A DNA stretch of 50,411 nt from Dehalococcoidia bacterium (lineage in GTDB: Bacteria > Chloroflexota > Dehalococcoidia > GIF9 > AB-539-J10): the NCBI GenBank assembly GCA_003552465.1, contig PULQ01000053.1, positions 1-50,411 of the forward strand, given 5' to 3'. Below, one piece after another: positions 1 through 50,411 of the stretch (positions within the stretch are counted from its first letter, which is position 1; every line of letters starts with the position of its first letter). Under the pieces are notes generated by a model. The model saw only the letters and a list, made by a program, of their open reading frames with translations. It ran no database searches and had not been told where the DNA came from. Made by a program: the position numbers and the translations under genes.

Positions 1-711
<711 letters not shown>

Positions 712-910
712 TCATATTGCTCATATGGCCCTGGCAACTGTTCGGGCTCTTGGAGAGCCGAGGCGAGACGACCATGCTTAAGAACGGTCTTCTCAGACCC
801 GAGGGGGAACGGCCTGCCTCGCCCGTCTTCAGTAGTAGAATACCATATTGGCAAGATACGAGGGGGAGTGAGGGCTGATAGCGGAATGCGACTGCTGGCA
901 GCGCAACCGG

Positions 911-952
911 ATTGCTTCGTCGTCCCGACACGTCGGGACTCCTCGCAATGAC
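911..952. repeat. Dispersed hairpin repeat, copy A
   Basis: ATTGC-ttcgtc-GTCCCGA-cacg-TCGGGAC-tcctc-GCAAT-gac. Confidence 0.85.
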
Positions 953-1446
953 GCGGTAGAGTGTTGCCGCACGAGGCTAAAGCCTCGTACTACATCTGAG
1001 CGAGGCGTTGATCTCTGACCGCTGATGGCTGAAGGCCTATCCTCAGTCTCGTAACTCCTGCCGATTTCATCGAGCATCCTCGACGGAGTCGGGACCCAAA
1101 CCCACTCTTGTTCCTTTACTTCGTTCAAGGACAGGCCTAAGAGGGCGGGCCAGATTCTTCGCCCCGACAAGTCCGGGCTCAGAATGACAGGGGGAGGCGA
1201 CAAGTCGGGACCCTAGCCCCCTCCTATTCCTTCACTTCGTTCAAGGACAGGCCTGAGAGGGGGGACTCGATGCTGGGCTGTCATCCTACGAGGGGAAACC
1301 AGCGTTGCGGTCTGAAATCTGAAGGCTGACTGCCGCCCCTGTCATCGCGAACACCCGCGGCTCTGCAGAGGGTGTGCGGCGATCTCGACGATCCGCGGGA
1401 TTGCTTCGTTGTCCCGACGGGCCGGAGTTCGGGGTCAAGCCGGGAC

Positions 1447-4065
1447 CTATTCCCGGTCTTTCAGCAGGAAGAGCCACCTGCCGGGATCGTCGGGGTAGTA
1501 GTCGAACGCGCGGAGTCTGATCCACCCGGAAGAACCGAAACTGAAGTCATCCAGGTAGTAGGAACCGTCGCCCACCCAGAGGTGGTTCTTCTCGTTCACC
1601 CAGTCTTTCAGGTTGTCCATGCGCGGGCCGACCTCGTCAGCGAAGCTGCCCAGGCCTGCGCCGGAGTACTGCGCGTCGATGAACTCGTAGTAAGGAACGC
1701 TGGCGTCCTCGTAGTCACCGGGGTCGAGAGCGCGTATGCCCTCCAGGTGGCCCGCCAGCGCGCCCAGTTGGACGTCCCTGTCGAGGAAGTCGGTCCAGCC
1801 CAGATCCGTTCCCTGGGCCTTGGTCTCACCGAAGGCCATGCTTCCGGCCCTCTCACCCCTTATGCCGAGGGCGATGGTGTGCCAGAAGCCGTTGCCCGGT
1901 GCGTAGTTCGGGTAACCGGTGCCGACCATGCGCTCGGCGTCCATCTCCGGCGAGGTCTCGACCTTCTTCGACCAGGTCTCGACCTTCAGTCCGACATCAT
2001 CCTCAGGGTTGACCGTGAACCTGACACCGATGGTGGTCTCGTATGTGGAGGCAATCTGCGATGCTGCTCCAGGATCATACATCGGGTTCACGCCCTCGCC
2101 CCGGGCGCGGTCATAGGGCAGGATCCAGCCGTAGAGGAAGTCGGCGAAGGAGAGCGTGCTCCCATCGTGCAGCGGGTGGCCCCAGATGTCCCGGGGGTAG
2201 TAGGCGACCGAGTAGCAGTCGACAAGCGTATCGTCAAGTGCCCACGGCTCGCCCTCATTGCCCGCGTCCAGCGCGTCGCCCACGGTTATCACCGACTGCG
2301 TCTCCCAGTCCCAGGCACGCCAGGCATCAACGGGAGCGCTGATATTGCCCGCGAAGTCCAGCGTCACCCAGTCGTGAGTGGCGGTTGCCGGAAAACCGGC
2401 CGTTACGGTTACCTCCGCCCTGTCGATGCGTCCCGGCCAGCACAGTCCGTCGCGCACGTCGGGGTGGGTGCCCCTGTCGCCGGTGGCCCGGACGGGGAAC
2501 ATGTCGTAGACGGTGTTGGAGCCGGCAACCGGGTTCCAGGGCTCGACCAGCAGGTCGTGCATGGCTACCCTGAGGTTTCCGCCGAACATCGGGTTGCCCG
2601 CGCCGTCGCGAAAGTGCGCCGTCAGGGCCCACATCCAGGAGCCGGGTATGCCGCCCTCGGTGCCGGCCGCCAGGTCCACGTTCGTCCTCAGCGGCGAGTA
2701 TTCCATGTTGTCAACGAGGTAGAACATGCCCCACTTCATGTGCGCCGGCAGGCAGATCTCGTACAGTGCATCGCGCTCGGCAAGGCTTGAGAACTCAAGA
2801 AAGGCCAGGTCGAAGGCTGCGTCATAGAACCAGCCCGGGACGTCCAGGTACTTGTAAGCCACTATTCCTGAATGCCAGAAATCGGTGTGGAAGTAGAGGT
2901 ACCAGTACCCCGAGTCGCGGGAGAGCTCGGAGGACATCCAGCCCCCCGTGTAAAGGTTCCAGCCGCCGCTGATGATCTCCGCCTCATCGTTGTGCGGAGG
3001 AGGACCGAACCAGCCTTCCCAATACCGGGGCGTAAAGACGAAGCCCATCCTCTCGATCTGCTCACCCACGTACTCACCGATGGCCGTGCGCACCGGATCC
3101 CACGAGGTGTAGAAAAGGCCTGTTAACTCGATCGGCTCGCCATCGTAGAGCCATCCGGTGGCGGCATCACCGGTGATGTCGCCGGGAACAAGTTCATCTA
3201 TAGCGGACATCGTCTCGTTCAGCCAGAGCAGGCCGGTAACCTCATCGTATCCGTACTCGTCCTCTAGATACCGGATGCCGGACTTCCCGGCGATGTGCGT
3301 GCCATCGTAGTACCTGGCGTAGTCCGGAAGCTGAGTGTGCTGAGACGTGAACTTCGGCCAGGCCAGGCCGCCCGCGATGACACCGGCTATGTGCTCGCGG
3401 TCGATGAACTTGTTCAGGACCTCGTTCATCGTGCGCACGCCCTCAGGGAAGTCGAACAGGTAGAAGGGGTTCAACGTTTCATCGGTGAAGGTGGGGCCAT
3501 AGGGGTTGATGTGCAGGGTGTTGAACGAGCATATGCTGCTCTTGTACCACAGGTCGGGGTCATCGTCCACGATTTCGAAGAGCTCTTGCGAGTCAAGGGT
3601 GTGTGCATAGACATCGAAGTCGCCCGCCTGCAGCCGCAGCACTGCCGACGTACCGTCCGGTTCCCTCTCGATCAGAATCTCGTCCAGCCAGAAGACACGA
3701 CTCGCCGCAAAGCTGGCTGTAACCGTCACAGCTGACGCGGGCATGGTGAAGCCGGTTGTCGGCGAATGAGCGTCGTCGAACGCCACCGCAGGACTGGAGG
3801 TCCACTTGACGAACCTGAAGCAGCGCTCTCCATCTACCGTGATGTTGACCGTAGCACCAGGGGCGTAGCTCGGACCACCATCCACAAGAGATGCTGTGCC
3901 GGCTCCGGCGGGAGATACCTGCAGCGTAACCCTGTAGGAAGGGGCACCACAGCCCGGCACGACCATCGCCGTGACGATGCCCCCGGCAATCAAACCCACC
4001 AGGAGCTTCCGCAGGACGCTCCCCGCGAGGTACCGGCATGAGCGCGAACCAGAAGTTCTCTCCAT
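1447..4065 (-). CDS. Family 5 extracellular solute-binding lipoprotein (peptide/nickel ABC type) with N-terminal InlB-B/'Bacterial repeat' domain
   Basis: 872 aa; lipobox-like VVPGCG; N-terminal YRVTLQVSPAGAGTASL...FTMPASAVTVTASF repeat domain; closely paralogous to the 850 aa ORF at 9831..12383. Confidence 0.85.
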   Translation of the reverse strand: MERTSGSRSCRYLAGSVLRKLLVGLIAGGIVTAMVVPGCGAPSYRVTLQVSPAGAGTASLVDGGPSYAPGATVNITVDGERCFRFVKWTSSPAVAFDDAHSPTTGFTMPASAVTVTASFAASRVFWLDEILIEREPDGTSAVLRLQAGDFDVYAHTLDSQELFEIVDDDPDLWYKSSICSFNTLHINPYGPTFTDETLNPFYLFDFPEGVRTMNEVLNKFIDREHIAGVIAGGLAWPKFTSQHTQLPDYARYYDGTHIAGKSGIRYLEDEYGYDEVTGLLWLNETMSAIDELVPGDITGDAATGWLYDGEPIELTGLFYTSWDPVRTAIGEYVGEQIERMGFVFTPRYWEGWFGPPPHNDEAEIISGGWNLYTGGWMSSELSRDSGYWYLYFHTDFWHSGIVAYKYLDVPGWFYDAAFDLAFLEFSSLAERDALYEICLPAHMKWGMFYLVDNMEYSPLRTNVDLAAGTEGGIPGSWMWALTAHFRDGAGNPMFGGNLRVAMHDLLVEPWNPVAGSNTVYDMFPVRATGDRGTHPDVRDGLCWPGRIDRAEVTVTAGFPATATHDWVTLDFAGNISAPVDAWRAWDWETQSVITVGDALDAGNEGEPWALDDTLVDCYSVAYYPRDIWGHPLHDGSTLSFADFLYGWILPYDRARGEGVNPMYDPGAASQIASTYETTIGVRFTVNPEDDVGLKVETWSKKVETSPEMDAERMVGTGYPNYAPGNGFWHTIALGIRGERAGSMAFGETKAQGTDLGWTDFLDRDVQLGALAGHLEGIRALDPGDYEDASVPYYEFIDAQYSGAGLGSFADEVGPRMDNLKDWVNEKNHLWVGDGSYYLDDFSFGSSGWIRLRAFDYYPDDPGRWLFLLKDRE

Positions 4066-4249
4066 CTCCCACCCCCGGGCCCTCCCCTCACCACGGGCAG
4101 ACCGCGACAGGAGTTACTACCCTGCCTCCTTCAAGATGCCGTCTGTCCGGCCGGTCAGCGGCCTCAGCGGTGCGACACTACACGGTCTCCGCCCTGGCCT
4201 GGAGGAGTCGCGACCGGACTGCTCCATCCTGTACGACAGTATGACACAA

Positions 4250-4269
4250 AAATGTTAGAATCCTGTTAA
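4250..4269 (-). promoter_or_regulatory. Shared upstream element (minus strand TTAACAGGATTCTAACATTT)
   Basis: ~185 bp upstream of the SBP gene at 1447..4065; near-identical at 12763..12782 and 34812..34831. Confidence 0.6.
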
Positions 4270-4338
4270 CTTCCGGGGCCGACGCCGGAGAATGCCCCGC
4301 GACGGCAGGATGTGGTACGAGGGCGCACTCGAAGGCAG

Positions 4339-4530
4339 TCACCTCCGGCTGGCCATGTACATCCCTACGCCCGCCAGCCCCAGCACCAGGCCGGAGATCT
4401 GAGCCACGATAGCCACACCGTTCCAGAACCACGTTGTCTCAAGGACGCCGGTGATCATCAGTAACGGCACGATGACGCCTATGACGAGCAGGATGAACCC
4501 GATGATCATCAGGTAAACCGGTCTTTCCAT
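4339..4530 (-). CDS. Small two-TM membrane protein
   Basis: MERPVYLMIIGFILLVIGVIVPLLMITGVLETTWFWNGVAIVAQISGLVLGLAGVGMYMASRR; internal ATG chosen within the 114 aa ORF. Confidence 0.6.
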   Translation of the reverse strand: MERPVYLMIIGFILLVIGVIVPLLMITGVLETTWFWNGVAIVAQISGLVLGLAGVGMYMASRR

Positions 4531-4784
4531 TATCTTGCAGCCCTCCGCGGGCATCAGGATTATTCTAGCCTTCACGGTGCCGTCAAGGCAAGTCGGCCAT
4601 CGGCCATGCCATGTCGCAGGGCAAATCGCTGATTCGTGACGATGGGGGAGTGGCAGTCCCACAGACCGAAGCTCAAATATCAAAATCCAAATGCCAAAGG
4701 AATGCCAAACACAAAGCTCAAATGCCAGACAGAATCAGCGGTCCTGCGTATCAAGGCCGGGTTGTTATCCTGAGAGGGGGCTAG

Positions 4785-4819
4785 ATTCTTCGCCCCGACA
4801 GGTCGGGGCTCAGAATGAC
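4785..4819. repeat. Dispersed hairpin repeat, copy with ATTCT/AGAAT outer stem
   Basis: ATTCT-tc-GCCCCGA-cagg-TCGGGGC-tc-AGAAT-gac. Confidence 0.85.
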
Positions 4820-4878
4820 AGGAGAGGAGAGAGGTCGGGACTCCTCGCAATGACGCGGTAGAGGGTTGCCGCACGAGG

Positions 4879-4930
4879 TGCCGATGTAATCGGGTGCCGA
4901 CTGTCTCGAGCATCCTCGACGAAGTCGGGA
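4879..4930. repeat. Small palindromic element (52 bp form) inside another repeat
   Basis: tgccgatgtaatcgggtgccgactgtctcgagcatcctcgacgaagtcggga between gcacgagg and ctaaagcctcg; the uninterrupted version is at 969..993. Confidence 0.8.
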
Positions 4931-5117
4931 CTAAAGCCTCGTGCTACATCTGAGCAAGGCGTTGATCTCTGACCGCTGATGGCTGAAGGCTTGGCCTGAC
5001 TATCGTAACTCCCCCTAACCCCCTCTTATCCTAAGAGGGGGGACTAATAGCTGAAGGCTGAGTGCTGATGGCTGGGGGCTGAGTGCTGATAGCCGAAAGA
5101 TGACTGCTGACCGCCTG

Positions 5118-6113
5118 CTACGCGGCGCGGTCGCCATCCTTATACAGCCAGCATTCGACGAAGTGGTTGGGTCTGGGCTCGAACTCGGGGGGTTCCTCCG
5201 TGTCGCAGAGCCCGTCGATCTTGCGTGTGCAACGGGGGTGGAAGCGGCAGCCCGGCGGGGGCTTTATCAGGCTGGGCGGCTCACCGGAGGGTATCTCCTT
5301 GAACTTCCCCACATTCTCGGGCTCAGGGTCGGGGATGGCATTGAGCAGCACCTGTGTGTAGGGATGCTGCGGGTTGTTCACTATCTCATTGACATCCGCC
5401 TTCTCCACCAGCTTGGCGGCATACATAACGAAGGCGCGCTGGGAGAAGTAGCGCACCGAGGAGAGGTCGTGGGTGATGTAGATGACGCCCAGATTGTGGG
5501 TCTCCTGGATCTTGCCCATCAACTCCAGGACCTCGACGCGCACGGAGGCGTCGAGCATGGACACGGGCTCGTCGGCCACGATGAGCATGGGGCGCAAGAG
5601 CAGGGCCCTGGCCACCACCAGCCGCTGTTGCTGCCCGCCCGAGAGCATGTGGGGATACTTGTGAAGGAAGTCATCGACGGGGATCAACCTGACCTCATCC
5701 AGCGCCTCCCGGATCCGCTGCTCCCGCTCGATCTTGGGCACCTTGTTGACGATGAGGGGCTCCGACAGAATCCTGTGCACGCTCATGAAGGGAGCAGTTG
5801 CTCCATAGGGGTCCTGCTGTACGAAGCCGACCTGCCAGCGCAGCCAGGTGAGGTCACGCGAGTTGTTGTAGTCAAGATTCCTACCGCCGAAGATCATCTC
5901 ACCATCGGTGATCTTGGCCAGGCCCAGGATGGTACGCAGCAGGGTCGTCTTGCCCGAGCCGCTCTCTCCCACTATGGTGACCGCCTCTCCGCGCGCGAGG
6001 TCGAAGCTGACCCCGTCGACGGCCCGCACATACCCGGCGTGCATGAAACCCCACCGTTTCAACTCGAAATAGGTGCGCACCCCGTTGAGCGACAGAATCT
6101 TGCTGTTATCCAT
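5118..6113 (-). CDS. Oligopeptide ABC transporter ATP-binding protein (OppF/DppF-like)
   Basis: Walker A GESGSGKTT, signature LSGGQQQR, Walker B ADEPVSMLD, C-terminal GCRFHPRC. Start set at MDNSKILSLNGV. Confidence 0.9.
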   Translation of the reverse strand: MDNSKILSLNGVRTYFELKRWGFMHAGYVRAVDGVSFDLARGEAVTIVGESGSGKTTLLRTILGLAKITDGEMIFGGRNLDYNNSRDLTWLRWQVGFVQQDPYGATAPFMSVHRILSEPLIVNKVPKIEREQRIREALDEVRLIPVDDFLHKYPHMLSGGQQQRLVVARALLLRPMLIVADEPVSMLDASVRVEVLELMGKIQETHNLGVIYITHDLSSVRYFSQRAFVMYAAKLVEKADVNEIVNNPQHPYTQVLLNAIPDPEPENVGKFKEIPSGEPPSLIKPPPGCRFHPRCTRKIDGLCDTEEPPEFEPRPNHFVECWLYKDGDRAA

Positions 6114-6117
6114 AACG

Positions 6118-7134
6118 TCAGCCCGTCTCATACAGCCAGCACTTCACCGTCTCCTCCCCGTGCTCAAAGAGCGGCGGCTCTTCGTCGCATCTTTCAAACC
6201 GCCTGTGACAGCGGGCGGCGAACCGGCACCCTGTGGGCGGGTTGATCAGGCTTGGCGGCTGGCCGGGGATGAACTCGGGCTTCTTCTCAATGTGCAGGGT
6301 GGGCACGCTGGCCATGAGTTTCTGAGAGTAGGGGTGAAGGGGCTCCCGGTAGAACCTCTGGCCATCGCTATGCTCTACCAGCTGCCCGGCGTACATGCAG
6401 ATCCCCTCGTCGGCCAGTTCGCTTGAGGTGGCTATATCGTGGGTGATGAGCATGAAGCTCAACCCCAGGTCCTGCTTGATCTTCTTGAGTGTGTTCATTA
6501 TATTGGCCTGTGTCAGGACGTCCAGTGCCGAAGTCGGCTCATCGAGTATGACGATATCGGGGTCGGTTATCAGGGCCATGGCCAGGATCGCCCGCTGGCG
6601 CATTCCGCCGGAGAGCTCGAAGGCATAGCGATCCATGAACGCCTCGGGAACTCCCACCAGATTGAAGACCTCCCTCGCCTTCCGGTAGGCCTCCTTCTTG
6701 CCCACGTGGTCGAGCATCAGGGGCTCGGCCACCTGGTACCCCACCTTGACGACGGGGGTGAGAGCGTTCATGGCCGCCTGCGAGACCATCGACATCCTGG
6801 TCCACCTCACATCTTTACGGAAGCGTTCATCGCCGAACTTCATCACGTCAACGCCGTTGAGGAAGACGCGCCCCCTGTATGTATGCACGTTCTTGGGGAG
6901 CAGTCTCAAGATGGCACGCGCCAGCGATGTCTTGCCGCAGCCCGACTCGCCGATGATGGTGAGCGAACGTCCCCGGACCAGTTCGAAGCTCACACCCTCG
7001 ACCGCCTGCACCACCCCTGCGGTGGAGCGGAAGTAGAGGGTCAGGTCCTCGACCTTAAGACCGGGGCCTTCTGTCCGGTCCGGACTCCGGCCCCTCTCAG
7101 CCACTGCCTGTTTCCGTCTTCTCATACCGATCAT
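6118..7134 (-). CDS. Oligopeptide ABC transporter ATP-binding protein (OppD/DppD-like)
   Basis: Walker A GESGCGKTS, signature LSGGMRQR, LDEPTSALD, C-terminal GCRFAARC. Confidence 0.9.
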   Translation of the reverse strand: MIGMRRRKQAVAERGRSPDRTEGPGLKVEDLTLYFRSTAGVVQAVEGVSFELVRGRSLTIIGESGCGKTSLARAILRLLPKNVHTYRGRVFLNGVDVMKFGDERFRKDVRWTRMSMVSQAAMNALTPVVKVGYQVAEPLMLDHVGKKEAYRKAREVFNLVGVPEAFMDRYAFELSGGMRQRAILAMALITDPDIVILDEPTSALDVLTQANIMNTLKKIKQDLGLSFMLITHDIATSSELADEGICMYAGQLVEHSDGQRFYREPLHPYSQKLMASVPTLHIEKKPEFIPGQPPSLINPPTGCRFAARCHRRFERCDEEPPLFEHGEETVKCWLYETG

Positions 7135-7145
7135 CTATTTCCTTA

Positions 7146-8501
7146 TCACAGCTCCCTGAGCCTGGGGTTGAAGATGCGGTCGAGGGCGTACCCGACCAGG
7201 GCGAAGCCGAAGCCCAGTCCCATAAGCAGAATCGCGGGCTGCACTATCCAGTAGTAATGCCCCATTTGCAGGGCACCCTGATTATACCCGTCGTTTATCA
7301 TCTTGCCCCAGGTGGGCAGATAAGGGTCGCCGAGCCCGAGCACTGACAGCGTGGCCTCAAGAAACACAAACGTAGGAACTATCATCACGAATTGAGGGAG
7401 CAGTGTCGGCGCTATTCTGGGCAGTAGGTAGCGAAAGATGATGCGGAAGTTACCAGCACCGTAGGCCTGGGCCGACTCGAAGTAGGGAGACTCCTTCAAC
7501 TGCAGGAACATCGCCCGGTAGCCGAACATCGAGCCACTGAAGATGTTAAGCGCGATGACCAGTCCCAGGATGGTCCATATCCTCGGAGAGTACAGGTGGC
7601 TGATCATGATGAGGATGGGGAGCATCGGTAGGATGATATTCACCTGGGTGATCCAGAGGAAGGCCCTCTCCAGCTTGCCGCCGAACCAGGTGCCGATGCC
7701 GGCCAGGACGAAGGTGCTCATCTGGGCACCGATGGCAGCCAGTATGCCAAAGGTGAGTCCAATAGGCGCCCCCCAGAGGATGGGCAGCAGGAGGTCGCGC
7801 CGCCTGTGGTCGGTCCCTGCCGCGCCGTGCACCCGCCCGTAGACGGTCAAGCTAACATCGTCCAGGCTGTGCCCCTCTCTCATCTCGCCCTGTACGATTA
7901 GCTCGTAAGTGCCCTGCATCGCCTCTCTCTCTTCCCTGGGGACGGTGCGGTCTACCGCGAACAGGCCGAAGCGGGGCCGCATTTCCAGCCTTGCGTTGAG
8001 CTCTTCCAGCGTCTCGATATAGACGGTCTGCGCTCCACGGGTACGGACATCCTCGGTAATCAGGATAAGCTCCCCGTCCGGCTTACGCCAGTATACCGAC
8101 ACCAGCGGTCGCGGAACATCGGGCTCGAAAGACCATCCCATGGTCATCCGGAGCTCGCTGGGAAAGCCATCGTAGTGGTACTCGATGGGAATCACGGCCT
8201 CCACCCTCTTCATGCCGTCTTCCAGCGGTTCCTCGGTCAGAGTGGCCTCCTCGTCTGCCAAACCAGCCACGATGGTGCGGGGCAGTCTCTCGGAGGTGAA
8301 CCAGTCGAACCACACCGGCCGGGCTAACCTGGGGGTAGCAAGACGCTCGCCGTGGTCGCTCCAGATCCTGACCGCCTCGCTGTAGGGGACGGTGATAACG
8401 GCGTAGAGTGAGAGCACCACAAAGAAGAATATCAGCACAACCCCGCCTAGCGCCGAGGGGTAACGCCTGAGTTGCCTTAGTGACGACAAAAGCGTTTTCA
8501 C
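7146..8501 (-). CDS. ABC transporter permease (DppC-like) with large insert after TM1
   Basis: 451 aa; C-terminal half has the permease signature region (AQAYGAGNFRIIFRYLLPRIAPTLLPQF); ~200 aa hydrophilic segment between TM1 and TM2. Confidence 0.87.
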   Translation of the reverse strand: MKTLLSSLRQLRRYPSALGGVVLIFFFVVLSLYAVITVPYSEAVRIWSDHGERLATPRLARPVWFDWFTSERLPRTIVAGLADEEATLTEEPLEDGMKRVEAVIPIEYHYDGFPSELRMTMGWSFEPDVPRPLVSVYWRKPDGELILITEDVRTRGAQTVYIETLEELNARLEMRPRFGLFAVDRTVPREEREAMQGTYELIVQGEMREGHSLDDVSLTVYGRVHGAAGTDHRRRDLLLPILWGAPIGLTFGILAAIGAQMSTFVLAGIGTWFGGKLERAFLWITQVNIILPMLPILIMISHLYSPRIWTILGLVIALNIFSGSMFGYRAMFLQLKESPYFESAQAYGAGNFRIIFRYLLPRIAPTLLPQFVMIVPTFVFLEATLSVLGLGDPYLPTWGKMINDGYNQGALQMGHYYWIVQPAILLMGLGFGFALVGYALDRIFNPRLREL

Positions 8502-8504
8502 CTG

Positions 8505-9590
8505 CTACCTTCCTCCCCCAATTCCCACGCGGACGCGCGGATCGAGAATGGCGTAAAGGAAATCGAGGATGAACACGGTGGCGCAGAGCAGGTATCCGAA
8601 GACGACGATAACGCCGACGATGACCGCCGTCTCATTCATGACTATCGCCTGGTAGAACACCTGTCCCAGGCCCGGCCAGTTGAAGACCGTCTCGAGGACG
8701 ATCTGCCCCATCCACATGCTGATCAACAGCATCAGGAAACCGGTGATGATGGGCGGCAAGGTGGGCCTCAGGATGTACTTCCGCTCTATCCCCCGGGAGG
8801 ACAGGCCCTTGGCCTTGGCCAGTTCAACGTGGTCCTCCATAGAGTAGATGAGGAAGAAGGTGCGCGAGCTGTAGACGCCTGCGAACACGGCGCTCAGGAG
8901 TATGGCGGTCACAGGCAGGATCATATGCCTGAGCAGTTGCGACACGAACTCCCAGTTGAACCCCATCTGGACCCCCGACGGTGCCATGCCGCCCCAGGGC
9001 AGCACCCTGAGGGCCGCCGCGAAGATCATGATCAGGAATATGCCGTAGAACCAGCCCGGCGCGGCCGAGGTCGGGGCCAGGGATATGAAGAGCTTGTCGA
9101 GAACACTCCCGTACCGCCGCGACAGGAACAGCGCCATGAGCAGCGTGAAGAAGAAAAGGAGGATTTCTGCTGTGCCGAACAGGATCAGGGTTGCGGGCAA
9201 CCGCTCCAGTATGATGGCCGACACCTGAAACGAGTGAGTGTCGCTGGTTATCAGCCGCGCCCGCCCCAGTTGCAGCGACAGTGCCTCCCCCAGGAAATCC
9301 AGACTGCGCTGGGGGAAGAAGGGCCGGTCCATACCTCGTTTCCTGAGCTCCAGCTCGATCGTCTCATCGATCATCGCCTGGCGCTGATCCGGTGGCAGCC
9401 TCTGCAACTCCGGATCCAGGGCGTACTGGAGGTTGACCTCGTGCCTTATCTGGGCCTCCACGATGCGGTCCAACTCCCCGCCCATGTTGGCGATGATGAC
9501 GGTGAGATAAACGGCGACAACAACGGACAGTAACAGAAAAACCAGTCTCATGCCCGTGTACTTGCCCAGCCTGCTTAGAGCACCCTTCAT
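8505..9590 (-). CDS. ABC transporter permease (DppB-like)
   Basis: Multi-TM, LAKAKGLSSRGIERKYILRPTLPPIITGF permease signature, adjacent to the DppC-like gene. Confidence 0.88.
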   Translation of the reverse strand: MKGALSRLGKYTGMRLVFLLLSVVVAVYLTVIIANMGGELDRIVEAQIRHEVNLQYALDPELQRLPPDQRQAMIDETIELELRKRGMDRPFFPQRSLDFLGEALSLQLGRARLITSDTHSFQVSAIILERLPATLILFGTAEILLFFFTLLMALFLSRRYGSVLDKLFISLAPTSAAPGWFYGIFLIMIFAAALRVLPWGGMAPSGVQMGFNWEFVSQLLRHMILPVTAILLSAVFAGVYSSRTFFLIYSMEDHVELAKAKGLSSRGIERKYILRPTLPPIITGFLMLLISMWMGQIVLETVFNWPGLGQVFYQAIVMNETAVIVGVIVVFGYLLCATVFILDFLYAILDPRVRVGIGGGR

Positions 9591-9830
9591 GGCAATCTGT
9601 CCTCCCTCTGAACTGCCGGAGAACCATCTCCCGCAGGTTCAGAGCGTTTTCAATAATCTAGCACCCTCGCGGAGTAGTGTCAAATCAGCCAGCAGCCTCT
9701 TGCAGCCCCGATCCTCATGCTGAAGTATGGGCCGAAAACCCGGCGCGGGCTGGAGGGGGGTCGCAGGTTGACCCTGCGCCCCCCTGCATCATCTTGCCCC
9801 GGCTTTCCGGGTCAAGCTGAGAGCTACGCT

Positions 9831-12383
9831 CTAGTCAAGGTCTTCCAGCAGGAAGAACCATCGGTCTCTCTCGTCGGGGTAGGCCTCGAACGCGGCCAGC
9901 CTGACCCAGTTGAGGGCGAAGCTGTAGTCGTCCAGGTAGTAGGGACCGGCGCCGACCCACAGGTGGTTCAACTCGCCGACGAAGTCCTTCAGGTTGTCCA
10001 TGCGCACGTCGACCTCGGCAGCGAAGCTGCCCAGGCCTGCAGCGCCATACTGGGCGTTGATGAACTCGTAGTACGGCACATTATCGTCGGAGTAGGCAGT
10101 GGCAGCGCGTATGCCGTCGAGGGAGCCGACCAACGCGCCCAACTGGACGTCCCTGTTAAGGAAGTTAATCCAGCCGAGAGGCAGAGGCTGGCCCTTCAGC
10201 TCACCGAAGGCCATCTCGCCGGCGCGCTCGCCGCGGATACCGAGGGCAAGGGTATGCCAGTAGCCGTTACCCTGCGCGTAGTTGGGGTACATGTTGGTGA
10301 CCATGCGCTCGGCGTCCATCTCCCAGAGCTTGGACCAGGTCTCGACCTTCAGGCCGAAGTCATCCGCCGCCCCACCCACGGTGAACTTGATCCCGATGGT
10401 GTTGGCGTAGGTGCTGGCCAGAGCGGTTCTTGCTGCCGAATCAAACATCGGGTTCACGTCCTCGCCCTGACCGCGGTCGAAGGGGATAATATAGCCGTAG
10501 AGGAAGTCGGCGTAGGAGAGCGGGCTGCCGCAGTGCAGCGGGTGGTCCCAGATGTCCTCAGGGAAGTAGGCGACCGAGTAGCGGTCGACCACTGCTGTGT
10601 CGAGGCCCCACTCCGCATCGGGATCGGCAAGCGCCTCAGCCACGGTGACGATCGACTGCGTCTCCCAGTCCCAGGCACGCCAGGCGTCGTCGGGAGCGGT
10701 GATGGTTTCCTCGAAGTCCAGCGTCACCCAGGGATTGGTCTGGATGGCGGGCAGACCCTCGGTGATGGTAACCTCGGCACGGTCGATGCGTCCATCCCAG
10801 CGCAGTCCGTCGCGCGGGTCGGGGTGCGTGCCCATGTCGCCGGTGGCCCTGATCGGGAACATGTCGTAGACGGTGTTGGAGCCGGCGATCGGGTTCCAGG
10901 GCTCGACCAGCAGGTCGTGCATGCCTACCCGCATATGTCCGCCGAAGACGGGGCTGCTTTCGCGGAAGTGCGCGGTCAGGGCCCACGTCCAGGAACCGTA
11001 GATGCCGCCCGCGCCGTCCGCCGCCAGATCAACATTGGTCCTGAGCGGCGAGAAGCCGCGGGTGTCGGTCAGCTGGATCATGCCGTACTTCATGTGTGTC
11101 GGCAGGGCTATCTCGTACAGCGCGTCGCGCTCCTCAAAGCTGGTAAACAGAAGCCAAGCGAGCGCCCAGGCTGCATCGTAGTAGTCGTCTGGAACCTCGA
11201 GGTACTTGAAGGCCGGAATACCGGCTTCCCAGAAGGGGCTGTTGAAGTAGAGGAACCAGTAACCCGAGTCACGGGCGAGCACGGTGGATACCCACCCGCC
11301 GGTGTACATGCTCCAGTCACCACCCTGAATAGCCGACTCGACGTTGGCCAGACCGGACAGAGTGGCTGCCATGTCGCCCTTGAAGGGGGGGGCATCGAAG
11401 CCCATGGTCCGGAGTTGGGCCACGACATAGTCACCTATCTCGTCGCGAATGGGGTCGTCGTCCCTGATGGCGATTATCATGCGGATCGGCTCGCCGTCGT
11501 AGAGCCACCCGTCATCGGCACTGCCGGTGATGTCGCCGGGAGCGATTTCGTCGATCGCGGCCATCGTTGCGTTGAGCCAGTCCATGCCCTCTACCGGGTC
11601 GTACTCATACAGGTCCTCGAGGGCAGCGATGCTGGCATCCGCGGAGATGTAGGTGTCGTCGTAGTACCTGGCGTAGTCCGCAAGCTGGGTGTGCTGGCTG
11701 GTGTACCTCGGCCAGGCCAGGCCGGCCATAATCTCGCTGGCGATGAACTCGCGGTCGATGAACTTGTTAAAGACCTCGTTCATCGTGCGCACGCCCTCCG
11801 GGAAGTCGAACGAGTAGAAGGGGTTGACCATGCCATCGGTGAACTCAGGTCCGTAGGTGTTCGGCCGCATCGTATTGAACGAGCCGATGCTGCTCTTGAA
11901 GTAGAGATCCGGGTCCGCCTCCACCATTTCGAAGAGCTCCACATCGTCGAGGGTGTGGGCGTACACGTCATAATCGCCCGCCTGCAGCCTCAAAATTGCT
12001 GTGGACCCTAACGGCTGCTTCTCGATGGTTATGTAGTCGAGCCAGAATCCTTCGGTCCTCTCTTCCACGAAGTTGGCGGTGATGGTGGCGTCGCGGCTCG
12101 GCATGATGAAGGTGGCGCTTGCGCTGAACGCGTCAGGCTCGAAGAAGCCTGCAGTCGCGGTCCACCTGTCGAACGACCAGCCTTCGTTGGCTGTCGCCTG
12201 CACCGGGACCTCCTCATCCGGTTCGAAGGGCGATGTACCGGTGATGGACACCGTTCCCGCGCCCTCGGGCTCCACCGCGGTGGTCAGCTCAAAGGGACCT
12301 TCCACCTCGGGGGCACAGCCCGGGATCACCATTGCAGCTATGATTATCGCTGCAAGGAGAGGCATTAAAAACCTCTTTGCCAT
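9831..12383 (-). CDS. Family 5 extracellular solute-binding lipoprotein with N-terminal InlB-B/'Bacterial repeat' domain
   Basis: 850 aa; lipobox MVIPGCAPE; FELTTAVEPEGAGTVSI...FIMPSRDATITANF repeat; paralog of 1447..4065; heads the ABC operon. Confidence 0.87.
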   Translation of the reverse strand: MAKRFLMPLLAAIIIAAMVIPGCAPEVEGPFELTTAVEPEGAGTVSITGTSPFEPDEEVPVQATANEGWSFDRWTATAGFFEPDAFSASATFIMPSRDATITANFVEERTEGFWLDYITIEKQPLGSTAILRLQAGDYDVYAHTLDDVELFEMVEADPDLYFKSSIGSFNTMRPNTYGPEFTDGMVNPFYSFDFPEGVRTMNEVFNKFIDREFIASEIMAGLAWPRYTSQHTQLADYARYYDDTYISADASIAALEDLYEYDPVEGMDWLNATMAAIDEIAPGDITGSADDGWLYDGEPIRMIIAIRDDDPIRDEIGDYVVAQLRTMGFDAPPFKGDMAATLSGLANVESAIQGGDWSMYTGGWVSTVLARDSGYWFLYFNSPFWEAGIPAFKYLEVPDDYYDAAWALAWLLFTSFEERDALYEIALPTHMKYGMIQLTDTRGFSPLRTNVDLAADGAGGIYGSWTWALTAHFRESSPVFGGHMRVGMHDLLVEPWNPIAGSNTVYDMFPIRATGDMGTHPDPRDGLRWDGRIDRAEVTITEGLPAIQTNPWVTLDFEETITAPDDAWRAWDWETQSIVTVAEALADPDAEWGLDTAVVDRYSVAYFPEDIWDHPLHCGSPLSYADFLYGYIIPFDRGQGEDVNPMFDSAARTALASTYANTIGIKFTVGGAADDFGLKVETWSKLWEMDAERMVTNMYPNYAQGNGYWHTLALGIRGERAGEMAFGELKGQPLPLGWINFLNRDVQLGALVGSLDGIRAATAYSDDNVPYYEFINAQYGAAGLGSFAAEVDVRMDNLKDFVGELNHLWVGAGPYYLDDYSFALNWVRLAAFEAYPDERDRWFFLLEDLD

Positions 12384-12534
12384 TGTCTTTTTACCTCCTA
12401 TAGTATTGGTTTCTTTCTTCTCTCATCACAAACGAACTCTATCGTATGCTCCCACCTCCCTTTCTCATTCTTCTGCGCAGTTGCCCGACCTGCCGGCGCT
12501 TATCTTCCTGCCCGCTGCCGGCTTTCTCAACCGG

Positions 12535-12570
12535 ATTGCTTCGTCCCGATGTCATCGGGACTCGCAATGG
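12535..12570. repeat. Dispersed hairpin repeat
   Basis: ATTGC-tt-c-GTCCCGAT-gtc-ATCGGGAC-tc-GCAAT-gg. Confidence 0.85.
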
Positions 12571-12762
12571 CGGGCGGCGGGCCCGACAGGGCCGGCGACC
12601 GCTCTACTGATCCTTCTTTCACTTCTGTGGAACCGGGTGGCCTCTCACCTCTCCCGGCAACCTCTAGCTGGAGAGTACTCTGCACCGGGTTCGGTTCCCG
12701 GCCCGGCCCTGCTCCGGCAGAAGCTTCCGAAAGACCTCGACCTCACGATAACGGTAACATAC

Positions 12763-12782
12763 AAATGTTAAAATCCTGTTAA
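12763..12782 (-). promoter_or_regulatory. Shared upstream element (minus strand TTAACAGGATTTTAACATTT)
   Basis: ~380 bp upstream of the SBP gene at 9831..12383; identical to 34812..34831. Confidence 0.6.
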
Positions 12783-13015
12783 TTTTTGGGGATCTCACGA
12801 AAAACCGCCTGGCTCTAGCAACCACATCTTCTGTTCCGCAGCCCTCCGCTGTAAGGAGGGTCCCTCTTCGGGACTGATGATTATGCACAGCCGCCGTTTT
12901 TCTGTCAAGTCCGGTGCCGTCGCGCAGGCCCTACCGCACCAGGTCGGCGGACGGACCCTATCCTTTGCGGCTGCCTCGCGGGGGCACCGGACACCTCGCC
13001 GCAACCCCCTGCCTG

Positions 13016-14101
13016 CTAGGAACGGGGCTGCCAGCTAAGGAAGGGATAGGTCTCGCCCTCGACCATGTTCCATGTATATGCCGTGTTGCGGCGGCCGGGG
13101 CCGTCCACGGCTCTTATGCTCCAGCCCTCGTAGGTGGCGGGATCCATCATCTCGGCCGTGGTGAGCCCGGTGGCATCTCCCGCCGTGCCACCCTGCCCGC
13201 TGGTCTCGACGTCCCAGTAGTTGCCGGTCATCTTGTAGCCACCATCGGTGACCACGCTTCCCGCAAAGCCGTGTTCGGCAGGACCCTCCTCATCCGGGAA
13301 GTGCACGCTCCCGGTCGAGTAGCAGTTCACTATCATCCCTTCGAGGTTTCTCCCGACGAACCCGCCGAAATTTACGTTGCGGCCACGGGCACGGGTGACG
13401 CTGCCGGTGGCATACGAATCTCTAACCGTTGCGTGGCCATTCATTCCGACCAGGCCGCCCGCAACCATGACACCGGTGACGCTGGCGTCGGAATAGGAGT
13501 TGCTGACGGTGGCACCATAGCCATTGCCGCCGAGCAGTCCGCCCACGCCGGAGTGACCGATAACGCTGCCGGTCGAGTAGGAGTTGCTAACGCTACCCAG
13601 GTTCATGGAGGCCAGCACACCGACGCTGAAATGACCGGTCACGTTGGCGCCCACGATACCGAGATCGCGGACCGCCGCTCCCTCGCCCACGATGCCGAAG
13701 AGCCCGACCGTGTTCTCATCGGAGCGGCCTATGAACAGGTCCCTGATCTCGTGACCGCCTCCGTCGAACGTCCCGTCAAACGGTTCGCCGACGATCCCTT
13801 CCTCCAAAAAATGCGCCTGCCCGATCGGTTCCCAGCCCCTTCCGTCGTTGGCGGTGGGGCCGGCCACTTCATCGTAGCCGGCAGTGGTTGAGTCGAGATC
13901 CTGAACAAGCAGATAACTGCCGGCCAGGTCGTCTCTAACCCGGTTCAGGTCATGCCAGTCCCGGATCCTGACGGTGTCGCTATCAACCAGTTGCGGGACG
14001 AGCACGGCGGCTACGACGACCACCGCGGCACAGGCGGCGATGATCCCGACCAGCCTCTTCTTGCTTCTCTTGCTGTCTCTGCGTGTTTCCCTTTTCTTCA
14101 T
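13016..14101 (-). CDS. GLUG-motif surface protein with N-terminal TM anchor
   Basis: Repeated G(L/V)L(G/V)G.N..G.V.NSYS.(G/A)SV units; N-terminal basic region plus LVGIIAACAAVVVVAAVLV. Confidence 0.75.
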   Translation of the reverse strand: MKKRETRRDSKRSKKRLVGIIAACAAVVVVAAVLVPQLVDSDTVRIRDWHDLNRVRDDLAGSYLLVQDLDSTTAGYDEVAGPTANDGRGWEPIGQAHFLEEGIVGEPFDGTFDGGGHEIRDLFIGRSDENTVGLFGIVGEGAAVRDLGIVGANVTGHFSVGVLASMNLGSVSNSYSTGSVIGHSGVGGLLGGNGYGATVSNSYSDASVTGVMVAGGLVGMNGHATVRDSYATGSVTRARGRNVNFGGFVGRNLEGMIVNCYSTGSVHFPDEEGPAEHGFAGSVVTDGGYKMTGNYWDVETSGQGGTAGDATGLTTAEMMDPATYEGWSIRAVDGPGRRNTAYTWNMVEGETYPFLSWQPRS

Positions 14102-14245
14102 AAACCCTTCTATCAACGAGCCTTCGCAGCCGACACTGGAGACTTCCCCTCAACCAGGCCCGCAAACATACCTTAACTTATCAGGCAGCCCGAGTCAACC
14201 GCGCGCTCCGCACCGCCCGCGGGGGGAGCGAGACCCCGGCGCCAG

Positions 14246-16225
14246 TCAGGGCGATGGTTGAGGCCGCTGATCGAGTTCGCCGCCCGCGGATGTGGCTAGA
14301 AACTCGAGTTCCGGCGGGCAGAAATCGCCCCGCCAGTTGTTATCAAAGACGTTGTCCTTGCCGGATATGTGCCCGCCGAAGGGCAGGAATACCCCCGTGA
14401 AACAGCGGTGCGAGTATACGGCCACGCCGTATCCCCTGTTGCCCGAGATCTCGTTGCCCTCCAATACCGCCTGAGACGAGTCCCAGAGGACGATCCCTCC
14501 ATCCAACCGGCTCCCGGTAACGTAGCTGTCGACAACCGTGAGATATGCCGAGTTTGCAGCCACGATCCCATAGTCAACATGATCCATCACCAGGCAGCCG
14601 GTGACCGTCGCACTGGACGCACCGCCAACAAATAACCCGCTACGGGCGTTACCCACGATGCTGCAATCGGTCATCTCGACCGAGGATGAATAGGACAGGT
14701 GCAGACCCTGAGTGTTTCCGGTGATGGTACAACCGACCAGTTCGGCCCTGGCTCCGGCAGCGAGCGACAAGCCGGTGGAGCCGCCGCTAACGGTGACCCC
14801 CTCCAGGCGAAGGTCGGCCCCGTCGACCAGCGAGAGGACGGGCAGCGTCTCTCTACTACCGATGATGTTGACATCGCCCTGCAAGGCCTCGAAGGCGACC
14901 CCGGTTGTTATCGTCAGACCTGCATCATAGTTCCCGGGTTCGAGCCTGAGGCTGCCTCCCGGGAGCAGCGCATCGACGGCCTCCTGGAGAGAGGCGAAGC
15001 GTTCATCGGGCCAGTCTATAACGTCTTCCACGGGCTCCACGAGCGGGAGCCGGAGAGCCCCGGGCACGTTTCCCCCGAGATCGATAGCGTTATCGAGGAA
15101 CCGGTTGCCCTGACCGGTGACCTCGCCGGTCGAACCGGAGAACACCCCGTAATCCTCGCTGTTCTCGACCCGGCAACCTTCTACCTGCGCGGTCGCGGCA
15201 CCGCGAAGGTTAATGCCGCGCCTGTTGAATGCCAGCAGGGAGTCGGTAGCGGTGGCGTGGGCGGAGTCTTCGACCCTGATTCCGTCAAACCTGTTTCTCG
15301 ATATCTCGCCATCGTTAACCGTCGCGCGGGCCGAAGCTGTGAGTACGATCCCCTGCCAGTTCGCTATGACCTGGCTCCGGGCAAGCTCCACCGTAGCCAG
15401 GTCCTCGACCCTGATGCCATGGGCGCTGTTCCGGGCCACCTCGCTCCTCAGCAACTGCGCCTGGCTCTGACCGGACAGCGACAGCCCGGCTATCCCGTTG
15501 TTGGAGATAGAGCCGTCGATGACGGTGACACGGGTATCATCTCGCAGGAACAGACCGTGCCCGCCATTGCGGGAGACCTGGCTATCGCGGAGCGTTATCT
15601 CCACAGAGTCGGAGGCCCAGATACCTAACCCCCTGTTCTCCGACACGCGCGAGTCATCAACCTCGACCCGGGCCGAGTCGAGCAGGACCATGGCCCTCTG
15701 CCGGCAATCGAAGATCGAGGAGTTACTGAGAGTCAGATGGGCCGAATCAGAGACCTGTATCCCGTACAGCATCCCTGAGACGCGACATTCACTGAGTTCC
15801 ACAGCAGCCGTACCGCCGATGGTAATCCCGGTGTGCCCCAAATCCCCCGAAACACTCAGTCTCTTCAACTGCACCGTGATCGACTGGTCATTCACGCCGG
15901 TTATGTCTACTGCGGGCAGGTGGAATTGATCCTGTGCTATGGCAGTTCTTCCGGAACCCCGCCCGACCAGCGTGAGCGATTTGGTGATGACAAGGCTCTC
16001 GGTCCACTCACCCCGGTCGAGGCAGATAACATCTCCCGCCCGGGCGGCGTCGATCGCGGCCTGGATCGACTCGCCGGGCCGGACGATTGCCACGCAGTCG
16101 GGATGGGGGTCCTGCCAGGGGCGTGAGGCGAGAAGTCCGGCAGCAAGCCCGATGACCAGCACCACTGCCACGATGCGCCACAGGCGCGGCCTGCGTTGCG
16201 CCGGAGGTGTAGGTCTCTCTTCCAT
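14246..16225 (-). CDS. Membrane-anchored right-handed parallel beta-helix protein (NosD/pectate-lyase-like repeats)
   Basis: IRPGESIQAAIDAARAGDVICLDRGEWTESLVI plus many ~23 aa repeats (VELSECRVSG..YGIQVSDSAHLTLSNSSIFD). Confidence 0.8.
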   Translation of the reverse strand: MEERPTPPAQRRPRLWRIVAVVLVIGLAAGLLASRPWQDPHPDCVAIVRPGESIQAAIDAARAGDVICLDRGEWTESLVITKSLTLVGRGSGRTAIAQDQFHLPAVDITGVNDQSITVQLKRLSVSGDLGHTGITIGGTAAVELSECRVSGMLYGIQVSDSAHLTLSNSSIFDCRQRAMVLLDSARVEVDDSRVSENRGLGIWASDSVEITLRDSQVSRNGGHGLFLRDDTRVTVIDGSISNNGIAGLSLSGQSQAQLLRSEVARNSAHGIRVEDLATVELARSQVIANWQGIVLTASARATVNDGEISRNRFDGIRVEDSAHATATDSLLAFNRRGINLRGAATAQVEGCRVENSEDYGVFSGSTGEVTGQGNRFLDNAIDLGGNVPGALRLPLVEPVEDVIDWPDERFASLQEAVDALLPGGSLRLEPGNYDAGLTITTGVAFEALQGDVNIIGSRETLPVLSLVDGADLRLEGVTVSGGSTGLSLAAGARAELVGCTITGNTQGLHLSYSSSVEMTDCSIVGNARSGLFVGGASSATVTGCLVMDHVDYGIVAANSAYLTVVDSYVTGSRLDGGIVLWDSSQAVLEGNEISGNRGYGVAVYSHRCFTGVFLPFGGHISGKDNVFDNNWRGDFCPPELEFLATSAGGELDQRPQPSP

Positions 16226-16450
16226 CCAGTCTATGACTCCTGAGACTCCGGCCTGCGAGCTAATGCGGGCGACTTACCGGAATCAACATACTTCTCTATC
16301 GTTACGCCGGTTAGACACGGCCTAAACGACACAGAATTATAGCATCCCACACAGGCGGCGGGCCAAAAGCCATATCATGTTATGAGTAAGCGAGGTTTAT
16401 CACCACCGGGCGAAACTGGTAGAATATCAGATAGAGGAGACCTGCAGTAT

Positions 16451-17131
16451 ATGAGCAAGAGCAAGAGAAGAGCACCTGCGCGCAGAGCGAAGCCTGAGGC
16501 GCCAAGATTCAGGAACCGGAGGGTAATCGCGATCATCGCGGGCACGGCAGCCGTGGCGATTCTGGCGGTGGTGCTGGTTCTGGCCAATTCCGATGTACCG
16601 GAGGACGATGTCGTGGCGACGGTCAACGGTCACCCGATAACAGTTTCGGACGTGGAGCACAGGCAGGCGAGGCACAAAATGCTCTTTGACGAGCAGATCG
16701 ATTCCGACCGGGCCCTTGAACTGCTGATTGACGAGGAGCTGGCCCATCAGCAGGCCGTGCCGGACTACTCGGTGGACCGCGCCGAGGCGGAGCGTGAACT
16801 GGAGGCCGACCTCGATAGAGATGACTTAACGCTGCCGTGGCTCAAGGCACAGCTTGAGGAGAGCGGCATCGTCTACGACGACTACCTTGAGACATTCCGG
16901 AGGGACATGGTGATCAGCATGTATCTCGAAGATGCCATTGCCGTGACGGAGGAAGAGGCAATGGCAGGTTACGAGCAGTATGCCAGAGAATACGAGATGG
17001 CCACCGGTATGGAGCCCCCGCCATACGAGGAGGTGAGGGCTCAGATCATCGCCGAGCTGGAGCGGCAGAACCTCGGCATTCTTGTAAGCAGGCTCAGGCA
17101 AGAGGCCGATATCGTGAGATACACGGAATGA
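16451..17131 (+). CDS. SurA N-terminal-like, membrane-anchored protein without an obvious PPIase domain
   Basis: N-terminal TM; VVATVNGHPITVSDVEHRQ..., SurA_N pattern; only ~226 aa. Start at the internal ATG after gagatagaggagacctgcagtat. Confidence 0.65.
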   Translation: MSKSKRRAPARRAKPEAPRFRNRRVIAIIAGTAAVAILAVVLVLANSDVPEDDVVATVNGHPITVSDVEHRQARHKMLFDEQIDSDRALELLIDEELAHQQAVPDYSVDRAEAERELEADLDRDDLTLPWLKAQLEESGIVYDDYLETFRRDMVISMYLEDAIAVTEEEAMAGYEQYAREYEMATGMEPPPYEEVRAQIIAELERQNLGILVSRLRQEADIVRYTE

Positions 17132-17277
17132 GGACGGCCGCACTGCCCGGTTGAGAGCGCACGGGCACCTGTCCGCTACATGGCTCGTCCAGGGCGAGTC
17201 GTTGTTTGACCGGGAAGGCGGAGTTCAAATTTCAAAATCCAAATGCCAAACAAAGTCCAAATGACTGAATATCAAAG

Positions 17278-17676
17278 CTAATCCTTCCTGGACAGCAGAA
17301 TCGACGAGAATATCAGACTCAGTTCCTGGGCCTCCTGCAACAACCGCAGACATTCGTCGCGCGTACCTGGATTCGCGTTGGCAAGCATCCTGAGCCAGTG
17401 CTTCGTCTCCTTCGACTCCTTCTTGCAGAGAGCGATCTTGTGCCGGAAGTCTTTCCTGGATTGCGCTCCGTCTGCCTCCATGTAGTTTGCACCGACGCTG
17501 GTCCCGGCCCGTACTAACTGGCCGATAAGTGGAGTGTTGACCGCATCCTGGCGGAGGCCTCTCACAAGCTGGATTATCGCTTCACCGAATCGGGCAGTTC
17601 GCTCCTCAAGATCGTACTCCCTTTTCTCATTTGGATTTTGACATTTGTTTGGCATTTGAGCTTTGTCATTTGTCAT
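17278..17676 (-). CDS. Four-helix-bundle protein (23S rRNA IVP/S23-like family)
   Basis: LEERTARFGEAIIQLVRGLRQDAVNTPLIGQLVRAGTSVGANYMEADGAQSRKDFRHKIALCKKESKETKHWLRML. Confidence 0.85.
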   Translation of the reverse strand: MTNDKAQMPNKCQNPNEKREYDLEERTARFGEAIIQLVRGLRQDAVNTPLIGQLVRAGTSVGANYMEADGAQSRKDFRHKIALCKKESKETKHWLRMLANANPGTRDECLRLLQEAQELSLIFSSILLSRKD

Positions 17677-17771
17677 TCCCGTTATCCTCCGCAGATCCGG
17701 CAGCTATGCCTGCCGATCGCTGGCCTCCGCAGCCCCGAAGAAGAGGCCAACTACCTTGTTACATGCCCGGG

Positions 17772-18210
17772 TCAAAACCCCTGCGGGATGAAGAACACCG
17801 ACTCCTGTGCTCCCCCGTCCCTCATCACCCTCCCTTCCTCCTCGAGGTACTTGAGGTGGGCGGCGGCCTCGCCGAAGGCGAACCATTTTTGCGCCACGGG
17901 GAACGACTCCCAGGAATCGAAGTCGATGTCCCAGGTCATCTGCGATGCGACCTGGAAGACGTTCTGCCTGCCCTTCTCCAGTATTGAGAGCACCTCGTCC
18001 AGCCTGGCCCGGTGGTGCCGGCGCAGTTCGTCGATCCTCGCCCGGTGGTCGCGGATGACGCTGCGGTGGCCGGGCAGCACGAGTTCGACGTCCAGGTCGT
18101 AGACCCTGTCCAGGCTGGCCAGGTATTCGCGCAAGGGATTTCTCCTGTCCGACCAGAGCGATATGTTGGGGGTTATGTCGCCGAGGATGTGGGAAAACCG
18201 TGCTATCCAC
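17772..18210 (-). pseudogene. MBL-fold hydrolase, C-terminal remnant (5'-truncated)
   Basis: Frame reads WIARFSHILGDITPNISLWSDRRNPLREYLASLDRVYDLDVELVLPGHRS...; an in-frame stop lies immediately upstream and no N-terminal HxHxDH motif is present. Confidence 0.65.
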
Positions 18211-18678
18211 TAACGATGACTGACAGTTATGGCCGTTGTGTGTTGTGTTGCTGGGGATTGAGCCATCCTACCCGTGATCAGGCTGAACTCTGCAGAGGAG
18301 TATGCAAGAGCAGTACCAGGCTCTTGATGGGTTTACTCAGTGAGCAAAAGTGGCGCGGTGAGTTGATCTGTGCATGAGCTAACCAACAAGATCGAACCTG
18401 TACCCAGCAAGAAGGCGGGAGAAGTGTTAACCATGTGCCCGGTCTAAGGCGTGACGCATGTCCCCGGTTGCGTACATGTCGCGACTCCGATCGAGTCGGA
18501 GATCGAGGTGAGGGTGAGCCCCAACTCGCTCCCACCCCCGTGCCCACCCCAGACATCCACACCGGGCCTGCGACCCCCTAAAGACCAGGCACTCCCGAAA
18601 GAAGTCGCCTTCACCTTAACAACTGAGTCTTGATTGCTGTATAATTTGCTGGCAGCAAACACTGAAAGGAGGTGCTTC

Positions 18679-18906
18679 ATGGACAGACTCAAGCAGGCAT
18701 ACATGGATTATGTGGAGGCATGGAAGAATCATCGCAAGAAACAGAGCGAGTACAGTGATGTGCAGCCGCTTGGCTCTCCAGAGCCATTTGATGAGTATCA
18801 CGGTCCCGTGCCAGTCACGGAGGCCGCCGCAGCGGAATTGCTAAAACTCTCCAGAGAGGCACAGCAGAAATACGAGGCTTACCTTGATCTTCTACGTTCG
18901 GAATGA
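18679..18906 (+). CDS. Small hypothetical protein (75 aa)
   Basis: Strong Shine-Dalgarno (gaaaggaggtgcttcATG); MDRLKQAYMDYVEAWKNHRKKQSEYSDVQPLGSPEPFDEYHGPV... Confidence 0.55.
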   Translation: MDRLKQAYMDYVEAWKNHRKKQSEYSDVQPLGSPEPFDEYHGPVPVTEAAAAELLKLSREAQQKYEAYLDLLRSE

Positions 18907-19595
18907 ACCCGGGCTGGATACATCTGCTAGGAGTCTAACAGGAGAACGCCAGTTCCAGGCTCTGGGAGCGACACTACAGCGGTCTGTGCCTCAAACACTC
19001 AACAAGCTCCCTGTATCCACCCTACACGCAGACCGGGCCTCTGAACCACCAGGAAAACCCCGCACTGCCCGAAACGAATGGCCCGTCACTCCTGTAGTGC
19101 GAGGCTTCAGCCTCGCGCCACCCCCCCGAAACGAATCCCTCGTGTTCTAGCAACCGAACGGGCTCCCCGCACCCACCCCACACACGAAAAACGGGACTTT
19201 GAACCTCCCAAAAAAACGCAATGCACAAAACGAATCAGCCCCCCCGTGTAGTGCGAGGCTTCAGCCTCGCGCCACCCCCTTCACTCATCACCGTCCCCGC
19301 ACCCGTTCCTGCTGTCATCGAGAGCCCCAGCATACCCCCCTCTTGTCATCGCGAGGACAGACCTCCCGACTCCGACTTGAGCCGGGGTCGAAGATGCTCG
19401 ATGAAGTCGGCACTCGTTGTAATCGGCACAGTCTGGCCGTGGCGACCCCGCCTCTTCACCACTCACCATTAACCCTCCGCATCCTGCCCGGCGTGGGTTG
19501 CAGCGCCCCTGTTATGCCCATGAACGTCAGTCTACGAAGGCGTGTAGTACATCGGACGGCCAGATTCGGACCCCTTCACCGGCGGAGACCTCTGT

Positions 19596-20345
19596 CTAGC
19601 GCTGGATCACCCTGTACCCGACGAATATGCGGCCGTCGGGGCAGGTCCGGCTTTCGATGGCCTCCAGCGACACCGGGGGTTCGTCATATCTGAGGTCGGG
19701 CGATGCGAACAGCACGGGGGTGTCGAACCCGCCGATGATCACCGGGTTGAAGCGTATATGGACCTCGTCGAGCAGGCCGAGCTTGAGCAGCGCGCCGGCC
19801 AGCCTGCCGCCGGAGCTGGTGAGGACGGTCCTGACTCCGAGCTCCTCCTTCATCTTGGTCAGCGCCAGCGCCAGGTCTACCCTCTTCTCGCCGGCGACCA
19901 GGTACGGGATGCCGGCCCTGCGCAGGAACCCCAGGTACTCGGGACACACGGCGCGGGACACAAGATGCATCAAGGGCCTGTCTTCCTCTCCGGTATAGCC
20001 GCTCCTCAACCTGCCCCGCCCGTCCACCGCCGCCAGCCAGCCTTTCCGGCCCGGCTTTTCGATCACCTCCCGGGGCAGGTGGTCCCGGTAGAGATCTTCG
20101 GGATCGCCGTCATACGGGGCGAGTCTCCGAAGCTCGGCGCCCTCCCTGACGATCATGCTGCTCCCCTCCATGTAGACGTCGGGTTGATAGCGTTCCTCGA
20201 AGCTGCCGTAGAACTGCTCCCACTCTTCGCGAGTACCCAGCACCTCGTCCCGTTTGTCGAGGTCGAACATTGTCCTGTTCGGCCCGAGCGAGATACGCCC
20301 GTCTATGGAAGCGGATACACACAGGATCACGTACGGTCTATCCAT
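19596..20345 (-). CDS. RibD C-terminal / dihydrofolate reductase-like protein
   Basis: MDRPYVILCVSASIDGRISLGPNRTMFD...LTSSGGRLAGALLKLGLLDEVHIRFNPVIIGG. Confidence 0.85.
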   Translation of the reverse strand: MDRPYVILCVSASIDGRISLGPNRTMFDLDKRDEVLGTREEWEQFYGSFEERYQPDVYMEGSSMIVREGAELRRLAPYDGDPEDLYRDHLPREVIEKPGRKGWLAAVDGRGRLRSGYTGEEDRPLMHLVSRAVCPEYLGFLRRAGIPYLVAGEKRVDLALALTKMKEELGVRTVLTSSGGRLAGALLKLGLLDEVHIRFNPVIIGGFDTPVLFASPDLRYDEPPVSLEAIESRTCPDGRIFVGYRVIQR

Positions 20346-20471
20346 GTAAGTTCACCAGAGGGATATTGCTGCTCGTCGGTCTATGCTCTTCGGCGAGTGC
20401 CGATTCTAATGCCTGTGGCTCGAACGTGTCAAACGATCCTGCAGCCGGAAAGAGGGGTGGTGGATGCCGCC

Positions 20472-22073
20472 TCACGCCCTTTCTCGGTCCCGCAGTACCG
20501 AGCGGAGCAGCTTGCCCACAGGCGTTTTCGGTATCTCGTCGATGAACTCGACTTCCCGTATGCGCTTGTACGGAGATACCCTCTCAGCGCAGACCTCGAT
20601 GAGCTCGGTCGCTGTGGCGGTGGAGCCGGCCTTCAGCACTACATACGCCTTGGGTATTTCGCCCGCCAGGTCATCGGGCCTCGCCACCACCGCACACTCC
20701 CTGACGGCGGAGTGTTCGTAGAGAACGGCTTCCACCTCGGCCGGAGCGATTGTGTGGCCCTTGTACTTGATGGTCTCCTTCTTCCTGTCCAGGATACGGA
20801 AGTAGCCCGATTCGTCCATCACGGCCAGGTCGCCCGTGTGTAGCCAGCCATCGCGTAGCGCCTCACGGGTGTCCTCGAACCGGTTAAGGTACCCTTTCAT
20901 CACCTGCGGCCCCTTCACTACCAGCTCGCCCCGCTGGCCCGTAGGTAGCGCAACCCGGCCGGTCTCCTCGTCGACAATGCGGGCATCGGTGTCGATGCCC
21001 GGTACACCGATCGTACCCGGTATTATCTTCCCCGGGGGTGAATTGTGGGTCTCAGGCGATGCCTCGCTCAGACCATAGCCGAGGACCATCGTGACACCGG
21101 TCAATCGCTGCCACCTGTCGGCGATCTCGGGCGATATCGGCATGGCACCGCTCTTGACATATCTCAGGCCGGAGAGGTTGTATCGGGATACATCGGGACT
21201 GTTGACAAGCGAGTTGAACATGGACGCAGCGCCGTACATCACCGTTGCTCTCTCCCTCTCTATCGTTGCCAGGAGTTCCCCGGCCTGGAAGTGGGGTACG
21301 ATTATCACTTCGGCACCGCTCCAGATAGGCGAGTTTAGGCAGGCGCAACCTCCCCAGCTGTGGCAGAAGGGAAGCACCCCGATGATCCTGTCTTCATGGC
21401 TCCAGCCGAACCAGGCGGCGTTCTGCATGGCATTGGCTATCAGGTTGGAGTGGGTGAGCATGACCCCTTTGGGCAGGCCGGTGGTTCCTCCGGTGTATAC
21501 TACAACGGCCACGTCCTTCTCTGGATCTATGGACGGCCGTGGTGGCTCGCCCGTACTGCTCTCCAGCATGCTCCTGAGCGAGACCGTCCCAGGTGCCTCT
21601 CCTCCATCGGCCAGGACCACCGTCTTCAGCGACGTTCCCGGCTGCGCCTCTTTGACCACTGAATAGTGGTCGTTGCAGGTGATCAGTATGGTGGCTCCGC
21701 TGTCGCTCAGGGCATGTCTCAACTCCGTCTGCCTGGACAGCGGGTTCACGGCGGTGACTGTGCAGCCGGCCTTCAGTATTCCGTAGTACGCGACGACGAA
21801 GTCAAGACCGTTGGGCAGCAGGAGCACCACCGTATTGCCGCTCGTTACTCCGAGGGAGTGGAGGCCGGCGGCCAGCCGGTCCGTAACATCGTCAAGCTCC
21901 CGGTAGCTGAAACTCTGCTTGCCGCAGGCAAAGGCTGTGCTCCCGGGCCACTTCGCCGCCGCCGCGGTCAACAGGCCATAGAGGGGCATCGACGGGTAGT
22001 CAAGTGTCCTGGGAACGCCTTCCGGCCATGAACTGAACCATGGCCTGTCGGCTTCTATCGAGTATTCTGTCAT
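20472..22073 (-). CDS. AMP-binding acyl-CoA synthetase/ligase
   Basis: VVYTGGTTGLPKGVMLTHSNL; GYGLSEASP; GWLHTGDLAVMDESGYFRILDRKKETIKYKGHTIAPAEVE; C-terminal KTPVGKLLRSVLR. Confidence 0.92.
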   Translation of the reverse strand: MTEYSIEADRPWFSSWPEGVPRTLDYPSMPLYGLLTAAAAKWPGSTAFACGKQSFSYRELDDVTDRLAAGLHSLGVTSGNTVVLLLPNGLDFVVAYYGILKAGCTVTAVNPLSRQTELRHALSDSGATILITCNDHYSVVKEAQPGTSLKTVVLADGGEAPGTVSLRSMLESSTGEPPRPSIDPEKDVAVVVYTGGTTGLPKGVMLTHSNLIANAMQNAAWFGWSHEDRIIGVLPFCHSWGGCACLNSPIWSGAEVIIVPHFQAGELLATIERERATVMYGAASMFNSLVNSPDVSRYNLSGLRYVKSGAMPISPEIADRWQRLTGVTMVLGYGLSEASPETHNSPPGKIIPGTIGVPGIDTDARIVDEETGRVALPTGQRGELVVKGPQVMKGYLNRFEDTREALRDGWLHTGDLAVMDESGYFRILDRKKETIKYKGHTIAPAEVEAVLYEHSAVRECAVVARPDDLAGEIPKAYVVLKAGSTATATELIEVCAERVSPYKRIREVEFIDEIPKTPVGKLLRSVLRDRERA

Positions 22074-22250
22074 GTCGATGCCGGACCGGTGCCCGACCGC
22101 CCAATATCATAGCACGTTCGGACCGTCCGAACCGGGGTGGCTGTTCCTTTCCGGATGCGTGCATGCGAACAGCGGGACGGCGGACGGTACGTGGGTTCCT
22201 GCGCCGAGCAGCTATCATCGGCGGCCGTGCCCTTCGTGGGGATTCCCCTG

Positions 22251-24038
22251 TCAGGGCAGCAGCATGGAGCGAGAGAGCTCCTGCTCGAATCCAGGGTGAA
22301 GGGCCAGCTCGATGTATCTGACGCTGCGGGCGATATCCAGGGCCACGCCCCGGTGCTTCTTGGAGAGGAGCGCCAGCCTGGCGCCCACGCCGGCCGCGTT
22401 TCCGACCTGCCTGAACTTATCAAGCGGCAGCGCAGGGAGCATGCCTATGAGGATGGCGCTGCGGACGTCGATGTAGCTCCCGAATGCGCCGGCAATCACC
22501 ACTTCCTCGATCTCATCCTCCGATATGCCGGCTTCGTGGAGCAACGTGTTGATGCCGGTGCGGATGGCCGCCTTGGCGAGTTGGACCTGCGCGATGTCGC
22601 CCTGGCTCAGGACTATGTCCTTACCTGTGCCGCTCGCGTCGGCGTTCGCTATGAGGAACTCCCGCCCATTGTCGCCCCGGCGGACCAGCGGGTGATCATG
22701 CAGCCTCGCCCGCTGATCCATGATCTCATTCCTCCGCAGCTCTGCGACGGTGTCCAGGATGCCGGAACCGCAGATACCGATGGGCGGAGCATCGTCGATA
22801 ACTCCCAGTTCAACGCCCTTGCCGGTGATCTTCACGCTCTCAATGGCGCCGGCCGCCGCCTTCATGCCATGCCTGATGTGCGCGCCCTCGAGCGCAGGAC
22901 CGGACGCGCAGGAGAGGCTGACGATGGCTCCTTCTCTGGCCAGCGATACCTCTGTGTTCGTCCCGATATCGATGCCCAGTACGGTGTCACCGGACTTCCA
23001 GATGCCCGCCGCCATGAGCATGGCCACGTGGTCGCTTCCCACAAAGCCGGCTATGTTGGGCAGCAGGTATACGTATGCGCCCGGCGCTATATGAAGCCCC
23101 AGGTCGCGCGCCCTGATATCCAGCGAGCTGCACACCGCCGGCACATATGGAGACTGACCCAGCTGGCGTACGGGCAACCCCAGGAACAGGTGGTGCATGG
23201 CCGTGTTACCGGCCAGGGTCATCTCCACTATCTGCCCGAGATCCGTGGTCATCTCCCCGAGTATCTCATTTAGGGTGTCGGTCACGCTCTCACGCAGTTC
23301 AGGTCCACTGCCTTCCATGGCGGAGCTGATCCGGCTCATCACGTCCTCTCCGTAGGCGACCTGAGGGTTCGTCGCCCCCTGTGCGGCGACCGGCTCGCCG
23401 GTTCGCAGATCGACCAGGTGGACTGCTATCTTGCTGGTGCCGAGGTCGACCGCGGCTCCGAGCAGAGGCCGGTCGGCCGGGTATACGTCGATGGCCTCGC
23501 CGTTCCTGATGGCGATGCCGACTGCAGGTCCCGACGATCTAAACACTTCGGGCAGATGTCGAAGCAGGGGTAGATCGGGGCGAATGCGCTCCAGTCCCGC
23601 TCCCTTTACCAGGCTCTCATCCATGTTCTCCCAGTCCGGCAGCGGATTCTCCAGCGACGGCTCGGGCAGGTGTACCTCGTATTCGCGCACCGCGGGGTCC
23701 AGTTCGCTGTGCTCGTCCGTGCCCAGCAGTTGCAGCTTCTGCCCGGTGGCCATCGAAGCCGGAGGGACGTATACCTTGAGATCGCTCAGTGGACGGGCCT
23801 GGCAGGCCAGCCGGAGACCATCGGCGATATCATCTTCGTTCAGGTTGGCCTTCTCCCTGTCGCTCAGGGGCGAGACTTCGCCCTTGAGCACGCGGATGCG
23901 GCATTGACCGCACGTGCCCCGGCCACCGCAGATGGAGTTCAACGCAATGCCGGCATTCCTGGCTGCTTCGAAGATGGTGGTTCCATCACTGGATGTGACC
24001 CGCAGCCCGAGCGGCTCGAACCATATCTTGTGCTCCAA
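22251..24038 (-). CDS. ASKHA-domain 2Fe-2S protein (RACo/RamA-like reductive activator of corrinoid proteins)
   Basis: Ferredoxin motif CGGRGTCGQC...C at the N-terminus; ASKHA motifs GAAVDLGTSKIAVHLVDL, GIDIGTNTEVSL, CGSGILD, VIAGAFGSYID. Confidence 0.85.
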   Translation of the reverse strand: MEHKIWFEPLGLRVTSSDGTTIFEAARNAGIALNSICGGRGTCGQCRIRVLKGEVSPLSDREKANLNEDDIADGLRLACQARPLSDLKVYVPPASMATGQKLQLLGTDEHSELDPAVREYEVHLPEPSLENPLPDWENMDESLVKGAGLERIRPDLPLLRHLPEVFRSSGPAVGIAIRNGEAIDVYPADRPLLGAAVDLGTSKIAVHLVDLRTGEPVAAQGATNPQVAYGEDVMSRISSAMEGSGPELRESVTDTLNEILGEMTTDLGQIVEMTLAGNTAMHHLFLGLPVRQLGQSPYVPAVCSSLDIRARDLGLHIAPGAYVYLLPNIAGFVGSDHVAMLMAAGIWKSGDTVLGIDIGTNTEVSLAREGAIVSLSCASGPALEGAHIRHGMKAAAGAIESVKITGKGVELGVIDDAPPIGICGSGILDTVAELRRNEIMDQRARLHDHPLVRRGDNGREFLIANADASGTGKDIVLSQGDIAQVQLAKAAIRTGINTLLHEAGISEDEIEEVVIAGAFGSYIDVRSAILIGMLPALPLDKFRQVGNAAGVGARLALLSKKHRGVALDIARSVRYIELALHPGFEQELSRSMLLP

Positions 24039-24161
24039 CTGTACACCTCCCGTGCCGGCTGTCCAGGCGGTGATCGCCCGCCCTTGTGATAGGGATGACC
24101 CGTCCGCGGGCCAGGTCGGGACTCGACCTGCGCCAGTGTCGATACCGGTATGGGTGCGCGG

Positions 24162-24629
24162 CTAGTATAGTTCAGGGCAACGCCCGTAGTAAAGCCCGGC
24201 CGCCTCCCTCGAGAACCAGAAGCCTGCTATGGTGTCCAACACCCTGTCCCTGTTGCTCGACACGATGAACAGGTCGATGTCGCTCTCGGGAACATCTGTC
24301 CCCCGCACGCAGCGCCCGGACAATACTACGCGTTCGGAAATCCTCTTCAGTGCCTCCACGAGCGGCTCGATTAGCAGTAGGTGCATCGGCTTCATGAACC
24401 CGGTGAGCAACCCATCAGAGCGATGAACAGAGTAGGAGTACATCTTGCCCTGTTGCCAGTGCAGTAAGACTCCGGACGCGAACAACTCATTCAATGCTTT
24501 GCTGGCCGAACCTGTGGATACTCCCGATCTGCAGGATAACTCGCGCTAATAGAATCCGCTGTCCGAGAACCTCACAGGCAGACTGAGCACTTTCTGCTGT
24601 GTCGTGCTGATCAAGTGTGGCTGGATCAT
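24162..24629 (-). pseudogene. HTH + nucleotidyltransferase (MNT) protein interrupted by an in-frame TAG
   Basis: Two ORFs in one frame: MIQPHLISTTQQKVLSLPVRFSDSGFY* then RELSCRSGVSTGSASKALNELFASGVLLHWQQGKMYSY...VLSGRCVRGTDVPESDIDLFIV. TAG at 24546..24548 (minus strand). Confidence 0.7.
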
Positions 24630-24783
24630 CCTGTGTCTGCTCGAAATGTTCAGTATGTGCTCATTATGAGGAGCGACACTCCGGAACTCAAGGCACTGAA
24701 ACTCCAGGGATGCGACCCTGATCGGCGATGCTGTCCACGATGTCGATGTAATGCGGGAATGTGCCCCGATGTTGACAGGTTGA

Positions 24784-25875
24784 CAGGGCGGGTATGAGTT
24801 TGCCGAATGGAGCGGAGACCTGGATACCGTCGCCGACCCGGATGCGGCCTCGACCAACATCACCATGGAAGGTGACTACACGGTAACTGCTCAGTTCAAG
24901 GCCGAGGAGATACCGGTTGTCGAGTACACAATGGTGACGACCTGGTACGACCTGCATGATGTCAGGGACAACTTGAGCGGCAACTACCGCCTCGCCAACG
25001 ACCTGCATTTGGGCATGGCGGACTATGCGGAACTGGCGGGTACGGGAGCCGACGCCGGCAAGGGCTGGCAGCCCATCGGTAACTGGGAGGTCAAGTTCAC
25101 CGGCACTTTCGACGGGCAGGGATACTCGATCAGCGGCCTGTTCATCGACCGCCCCGACCTGATCTACGTAGGGCTCTTCGGCTATGTCAGTCCTGGAGGG
25201 GTCATCGCGGGTGTGGACCTGGCTCACACAGGTGTCATCGGTCATGAGATGGTGGGTGGCCTGGTCGGGCGCAATGAGGGCATGGTGGTCAACTGCGCTG
25301 CCATGGGCAGCGTCGAGGGCAGGAACTACGTCGGAGGGCTCATAGGGACCAACTTTGGAGGCGAGGTGAACAACTCTCATTCCAATGGCAGTGCGAGAAA
25401 CACCAATAACTACCGTCTCGGAGGCCTGGTGGGATGGAACACGGGAACTGTGAGCAACTGCTCCTCCCTCGTGAGCGTAACCGGCTACAACCTGATCGGC
25501 GGACTGGTGGGCAACAACGAAGGCACCATCACCAACTCGTTCTCTGCGGGCACCGTGACCGGCATCGGGCAGTACCTTGAGGGCTACCCCTCGGTCGGAG
25601 GCCTTGTGGGCGTGAACGAGGAGGGCGGAGTGGTAAGTGATTCCTTCTGGGACGTCGAAACCTCAGAGATCGATGAGAGCCACGGAGGGACGGGCAAGAG
25701 CACGGCTGAACTGTCGGACATCCTGACCTTCACGGATACGGCGACGGAAGGACTGGACTCTCCCTGGAACATAATTGCCGTCGATGACTTCGATGAACGC
25801 GATACCGGCTTCATCTGGAACATCGTCGATGGCGTCGCCTGGCCCTTCCATAGCTGGCGTACGATCATGATCTAG
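24784..25875 (+). pseudogene. GLUG-motif surface protein, 5'-truncated within a 'Bacterial repeat' domain
   Basis: In-frame coding sequence extends upstream of the called ATG (GGYEFAEWSGDLDTVADPDAASTNITMEGDYTVTAQFKAEE) to a stop at 24781 with no start; downstream GLUG repeats. Confidence 0.65.
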
Positions 25876-25956
25876 GCCGCTCGGAGCCACGAAGGTGGGT
25901 GCAGGCCGGTGTTACCCGGGTTGTGGTGGGGCCGGTAAGCAGAGTGCTGGCCGGTT

Positions 25957-26808
25957 CTAGCCAGGGAGGTCACGGTAGGTCTGCTGGAGGAGCAGGGCGT
26001 CCTGCTCCAGGTAAGGGGTGCTCTCGCAGATGACGACGCCCCTTGCCCCGCGTTCTTTGAGCGCCCTGAGTAGCTCGACATAATGGAAGTCCGAATCCTC
26101 GAGCATCATGTGCTTGATCTCTCCCTTCAGGCCGTAGGCGATGCCCGAGACGTGTATATGCATATCGTCCAGTGCCCGCCTGCCCAGCCCGGCCTCGACC
26201 CGGTCGAGTATCTCCAGGAACTCCGGGTACGAGTTAGCCTGCCCTGTCCGGGCATGCCAGTGTGAAAAGTCGATACAGGGGGCAACTCCCTCCAGTTCTG
26301 AGCTGAGCTGAAGCAGTTCATCCACCGTCCCAAACTGGGAGGACTTCCCCGCTACCTCGGGGCGGATCATTACCGTGTTGCCCTCGTCTCTGAGAATGTC
26401 CATCACCTTCTGCAGCTGCCTCTTGACTGCCGTGTAGGTATCGGCAGGGCTGTCTGCCAGGTAGAAGGCGGCGTGAAACGTGATGCTCCTCGCGCCGAGA
26501 AGGGCTGCGATGCGGGCGGTCTGAAGAATCCTCTCTTTGCTCATGTGTACCTTCTGCCTCTCCACGGAGTTGAGGGTGATGTAATAGGGCGCGTGGGCGG
26601 TGAGCACGATCTGCTTCCCGGCGGCCAGTCCTCCCGCGGCAGCTGCGACCTCCGGGCTCATCTTTACACCCTGGACGAACTCGACCTCCATGCAGCCGAG
26701 GCCGAGTTCGGCGATCCGCTTTATGCCGGCCTCTGTGGAGCGCGACTCAGCGCTCGCGGGCACTCCTCCCGTGCCGAAGAGCAGACCGTCGAGTGCTTGC
26801 GTAGTCAT
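25957..26808 (-). CDS. TIM-barrel AP-endonuclease family 2 / endonuclease IV-like protein
   Basis: LTAHAPYYITLNS, ITFHAAFY, VMIRPEVAGKSSQFGT, CIDFSHWHART, MHIHVSG: Nfo-type metal-binding pattern. Confidence 0.82.
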   Translation of the reverse strand: MTTQALDGLLFGTGGVPASAESRSTEAGIKRIAELGLGCMEVEFVQGVKMSPEVAAAAGGLAAGKQIVLTAHAPYYITLNSVERQKVHMSKERILQTARIAALLGARSITFHAAFYLADSPADTYTAVKRQLQKVMDILRDEGNTVMIRPEVAGKSSQFGTVDELLQLSSELEGVAPCIDFSHWHARTGQANSYPEFLEILDRVEAGLGRRALDDMHIHVSGIAYGLKGEIKHMMLEDSDFHYVELLRALKERGARGVVICESTPYLEQDALLLQQTYRDLPG

Positions 26809-26860
26809 ACCATATCCTTCCGCTCACCAGCACCGTGCAGGTTGATTCGGTAGACGAGGG

Positions 26861-27781
26861 TCATCGTGTCTCCTCCTTCACCAGTTCTTTGTATGCTGCG
26901 TGCAACGCCTCCGTCACAGGCCCCGGCTTGCCGGTGGCGACGGGCTTGCCCTCAAAGCGTGTCAGGGGCATGAGTTCCAGTATGGAGTTGGTGAGGAAGG
27001 CCTCCTCGGCCCCGACCAGTTCTGTCAACTCCACCTGCCTTTCCTGTATCTCGATGTGCAGAGCCCGGGCGATCTCGAGCACAGCCTCGCGTGTGATGCC
27101 GGGCAGCACGCCGCTGTCTATCGAGGCGGTGATTAGCACCGTCACCCGGTCGCTCGCTTCAAGGGAGGGGGACTCCCTGACCATGAATACATTGGTCATG
27201 GCGCCCTCGGCGATATCGCCTCTCTCATTGAGCAGGATGGCCTCGTCGCACTCCGCGTCCTTCGCCTCCATACGGGCCAGGATGTTCTCCACGTAGCAGG
27301 TCGACTTGATCCGGGATAGAGGAGACTGGCTGTTGCGACGCAGTGACGAGAGCATAGCCGTGTAACCTGACTCATAGCTCGCTGCCGGCTGGGGAACCAG
27401 ATGCCTGGCGGTGACCAGTACGGTGGGCTCCCGGCATGTGTCCGGATCGGGAGTCATCTCGCCTTCACCGGCCGTAACGGTGAGCCTGATCCGGGCGTCC
27501 TTGAGCTTGTTGGCCTCGAGTGTGCTGTGACATGCGGCCTCCAGCGACTGCTTTTTGGTTGCCAGGTCCAGGGCGGTGATGATGTCGTCTGGCAGGCAGA
27601 GGCTGCGTAAAGAGCTTCGCAGGCGGGCCAGGTGGCGGTCGAGCCGGAAGATGCACCCCCCGTAGGAACGCATGGTCTCGAACAGCCCGTACCCGTAGAG
27701 GAAGCCGTGGTCGAACGGAGATAGCCGTGCTTCGGAGCGGGTAAGCAGCCGGCCGTTGATGTAGATGATTTCTTCGGTCAT
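26861..27781 (-). CDS. pabC: Class IV aminotransferase (aminodeoxychorismate lyase / branched-chain aminotransferase-like)
   Basis: MTEEIIYINGRLLTRSEARLSPFDHGFLYGYGLFETMRSYGG...LNERGDIAEGAMTNVF; coupled to a PabA-like gene. Confidence 0.8.
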   Translation of the reverse strand: MTEEIIYINGRLLTRSEARLSPFDHGFLYGYGLFETMRSYGGCIFRLDRHLARLRSSLRSLCLPDDIITALDLATKKQSLEAACHSTLEANKLKDARIRLTVTAGEGEMTPDPDTCREPTVLVTARHLVPQPAASYESGYTAMLSSLRRNSQSPLSRIKSTCYVENILARMEAKDAECDEAILLNERGDIAEGAMTNVFMVRESPSLEASDRVTVLITASIDSGVLPGITREAVLEIARALHIEIQERQVELTELVGAEEAFLTNSILELMPLTRFEGKPVATGKPGPVTEALHAAYKELVKEETR

Positions 27782-28374
27782 GTCGCCTCTACCCTTGCTT
27801 CCCACGCCGGCTTGGAGAAGCGAAGGAAGTTCCTCAGGATGTCATGTCCCACCTCGGTGAGGATGGACTCGGGATGAAACTGGACCCCCTCGACCACGTG
27901 GTCGAGGTGCCTCACACCCATGATCGTGTCCTCGGCCGTCCTGGCGGTGACTTCAAGACAGGAAGGGAAGCCTTCGTCCTCGATGATCAATGAATGGTAG
28001 CGGGTAGCGGGGAAGGGATTGGGCAGGCCCTCGTAGATGGTCCTGCCGTCGTGATGGATGATCGAGGTCTTGCCGTGCATCGGCGGGCTCCGGCCGACGC
28101 TGCCCCCGTAGACATGGCCGATGCACTGGTGTCCCAGGCACACCCCCAGTATGGGGATCCTGCCTCCGAAATGCCTGATCACGTCGTTGGAGACGCCCGC
28201 TTCCAGAGGGGTGCCCGGCCCGGGCGAGATGATTATGTGAGTGGGGGCCATTTCCTCGATCTGGCCCGGAGTTATGCGGTTGTTGCGGTGGACGTCGGGC
28301 TCCCGCCCCAACTCGCCCAGGTACTGGGCCAGGTTGTATACGAACGAGTCGTAGTTGTCTATTACCAGTACCAT
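27778..28374 (-). CDS. pabA: Aminodeoxychorismate/anthranilate synthase glutamine amidotransferase component
   Basis: MVLVIDNYDSFVYNLAQYLGELG, ISPGPGTP, GVCLGHQCIG, GVQFHPES. Confidence 0.88.
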   Translation of the reverse strand: MVLVIDNYDSFVYNLAQYLGELGREPDVHRNNRITPGQIEEMAPTHIIISPGPGTPLEAGVSNDVIRHFGGRIPILGVCLGHQCIGHVYGGSVGRSPPMHGKTSIIHHDGRTIYEGLPNPFPATRYHSLIIEDEGFPSCLEVTARTAEDTIMGVRHLDHVVEGVQFHPESILTEVGHDILRNFLRFSKPAWEARVEAT

Positions 28375-28600
28375 CCTCCGAGATTGCATCAAGGGGAGCG
28401 TACTCTCTGTCCCGTCTCTGTCCCGTGGGTCATTGCCCGTAGCTTGCGGTCTTTCTGGCGCAGGCACAATCTGATATATTATAGCTGAAGCGACTCTGCT
28501 TAGCTATGGGGTATGTTCGTGTACTGGCGCGTGGGTTGGAAGTGGGATCACGCCGTAAAGCTGCTATGCCGGGGGAGACTCCGAACAGGGAGGTGTTGAT

Positions 28601-29023
28601 TTGAGCCCTTTGCTGGAGACGATACTGAGACTACTGCTGGCTACCGCCCTGGGAGCCGGCATAGGATTTCAGCGCGAGAAGGCAGGGAAGAAAGCAGGAG
28701 TCCGCACCCACACACTGGTGAGTGCGGGGTCGGCCCTTTTTACCCTGGCGTCGATATACGGGTTCGGCGTTGGCGAGGCCGATGTGTCACGCGTAGCCGC
28801 AGGAGTCGTTGTCGGCGTCGGTTTCATCGGTGGTGGGGTCATACTACGCGGCGCGCGTGAGGAGGAAGTGGTGGGGCTCACCACCGCGGCTACAATCTGG
28901 GTCACCGCCGCAATAGGTCTCTGTGCTGGGGCGGGCATGTACCTGCTCTCGGTCGTGGCCACCGCGGTCATCCTGGGCGTCCTGCTACTGTCCAGGCTTC
29001 GCGGTCACGACAGTCATCATTAG
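28601..29023 (+). CDS. MgtC/SapB-family membrane protein
   Basis: LLATALGAGIGFQREKAGKKAGVRTHTLVSAGSALFTL...VGVGFIGGGVILR...GLTTAATIWVTAAIG. Confidence 0.9.
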   Translation: MSPLLETILRLLLATALGAGIGFQREKAGKKAGVRTHTLVSAGSALFTLASIYGFGVGEADVSRVAAGVVVGVGFIGGGVILRGAREEEVVGLTTAATIWVTAAIGLCAGAGMYLLSVVATAVILGVLLLSRLRGHDSHH

Positions 29024-29115
29024 CTGAAGCCGCATCTAACTGCTGGGTTAGGTGGTCCGGGTGAGGATAGAGACCCGGGGATGTTGACGGACTCTCTGAA
29101 CAGAGGGCAACCGAT

Positions 29116-30231
29116 ATGCTGAAGATTCTACACACGTCGGATATCCACCTGGGGGCAAGGTTTGCGGGTATGGCGGATAGAGGCGCCGCCCAGAGAGAGC
29201 AGCTGAGGACGACCTTCAAGAAGGTCATAGCCACGGCCCTGGAGGAACGTGTCGGGATCGTGCTTATCGCTGGTGACCTCTTCGACTCCAACCAGCAGCC
29301 CCAGAGGAACGTCGACCTGGTTATCGAACAGTTCTTGGTGCTCAACAAAAACAGCATCCCGGTCTGCATAGTTCCTGGCACGCACGATTCTCTCGATTCC
29401 TCGTCGATCTACAGGAAGGTCGACTTCGACAAACGGTGTCCGAACCTTACCGTCTTCGCTGGCGAGGAGATGTCTTTCGTAGAGTATCCTGACCTCGACC
29501 TCACTGTATACGGCAGGCCTAATCTCAGCAACCGTTCCTACGCAAGTCCACTTAAGGGCATCCATCGTACCACCTCCAGTAGGTTTCATGTCGCCATGGC
29601 CCACGGGTCATTCTACATCCCGGAGAAGACGGCGGAGGACGACCACGTCTTCAGGCTGGAGGAGATTCGCGAGAGCGGGATGGATTATCTGGCACTCGGG
29701 CACTGGCATCGTGCATGGAGTTGCTGCGATAGGCCGGCTGCCTGGTACTCCGGTCCTCCGGAGTGGATACCCGACCAGAGGGAGAGAGGGGTCGTGCTCC
29801 TGGTAACGCTCCTCGACTCCGGCGGGGTGAAGGTCGAGCCCAGAGAAACAGGGGTCCGGGACTTCGACGAGGTAGAGATCGACATGAGTGAGATCCAGAG
29901 CAGGGCCATGCTGGAGGCGGAGATCTCGGTTGGAGCTGGCCGGGACCTGGTCAGAAGGATCACTTTGCGAGGGCTGCGGGATGCCGAACTCGTGGTGAAC
30001 ACGGAGGAACTGGAGGCAGAACTGGGCGAGGAGTTCTTCCATCTCAGTGTTGCAGACAGGTCTCATCCCAGGATCGGGCACGTCTCTGAGGATGCCGAGC
30101 GGCTGATAAGAAACAGGTTCATCAGGCTGATGAACGAGCAGATAGAAAACGCGGAAGGCGAAGAGCGGGAGATCGCCGAGAGTGCCCTGCAGTATGGGGT
30201 CGCCCTGCTGGACGGGAGGGAAGTCCTGTAA
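29116..30231 (+). CDS. SbcD/Mre11-like DNA repair nuclease
   Basis: ILHTSDIHLGARFAG, LIAGDLFDSN, IVPGTHDS, VAMAHGSF, LALGHWHR. Confidence 0.88.
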   Translation: MLKILHTSDIHLGARFAGMADRGAAQREQLRTTFKKVIATALEERVGIVLIAGDLFDSNQQPQRNVDLVIEQFLVLNKNSIPVCIVPGTHDSLDSSSIYRKVDFDKRCPNLTVFAGEEMSFVEYPDLDLTVYGRPNLSNRSYASPLKGIHRTTSSRFHVAMAHGSFYIPEKTAEDDHVFRLEEIRESGMDYLALGHWHRAWSCCDRPAAWYSGPPEWIPDQRERGVVLLVTLLDSGGVKVEPRETGVRDFDEVEIDMSEIQSRAMLEAEISVGAGRDLVRRITLRGLRDAELVVNTEELEAELGEEFFHLSVADRSHPRIGHVSEDAERLIRNRFIRLMNEQIENAEGEEREIAESALQYGVALLDGREVL

Positions 30232-32372
30232 TGCGGCTCAGACGAATTCGCCTCACGAACTTCAAGCGGTTCGCCGACTTCGAGGCGCAGTTCAGTCCCG
30301 GCATTAACGTGGTGAAAGGGCCTCGTAACGAGATGGGCAAGTCCACTCTCCTCGAGGGCATCATCGTGGCGTTGTTTCGGGATCCCAAGAGCGCAGCAAG
30401 GGAGGTCAAGGCCTACGCCTCCTGGGGCTCGATGGACCAGTTCCGCACGAGCCTGGAGTTCGAACACGACGGAAACGGATATCTGCTCGATAAAGACTTC
30501 GACAGGGGGACCGTCAAGCTCACCGGCATTGACTCGGGTGAGGAGATCCACACCTTTAAGGAAGTAGCGGAGAGGATGGACGAACTGGTGGGGACGAAGT
30601 CCGACAAACTATTCGTGTGCTCCTGCTGCATTCGCCAGTCGCAGGTGGCCGAAATCTCAGAAGGTGAGAAGGAAATCGGCGAGAGCCTGGAGGAGGTGGT
30701 AACCGGGGGCCGGGAGAGTACACTGGCATCAAAGGTCATACAGAAGCTGGAGAGTAAGATATCCGACATGAGGAAAGGGCTGGACAAACCGGCCAGGAAC
30801 CCGGGGACCATCGCCACCCTGAGGAACAGGTTGCAGGATGCGTCGCTGAGGTACGAACAGGTCAGGGAAGAGGTCTCCAGGGTCGAGGCTCAGAAGCTTG
30901 AGCTTGTGGAAGTGACCGGGCAACTGGGTCAGGTCAAGGACGAACATGAGAAGTGCCGGGCCCTGCTGGAGAAGAACCTTAAGCGGCAGGAGATCGAGGC
31001 CGAGATCGAGAGATTGAGCAAGGAATACGAGAGAGTCCAGGGGGTTCTGGACCGGATAAGGAAGCATGAAGATGACCTGAAGAAGGCCGAGGAGGCGCTG
31101 GCGGCTACGGGCTTTGAGGATAAGCAGCAGGTTGTGGAACTGAGGAGAAAGCTGGACGACGCCCGGAGGCAGCGAGAAGACATCGGAAGAGACATGGCTG
31201 AACGAGAAGCAGAGCTGGCCGCGGCGAGAGAGAGACAGAGCAGAAGCGGGCTGATCGGATTCGTCGGTTCCGGAAAGGGCATAGCTGCTGCCGCGGCCAT
31301 CCTCGCAGGCGGGATGGTCGGAGGCCTGTTGGGGCCTGTCTACCTGATAGGCCTTACTGTAGTGGGTGCTGTTCTTCTCGTCGTAAGCCTGCGGGCTAGG
31401 ATCTCGCTTATCCGCGATAGGGCCGGCATCTCAGGTATCGAAGAGCGTGTCCGGAGCATGAAGGAATCGCTGGGGAAACTCGGCAGAGAAGAGCAGGAAC
31501 TGCTTGCGAAGTCCGGATGCAGCACAGGTGCCGAGTTCGACGAGAAAGAGAAGAGCTTCCGTCACTGGCTCGAGAAGAAGGGGGAGGCCAGATATCGCCT
31601 GGATGAGGCACTGGTAGGCAGGACCGCAGAGGACATCGAGAAGAGGAGGCTGGGACTGGCCAGGGACCTGGCTGTAGAGGAGCAGAAGCTGACCGACGAC
31701 ATGAAGCAGACAAGGGTGAGTCCCGAGCAGTTCATGGAACTGGAGGAGAGGGTGAGGAGCCTGGAGGCGAGCAGAGCCGAGCTTGAGGACCGGAGAAGAA
31801 AGGTGATGGCAACCATCGATGCGGCCAACCACGATGCCGAGGAGCAGACCAGGCTTGAGGAAGAGATAGAGGGCCTCAGGGAAGCCCTAGGAAGGCAAGA
31901 GAAGAAGGCAATGATCTATGAACTGGCCGGTGACATCATATCCAGGGCGAGGCTGGATGTGCTTTCGTCGGCCGATGAGGCGCTGCAGGGGGAAATCCAG
32001 AGGTGTTTCTCGCTCTTCACCAACGGCAAGTACCAGCGCGTAAGCGTCAACAAGGAAGACCTGGAGTTCTGGGTATACTCAGATGAGAAGGGGGACTGGG
32101 CCACCCCCAGCGAACTGAGTGGAGGGGTGATCGACGAGTTCTCCCTGGCCTTTCGGCTGGCCCTGGCACGGCTGATATTCAGCGATAAGAAACCGCCCTT
32201 GATACTGGATGACCCGTTCGTGAACTTCGACCCGGAGCGGCTGACCAGCACGCTGGACTTCTTCAGGACGCTGGCGGAGGAATACCAGATAGTCATATTC
32301 ACATTGAGCGATGACTACGATGCGGTGGCAGATAACATCGTTCTGCTCAACAGAGAGGAAAGGCTACTGTAG
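30231..32372 (+). CDS. SbcC/Rad50-like ATPase with central hydrophobic hairpin
   Basis: GPRNEMGKSTLLEGI P-loop, long coiled coil, ELSGGVIDEFSLAFRLALARLI signature, PLILDDPFVNFD Walker B; start overlaps the SbcD-like stop (gTAATG). Confidence 0.87.
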   Translation: MRLRRIRLTNFKRFADFEAQFSPGINVVKGPRNEMGKSTLLEGIIVALFRDPKSAAREVKAYASWGSMDQFRTSLEFEHDGNGYLLDKDFDRGTVKLTGIDSGEEIHTFKEVAERMDELVGTKSDKLFVCSCCIRQSQVAEISEGEKEIGESLEEVVTGGRESTLASKVIQKLESKISDMRKGLDKPARNPGTIATLRNRLQDASLRYEQVREEVSRVEAQKLELVEVTGQLGQVKDEHEKCRALLEKNLKRQEIEAEIERLSKEYERVQGVLDRIRKHEDDLKKAEEALAATGFEDKQQVVELRRKLDDARRQREDIGRDMAEREAELAAARERQSRSGLIGFVGSGKGIAAAAAILAGGMVGGLLGPVYLIGLTVVGAVLLVVSLRARISLIRDRAGISGIEERVRSMKESLGKLGREEQELLAKSGCSTGAEFDEKEKSFRHWLEKKGEARYRLDEALVGRTAEDIEKRRLGLARDLAVEEQKLTDDMKQTRVSPEQFMELEERVRSLEASRAELEDRRRKVMATIDAANHDAEEQTRLEEEIEGLREALGRQEKKAMIYELAGDIISRARLDVLSSADEALQGEIQRCFSLFTNGKYQRVSVNKEDLEFWVYSDEKGDWATPSELSGGVIDEFSLAFRLALARLIFSDKKPPLILDDPFVNFDPERLTSTLDFFRTLAEEYQIVIFTLSDDYDAVADNIVLLNREERLL

Positions 32373-32517
32373 CGAAAGGTATGTTCGCGGCGGATCGGTG
32401 GTGATCGACGGCATGCAGTGCGGTGTGAACCGAGCGGTCCCGACAGACAATAGTATAAGGAATGTGGTGTCAGACGGGGGGATACGGCTGTACTGAGTCC
32501 ATGACGGAGAGTTTATT

Positions 32518-33273
32518 GTGACGGATATGTCAGGGAGCGGCGATCTTGTGACAGGGGATGCCCGGGTTGATGGGTGGCTGACTGAACTTGTGGGGCGTCT
32601 GCGCTCGGCGTTTGGGGAACGGCTGGCGTTCGTGGGTCTCCACGGAAGCTGGGCGAGAGCAGAGCCAAGGGAGGAAAGCGACATCGATGTTGGTGTAGTT
32701 ATCGACCGAGTGGACACAGAGGACCTGACTACCTTTCGAGCTATCATCGCCGATATGCCCGATGCCAGGCGCGTGGCGAGCGGCATCTTCGTCTCGGTAC
32801 CGGAGTTACAGGCACTGCGTGGTTTCGAGCCGATACAGTTCTTCTATGGATGCAATGTGTTACATGGAACGCTCGAAGGAATCATCGAAAGGCCCGGACG
32901 CGTCGATATCAGGGAGCACATCCAGGTGACTGCGTCTGCCAATATGTTCCATGCCCGTCACTACCTGCTCTATCCGCACGATTGGAGCAAGGCCGTTCAC
33001 AAGCTCTATTACCCCTTCAAGCAGTGCTTCTATGCTCTGCAGTCGTGGATACTGCTGTGCGAGGGAAGGTTTGTCCCTACGAAGGATGGGATTATCGAGC
33101 AACTCACGGATGCGGATGACAGGGAAGTGGTACGAGTTGCCAGGGATTGGCATGAGTTGCAGCAGGACCGGGAACAACAGCCCCTGTGCTATATCGAGCT
33201 CCTCGAACGCTGGAGCAGGAACATGCTGCTAAAGCTCCGGGCTGATCCGGTTGACCCCACTCGATCGTCTTAG
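32518..33273 (+). CDS. Nucleotidyltransferase-domain protein with C-terminal helical domain
   Basis: LHGSWARAEPREESDIDVGVVI (GS-X10+-DXD polymerase-beta superfamily motif). Confidence 0.75.
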   Translation: MTDMSGSGDLVTGDARVDGWLTELVGRLRSAFGERLAFVGLHGSWARAEPREESDIDVGVVIDRVDTEDLTTFRAIIADMPDARRVASGIFVSVPELQALRGFEPIQFFYGCNVLHGTLEGIIERPGRVDIREHIQVTASANMFHARHYLLYPHDWSKAVHKLYYPFKQCFYALQSWILLCEGRFVPTKDGIIEQLTDADDREVVRVARDWHELQQDREQQPLCYIELLERWSRNMLLKLRADPVDPTRSS

Positions 33274-33286
33274 GCTGTGCCTGCCG

Positions 33287-34036
33287 CTAGCACCCGGCCT
33301 TGAGCCATTCGAGGATGGTTGCCATCGCTGAATCGTCGATGCGCAGCTTATGTCCCGCACCTGGGATGACTCGCAGCTCTTTCGGTTCTCCTGCTTTTTC
33401 GTAGAGCCTGTGTGCGTGCTCCAGCGGTATCAGTTCGTCGGCGTCGCCGTGCACGATGAGTAGCTGCCGTGGGGAGATCCTGTCGATCCAGTCGATAGGA
33501 GTGACGACCTCGAACCCTCGCTCCCATTCCTCTATCGAGGGTGGGAAGTGGGTATCCCGGATCACCCCGATGCTGCGAAACCGCTGTATCAAGGCTGAGG
33601 GCGTTTCCTTCTCGCGAAAAGCGACGAAGTCGGCGGGACAGGCGCAAAGTGCCACCGATGAGACCCTGGGGTCATGGGCCGCTGTGTAGACTGAGACCGC
33701 TGCTCCTCCGCTGAAGCCGAGCAGGTACAGGCGGGGCATGTCCACCGTGTCCAGGCTGCACAGATAGCCAAGGGCGGCCCGCAGGTCACGGGTCCAACCG
33801 AGCATATCCAGGTTGCCTTCGCTTTTGCCCGCTCCCCGGAAGCTGAATATCAGGGTGACGAAGCCGGCAGCACAGAACAGTTCGGCGAGTAGCGTGTAGC
33901 CCCTGTCGGTGGGGTCGGGAGGGCCGGCAGGAATACCGTGGCAGATGCAGAGTGCCGGGTGTTGTCCCTCTTCCGGTGGAACGTGAAGCTCGCCTGCGAG
34001 TTCGTGTCCGTCGCTGTGCAGGAGGATTTCTCTCAC
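33287..34036 (-). CDS. Alpha/beta hydrolase
   Basis: LGFSGGAAVSVY nucleophile elbow, VHGDADELIPLEHA, GAGHKL. Confidence 0.87.
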   Translation of the reverse strand: MREILLHSDGHELAGELHVPPEEGQHPALCICHGIPAGPPDPTDRGYTLLAELFCAAGFVTLIFSFRGAGKSEGNLDMLGWTRDLRAALGYLCSLDTVDMPRLYLLGFSGGAAVSVYTAAHDPRVSSVALCACPADFVAFREKETPSALIQRFRSIGVIRDTHFPPSIEEWERGFEVVTPIDWIDRISPRQLLIVHGDADELIPLEHAHRLYEKAGEPKELRVIPGAGHKLRIDDSAMATILEWLKAGC

Positions 34037-34052
34037 GGCTCCCCCAGAGCGA

Positions 34053-34685
34053 TCAGAAATAGGGCACTCGTCTCTGCTTTCTGAAGATGAGACCGGCTGC
34101 CAGCCCCACGAGCAACCCTCCGAGGTGGGCCTGCCAGCCGATCCTCGTTGCTACGCCGATGGGCAAAACGATGAGTATGAAGAAGAAGATGAGGATTGCA
34201 ACCCAGAGTGGCATTGGTACGGGGATGGGAAATATCAAGACCGGCGCCTTGGGAACCGTTATGGCGAGTAGTCCGCCGAGAGCGAAGATAGCCCCCGAAG
34301 CCCCGTAGCCGAGTAGAGTAGAGCCTGTCAGATGAGCGTATAGAATCAGGAACAGGCTTCCCACGATTCCGCCGATGAAGTACACCGCCAGGAATCTGTT
34401 CTCTCCTAACACCCTGATCACAAAACTGCCCAGGAAGTACAGGCTGATCATGTTGAACAATATGTGGGTCCAGAGGATGGGATCATGTATGAACATGCTG
34501 CTTAGAATTGTCCACGGGCGCTGTGATACCTGTGCAGTGTCGAGGCCAAACGTAGTAGTCATGGTCTCTGGCCTGAACAGGGTGATCACGAAGAGCGCTA
34601 CATTCAGGGCTATCAAGAATAGGAGGGGGTGCAGGTTGACGGGGCCGTAGGCTCGCATTCGCCAATTATAGATCAAACGATCCAT
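34053..34685 (-). CDS. Rhomboid-family intramembrane serine protease
   Basis: HILFNMISLYFLGSFV, GYGASGAIFAL (GxSG), AHLGGLLVGLAAG (catalytic His). Confidence 0.92.
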   Translation of the reverse strand: MDRLIYNWRMRAYGPVNLHPLLFLIALNVALFVITLFRPETMTTTFGLDTAQVSQRPWTILSSMFIHDPILWTHILFNMISLYFLGSFVIRVLGENRFLAVYFIGGIVGSLFLILYAHLTGSTLLGYGASGAIFALGGLLAITVPKAPVLIFPIPVPMPLWVAILIFFFILIVLPIGVATRIGWQAHLGGLLVGLAAGLIFRKQRRVPYF

Positions 34686-34811
34686 ACGTTCAACAGCGTT
34701 GCCTCAGCCAGTTGGTCGGCTATGGTTGGACGTCCGGGTGTTGACAGATGCTTCGGGGGAACTTAGTATATGGCAGGAGGTTGAATCCTGACAGGGTTTT
34801 TGGGTGAAATC

Positions 34812-34831
34812 TTAACAGGATTTTAACATTT
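34812..34831 (+). promoter_or_regulatory. Shared upstream element (TTAACAGGATTTTAACATTT)
   Basis: ~190 bp upstream of the TAXI SBP gene start at 35018, same orientation relative to its gene as the other two. Confidence 0.6.
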
Positions 34832-35017
34832 CAGTGGCATCATTGTAATCGGGGTCTTGTGGCCGCGTGCCGGAGAGTGACGATAGCCCTGCTGGTGGAG
34901 GAGATTCGGCGCGATCCGGATGAGCCGGACCGCGGGGCGGGACGAGGCTTGGGGCAGGACGACCCCGGTGATTGTCGGCCGGCACATCGAGTAACTGAAG
35001 AGAAGGCAGAATTAGTG

Positions 35018-36103
35018 GTGAAGAGCAAATGGCTACGGGCGGTAATCGCGACTGCGGTTGTGCTCACATTGGCGCTGTCGATGTCAGGCTGTGGGCCGAT
35101 TGACGAGTTTTACAGCTACGAGTTCGGTTCGACCAGCGCCGCCTCCACGCATTACGTGGCCGCGGCGGTTCTGGCCAGCATAATCAACACCGGGAATCCG
35201 GACATGAAGATCACCGTAGTAGAGAGTGGCGCCACTCATGACAACCTCATAAAGACGCAGGCCGGAAAACTCGACGGGGGTTTTGCAACCAGCTGGGACG
35301 GCATGGCCATGGCATACAACGGCACCACGATGAGCGAGTATATTGCCTATGGCGAATGGCCAGAGTTGAGGATGATGTCCGGCTATGTTCACAACTACGT
35401 GCTTGTTGTGGTTCTGGACCACGATGATCAGGAGGAAGGTGAGGAGGGGGAGATTATAGAGACGCTGTATGATCTTCACGGCAAGAGGTTTTCGGCGGGA
35501 GTAGCAGGCTCGGTGACCGAGTTCAACATCCGCCGCCAGTTTGACTCCCTGGGGATCGAACCGGAGTGGGTCAGCGCCAGCTATCCGGACGTCATTGAGA
35601 TGGCCAGGAACCGTGAGATCGTGGGATTTGCCAGGGCCTCAACTAGTATCAGGCTTGATGCCTCGATGCGTGACCTGCACAGCGAGATAGGCATCACGGT
35701 GTTGGGTTGGCCGGAGGAAGATCTGGAACCGGCTCTGGTGGCCACTCCGGGAACGTCGGCGCACTGGGTTCCCGAGGATGCGGTTGAAGGCCTGTCGGTG
35801 CCCGGATTCTACACTATGGGACATACAACCGGTATCTTCGTTACTACAGCTATCCCGCAGGACGTGATGTATCGCATGGCGAAGACATACGTCGACAAGT
35901 GGGATCAGTTTGCCAGAGCCTGGTCCGCGGCTGGAGACTGGACGCCGCTGGAGACCGACCTCGCGCTTCTCAACGATATGGTGGGCAGAGTCGATATGCC
36001 GCCGTTGCACGCAGGCGTCGTTCAACTGATGAAGGAGAGGGGATATGAAGTGGAACCGGCGTTGATCGGGCCTGAGTACGACGAAGACGCTGTCGACCGC
36101 TAG
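35018..36103 (+). CDS. TAXI-family TRAP transporter solute-binding lipoprotein
   Basis: GTG start with signal peptide/lipobox LSMSGCG; FGSTSAASTHYVAAAVLASIINTGNPDMKITVVESGATHDNL. Confidence 0.8.
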   Translation: MKSKWLRAVIATAVVLTLALSMSGCGPIDEFYSYEFGSTSAASTHYVAAAVLASIINTGNPDMKITVVESGATHDNLIKTQAGKLDGGFATSWDGMAMAYNGTTMSEYIAYGEWPELRMMSGYVHNYVLVVVLDHDDQEEGEEGEIIETLYDLHGKRFSAGVAGSVTEFNIRRQFDSLGIEPEWVSASYPDVIEMARNREIVGFARASTSIRLDASMRDLHSEIGITVLGWPEEDLEPALVATPGTSAHWVPEDAVEGLSVPGFYTMGHTTGIFVTTAIPQDVMYRMAKTYVDKWDQFARAWSAAGDWTPLETDLALLNDMVGRVDMPPLHAGVVQLMKERGYEVEPALIGPEYDEDAVDR

Positions 36104-36208
36104 GTCTACGGGCAGACTTGCCCGGTTGGCCCGGTCACCCGGTGAAGAACACAGGGGAATGCAGATCGGGTCTGCCTGTCAGCCGGCTCCATGCCTTCTC
36201 AACCTGCG

Positions 36209-37243
36209 TTACCTCAGAGTATGCAGCCTTTTGATCTCCTCGATGTGCTCGTCAAACCCCTCGGGCTTCCTGGCAGTTGATGGGTCTCCCAGCGGGTCCT
36301 CTATCTCGGTGTCGCCCATGAGCACATCAAACATGGACTTTGCGGAGAAAGCGCCTACCCTCAGGCTGTAGCCGCCCTCGAGGGTGAAGACAAGACGCCC
36401 CAGGCATAGCTCATCGGCCAGTTCCTTCAGTATCATGGTCAACCGGGCAAAACCCCGAACGGTCGCCCTCATCATAGCCAGGTGGTCCGCCCAGTGAGCG
36501 TCGAATCCCGCGGAAACCAGTATGAGTTCGGGGCTGAATCTACGTGCTACCGGAATCAGAACCTCGTTGAAAGCCCTCAGTAGCTCCTCATCGCCCCAGC
36601 CGGCGGCCATGGGGATGTTGACCGTAGTTCCCTCACCATCTCCGGTTCCCCTTTCCTCCATCCGCCCTGTGCCCGGGTAGAAGGGATACTCGTGGGTTGA
36701 GAAGTAGAGGACCTTCGGGTCGGCGTAGAAGGCATACTGGGTGCCGTTGCCATGATGCACATCGAAGTCGACGATGAGAACGCGGCTGAGGCCGCAGTTC
36801 TCCAGGGCGAATCTGGCAGCTATAGCCACGCTGTTGAATAGACAGAAGCCCATCCCTCGATCAGCGACAGCGTGGTGTCCCGGCGGCCTGACCAGGGCAA
36901 AGGCGCTATCGACGTTGCCTCTCATCACCGCATCCACGCCGACCATCAGCCCGCCGGCGGCGTATGCGGCAGCATCATAAGATCTGTGACTCACTACAGT
37001 CTCCGGATCGAGCCATCCGCCGCCACTCTCGGCCTTGCTCTTGACGTAGGCTATGTACTCCGGCGTATGAATCAACTCGAGTTCCTCTTGAGATGCCGGG
37101 CGTGGCGCCAGCATTTGCAGCCTCTGTGTGGTGCCGGTTGACTCCAGGTGGGATATTATGGCCGTCAGCCTCTTCGGATTCTCCAGGTGTTCACCGGTAT
37201 CGTGCTCCAGGTAGATCTGATCGTAGATGAGGCCTGCTTTCAT
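36209..37243 (-). CDS. Histone deacetylase family / AcuC-like deacetylase
   Basis: RPPGHHAVADRGMGFCLFNSVAIAAR, VLIVDFDVHHGNGTQ, LVSAGFDAHWAD. Confidence 0.92.
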   Translation of the reverse strand: MKAGLIYDQIYLEHDTGEHLENPKRLTAIISHLESTGTTQRLQMLAPRPASQEELELIHTPEYIAYVKSKAESGGGWLDPETVVSHRSYDAAAYAAGGLMVGVDAVMRGNVDSAFALVRPPGHHAVADRGMGFCLFNSVAIAARFALENCGLSRVLIVDFDVHHGNGTQYAFYADPKVLYFSTHEYPFYPGTGRMEERGTGDGEGTTVNIPMAAGWGDEELLRAFNEVLIPVARRFSPELILVSAGFDAHWADHLAMMRATVRGFARLTMILKELADELCLGRLVFTLEGGYSLRVGAFSAKSMFDVLMGDTEIEDPLGDPSTARKPEGFDEHIEEIKRLHTLR

Positions 37244-37365
37244 AGCCTGCCCATGATAGCAGAGCCCCTCGTGCCGGGACAACTGCCGTCGTTCGGGTTG
37301 CGCACCGAGGGCAGCATTCATGGCGACTAAGGTGTATACTCTACGGTGACGATGGGGTTCCGAAC

Positions 37366-38157
37366 ATGACCGGTGAAGAGATAGTAGCTCTGCTCGACGA
37401 AGCGGAAAAGAGATTCGCTACCGAATCCAGGCTGGTAGAACTGGACTCAGGCGGAGCGGTTTTCGTCGGCGACACTCATGGCGATGTCGAGGCCACTGAG
37501 AAGATCTTGAACAGGTACCTCAGGTCCGGTAACAAAGTGGTGTTCCTCGGAGACTATGTTGATCGCGGATCGGCATCGCTGGAGAACATCAACCTGTTGC
37601 TTGAACAGAAGATCAAGCACCCCGATCATCTCTTCCTGCTCATGGGAAACCATGAGGGTTACACGGTCAAGTCTTTCCAGCCTGCGGGTTTCTGGGAAGG
37701 ACTGGATGACGGACTGCGTCGGCGATATGGAGAAGTCCTCCTGACCCTGCCGCTGGCCGTCTCAACGCAGAATGGTATCCTGGCTGTACACGGAGGGCTC
37801 CCGGACGTGCCGGATCTCGAGGGCATGTCACGGATAGAGCCGGGTAGCACCGAGTGGAACCAGTTGACCTGGGGAGACTGGCAGGAAAGTGAAGGAGCGC
37901 ATCTGGGGGCAGATCCCTATACCGGTAGACCCCAGTTCGGGCGTGGCTGGTTCGACGGGATGATGTCCCGCCTGGGCAAGAACCTGCTTATCAGGTCCCA
38001 CCAGCCTGACGCTCCGCGGGTGATGTACGACAGGAGATGCCTCACCATCTTCACCTCATCCTCCTCCAGCTACTACACAGGTGAGCGCACCATAGCGGTA
38101 GTCGACCTCTCCAGAGAGGTCAGGAACGCCGACGACGTGCGGATCGAGACCGTCTAG
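37366..38157 (+). CDS. PPP-type Ser/Thr protein phosphatase-like metallophosphoesterase
   Basis: [54 protein letters not shown]. Confidence 0.88.
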
Positions 38158-39365
38158 AGCCCGGCTTCTCTTCTCAGTGTATCGGCCCTGTCGGTTCTCT
38201 CCCAGGGCAGGTCGAGGTCTGCTCTGCCGAAGTGGCCATAGGTAGCAGTCTGTAAGTATATTGGCCTGCGCAGGTCCAGCGTCCTCATAATGGACTCGGG
38301 GCGAAAGTCAAAATGCCTGCCTATTAGATCCGATATGACGTCATCGGAGACCTTCCCGGTGCTGAACGTTTCGACCGACAGTGAAAGGGGGTGGGCCTTT
38401 CCGATGGTATAGGCGACCTGAAGCTCGAGGTATTCAGCAAGCCCTGCAGCCACTATGTTCTTGGCAACATACCTTGCCATATAGGCTGCCGAGCGGTCGC
38501 CCTTGGTCGGATCCTTGCCCGAGAAGGCCCCGCCTCCGTGCCCGCATGCGCTGCCGTAGGTATCGGCGATTATCTTCCGTCCGGTAAAACCGGTGTCGCT
38601 CACCGGTCCGCCGATGACGAACTGTCCGGCGCTGTTGACATAGTATTCGGTATCGCCATCCAGCAGATCGCCGGGAATGGTCCTCTTGATCACCTGGTCC
38701 ACGAGGTCGCGCTCAATGGTGCTGTGTTCTATCCCGGGGTCGTGCTGCGCACCCAGGACGATGCAGACAATCCTCTTGGGTTTGCCGTGGCTGTCCTCCA
38801 CCGTTACCTGTGTCTTGCCGTCGGGCCTCAGATATGGCACAACGCCGTCCTTCCTCACCAGGGCAAGGCGCTGACACAGCTTGTGTGCCAGCGTGATCGG
38901 TAGCGGCATGAGTTCCGGGGTCTCATTGCAGGCAAAGCCGACCATCATGCCCTGGTCGCCGGCACCGGTCTTGTCCAGAACGGCATCCGTCGCCTCGCCT
39001 GTTCTTGCCTCCAGGGACTGAACGACCCCGGCCGCGATGTCGCTCGACTGTTCCTTGACCGAGACAAGCACGCCGCACGTTCGATAGTCGAAGCCGTACT
39101 CGGGTCTCGTGTAACCCGCCTCTTTGACCACCCGGCGCACGATCTCCGGGATCTCTACGTAGCAGTCGCAGGTGACCTCACCCAGCACTATCACCATGCC
39201 CATTGCCACAGAGACCTCGCAGGCCACCCTGGCGAACGGGTCCTTGGCCAGCATGGCGTCGAGGATGGCATCCGAAATCCGGTCGCATAGCTTGTCGGGA
39301 TGTCCCTCGGTTACACATTCGGCAGTGGCCAGATAAGAGGCCGACTGGTTGAAACTATTGGTCAT
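38154..39365 (-). CDS. metK: S-adenosylmethionine synthetase
   Basis: [79 protein letters not shown]. Confidence 0.97.
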
Positions 39366-39377
39366 CTCTGCTCCTTT

Positions 39378-40634
39378 CTAAGTCCCTTCTTCCCAGCTTG
39401 CGAGGTACTTCTCCTGCTCCGGGGTCAGGGAATCGATGGCGATGTTCATTGATGCCAGCTTGAGTCGGCCTACCTCCTGGTCGATGTCCTCTGGCACGGC
39501 GTAGACCGCCGGCTCAAGCTGTCGCTTCATCCTGGTGAGATACTCCAAGCACAGTGCCTGATTGGCGAAGCTCATGTCCATAACACTGGCCGGGTGCCCC
39601 TCGGCGGCGGCCAGGTTGATTAGCCGCCCCTCTCCCAACAGGTAGATGCGCCGTCCGTCGTTGACAGTGTACTCGTCCACAAACGTACGTATCCGTCTCT
39701 TCGTCCGGGACAGGCGTTCCAGGGCCGGTATGTCTATCTCCACGTTGAAGTGGCCACTGTTGGCCACGATGGCTCCGTCCCTCATCGCAAGCAGGTGGGC
39801 TTCGTCGATGACATGCGTGTCGCCGGTAGTGGTGATGAAGACCTCGCCCAGCTCACAGGCCTTGATCAGCGGCATAACCTGGTAGCCGTCCATAGCCGCT
39901 TCCAGGGCCGCGATCGGCTTGACCTCGGTCACTATGACCTGCGCCCCCAGTCCCTGCGCCCGCCTGGCTATTCCCTTGCCGCACCAGCCGTAGCCGCAGA
40001 CGACCACCTTCCTTCCTGACCACAGTATGTTGGTGGCCCTGGTGATGCCGTCTATCGTGCTCTGCCCCGTTCCGTACCTGTTGTCGAATAGGTGCTTGGT
40101 CTGAGCATCGTTAACGGCGATGATGGGGTAGACCAGCTTGCCCGCCCTGGCCATGTTCCTCAGCCTGATGACCCCCGTGGTCGTCTCTTCTGTGCCTCCG
40201 ATCACCTTGGCGGCCAGCGCCGGGTAGTCCTTATGGAGAGTGGACACCAGGTCCGCCCCATCGTCCATCGTGATGTGAGGCTCATGCTCGAGAGCGCTAA
40301 CGATATGGCGGTAATACGTATCGTTGTCCTCGCCCCTGATGGCATTGACGGCGACGCCGTATTCAACAAGGGCAGCGGTGACATCGTCCTGCGTAGACAG
40401 CGGATTTGAGGCACAAAGGATAACCTCGGCACCGCCTTCTTGCAGGGCCAGGGCCAGGTTGGCAGTCTCTGTAGTGACATGGAGGCAGGCGGAGATGGGC
40501 ACTCCCTTGAGAGGCTTCTCCTCGCTGAATCTCTCCCTGATCGACCCGACCACCGGCATCTCCTTGGCGGCCCAGTCGATGCGTAGCCTGCCCTCCGGGG
40601 CCAGCGAGCGGTCTTTGATATCGCAATTCTTCAT
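39378..40634 (-). CDS. ahcY: Adenosylhomocysteinase
   Basis: [71 protein letters not shown]. Confidence 0.95.
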
Positions 40635-40675
40635 TCTTCTGCTCCGGGCGTGGCGATCAGTTCGGGGCCGCACAT

Positions 40676-41578
40676 TCAGCCGGCCCTGATAGGCCTTATC
40701 ATCCGGTTGTTCAGCTGGGCGGCAACCGAATCAGGTATGTCCACTGTGCCCATGATTGGCGGCTTCTGGTGGCAATCGCTGCCGCCGGTCATGAACATAC
40801 CATGTCTCCTGGCGAACTGGATGTAGTGTGCTGTAGTTCTCCGGTCGCTCCTGGAATGCCAGCACTCCACGCCATCGAGGTATTGTAGCATACATTCCTC
40901 TATCACCTGCGTCTGCTTCTCCAGGTCACGGGTTATGCTTGCCAGAGAGGTGCCGTTGGGGTCACTGGGGTGTGCGTGCACCAGTATACCTCCGGCGTTT
41001 CTGATCAGTTGGGAAGCCTCAGCCAGGGAGAGCGGATACTTCGGCACCTCGCACTTCACCAGGTACTTATCGAAGGCGTGCTGCTTGTCCCTGGCGAGTC
41101 CCTTCTCTATCAGGTAGTTCGCGATATGAGGTCGCCCGAAGACGCCGTCCACACCCGCCTCAATGTTCTTAAGGTCTTGCTCGCCGAATCTCTCGATGCC
41201 TTCCTTCGCAAGTTCGACGTTCAGTTTGTCCAGGATTAGGCGCGCCCGTCTCTGCCTGTGCTCCTTGAGCACCCGCAGCTTCTCCTGCAGTTCGCGGTTG
41301 CCGATATCGTAGCCATAGCCCAGGAAGTCGAGCGAGACGTCTCTATCCTCGTCCCGGCAGGGGAAGGTCACATTGAGCTCGATTCCGGTGATGTAGCACA
41401 TGCCGTATCGCCCCGCCAGGGCGATGGCCTGCACCTGAGCTTCCAGGGAATCGTGATCGGTGATGGAGATGAAGTCGATACTCCTTCTGGAGGCTTCGGC
41501 AAATACATCGTTGACGTCAAGGTTTCCGTCCGAGCCGGTACTGGTGTGGATGTGAAGGTCTATCCTCATCGGGATCAA
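40676..41578 (-). CDS. PHP-domain metal-dependent phosphoesterase
   Basis: [46 protein letters not shown]. Confidence 0.88.
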
Positions 41579-41582
41579 GCAG

Positions 41583-42185
41583 CTATCTCTTTGTTGCGCC
41601 GATGATATACCACCCTTCGGGCTTCTCGCTTTCGGTGTCGACCGTCAGGTGCACGATGTTGAGGTCGGGATACGACGCTTTCAGGTCGTCCAGGTCCACG
41701 TCCTCGAACTTCGCCTTGTTGTTCAGGTAGGCCTGCTCGGTAAGGGCATTCGACTCGTAGTTGTCCTTTGATCGCCGCAGTATCCGTGCGAGGGATGCCT
41801 CCTGGGAACAGTGGGTCTGCAGGATGACGAAGGTCTTGTTGTGCCTGGCCGCTATCTCGGCCGCCCGCCTTCTCAACGACTGCGTGACGAAGGTGGCGTC
41901 GAGGATGGCACTCCCCTCCTTCTGGAGAGCCTCGCCGGCGCGGCGAAAGGTCTCATCGTACACCCTCGTCCGTTTGCTCATATCGGAGGCCACCTTGTCG
42001 TCGAATATGTCTTCGTCCTTCAGTACCTCGAGCCTGATCAGGTCGGAGCGGAGAATAGGGTAGCCCTTGATACTGGAGATCTCCTCACTCGTCTCCGTCT
42101 TCCAGGTGCCCGGCAGTCCGCATGTGATGAGCAGGACGTCATGTCCCAGTTCTCTCTCTATGTACTCCCTGAACTGTTCTCTCAA
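41583..42185 (-). CDS. P-loop kinase/AAA-type ATPase with atypical Walker A
   Basis: ITCGLPGTWKTETSEEISS; AILDATFVTQSLRRRAAEIA: zeta-toxin/DNA-kinase-like layout. Confidence 0.7.
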   Translation of the reverse strand: MREQFREYIERELGHDVLLITCGLPGTWKTETSEEISSIKGYPILRSDLIRLEVLKDEDIFDDKVASDMSKRTRVYDETFRRAGEALQKEGSAILDATFVTQSLRRRAAEIAARHNKTFVILQTHCSQEASLARILRRSKDNYESNALTEQAYLNNKAKFEDVDLDDLKASYPDLNIVHLTVDTESEKPEGWYIIGATKR

Positions 42186-42381
42186 CTCCCGTCCCTTTCT
42201 ACCATGACGTGTATACCCGGATGCATCCGTAAGGCCGTGTTACACCCCGGCGGCTTGAGTCCTTGTCCGCAACACCCCTCAGATATCTCACACGGCACCG
42301 GATATCCGTCCCGCATTCTAAGGGCCGTGGCGCGGCGCCGGGTCCATCGGGTTGTCAGAGGTGAACACCTAGCCCATCGTA

Positions 42382-42567
42382 TCACCCGGGATGAATGCAC
42401 AGTTGTTTCCTGATTAACTCGCAGAGGCTCTCCTTGATCTCGGAATGACGCGGCACCGGGGCACTCCTATTGTTCTTGGGGTTAACGTATATGTCATGCT
42501 TCCTTCCATGGCGCTTCGGGTAGCATCCCTCCGCCACAAGTTGCCTGATGAGATCATGTCGCTTCAC
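42382..42567 (-). CDS. hicA: HicA-family mRNA interferase toxin
   Basis: MKRHDLIRQLVAEGCYPKRHGRKHDIYVNPKNNRSAPVPRHSEIKESLCELIRKQL. Confidence 0.88.
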   Translation of the reverse strand: MKRHDLIRQLVAEGCYPKRHGRKHDIYVNPKNNRSAPVPRHSEIKESLCELIRKQLCIHPG

Positions 42568-42779
42568 ACCTCTATTCCGATCTCTCTGGTCTGGGCTGAT
42601 ACCGGCGGGTGAACATCCTCTTCAGTCATCAGGCGATATGCATCCCGAATGTTCTCCTGGAGTTCCTCCAGTGACTCTCCCTGGCTGAATACTCCGGGGA
42701 CCTCCTTCAACCTGCCGACAAACCAGCCTTCATCGGTCCAGTACTCGAGCGTGAAGTGCCTCGCTATTCTTCCTTCCAT
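42564..42779 (-). CDS. hicB: HicB-family antitoxin
   Basis: FTLEYWTDEGWFVGRLKEVPGVFSQGESLEELQENIRDAYRLM; overlaps hicA; start chosen at MEGRIARHF. Confidence 0.88.
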   Translation of the reverse strand: MEGRIARHFTLEYWTDEGWFVGRLKEVPGVFSQGESLEELQENIRDAYRLMTEEDVHPPVSAQTREIGIEV

Positions 42780-43049
42780 GTTGGTAGTTCTCCTTTGGGA
42801 TCTAACCCCTTCCATCATCTCCCGATTACTGCAAGGCTCTAAGCCAGACAACCCGGTTCTAGCAAGCCAAGACACCGCAACTCACGGCTGCTCCTGCGCT
42901 CACCATTATACCAGCATTGGGCGGAAGCAGGGGTTGCCATCAGCGCCCGCCACGGATTATGGTATACTTCGGTGTTCAGTCGGGCCTTATGTGACTGAGG
43001 CAGAGAGGCCGCCCGGTTCTGCAGGGCGTCTCTGCTGCCCGGATAGAGG

Positions 43050-45500
43050 ATGAGCGAGCAGAGTCCAGGGCGACGATGGAGGCTGCCCCCGGCAGCCATA
43101 GCGGCCATGATCGTGGCCGGCCTGTGCGGTTTGTCACTGTACATACGCCTGGACCTTCCGTATGACCGGATCTTCATCAACGACTGGGTGTGGTTCCGGG
43201 AGACCGATGCCTACTACTACATGCGTCACATAGAGAACATGGTCCACAACTTCCCCCGCTTCAATCCCTTCGATCCATATATGCTCTACCCCGGTGGTGG
43301 GGAGGGGCTTACCAGGCCGTTTTTCGCGTGGCTGGTGGCGGGCGCGACCAGGCTTTTCTTCGGGGCGAGTCCTACCCAGTTCCAGATCGCAGCTGTGGGC
43401 GCCTATATGCCCGCCATCCTCGGCACGCTGACCCTCATTCCTGTGTACTTCATCGGCAAGGCGTTGTTCAGCCGCTGGGCGGGCGTGCTCGCGGCGGCAC
43501 TGGTTGCCATCCTGCCCGGCGAGTTCCTGCACCGGTCGTTGCTCGGCTTCACGGATCACCACGTGGCGGAGGCCCTGTTCAGTGCAACGGCCATCCTGTT
43601 CCTCATACTGGCGGTCAGGAGCGCCCGTGAGAGGGAGATCAACTTCGGTCACCTGCTGGGAAGGGATTGGTCGACCATCAGAAGGCCTCTCGTTCATACG
43701 CTGCTTGCCGGCGTCTTCCTCGGCTTCTATCTCCTTTCCTGGAAGGGAGGGTTGCTGTTCATCTTCATCGTATTTGCCTACCTGGCAGTTCAGTTCATAG
43801 TCGATCATCTGAGGGGCAGGTCGACCGATTATCTGTGCATCATCGGGACTCCGCTGTTCCTGGTTGCATCCCTCCTGCTTCTGCCGGTGCTGGGTGTAGC
43901 GTGGGCGGATCGTGCCTACTGGTTTGCGCTGCCCTTCGCCATACTGGTGCCCGTGGTCCTGAGCGTGATCTCACGACTGCTGTCGGGCAGGGGGGGGAAA
44001 TCTGCTTACTATCCGCTGGTGCTGGCCGGGGTGGTCGGGATTGTGCTGGTTGGGCTGCTTGCCATCAACCCCGACCTGCTTCGCTTCATGCTGAGCCAGT
44101 TCGGCATCTTTGCCCCTGTAGGAGCCGCCCGCACCGTCCTGGAGATGCACCCCCTTACCCCTCAGATAGCATGGTCCAACTTCACTACCTCCTTTTTCAT
44201 CTCGTTGATAGCGCTTGTCATGCTCGGCTTCGTGGCCGTCAGAGAGAGAAGTGCGGAGAAGACCGTGTTCCTGGTGTGGTGCGTGGTGATGCTGGCGGCG
44301 GTAATCGGGCAGCGCCGCTTCGGATACTACTTCGCCGTGAATGTCGCCCTGCTCGCCGGGTACTTCTCCTGGAAGATGCTCGACCTGGCCGGCCTAAGGA
44401 GACTGCTGGCCAGGCGGAGGGAGGTGGTGGCAGCAGCAGTCACGACTACCAGAAAGAAGAAGCAGAAGAAACCGCGTCGGAGATCCGGCCCCGGGGGGTT
44501 CATGCAGCCCAGAGATGTCTGGATCAAGGTTATCATCGTGGGAGTGCTCATCTCATTCGCAGTCTTCCACTTCCCGAATTTCGTTCCCACCAAGTATGAC
44601 ACTGAGTCCGGAGCATGGAGTCGCGGTCCCGTGACGGAGCGGCAGGAGACCCAGGTCACTGGCATGACACTTCTGATGGCCGAGGGGCGGCACTTCATCG
44701 GTGACTGGCTTGATGAGGGATGGGAGAGTTCGTGTATCTGGTTGAGGGAGAACCCCCCCGAGCCGTTCGACGACCCGGATTACTATTATAAGGTATACCC
44801 GTCCAGGGCCGATTTCGAGTATCCTGAGACGGCGTACGGTGTAATGTCATGGTGGGATTACGGCTACTTCATAATGCAGATCGGGCGTCGTATCCCCACC
44901 ACCAATCCAACGCAGGCCCGGGCGGTCGAGGCCGGTCAGTTCTTCACTGCGCTGGACGAAGACTCGGCCAACGAGGTGGCGGATGATAGAGGCCTCAGGT
45001 ACGTGATGATCGACCATATGATGGCGACCACCAAGTTCTATGCCATGGTTGAGTGGGCTGAGCCCCGGACTGGCAAGAGCGTGGACGAGTTCTACCGGAT
45101 CTACTACCAGACTGCTCAGGACGGAAGGCTGATGCCGGTGCGGCTGTATTACCCTGCCTATTATCGATCCACTGTCGTCAGGCTCTACAACTTCGACGGC
45201 GAAGCGGTGGAACCCACGGAGTCGACGGTGATCTCCTATGAGGATAAGACGAGCCGGGAGGGATTCAGGTATAGGGAGATAACCGGCGTGTGGTCCTTCG
45301 ACTCCTACGAAGAGGCACTGAACCACATAGAAGGCCGGGAGGCCGACAACTACAGGATCGTTAGCAGCAGCCGCTTCAGCAGCCCCGTGCCTCTTGAGGA
45401 GTTGACCGGTTACGAGCTGGTTCATGAGTCCGATGAGCGGGTCTCTATGGGGGACAGGAGCCTCCCCGGCGTGAAGGTCTTCGAATATGTCGGCGGCTGA
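43050..45500 (+). CDS. STT3/AglB/PglB-type oligosaccharyltransferase
   Basis: N-terminal RETDAYYYMRH, GFTDHHVAEALF acidic motifs, ~12 TM segments, WWDYGYFIMQIGRR catalytic signature (44850..44864). Confidence 0.9.
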   Translation: MSEQSPGRRWRLPPAAIAAMIVAGLCGLSLYIRLDLPYDRIFINDWVWFRETDAYYYMRHIENMVHNFPRFNPFDPYMLYPGGGEGLTRPFFAWLVAGATRLFFGASPTQFQIAAVGAYMPAILGTLTLIPVYFIGKALFSRWAGVLAAALVAILPGEFLHRSLLGFTDHHVAEALFSATAILFLILAVRSAREREINFGHLLGRDWSTIRRPLVHTLLAGVFLGFYLLSWKGGLLFIFIVFAYLAVQFIVDHLRGRSTDYLCIIGTPLFLVASLLLLPVLGVAWADRAYWFALPFAILVPVVLSVISRLLSGRGGKSAYYPLVLAGVVGIVLVGLLAINPDLLRFMLSQFGIFAPVGAARTVLEMHPLTPQIAWSNFTTSFFISLIALVMLGFVAVRERSAEKTVFLVWCVVMLAAVIGQRRFGYYFAVNVALLAGYFSWKMLDLAGLRRLLARRREVVAAAVTTTRKKKQKKPRRRSGPGGFMQPRDVWIKVIIVGVLISFAVFHFPNFVPTKYDTESGAWSRGPVTERQETQVTGMTLLMAEGRHFIGDWLDEGWESSCIWLRENPPEPFDDPDYYYKVYPSRADFEYPETAYGVMSWWDYGYFIMQIGRRIPTTNPTQARAVEAGQFFTALDEDSANEVADDRGLRYVMIDHMMATTKFYAMVEWAEPRTGKSVDEFYRIYYQTAQDGRLMPVRLYYPAYYRSTVVRLYNFDGEAVEPTESTVISYEDKTSREGFRYREITGVWSFDSYEEALNHIEGREADNYRIVSSSRFSSPVPLEELTGYELVHESDERVSMGDRSLPGVKVFEYVGG

Positions 45501-45825
45501 GCGAGCGCTGTTAAGGCCAGTGATCGTCTACCCATCCCCTCGAAGCCAGAAGGCTGTTGTCTCGCGCCCTTGAGAGTTGATGGCGATGATGGGGTGGCGG
45601 GGTGATTCGTTTTGTGCAGGTCGAGTTTTTTGGCGATTGGACTGCCTGTTTTTCGTGTGTGGGGTGGGTGTGGGGAGCGCATTCAGTTGCTGAAACATGA
45701 GGGATTCGTTTCGGGAGGTGTGGGGTTTTCGGGGGGTGAAGAGTAACGAGTAACGAGTAATGAGTGACGGGTGAAGAGTGAATGCTAAACGGTGAATGGC
45801 GAATAGTGAATGGGGGAGAGACGAG

Positions 45826-45868
45826 ATCGCCACGTCGCCCCGACTGCATCGGGGCTTCTCGCGATGAC
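45826..45868. repeat. Dispersed hairpin repeat with ATCGC/GCGAT outer stem
   Basis: ATCGC-cacgtc-GCCCCGA-ctgca-TCGGGGC-ttctc-GCGAT-gac. Confidence 0.85.
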
Positions 45869-45913
45869 GGGGGTTCGGAGTGATGAGTGAAGGGGGGCGG
45901 CGCGAGGCTAAAG

Positions 45914-45949
45914 TGCCGATCACATCGAGCACCCTGGATGAAGTCGGGG
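45914..45949. repeat. Small palindromic element (36 bp form) inside another repeat
   Basis: gcgaggctaaag[tgccgatcacatcgagcaccctggatgaagtcgggg]cctcgcactac. Confidence 0.8.
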
Positions 45950-46034
45950 CCTCGCACTACAGAGGCATTGGGGGCAAAGGCCCAGGCCCCGAGCGGGGAC
46001 AAGCCCCACTCCGACGAAGGGTCGGGATGGCGGG

Positions 46035-46185
46035 GGTCTTGTTCGGTTGTTAAGGTACAGGGGATTCGTTTTGTGCGGTGCGGGGAGCCTATTCAGTTGT
46101 CGGGTACGATTGATTCGTTTTGTGCAGTGTGGGGGGGGCTTATTCAGTTGTAAATGTACAGGGATTCGTTTTGTCAGGGCCGGTC
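46035..46185. repeat. Degenerate ~50-60 bp tandem repeat (ttcagttg...gtacagggattcgttttgtgc)
   Basis: Three successive copies of 'gattcgttttgt(gc)' each preceded by a cggttgttaaggtacagg / cagttgtcgggtacga / cagttgtaaatgtacag block. Confidence 0.8.
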
Positions 46186-46544
46186 GGTGGCGTTGTTGAT
46201 CCGTCGGGGGTGGGGAAGCGGCCTGCGATGATGGACTCCAGAATGAGGTCGATAACCGTCTTCAGGTCCCTGTGGTCGGCTGCATCCAGGGAGTACATAT
46301 CGGAATACGCTTTTGCCAGGAGTCTGGAGGCTTCGGTGAGGACGCGGCGATTGTCGGGGTGGTGCTGAAGGGAGGATAGCAGTTTGACACGAACGAGTGC
46401 TGCCCGGGGGTCAACACCTTCTATGTTGATTCCGGTCCAGAGCTGGTCTGTTTCGGCGGGGCTAAGGGCAGGCGAGTAGAAGCCGTGTTTGCGGGCGTTC
46501 TGGTTGCCTTTCTGGCCACCGCGCTTCCTTCGATTTCGTTTCAA
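46140..46544 (-). CDS. Hypothetical protein with RGGQKGNQNARKHGFYS N-terminal motif
   Basis: MKRNRRKRGGQKGNQNARKHGFYSPALSPAETDQLW...; I recognise this N-terminal motif as a family of unknown function. C-terminal codons overlap a repeat. Confidence 0.6.
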   Translation of the reverse strand: MKRNRRKRGGQKGNQNARKHGFYSPALSPAETDQLWTGINIEGVDPRAALVRVKLLSSLQHHPDNRRVLTEASRLLAKAYSDMYSLDAADHRDLKTVIDLILESIIAGRFPTPDGSTTPPTGPDKTNPCTFTTE

Positions 46545-46950
46545 GCTGGGAATCCTCCTTCATCAGCGGTCAGGGGTGAGCGGTCAGCTTTCAGTTGTCA
46601 GGCGTTGGGGGTCGGGGGTCGGGGGTCTGCTGTCTGCTGTCATAACTCCCCTAGCCCCTCTTAGCTTAAGAGGGGGATTGAGCAATCGTCTTGTCCGGGG
46701 TCGGGGGTCAAGATGGGCAGAAGAGTACATCCTGAGTGAGATTCGTCGGTCGCTTCGCTTCCTCAGAATGACAGTTTTGATCAAAGCAATTTCCGGGACT
46801 GAACACCAGTGCTGCGGGAGGGGCTGGTGCAGTTGACTTAGAACAAGAGTTCTAGACCAAGGATAGCACGGGTTCCTGGATTCAGTCAAGGGGAAAATGT
46901 CCGTCTCGATCCGGGCGGTCGCGGTTGGAAGGGCAAGGGGCGGGGGGTTA

Positions 46951-46998
46951 GTGGTTAATGGTTAATGGTTAATGGTTAATGGTTGATGGTTGATGGTG
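46951..46998. repeat. Heptanucleotide tandem repeat (ggttaat/ggttgat)
   Basis: gtggttaatggttaatggttaatggttaatggttgatggttgatgg. Confidence 0.9.
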
Positions 46999-47007
46999 TG
47001 TGGCGGG

Positions 47008-47290
47008 ATCGCCACGGCCAGACTGCGTCTGGCCTCGCGATGACGAGAGAGGGGTGTGCGTCTGGTCTCGCGATGACGAGAGAGGGGTGCGTCTGGCCTC
47101 GCGATGACGAGAGAGGGGTGTGCGTCTGGCCTCGCGATGACGAGAGAGGGGTGTGCGTCTGGTCTCGCGATGACGAGAGAGGGGTGCGTCTGGTCTCGCG
47201 ATGACGAGAGAGGGGTGTGTCTGGTCTCGCGATGACGAGAGAGGGGTGTGTGTCTGGTCTCGCGATGACGAGAGAGGGGTGTGTCGGGGC
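47008..47290. repeat. Tandem array of ~31-33 bp repeats
   Basis: About 8 units of gcgtctgg(c/t)ctcgcgatgacgagagaggggtg(t), directly abutting with no spacers. Confidence 0.95.
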
Positions 47291-47336
47291 TCGGGATGAC
47301 AAGGGGGAGTGAAGAGTGAATGGTGGGAGAGGCGAG

Positions 47337-47379
47337 ATCGCCACGTCGCCCCGACTGCATCGGGGCTCCTCGCGATGAC
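47337..47379. repeat. Dispersed hairpin repeat with ATCGC/GCGAT outer stem
   Basis: ATCGC-cacgtc-GCCCCGA-ctgca-TCGGGGC-tcctc-GCGAT-gac. Confidence 0.85.
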
Positions 47380-47487
47380 AATGGGGGGTATGTCGGGACT
47401 CGCGATGGTGGGGGATGCGCGCCCGGGCTCACATTATGCTTTACCGGGATTGACGCTTATGTTAATATAGACATTAAGGAGGTCAGC

Positions 47488-47769
47488 ATGGGAAAGATAA
47501 AGTCAATCGGGATGGCTGAGGCAAGGCCGAAGCTCACCCATCTTGTTGAAGAAGTCTGCGCCGGGGGAGATCCGTACCTGATAGTGTCCGGCAGCCGGGT
47601 GAAGGCAGTGCTCATGGGCATTGAACGGTACAATGACATGGTAGAGCGACTGGAAGACCTGAGCGATGCTGCCAGCCTGCTCCGGGCGGAGCTGGACCGT
47701 GAGCCGACCGTGTCTTTCGCTCAACACCTGGCGGAGTCTAAACAGGCAGAGAGCCGTGTATCGGCTTGA
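47488..47769 (+). CDS. Phd/YefM-family antitoxin
   Basis: SD aaggaggtcagcATG; MGKIKSIGMAEARPKLTHLVEEVCAGGDPYLIVSGSRVKAVLMGIERYNDM. Confidence 0.88.
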   Translation: MGKIKSIGMAEARPKLTHLVEEVCAGGDPYLIVSGSRVKAVLMGIERYNDMVERLEDLSDAASLLRAELDREPTVSFAQHLAESKQAESRVSA

Positions 47770-48010
47770 GATCAGTCAGACTGCCCACCGGCAGGTCCGG
47801 AAGCTTCCGGCATCCACCCGGGAGAGGATCAACAAGGCCATTGCGGGGCTGGGTGATGATCCCCGGCCATACGGCAGCAGAGAGCTAACAGCAGGCGAGG
47901 GATACAGGATTCGGGTGGGGGACTACCGTGTCCTGTACAGGGTTGATGATAAGTCCGGGACGGTCACTATCTACCGGGTGATGGGCAGGGAGGATGTCTA
48001 CCGGGGCTAG
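47756..48010 (+). CDS. RelE/ParE-family toxin
   Basis: GTG start overlapping antitoxin; VYRLEISQTAHRQVRKLPASTRERINKAIAGLGDDPRPYGSRELTAGEGYRIRVGDYRVLYRVDDKSGTVTIYRVMGREDVYR. Confidence 0.9.
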   Translation: MYRLEISQTAHRQVRKLPASTRERINKAIAGLGDDPRPYGSRELTAGEGYRIRVGDYRVLYRVDDKSGTVTIYRVMGREDVYRG

Positions 48011-48098
48011 AGTGAATGGCAAATAGTGAATGGTGAATAGTGAATAGTAAAGAGAAGCGAGTGACGAGTAACGAGTGATGAGAGGGCGGAGTGACGGG

Positions 48099-48135
48099 AT
48101 CGCCACGGCCAGACTGCGTCTGGCCTCGCGATGAC
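48099..48135. repeat. Dispersed hairpin repeat with ATCGC/GCGAT outer and GGCCAGA/TCTGGCC inner stem
   Basis: ATCGC-cac-GGCCAGA-ctgcg-TCTGGCC-tc-GCGAT-gac; same variant at 47008..47044. Confidence 0.85.
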
Positions 48136-48333
48136 GGGGGCTCGGAGTGATGAGTGAAGAGCAGTCAGCGATCAGCGGGACGAACCCGCCGATCTCGGTT
48201 GACAATAACCAGGAACTGCCGGATGAGCGCGGGTTCTCTGCCGGACCGAAAGAGTGTATAATTTCGTTGCCTCCGCAAGCTGATTGCTGTGCCTGGCAGG
48301 GGAAGGTTCTACTGTATGGAGGGAGGTTGAATA

Positions 48334-48540
48334 ATGCCAACGCTAAAGGAATTGCTAGACCAGTTACCGCCTGACCTGCAGGAGGAAGCCAAGGACTTCG
48401 TGGAGTTCTTACTGCAGAGGCGAGGTACGAGGGAGAATGGAGAGCTCAAGTTACAGTGGAGGGGAGCACTACGAGAGCTGAGGGACCGGTATACCTCGGT
48501 GGAACTCCAACACAAAGCTCTTGAATGGCGGGGTGACTGA
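48334..48540 (+). CDS. DUF2281-like/VapB-type antitoxin
   Basis: MPTLKELLDQLPPDLQEEAKDFVEFLLQRRG...; SD ggagggaggttgaataATG; overlaps PIN ORF by 1 nt. Confidence 0.75.
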   Translation: MPTLKELLDQLPPDLQEEAKDFVEFLLQRRGTRENGELKLQWRGALRELRDRYTSVELQHKALEWRGD

Positions 48541-48937
48541 TGTACCTCCTCGACAGTAACCTCTTCCTCGAACTTCTACTGGACCAACGTAAGGCGGATG
48601 AAGTTGAACAGCTGCTGCAAAGAACCCCGAGAGAGAAGCTGCACATCTCGGAGTTCTCAGTACACTCCATGGGCATCACTTTTTTCGCCATAAGCTGTTT
48701 GAAGTCTTTGCGCAGTTCCTGGGTGAACTAGTGGTGAAAGGCGGGGTTCGTGTGCTCAGGCTCTCTCTTCAGGACATTGGGGGACTGACGAGCATAGCGC
48801 AGCGATTCAAGCTGGACTTTGACGATGCCTATCAGTATGGAATTGCTGAGAAGTTCGACCTTGAGATCATCAGCTTCGATGGCGACTTCGATCGGACGGA
48901 AAGAGGCCGCAGGACACCAGCCCAGCTTGAAGTCTGA
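48540..48937 (+). pseudogene. PIN-domain toxin (VapC-like) split by a -1 frameshift at a T6C run
   Basis: Frame 1 MYLLDSNLFLELLLDQRKADEVEQLL...FSVHSMGITFF continues in -1 frame as RHKLFEVFAQFLGELVVKGGVRVLRLSLQDIGGLTSIAQRFKLDFDDAYQYGIAEKFDLEIISFDGDFDRTERGRRTP. Confidence 0.75.
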
Positions 48938-49077
48938 TGCCGACGAAGTCGGGAATCGCGAATCTCATCGGGACAGACGCCCTGAACTACCCAACCTGCC
49001 ATGAGGCGGCCCGTCACTGATCGCCGTTCGCGGTTCGCCCATAATCAGGCATAGTTGGCCGAGAACACGTCAGGGAA

Positions 49078-49182
49078 ACTGAGGGCAGTCGTGACGGGTG
49101 GGGTGGGGTTCATCGGGTCGCACTTGGTCGAGGGGTTGCTCGGATGGGGGGTGCAGGGTGGCCGAGGGGGCTGGGAGTGACG
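49078..49182 (+). pseudogene. NAD(P)-dependent epimerase/dehydratase N-terminal remnant
   Basis: LRAVVTGGVGFIGSHLVEGLLGWGV: Rossmann GxxGxxG of extended SDR/GalE family; nothing of the rest of the protein follows. Confidence 0.6.
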
Positions 49183-49224
49183 AGAGATGAGTGGCGAGGG
49201 AAGGGGGGCGGCGCGAGGCTGAAG

Positions 49225-49260
49225 TGCCGATCACATCGAGCACCCTCGATGAAGGCGGGG
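49225..49260. repeat. Small palindromic element (36 bp form) inside another repeat
   Basis: gcgaggctgaag[tgccgatcacatcgagcaccctcgatgaaggcgggg]cctcgcactac. Confidence 0.8.
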
Positions 49261-49398
49261 CCTCGCACTACATCAATTGTGTGACTGCTGAGTGCTGACT
49301 GTTGGGTGCTGGGTTTGGGGGCTGGGGGTGATAGGATGGGATGTGTCAGGCTTGGGATGGCGGGATGGGGGTGTCGGGGCTCAGGGTGACAGGATGGC

Positions 49399-49755
49399 TT
49401 AGCGGGGGTAGACCCAGACGATTTCCTTCGCGGCCCGTTGCCATCTTCCCTGATCAGAAAGCTTCTGCCACTCCGCTGTGGTATATATGAGCAGGTCAAC
49501 GGGAACGGGAAGCGGGGTGGTATCGAATCCTGCAGGTCGCATCTCGAACGGCTGTGCCGAACTCTCCACAATGATCACCAGATCCAGATCGCTTCCCACC
49601 CCCCAATCGCCCCTGGCATAGGAGCCGAGATAGCCAATGCGCACGATCTCCCGGTGATGGGCGGTGATCTCTGCTACCCACTCATGTAATGTCCTGAGAA
49701 CCGTTTCCGGCTCAGGCCATTTGAGAATCGACGAACTCAACAATCTCACCGGCAT
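49399..49755 (-). CDS. MNT-domain nucleotidyltransferase (antitoxin of HEPN-MNT pair)
   Basis: GYLGSYARGDWGVGSDLDLVIIV motif; overlaps HEPN gene. Confidence 0.85.
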   Translation of the reverse strand: MPVRLLSSSILKWPEPETVLRTLHEWVAEITAHHREIVRIGYLGSYARGDWGVGSDLDLVIIVESSAQPFEMRPAGFDTTPLPVPVDLLIYTTAEWQKLSDQGRWQRAAKEIVWVYPR

Positions 49756-50101
49756 AACGGATCGCCTGTTCACTCTGCAGTCTGCCGTGGTGTTCGAAGG
49801 GAGAACCCTCGGGAAAAGAATCCGGATAGCGTGGAGAAATGTAGTAGACATCCAGCAGTTGTGCCTTTTCCACCAGTTCAGCGGGGATGCTGATAGCCCC
49901 GGGCAACTCGCGGATGAGTTTGGCGACTACATGTCCCCAGGCTTCCTGCCCGGAGTGCAGATGCAGGGCTTTGACAGCCTTCTCGGCCGCCTGCTGGGCG
50001 GCAAAGCAGGCCCATTCATGGTGCCCGGTACGCCGCGAGTCCTCAGCCTGCTCCAGGTCCTTGTGTGCCTGCCTCAACCAGTCACGGTCACGATTTGCCA
50101 T
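49712..50101 (-). CDS. HEPN-domain protein (toxin of HEPN-MNT pair)
   Basis: MANRDRDWLRQAHKDLEQAEDSRRTGHHEWACFAAQQAAEKAVKALHLHSGQEAWGH: classic HEPN N-terminus. Confidence 0.88.
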   Translation of the reverse strand: MANRDRDWLRQAHKDLEQAEDSRRTGHHEWACFAAQQAAEKAVKALHLHSGQEAWGHVVAKLIRELPGAISIPAELVEKAQLLDVYYISPRYPDSFPEGSPFEHHGRLQSEQAIRYAGEIVEFVDSQMA

Positions 50102-50283
50102 CTGTTCCTCCGGTACATCATAGCTTACCACAGGATACCGTTTACCTTCTAATGCGGTGGGTGATGGGGAGGGCGTGGGCTTGTCCTCTGTAGCGGGGCC
50201 CTTGAGGGGAGGGAGGCGCGAGGCTGAAGCCTCGCACTACAGGGGTGCCGGGGGCGGGGAGTGATGAGTGAAGGGGCGGGAAG

Positions 50284-50411
50284 CAGGGGGCAGGGGCCAG
50301 GGGGCAGGGGCCAGGGGTCAGGGGTCAGGGGTCAGGGGCCAGGGGTCAGGGGTCAGGGGCCAGGGGCCAGGGGTCAGGGGCCAGGGGCCAGGGGTCAGGG
50401 GCCAGGGGCCA
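50284..50411. repeat. Heptanucleotide tandem repeat caggggY running off the window edge
   Basis: Uninterrupted caggggc/caggggt/caggggg units from 50284 to the end. Confidence 0.95.

Follow-up and report, generated by a model that had tools for sequence, protein, structure and literature searches.

The window, the whole stretch of 50,411 nucleotides of Dehalococcoidia DNA analysed here, contains several copies of a 36-bp unit (consensus TGCCGATTNCATCGAGCATCCTCGACAAAGTCGGGA) which is, with very little doubt, a mobile double-hairpin element. The unit probably represents a non-coding and non-autonomous family of about 36 bp, which may be moved as single-stranded DNA by an HUH-type enzyme acting in trans. 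The movement is best seen in genes. In one genome (G045), an mtaB-like (MiaB-type) gene, named from its sequence, carries 36 bp in frame and reads LWEKE-MPTSASILGEVG-TSPGSG. The orthologs of the closest congeners are exactly 36 bp shorter (435 versus 471 nt), and the 12 aligned orthologs show an uninterrupted GAAA^CC, or the corresponding local sequence, with nothing inserted, duplicated or lost, at the position where the insertion site of G045 reads GAAA^CCAG. In a second gene, from genome G005, the element is placed in frame in the opposite orientation (372 versus 336 nt) and is absent in four orthologs. As 12 and four empty orthologs, respectively, stand against one filled gene each, gain is the simple reading, and target duplication is absent at both sites.

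In each of the two genes the insertion adds 36 nt, that is 12 codons. At least five of the six reading frames are open in 27 of 30 copies, which is more than in random 36-mers of the same composition. Insertions within genes are therefore tolerable, since most copies leave at least five frames open. A further copy, together with its host repeat H5, lies in a long open frame resembling a helicase in a distant genome (G183). In locus L091 of G183, a long open frame encodes several repeat-like peptides, e.g. LTPNPFPAREGE and FDRPAREGER, so that in-frame insertion may not be limited to this element but extend to further dispersed repeats.

These in-frame insertions in unrelated genes also bear on the suggestion that the unit is a selected terminator or protein-binding motif which was multiplied by gene conversion. 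Such a motif would be consistent with the mostly intergenic position of the copies and with the conserved hairpin structure, but the hairpin loops are variable in sequence and no element match was found in 8 of the 20 genomes of the genus, making this explanation extremely improbable.

Within the window itself, a filled and an empty site can be compared by direct reading. The palindrome H1 is uninterrupted at 969-990 (GCACGAGG^CTAAAGCCTCGTAC), and at 4871-4944 the same palindrome is split into GCACGAGG and CTAAAGCCTCGTGC by 52 bp (4879-4930). The downstream 87 bp show 89% identity (972-1058 versus 4926-5012), and the upstream stretch actcctcgcaatgacgcggtagagKgttgcc is common to both duplicates, so that the filled/empty pair claimed in a preliminary description of this DNA is genuine and consists of two duplicated segments. 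It is moreover reciprocal, because the first duplicate contains a 36-bp copy at the end of the duplicated segment (1059-1094, gtaactcc-element-ccc...) exactly where the second one is empty (5012^5013). The 52-bp insert had been taken for one foldable palindrome. It is real but composite, consisting of a 16-nt single hairpin (4879-4894) followed by a full 36-bp unit (4895-4930), and its fold differs from the one that had been drawn. Two other full copies (45914-45949 and 49225-49260) use the same host palindrome in the opposite arm, with AAAG^CCTC instead of the GAGG^CTAA of the 4879-4930 insert. Altogether, the 36-bp pattern gave four matches in the window when up to three mismatches were allowed, versus 0.00 expected from 100 shuffles. 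The features are listed in Table 1.

Table 1. Element copies, single-hairpin forms and host repeats in the window
Feature	Position	Strand	Basis
H1 host palindrome, empty (GCACGAGG^CTAAAGCCTCGTAC), then CTAC	969..990	+	direct reading; repeat pair
36-bp element in host H2 (TAACTCC^CCC...); duplicate empty at 5012^5013	1059..1094	+	62 bits
H1 left arm of filled copy	4871..4878	+	direct reading
Single-hairpin remnant TGCCGATGTAATCGGG, left end of the 52-bp insert	4879..4894	+	17-mer pattern, 1 mismatch
Full 36-bp double-hairpin element	4895..4930	+	pattern and covariance search, 54.6 bits
H1 right part of filled copy, then CTAC	4931..4944	+	direct reading
H2 host repeat, empty	5006..5041	+	
17-bp single-hairpin form TCCCGA-TGTCA-TCGGGA	12544..12560	+	17-mer pattern
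H1, empty	19093..19116	-	
H1, empty	19247..19270	-	
Degenerate, internally nested copy in host H4 (CCAGACTG^...GTCTG)	19364..19428	-	36.8 bits
36-bp element in H1 (45900-45961), right-arm AAAG^CCTC; terminal T-A to C-G	45914..45949	+	
H2 host repeat, empty	46643..46676	+	
17-bp single-hairpin form TGCCGA-CGAAG-TCGGGA	48938..48954	+	17-mer pattern
36-bp element in H1 (49211-49272), right-arm position	49225..49260	+	
H1, empty	50218..50241	+	

The window shows some additional features. Two genes of the minus strand (1447-4065 and 9831-12383) code for paralogous solute-binding-like proteins (SBP_bac_5), each with a domain at the N-terminus that resembles InlB B-repeats, and the ATPase genes of an oligopeptide ABC transporter lie between them. 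A tandem array of alternating 31/33-bp units derived from part of host repeat H4 (GTCTGGCCTCGCGATGACGAGAGAGGGG) is found at 47024-47300. A small toxin-antitoxin-like gene cluster (47488-50131) comprises a Phd/YefM antitoxin with a ParE-type toxin, a nucleotidyltransferase with HEPN, and DUF2281 followed by a putative PIN-like frame. Finally, a 7-bp tandem repeat (CAGGGGC) at 50284-50411 runs off the contig end and is probably the break point of the assembly.

About 47 copies were examined, originating from 15 carrier genomes: 12 of the 20 genomes of the genus and, elsewhere in the class, three genomes from two distant families (f49 and f33). A Chloroflexota MAG and a Dehalococcoidia MAG are among the carriers, and G045 and the window's genome have the most element matches of all of them. 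The copies of the genus were collected by pattern and covariance searches, and their numbers are to be read as minimum values, with no more than 150 first-look candidates per genome scored in the covariance search. A control with the reversed pattern gave zero copies. Three of five matches in genome contigs (L056 Fibrobacteres, L058 Litorirhabdus and L059 Pseudomonas) were discarded as chance matches lacking the right half of the element, and no junction of H1 and the element was found in viral contigs.

The unit reads TGCCGA-N5-TCGAGCA followed directly by TCCTCGA-N5-TCGGGA. Its conserved positions form two adjacent 18-nt hairpins (1-18 and 19-36) in inverted arrangement, each with a one-base bulge at mirror positions, TGCCGA-N5-TCG(A)GCA and TCC(T)CGA-N5-TCGGGA. 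In an alignment of 27 distinct rows 97.2% of the cells pair, with eight both-side changes versus 1.7 in shuffled alignments (0/500). In an enlarged set of 45 rows (40 distinct) the both-side changes amount to 14 versus 2.3 (again 0/500). The single long nested palindrome favoured by the preliminary description was rejected, as its covariation stays at the level of the shuffles (255/500 and 146/500), and RNAalifold, unaided, also picked the two hairpins. Among the compensated changes, three H1 copies have C-G instead of T19-A36, four copies have G-C instead of A25-T31, and a distant family has C-G instead of G2-C17. In the L117/L121 subfamily both T19-A36 and C20-G35 are replaced by G-C and T-A, and in L105 and L109 the bulge is lost, which results in a perfect stem. 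The collecting pattern is not biased to such changes because each of them costs two mismatches. The double hairpin has no energetic advantage, with DNA parameters giving about a tie and RNA parameters preferring the long hairpin, and energies by themselves could not settle the fold. The two side-by-side 18-nt hairpins are supported by the covariation.

Most copies are located at fixed positions in seven dispersed repeats, H1 to H7. Among the 47 copies, 18 lie in H3, nine in H2, seven in H1, two each in H5, H6 and H7, and one in H4; two more lie in the element itself, two in genes and one in an H2-like site, and L112 joins H3 when its end is extended by one base. A specificity for H1 is therefore not given: 40 of the 47 copies lie outside this GAGGCT-AGCCTC host, to which the element had originally been assigned, an outcome that the preliminary description had itself listed as counting against its reading. 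The element enters H2 at TAACTCC^CCTAGCCCC..., H3 at CTAAA^CAAATTC... (with AATT^ variants), H5 at CTCTCC^CATCGAGGGAGAGG and H6 in the loop of TCCCGATTT^CATCGGGA. Read in reverse, H1 itself is GTAG-tagged and REP-like (TGTAG-TGCGAGGCTTCAGCCTCGC). The window's genome holds 15 near matches to it, although no Y1/RAYT gene was found there. The element in H1 is consequently nested in a REP-like repeat.

Hairpin loops had been suggested as the target. The sites in H1, H4, H5 and H6 are indeed stem-loop junctions or loops, but those in H2 and H7 lie beside a hairpin, the A-rich H3-type repeats and the mtaB site have no evident hairpin, and some other sites are within stems, so that the loop is not the rule. 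H2, H3 and the gene sites instead share with the others a C immediately 3' of the element, which is found in 43 of 47 copies, with the base before the element being unconstrained. Counted by site class, which were drawn up by eye, this C is present in 13 of 14 (P=1.6e-6). A check for target-site duplication was negative for the host-repeat site classes as well as for the orthologous sites. Empty hosts also occur in the DNA examined: for H1, 56 distinct contexts at one arm position and 21 at the other, in counts that overlap; for H2, nine; and for H3-like sites, 22 by a loose pattern. Together with the empty orthologs, this supports the original view that the element is a tiny non-coding palindrome with clean insertion, often into other palindromic repeats. 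The further view that the copy at 969 is a pre-insertion site and not a deletion derivative holds in part: the orthologs exclude deletion for the family, though not formally for this single copy.

It could be argued that host and element spread together as composite repeats, in which case the empty and filled forms would be two old subfamilies of each host. The junctions are base-identical within H1, H2 and H3 in different species, which for H3 extends to different families of the class, and some composites could have spread as units. As a general explanation, however, this is improbable. The two genes with clean orthologous insertions are not such repeats, and the element is found in seven hosts that are unrelated to each other and, in L065 and L066, in itself, with nesting of up to three levels. 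The divergence of element and flank is uncorrelated (H2 r=-0.15, P=0.61; H3 r=0.15, P=0.17), at the low power given by 8-16 copies. In addition, an identical 27-nt inner insert is present at the same element position in two genomes, once in H1 (L114) and once in H2 (L118), from which we conclude that the element moves with its cargo and independently of the host. This third-level insert, CTCCGACAKGAGTCGCGAGTCATCGGA (L114, 501-563; L118, 501-562), has TCCGA/TCGGA ends and may represent a further family of this type.

Accidents of repair or replication, in which template switching at stalled forks in palindromes pastes hairpin fragments without any dedicated enzyme, would account for the preference for palindromes and self-insertion as well as for the 16-17-bp single-hairpin forms and internal variants. 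Set against this are the constancy of ends, length and the C rule over 14 site classes, the clean 36-bp insertions in genes and the junctions, which have no visible shared microhomology to explain the ends. We regard such accidents as an explanation of low probability.

For the movement of the double hairpin we tentatively propose an HUH mechanism. It appears to be the most likely one because the anatomy resembles that of IS200/IS605 and REPIN/RAYT single-strand transposition: the element has terminal hairpins, is very short, produces no target duplication, has a single target base on a fixed side and occurs in both orientations relative to genes. The enzyme would recognise both hairpins and cut beside the C, which corresponds to a cut directly behind the G of the opposite strand, and the element would be excised and joined as single-stranded DNA. 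A Y1/HUH transposase supplied in trans might be encoded elsewhere, lost, or missed in the incomplete genomes. The accumulation in repeats could partly reflect a preference for targets that are single-stranded or rich in hairpins and offer a suitable C, and partly the loss of insertions from genes.

The search for a RAYT/Y1 gene, which had been recommended from the start, detected none in the window's genome (86.7% complete). Among the 15 carriers, which are incomplete MAGs so that gene absences are soft, Y1_Tnp was found in seven and not in eight, the latter including G045 (93% complete), G006 and G009 (95%). No convincing element copy was found near the Y1 loci examined (best 9.6 bits, E 0.17), and the flanks conserve one base only and no tetra- or pentanucleotide of the IS200/IS605 kind. 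It is conceivable, if rather unlikely, that the untagged 36-bp double hairpin constitutes a distinct ultra-small class which depends on neither Y1 nor reverse transcriptase and is served by another enzyme requiring two hairpins and a target C.

Spread via RNA, with the transcribed hairpin pair being reverse transcribed or reverse spliced into DNA, has already been proposed for the closest structural analogue, the double-hairpin elements (DHE) of Allomyces mitochondria, based on the lack of target duplications (PMC2800124). Our element shares this lack, and its conserved fold is compatible with RNA. However, a reverse transcriptase (RVT_1) was found in only 2 of the 15 carriers and not in G045, G006 or the window's genome, RNA energies favour the long hairpin, and no known RNA family matches the window at Rfam gathering cut-offs; this route is accordingly quite improbable.

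The DHE of fungal mitochondrial DNA (Allomyces, Schizosaccharomyces) consist of two adjacent short hairpins and are mostly intergenic (PMC2800124, PMC10085805). Our element likewise has a conserved two-hairpin unit, is mostly intergenic and, as in Allomyces, is mobile without target duplication, but it is bacterial and differs by its mirrored bulges, the C rule and the in-frame gene insertions. The likeness is structural and by description, as sequences so short could not show shared ancestry.

REPINs are non-coding inverted pairs of palindromes with compensatory changes and no gene of their own (PMC3116915; PMC2817692), in the GI REPIN two 16-mers 71 bp apart. The two inverted, covarying 18-nt halves resemble such REP doublets moved by RAYT (TnpA_REP). 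The element is however much shorter, the unpaired GTAG tag of the REP/REPIN superfamily is absent from its consensus, and many carriers have no RAYT/Y1; with Y1 in seven of the 15 incomplete carrier genomes, no significant match, and hence no element-flanked RAYT (Y1_Tnp), was seen near the Y1 genes examined. REPs of the CGTC-tagged kind, among them RPE-4 and RPE-6 of Rickettsia, have a CGTC tag, a CCA tail and an 8-9-bp stem (PMC3733652). They share with our element short hairpins with 4-5-nt loops, dimers, the lack of a dedicated transposase and peptide-encoding intragenic copies (PMC3733652), whereas our consensus has neither tag nor tail, ends with TGCCGA/TCGGGA and has 6-bp stems with a bulge. 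RPEs in Rickettsia add in-frame peptides (PMC10969869), as does our element in its two genes.

Small palindromes within other palindromes are known as well: CGTC-1 dimers lie within palindromes of H. neapolitanus, and the GTAG-23 REPs of Thermomicrobium roseum sit inside small palindromes of which hundreds of target copies exist; intragenic REPs adding peptides have been described too (PMC3733652). Our element is similarly placed inside other dispersed palindromes, but GTAG-23 is a tagged REP with one target type, in contrast to an untagged element with at least seven host types. Like the source of the window, T. roseum belongs to the Chloroflexota. IS1397, ISKpn1 and IS621 insert in REP palindromes (PMC1525189) and are thus also mobile DNA targeting palindromic repeats, but as full insertion sequences with transposase genes, unlike our non-coding element. 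The imperfect TGCCGA/TCGGGA ends are reminiscent of classical MITEs, but no target-site duplication accompanies them at orthologous or host-repeat sites. A bacterial double-hairpin family of this kind was not found in the literature searched, which is not proof of absence. We conclude that the element is a new, untagged variant within the small palindromic mobile repeats, and that it is among the smallest mobile DNAs seen in bacteria.

With 36 bp the element comes near to the smallest size that mobile DNA can have, and its ends, orientation and target rule can all be read; the family in addition offers many natural filled/empty pairs. It bridges the biology of bacterial REPs and REPINs and that of the mitochondrial double-hairpin elements, for which the mechanism is not settled, and its two hairpins together with the C provide a clear bait in the search for the enzyme. 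The in-frame insertions show that the element also remodels proteins, by 12 residues per event.
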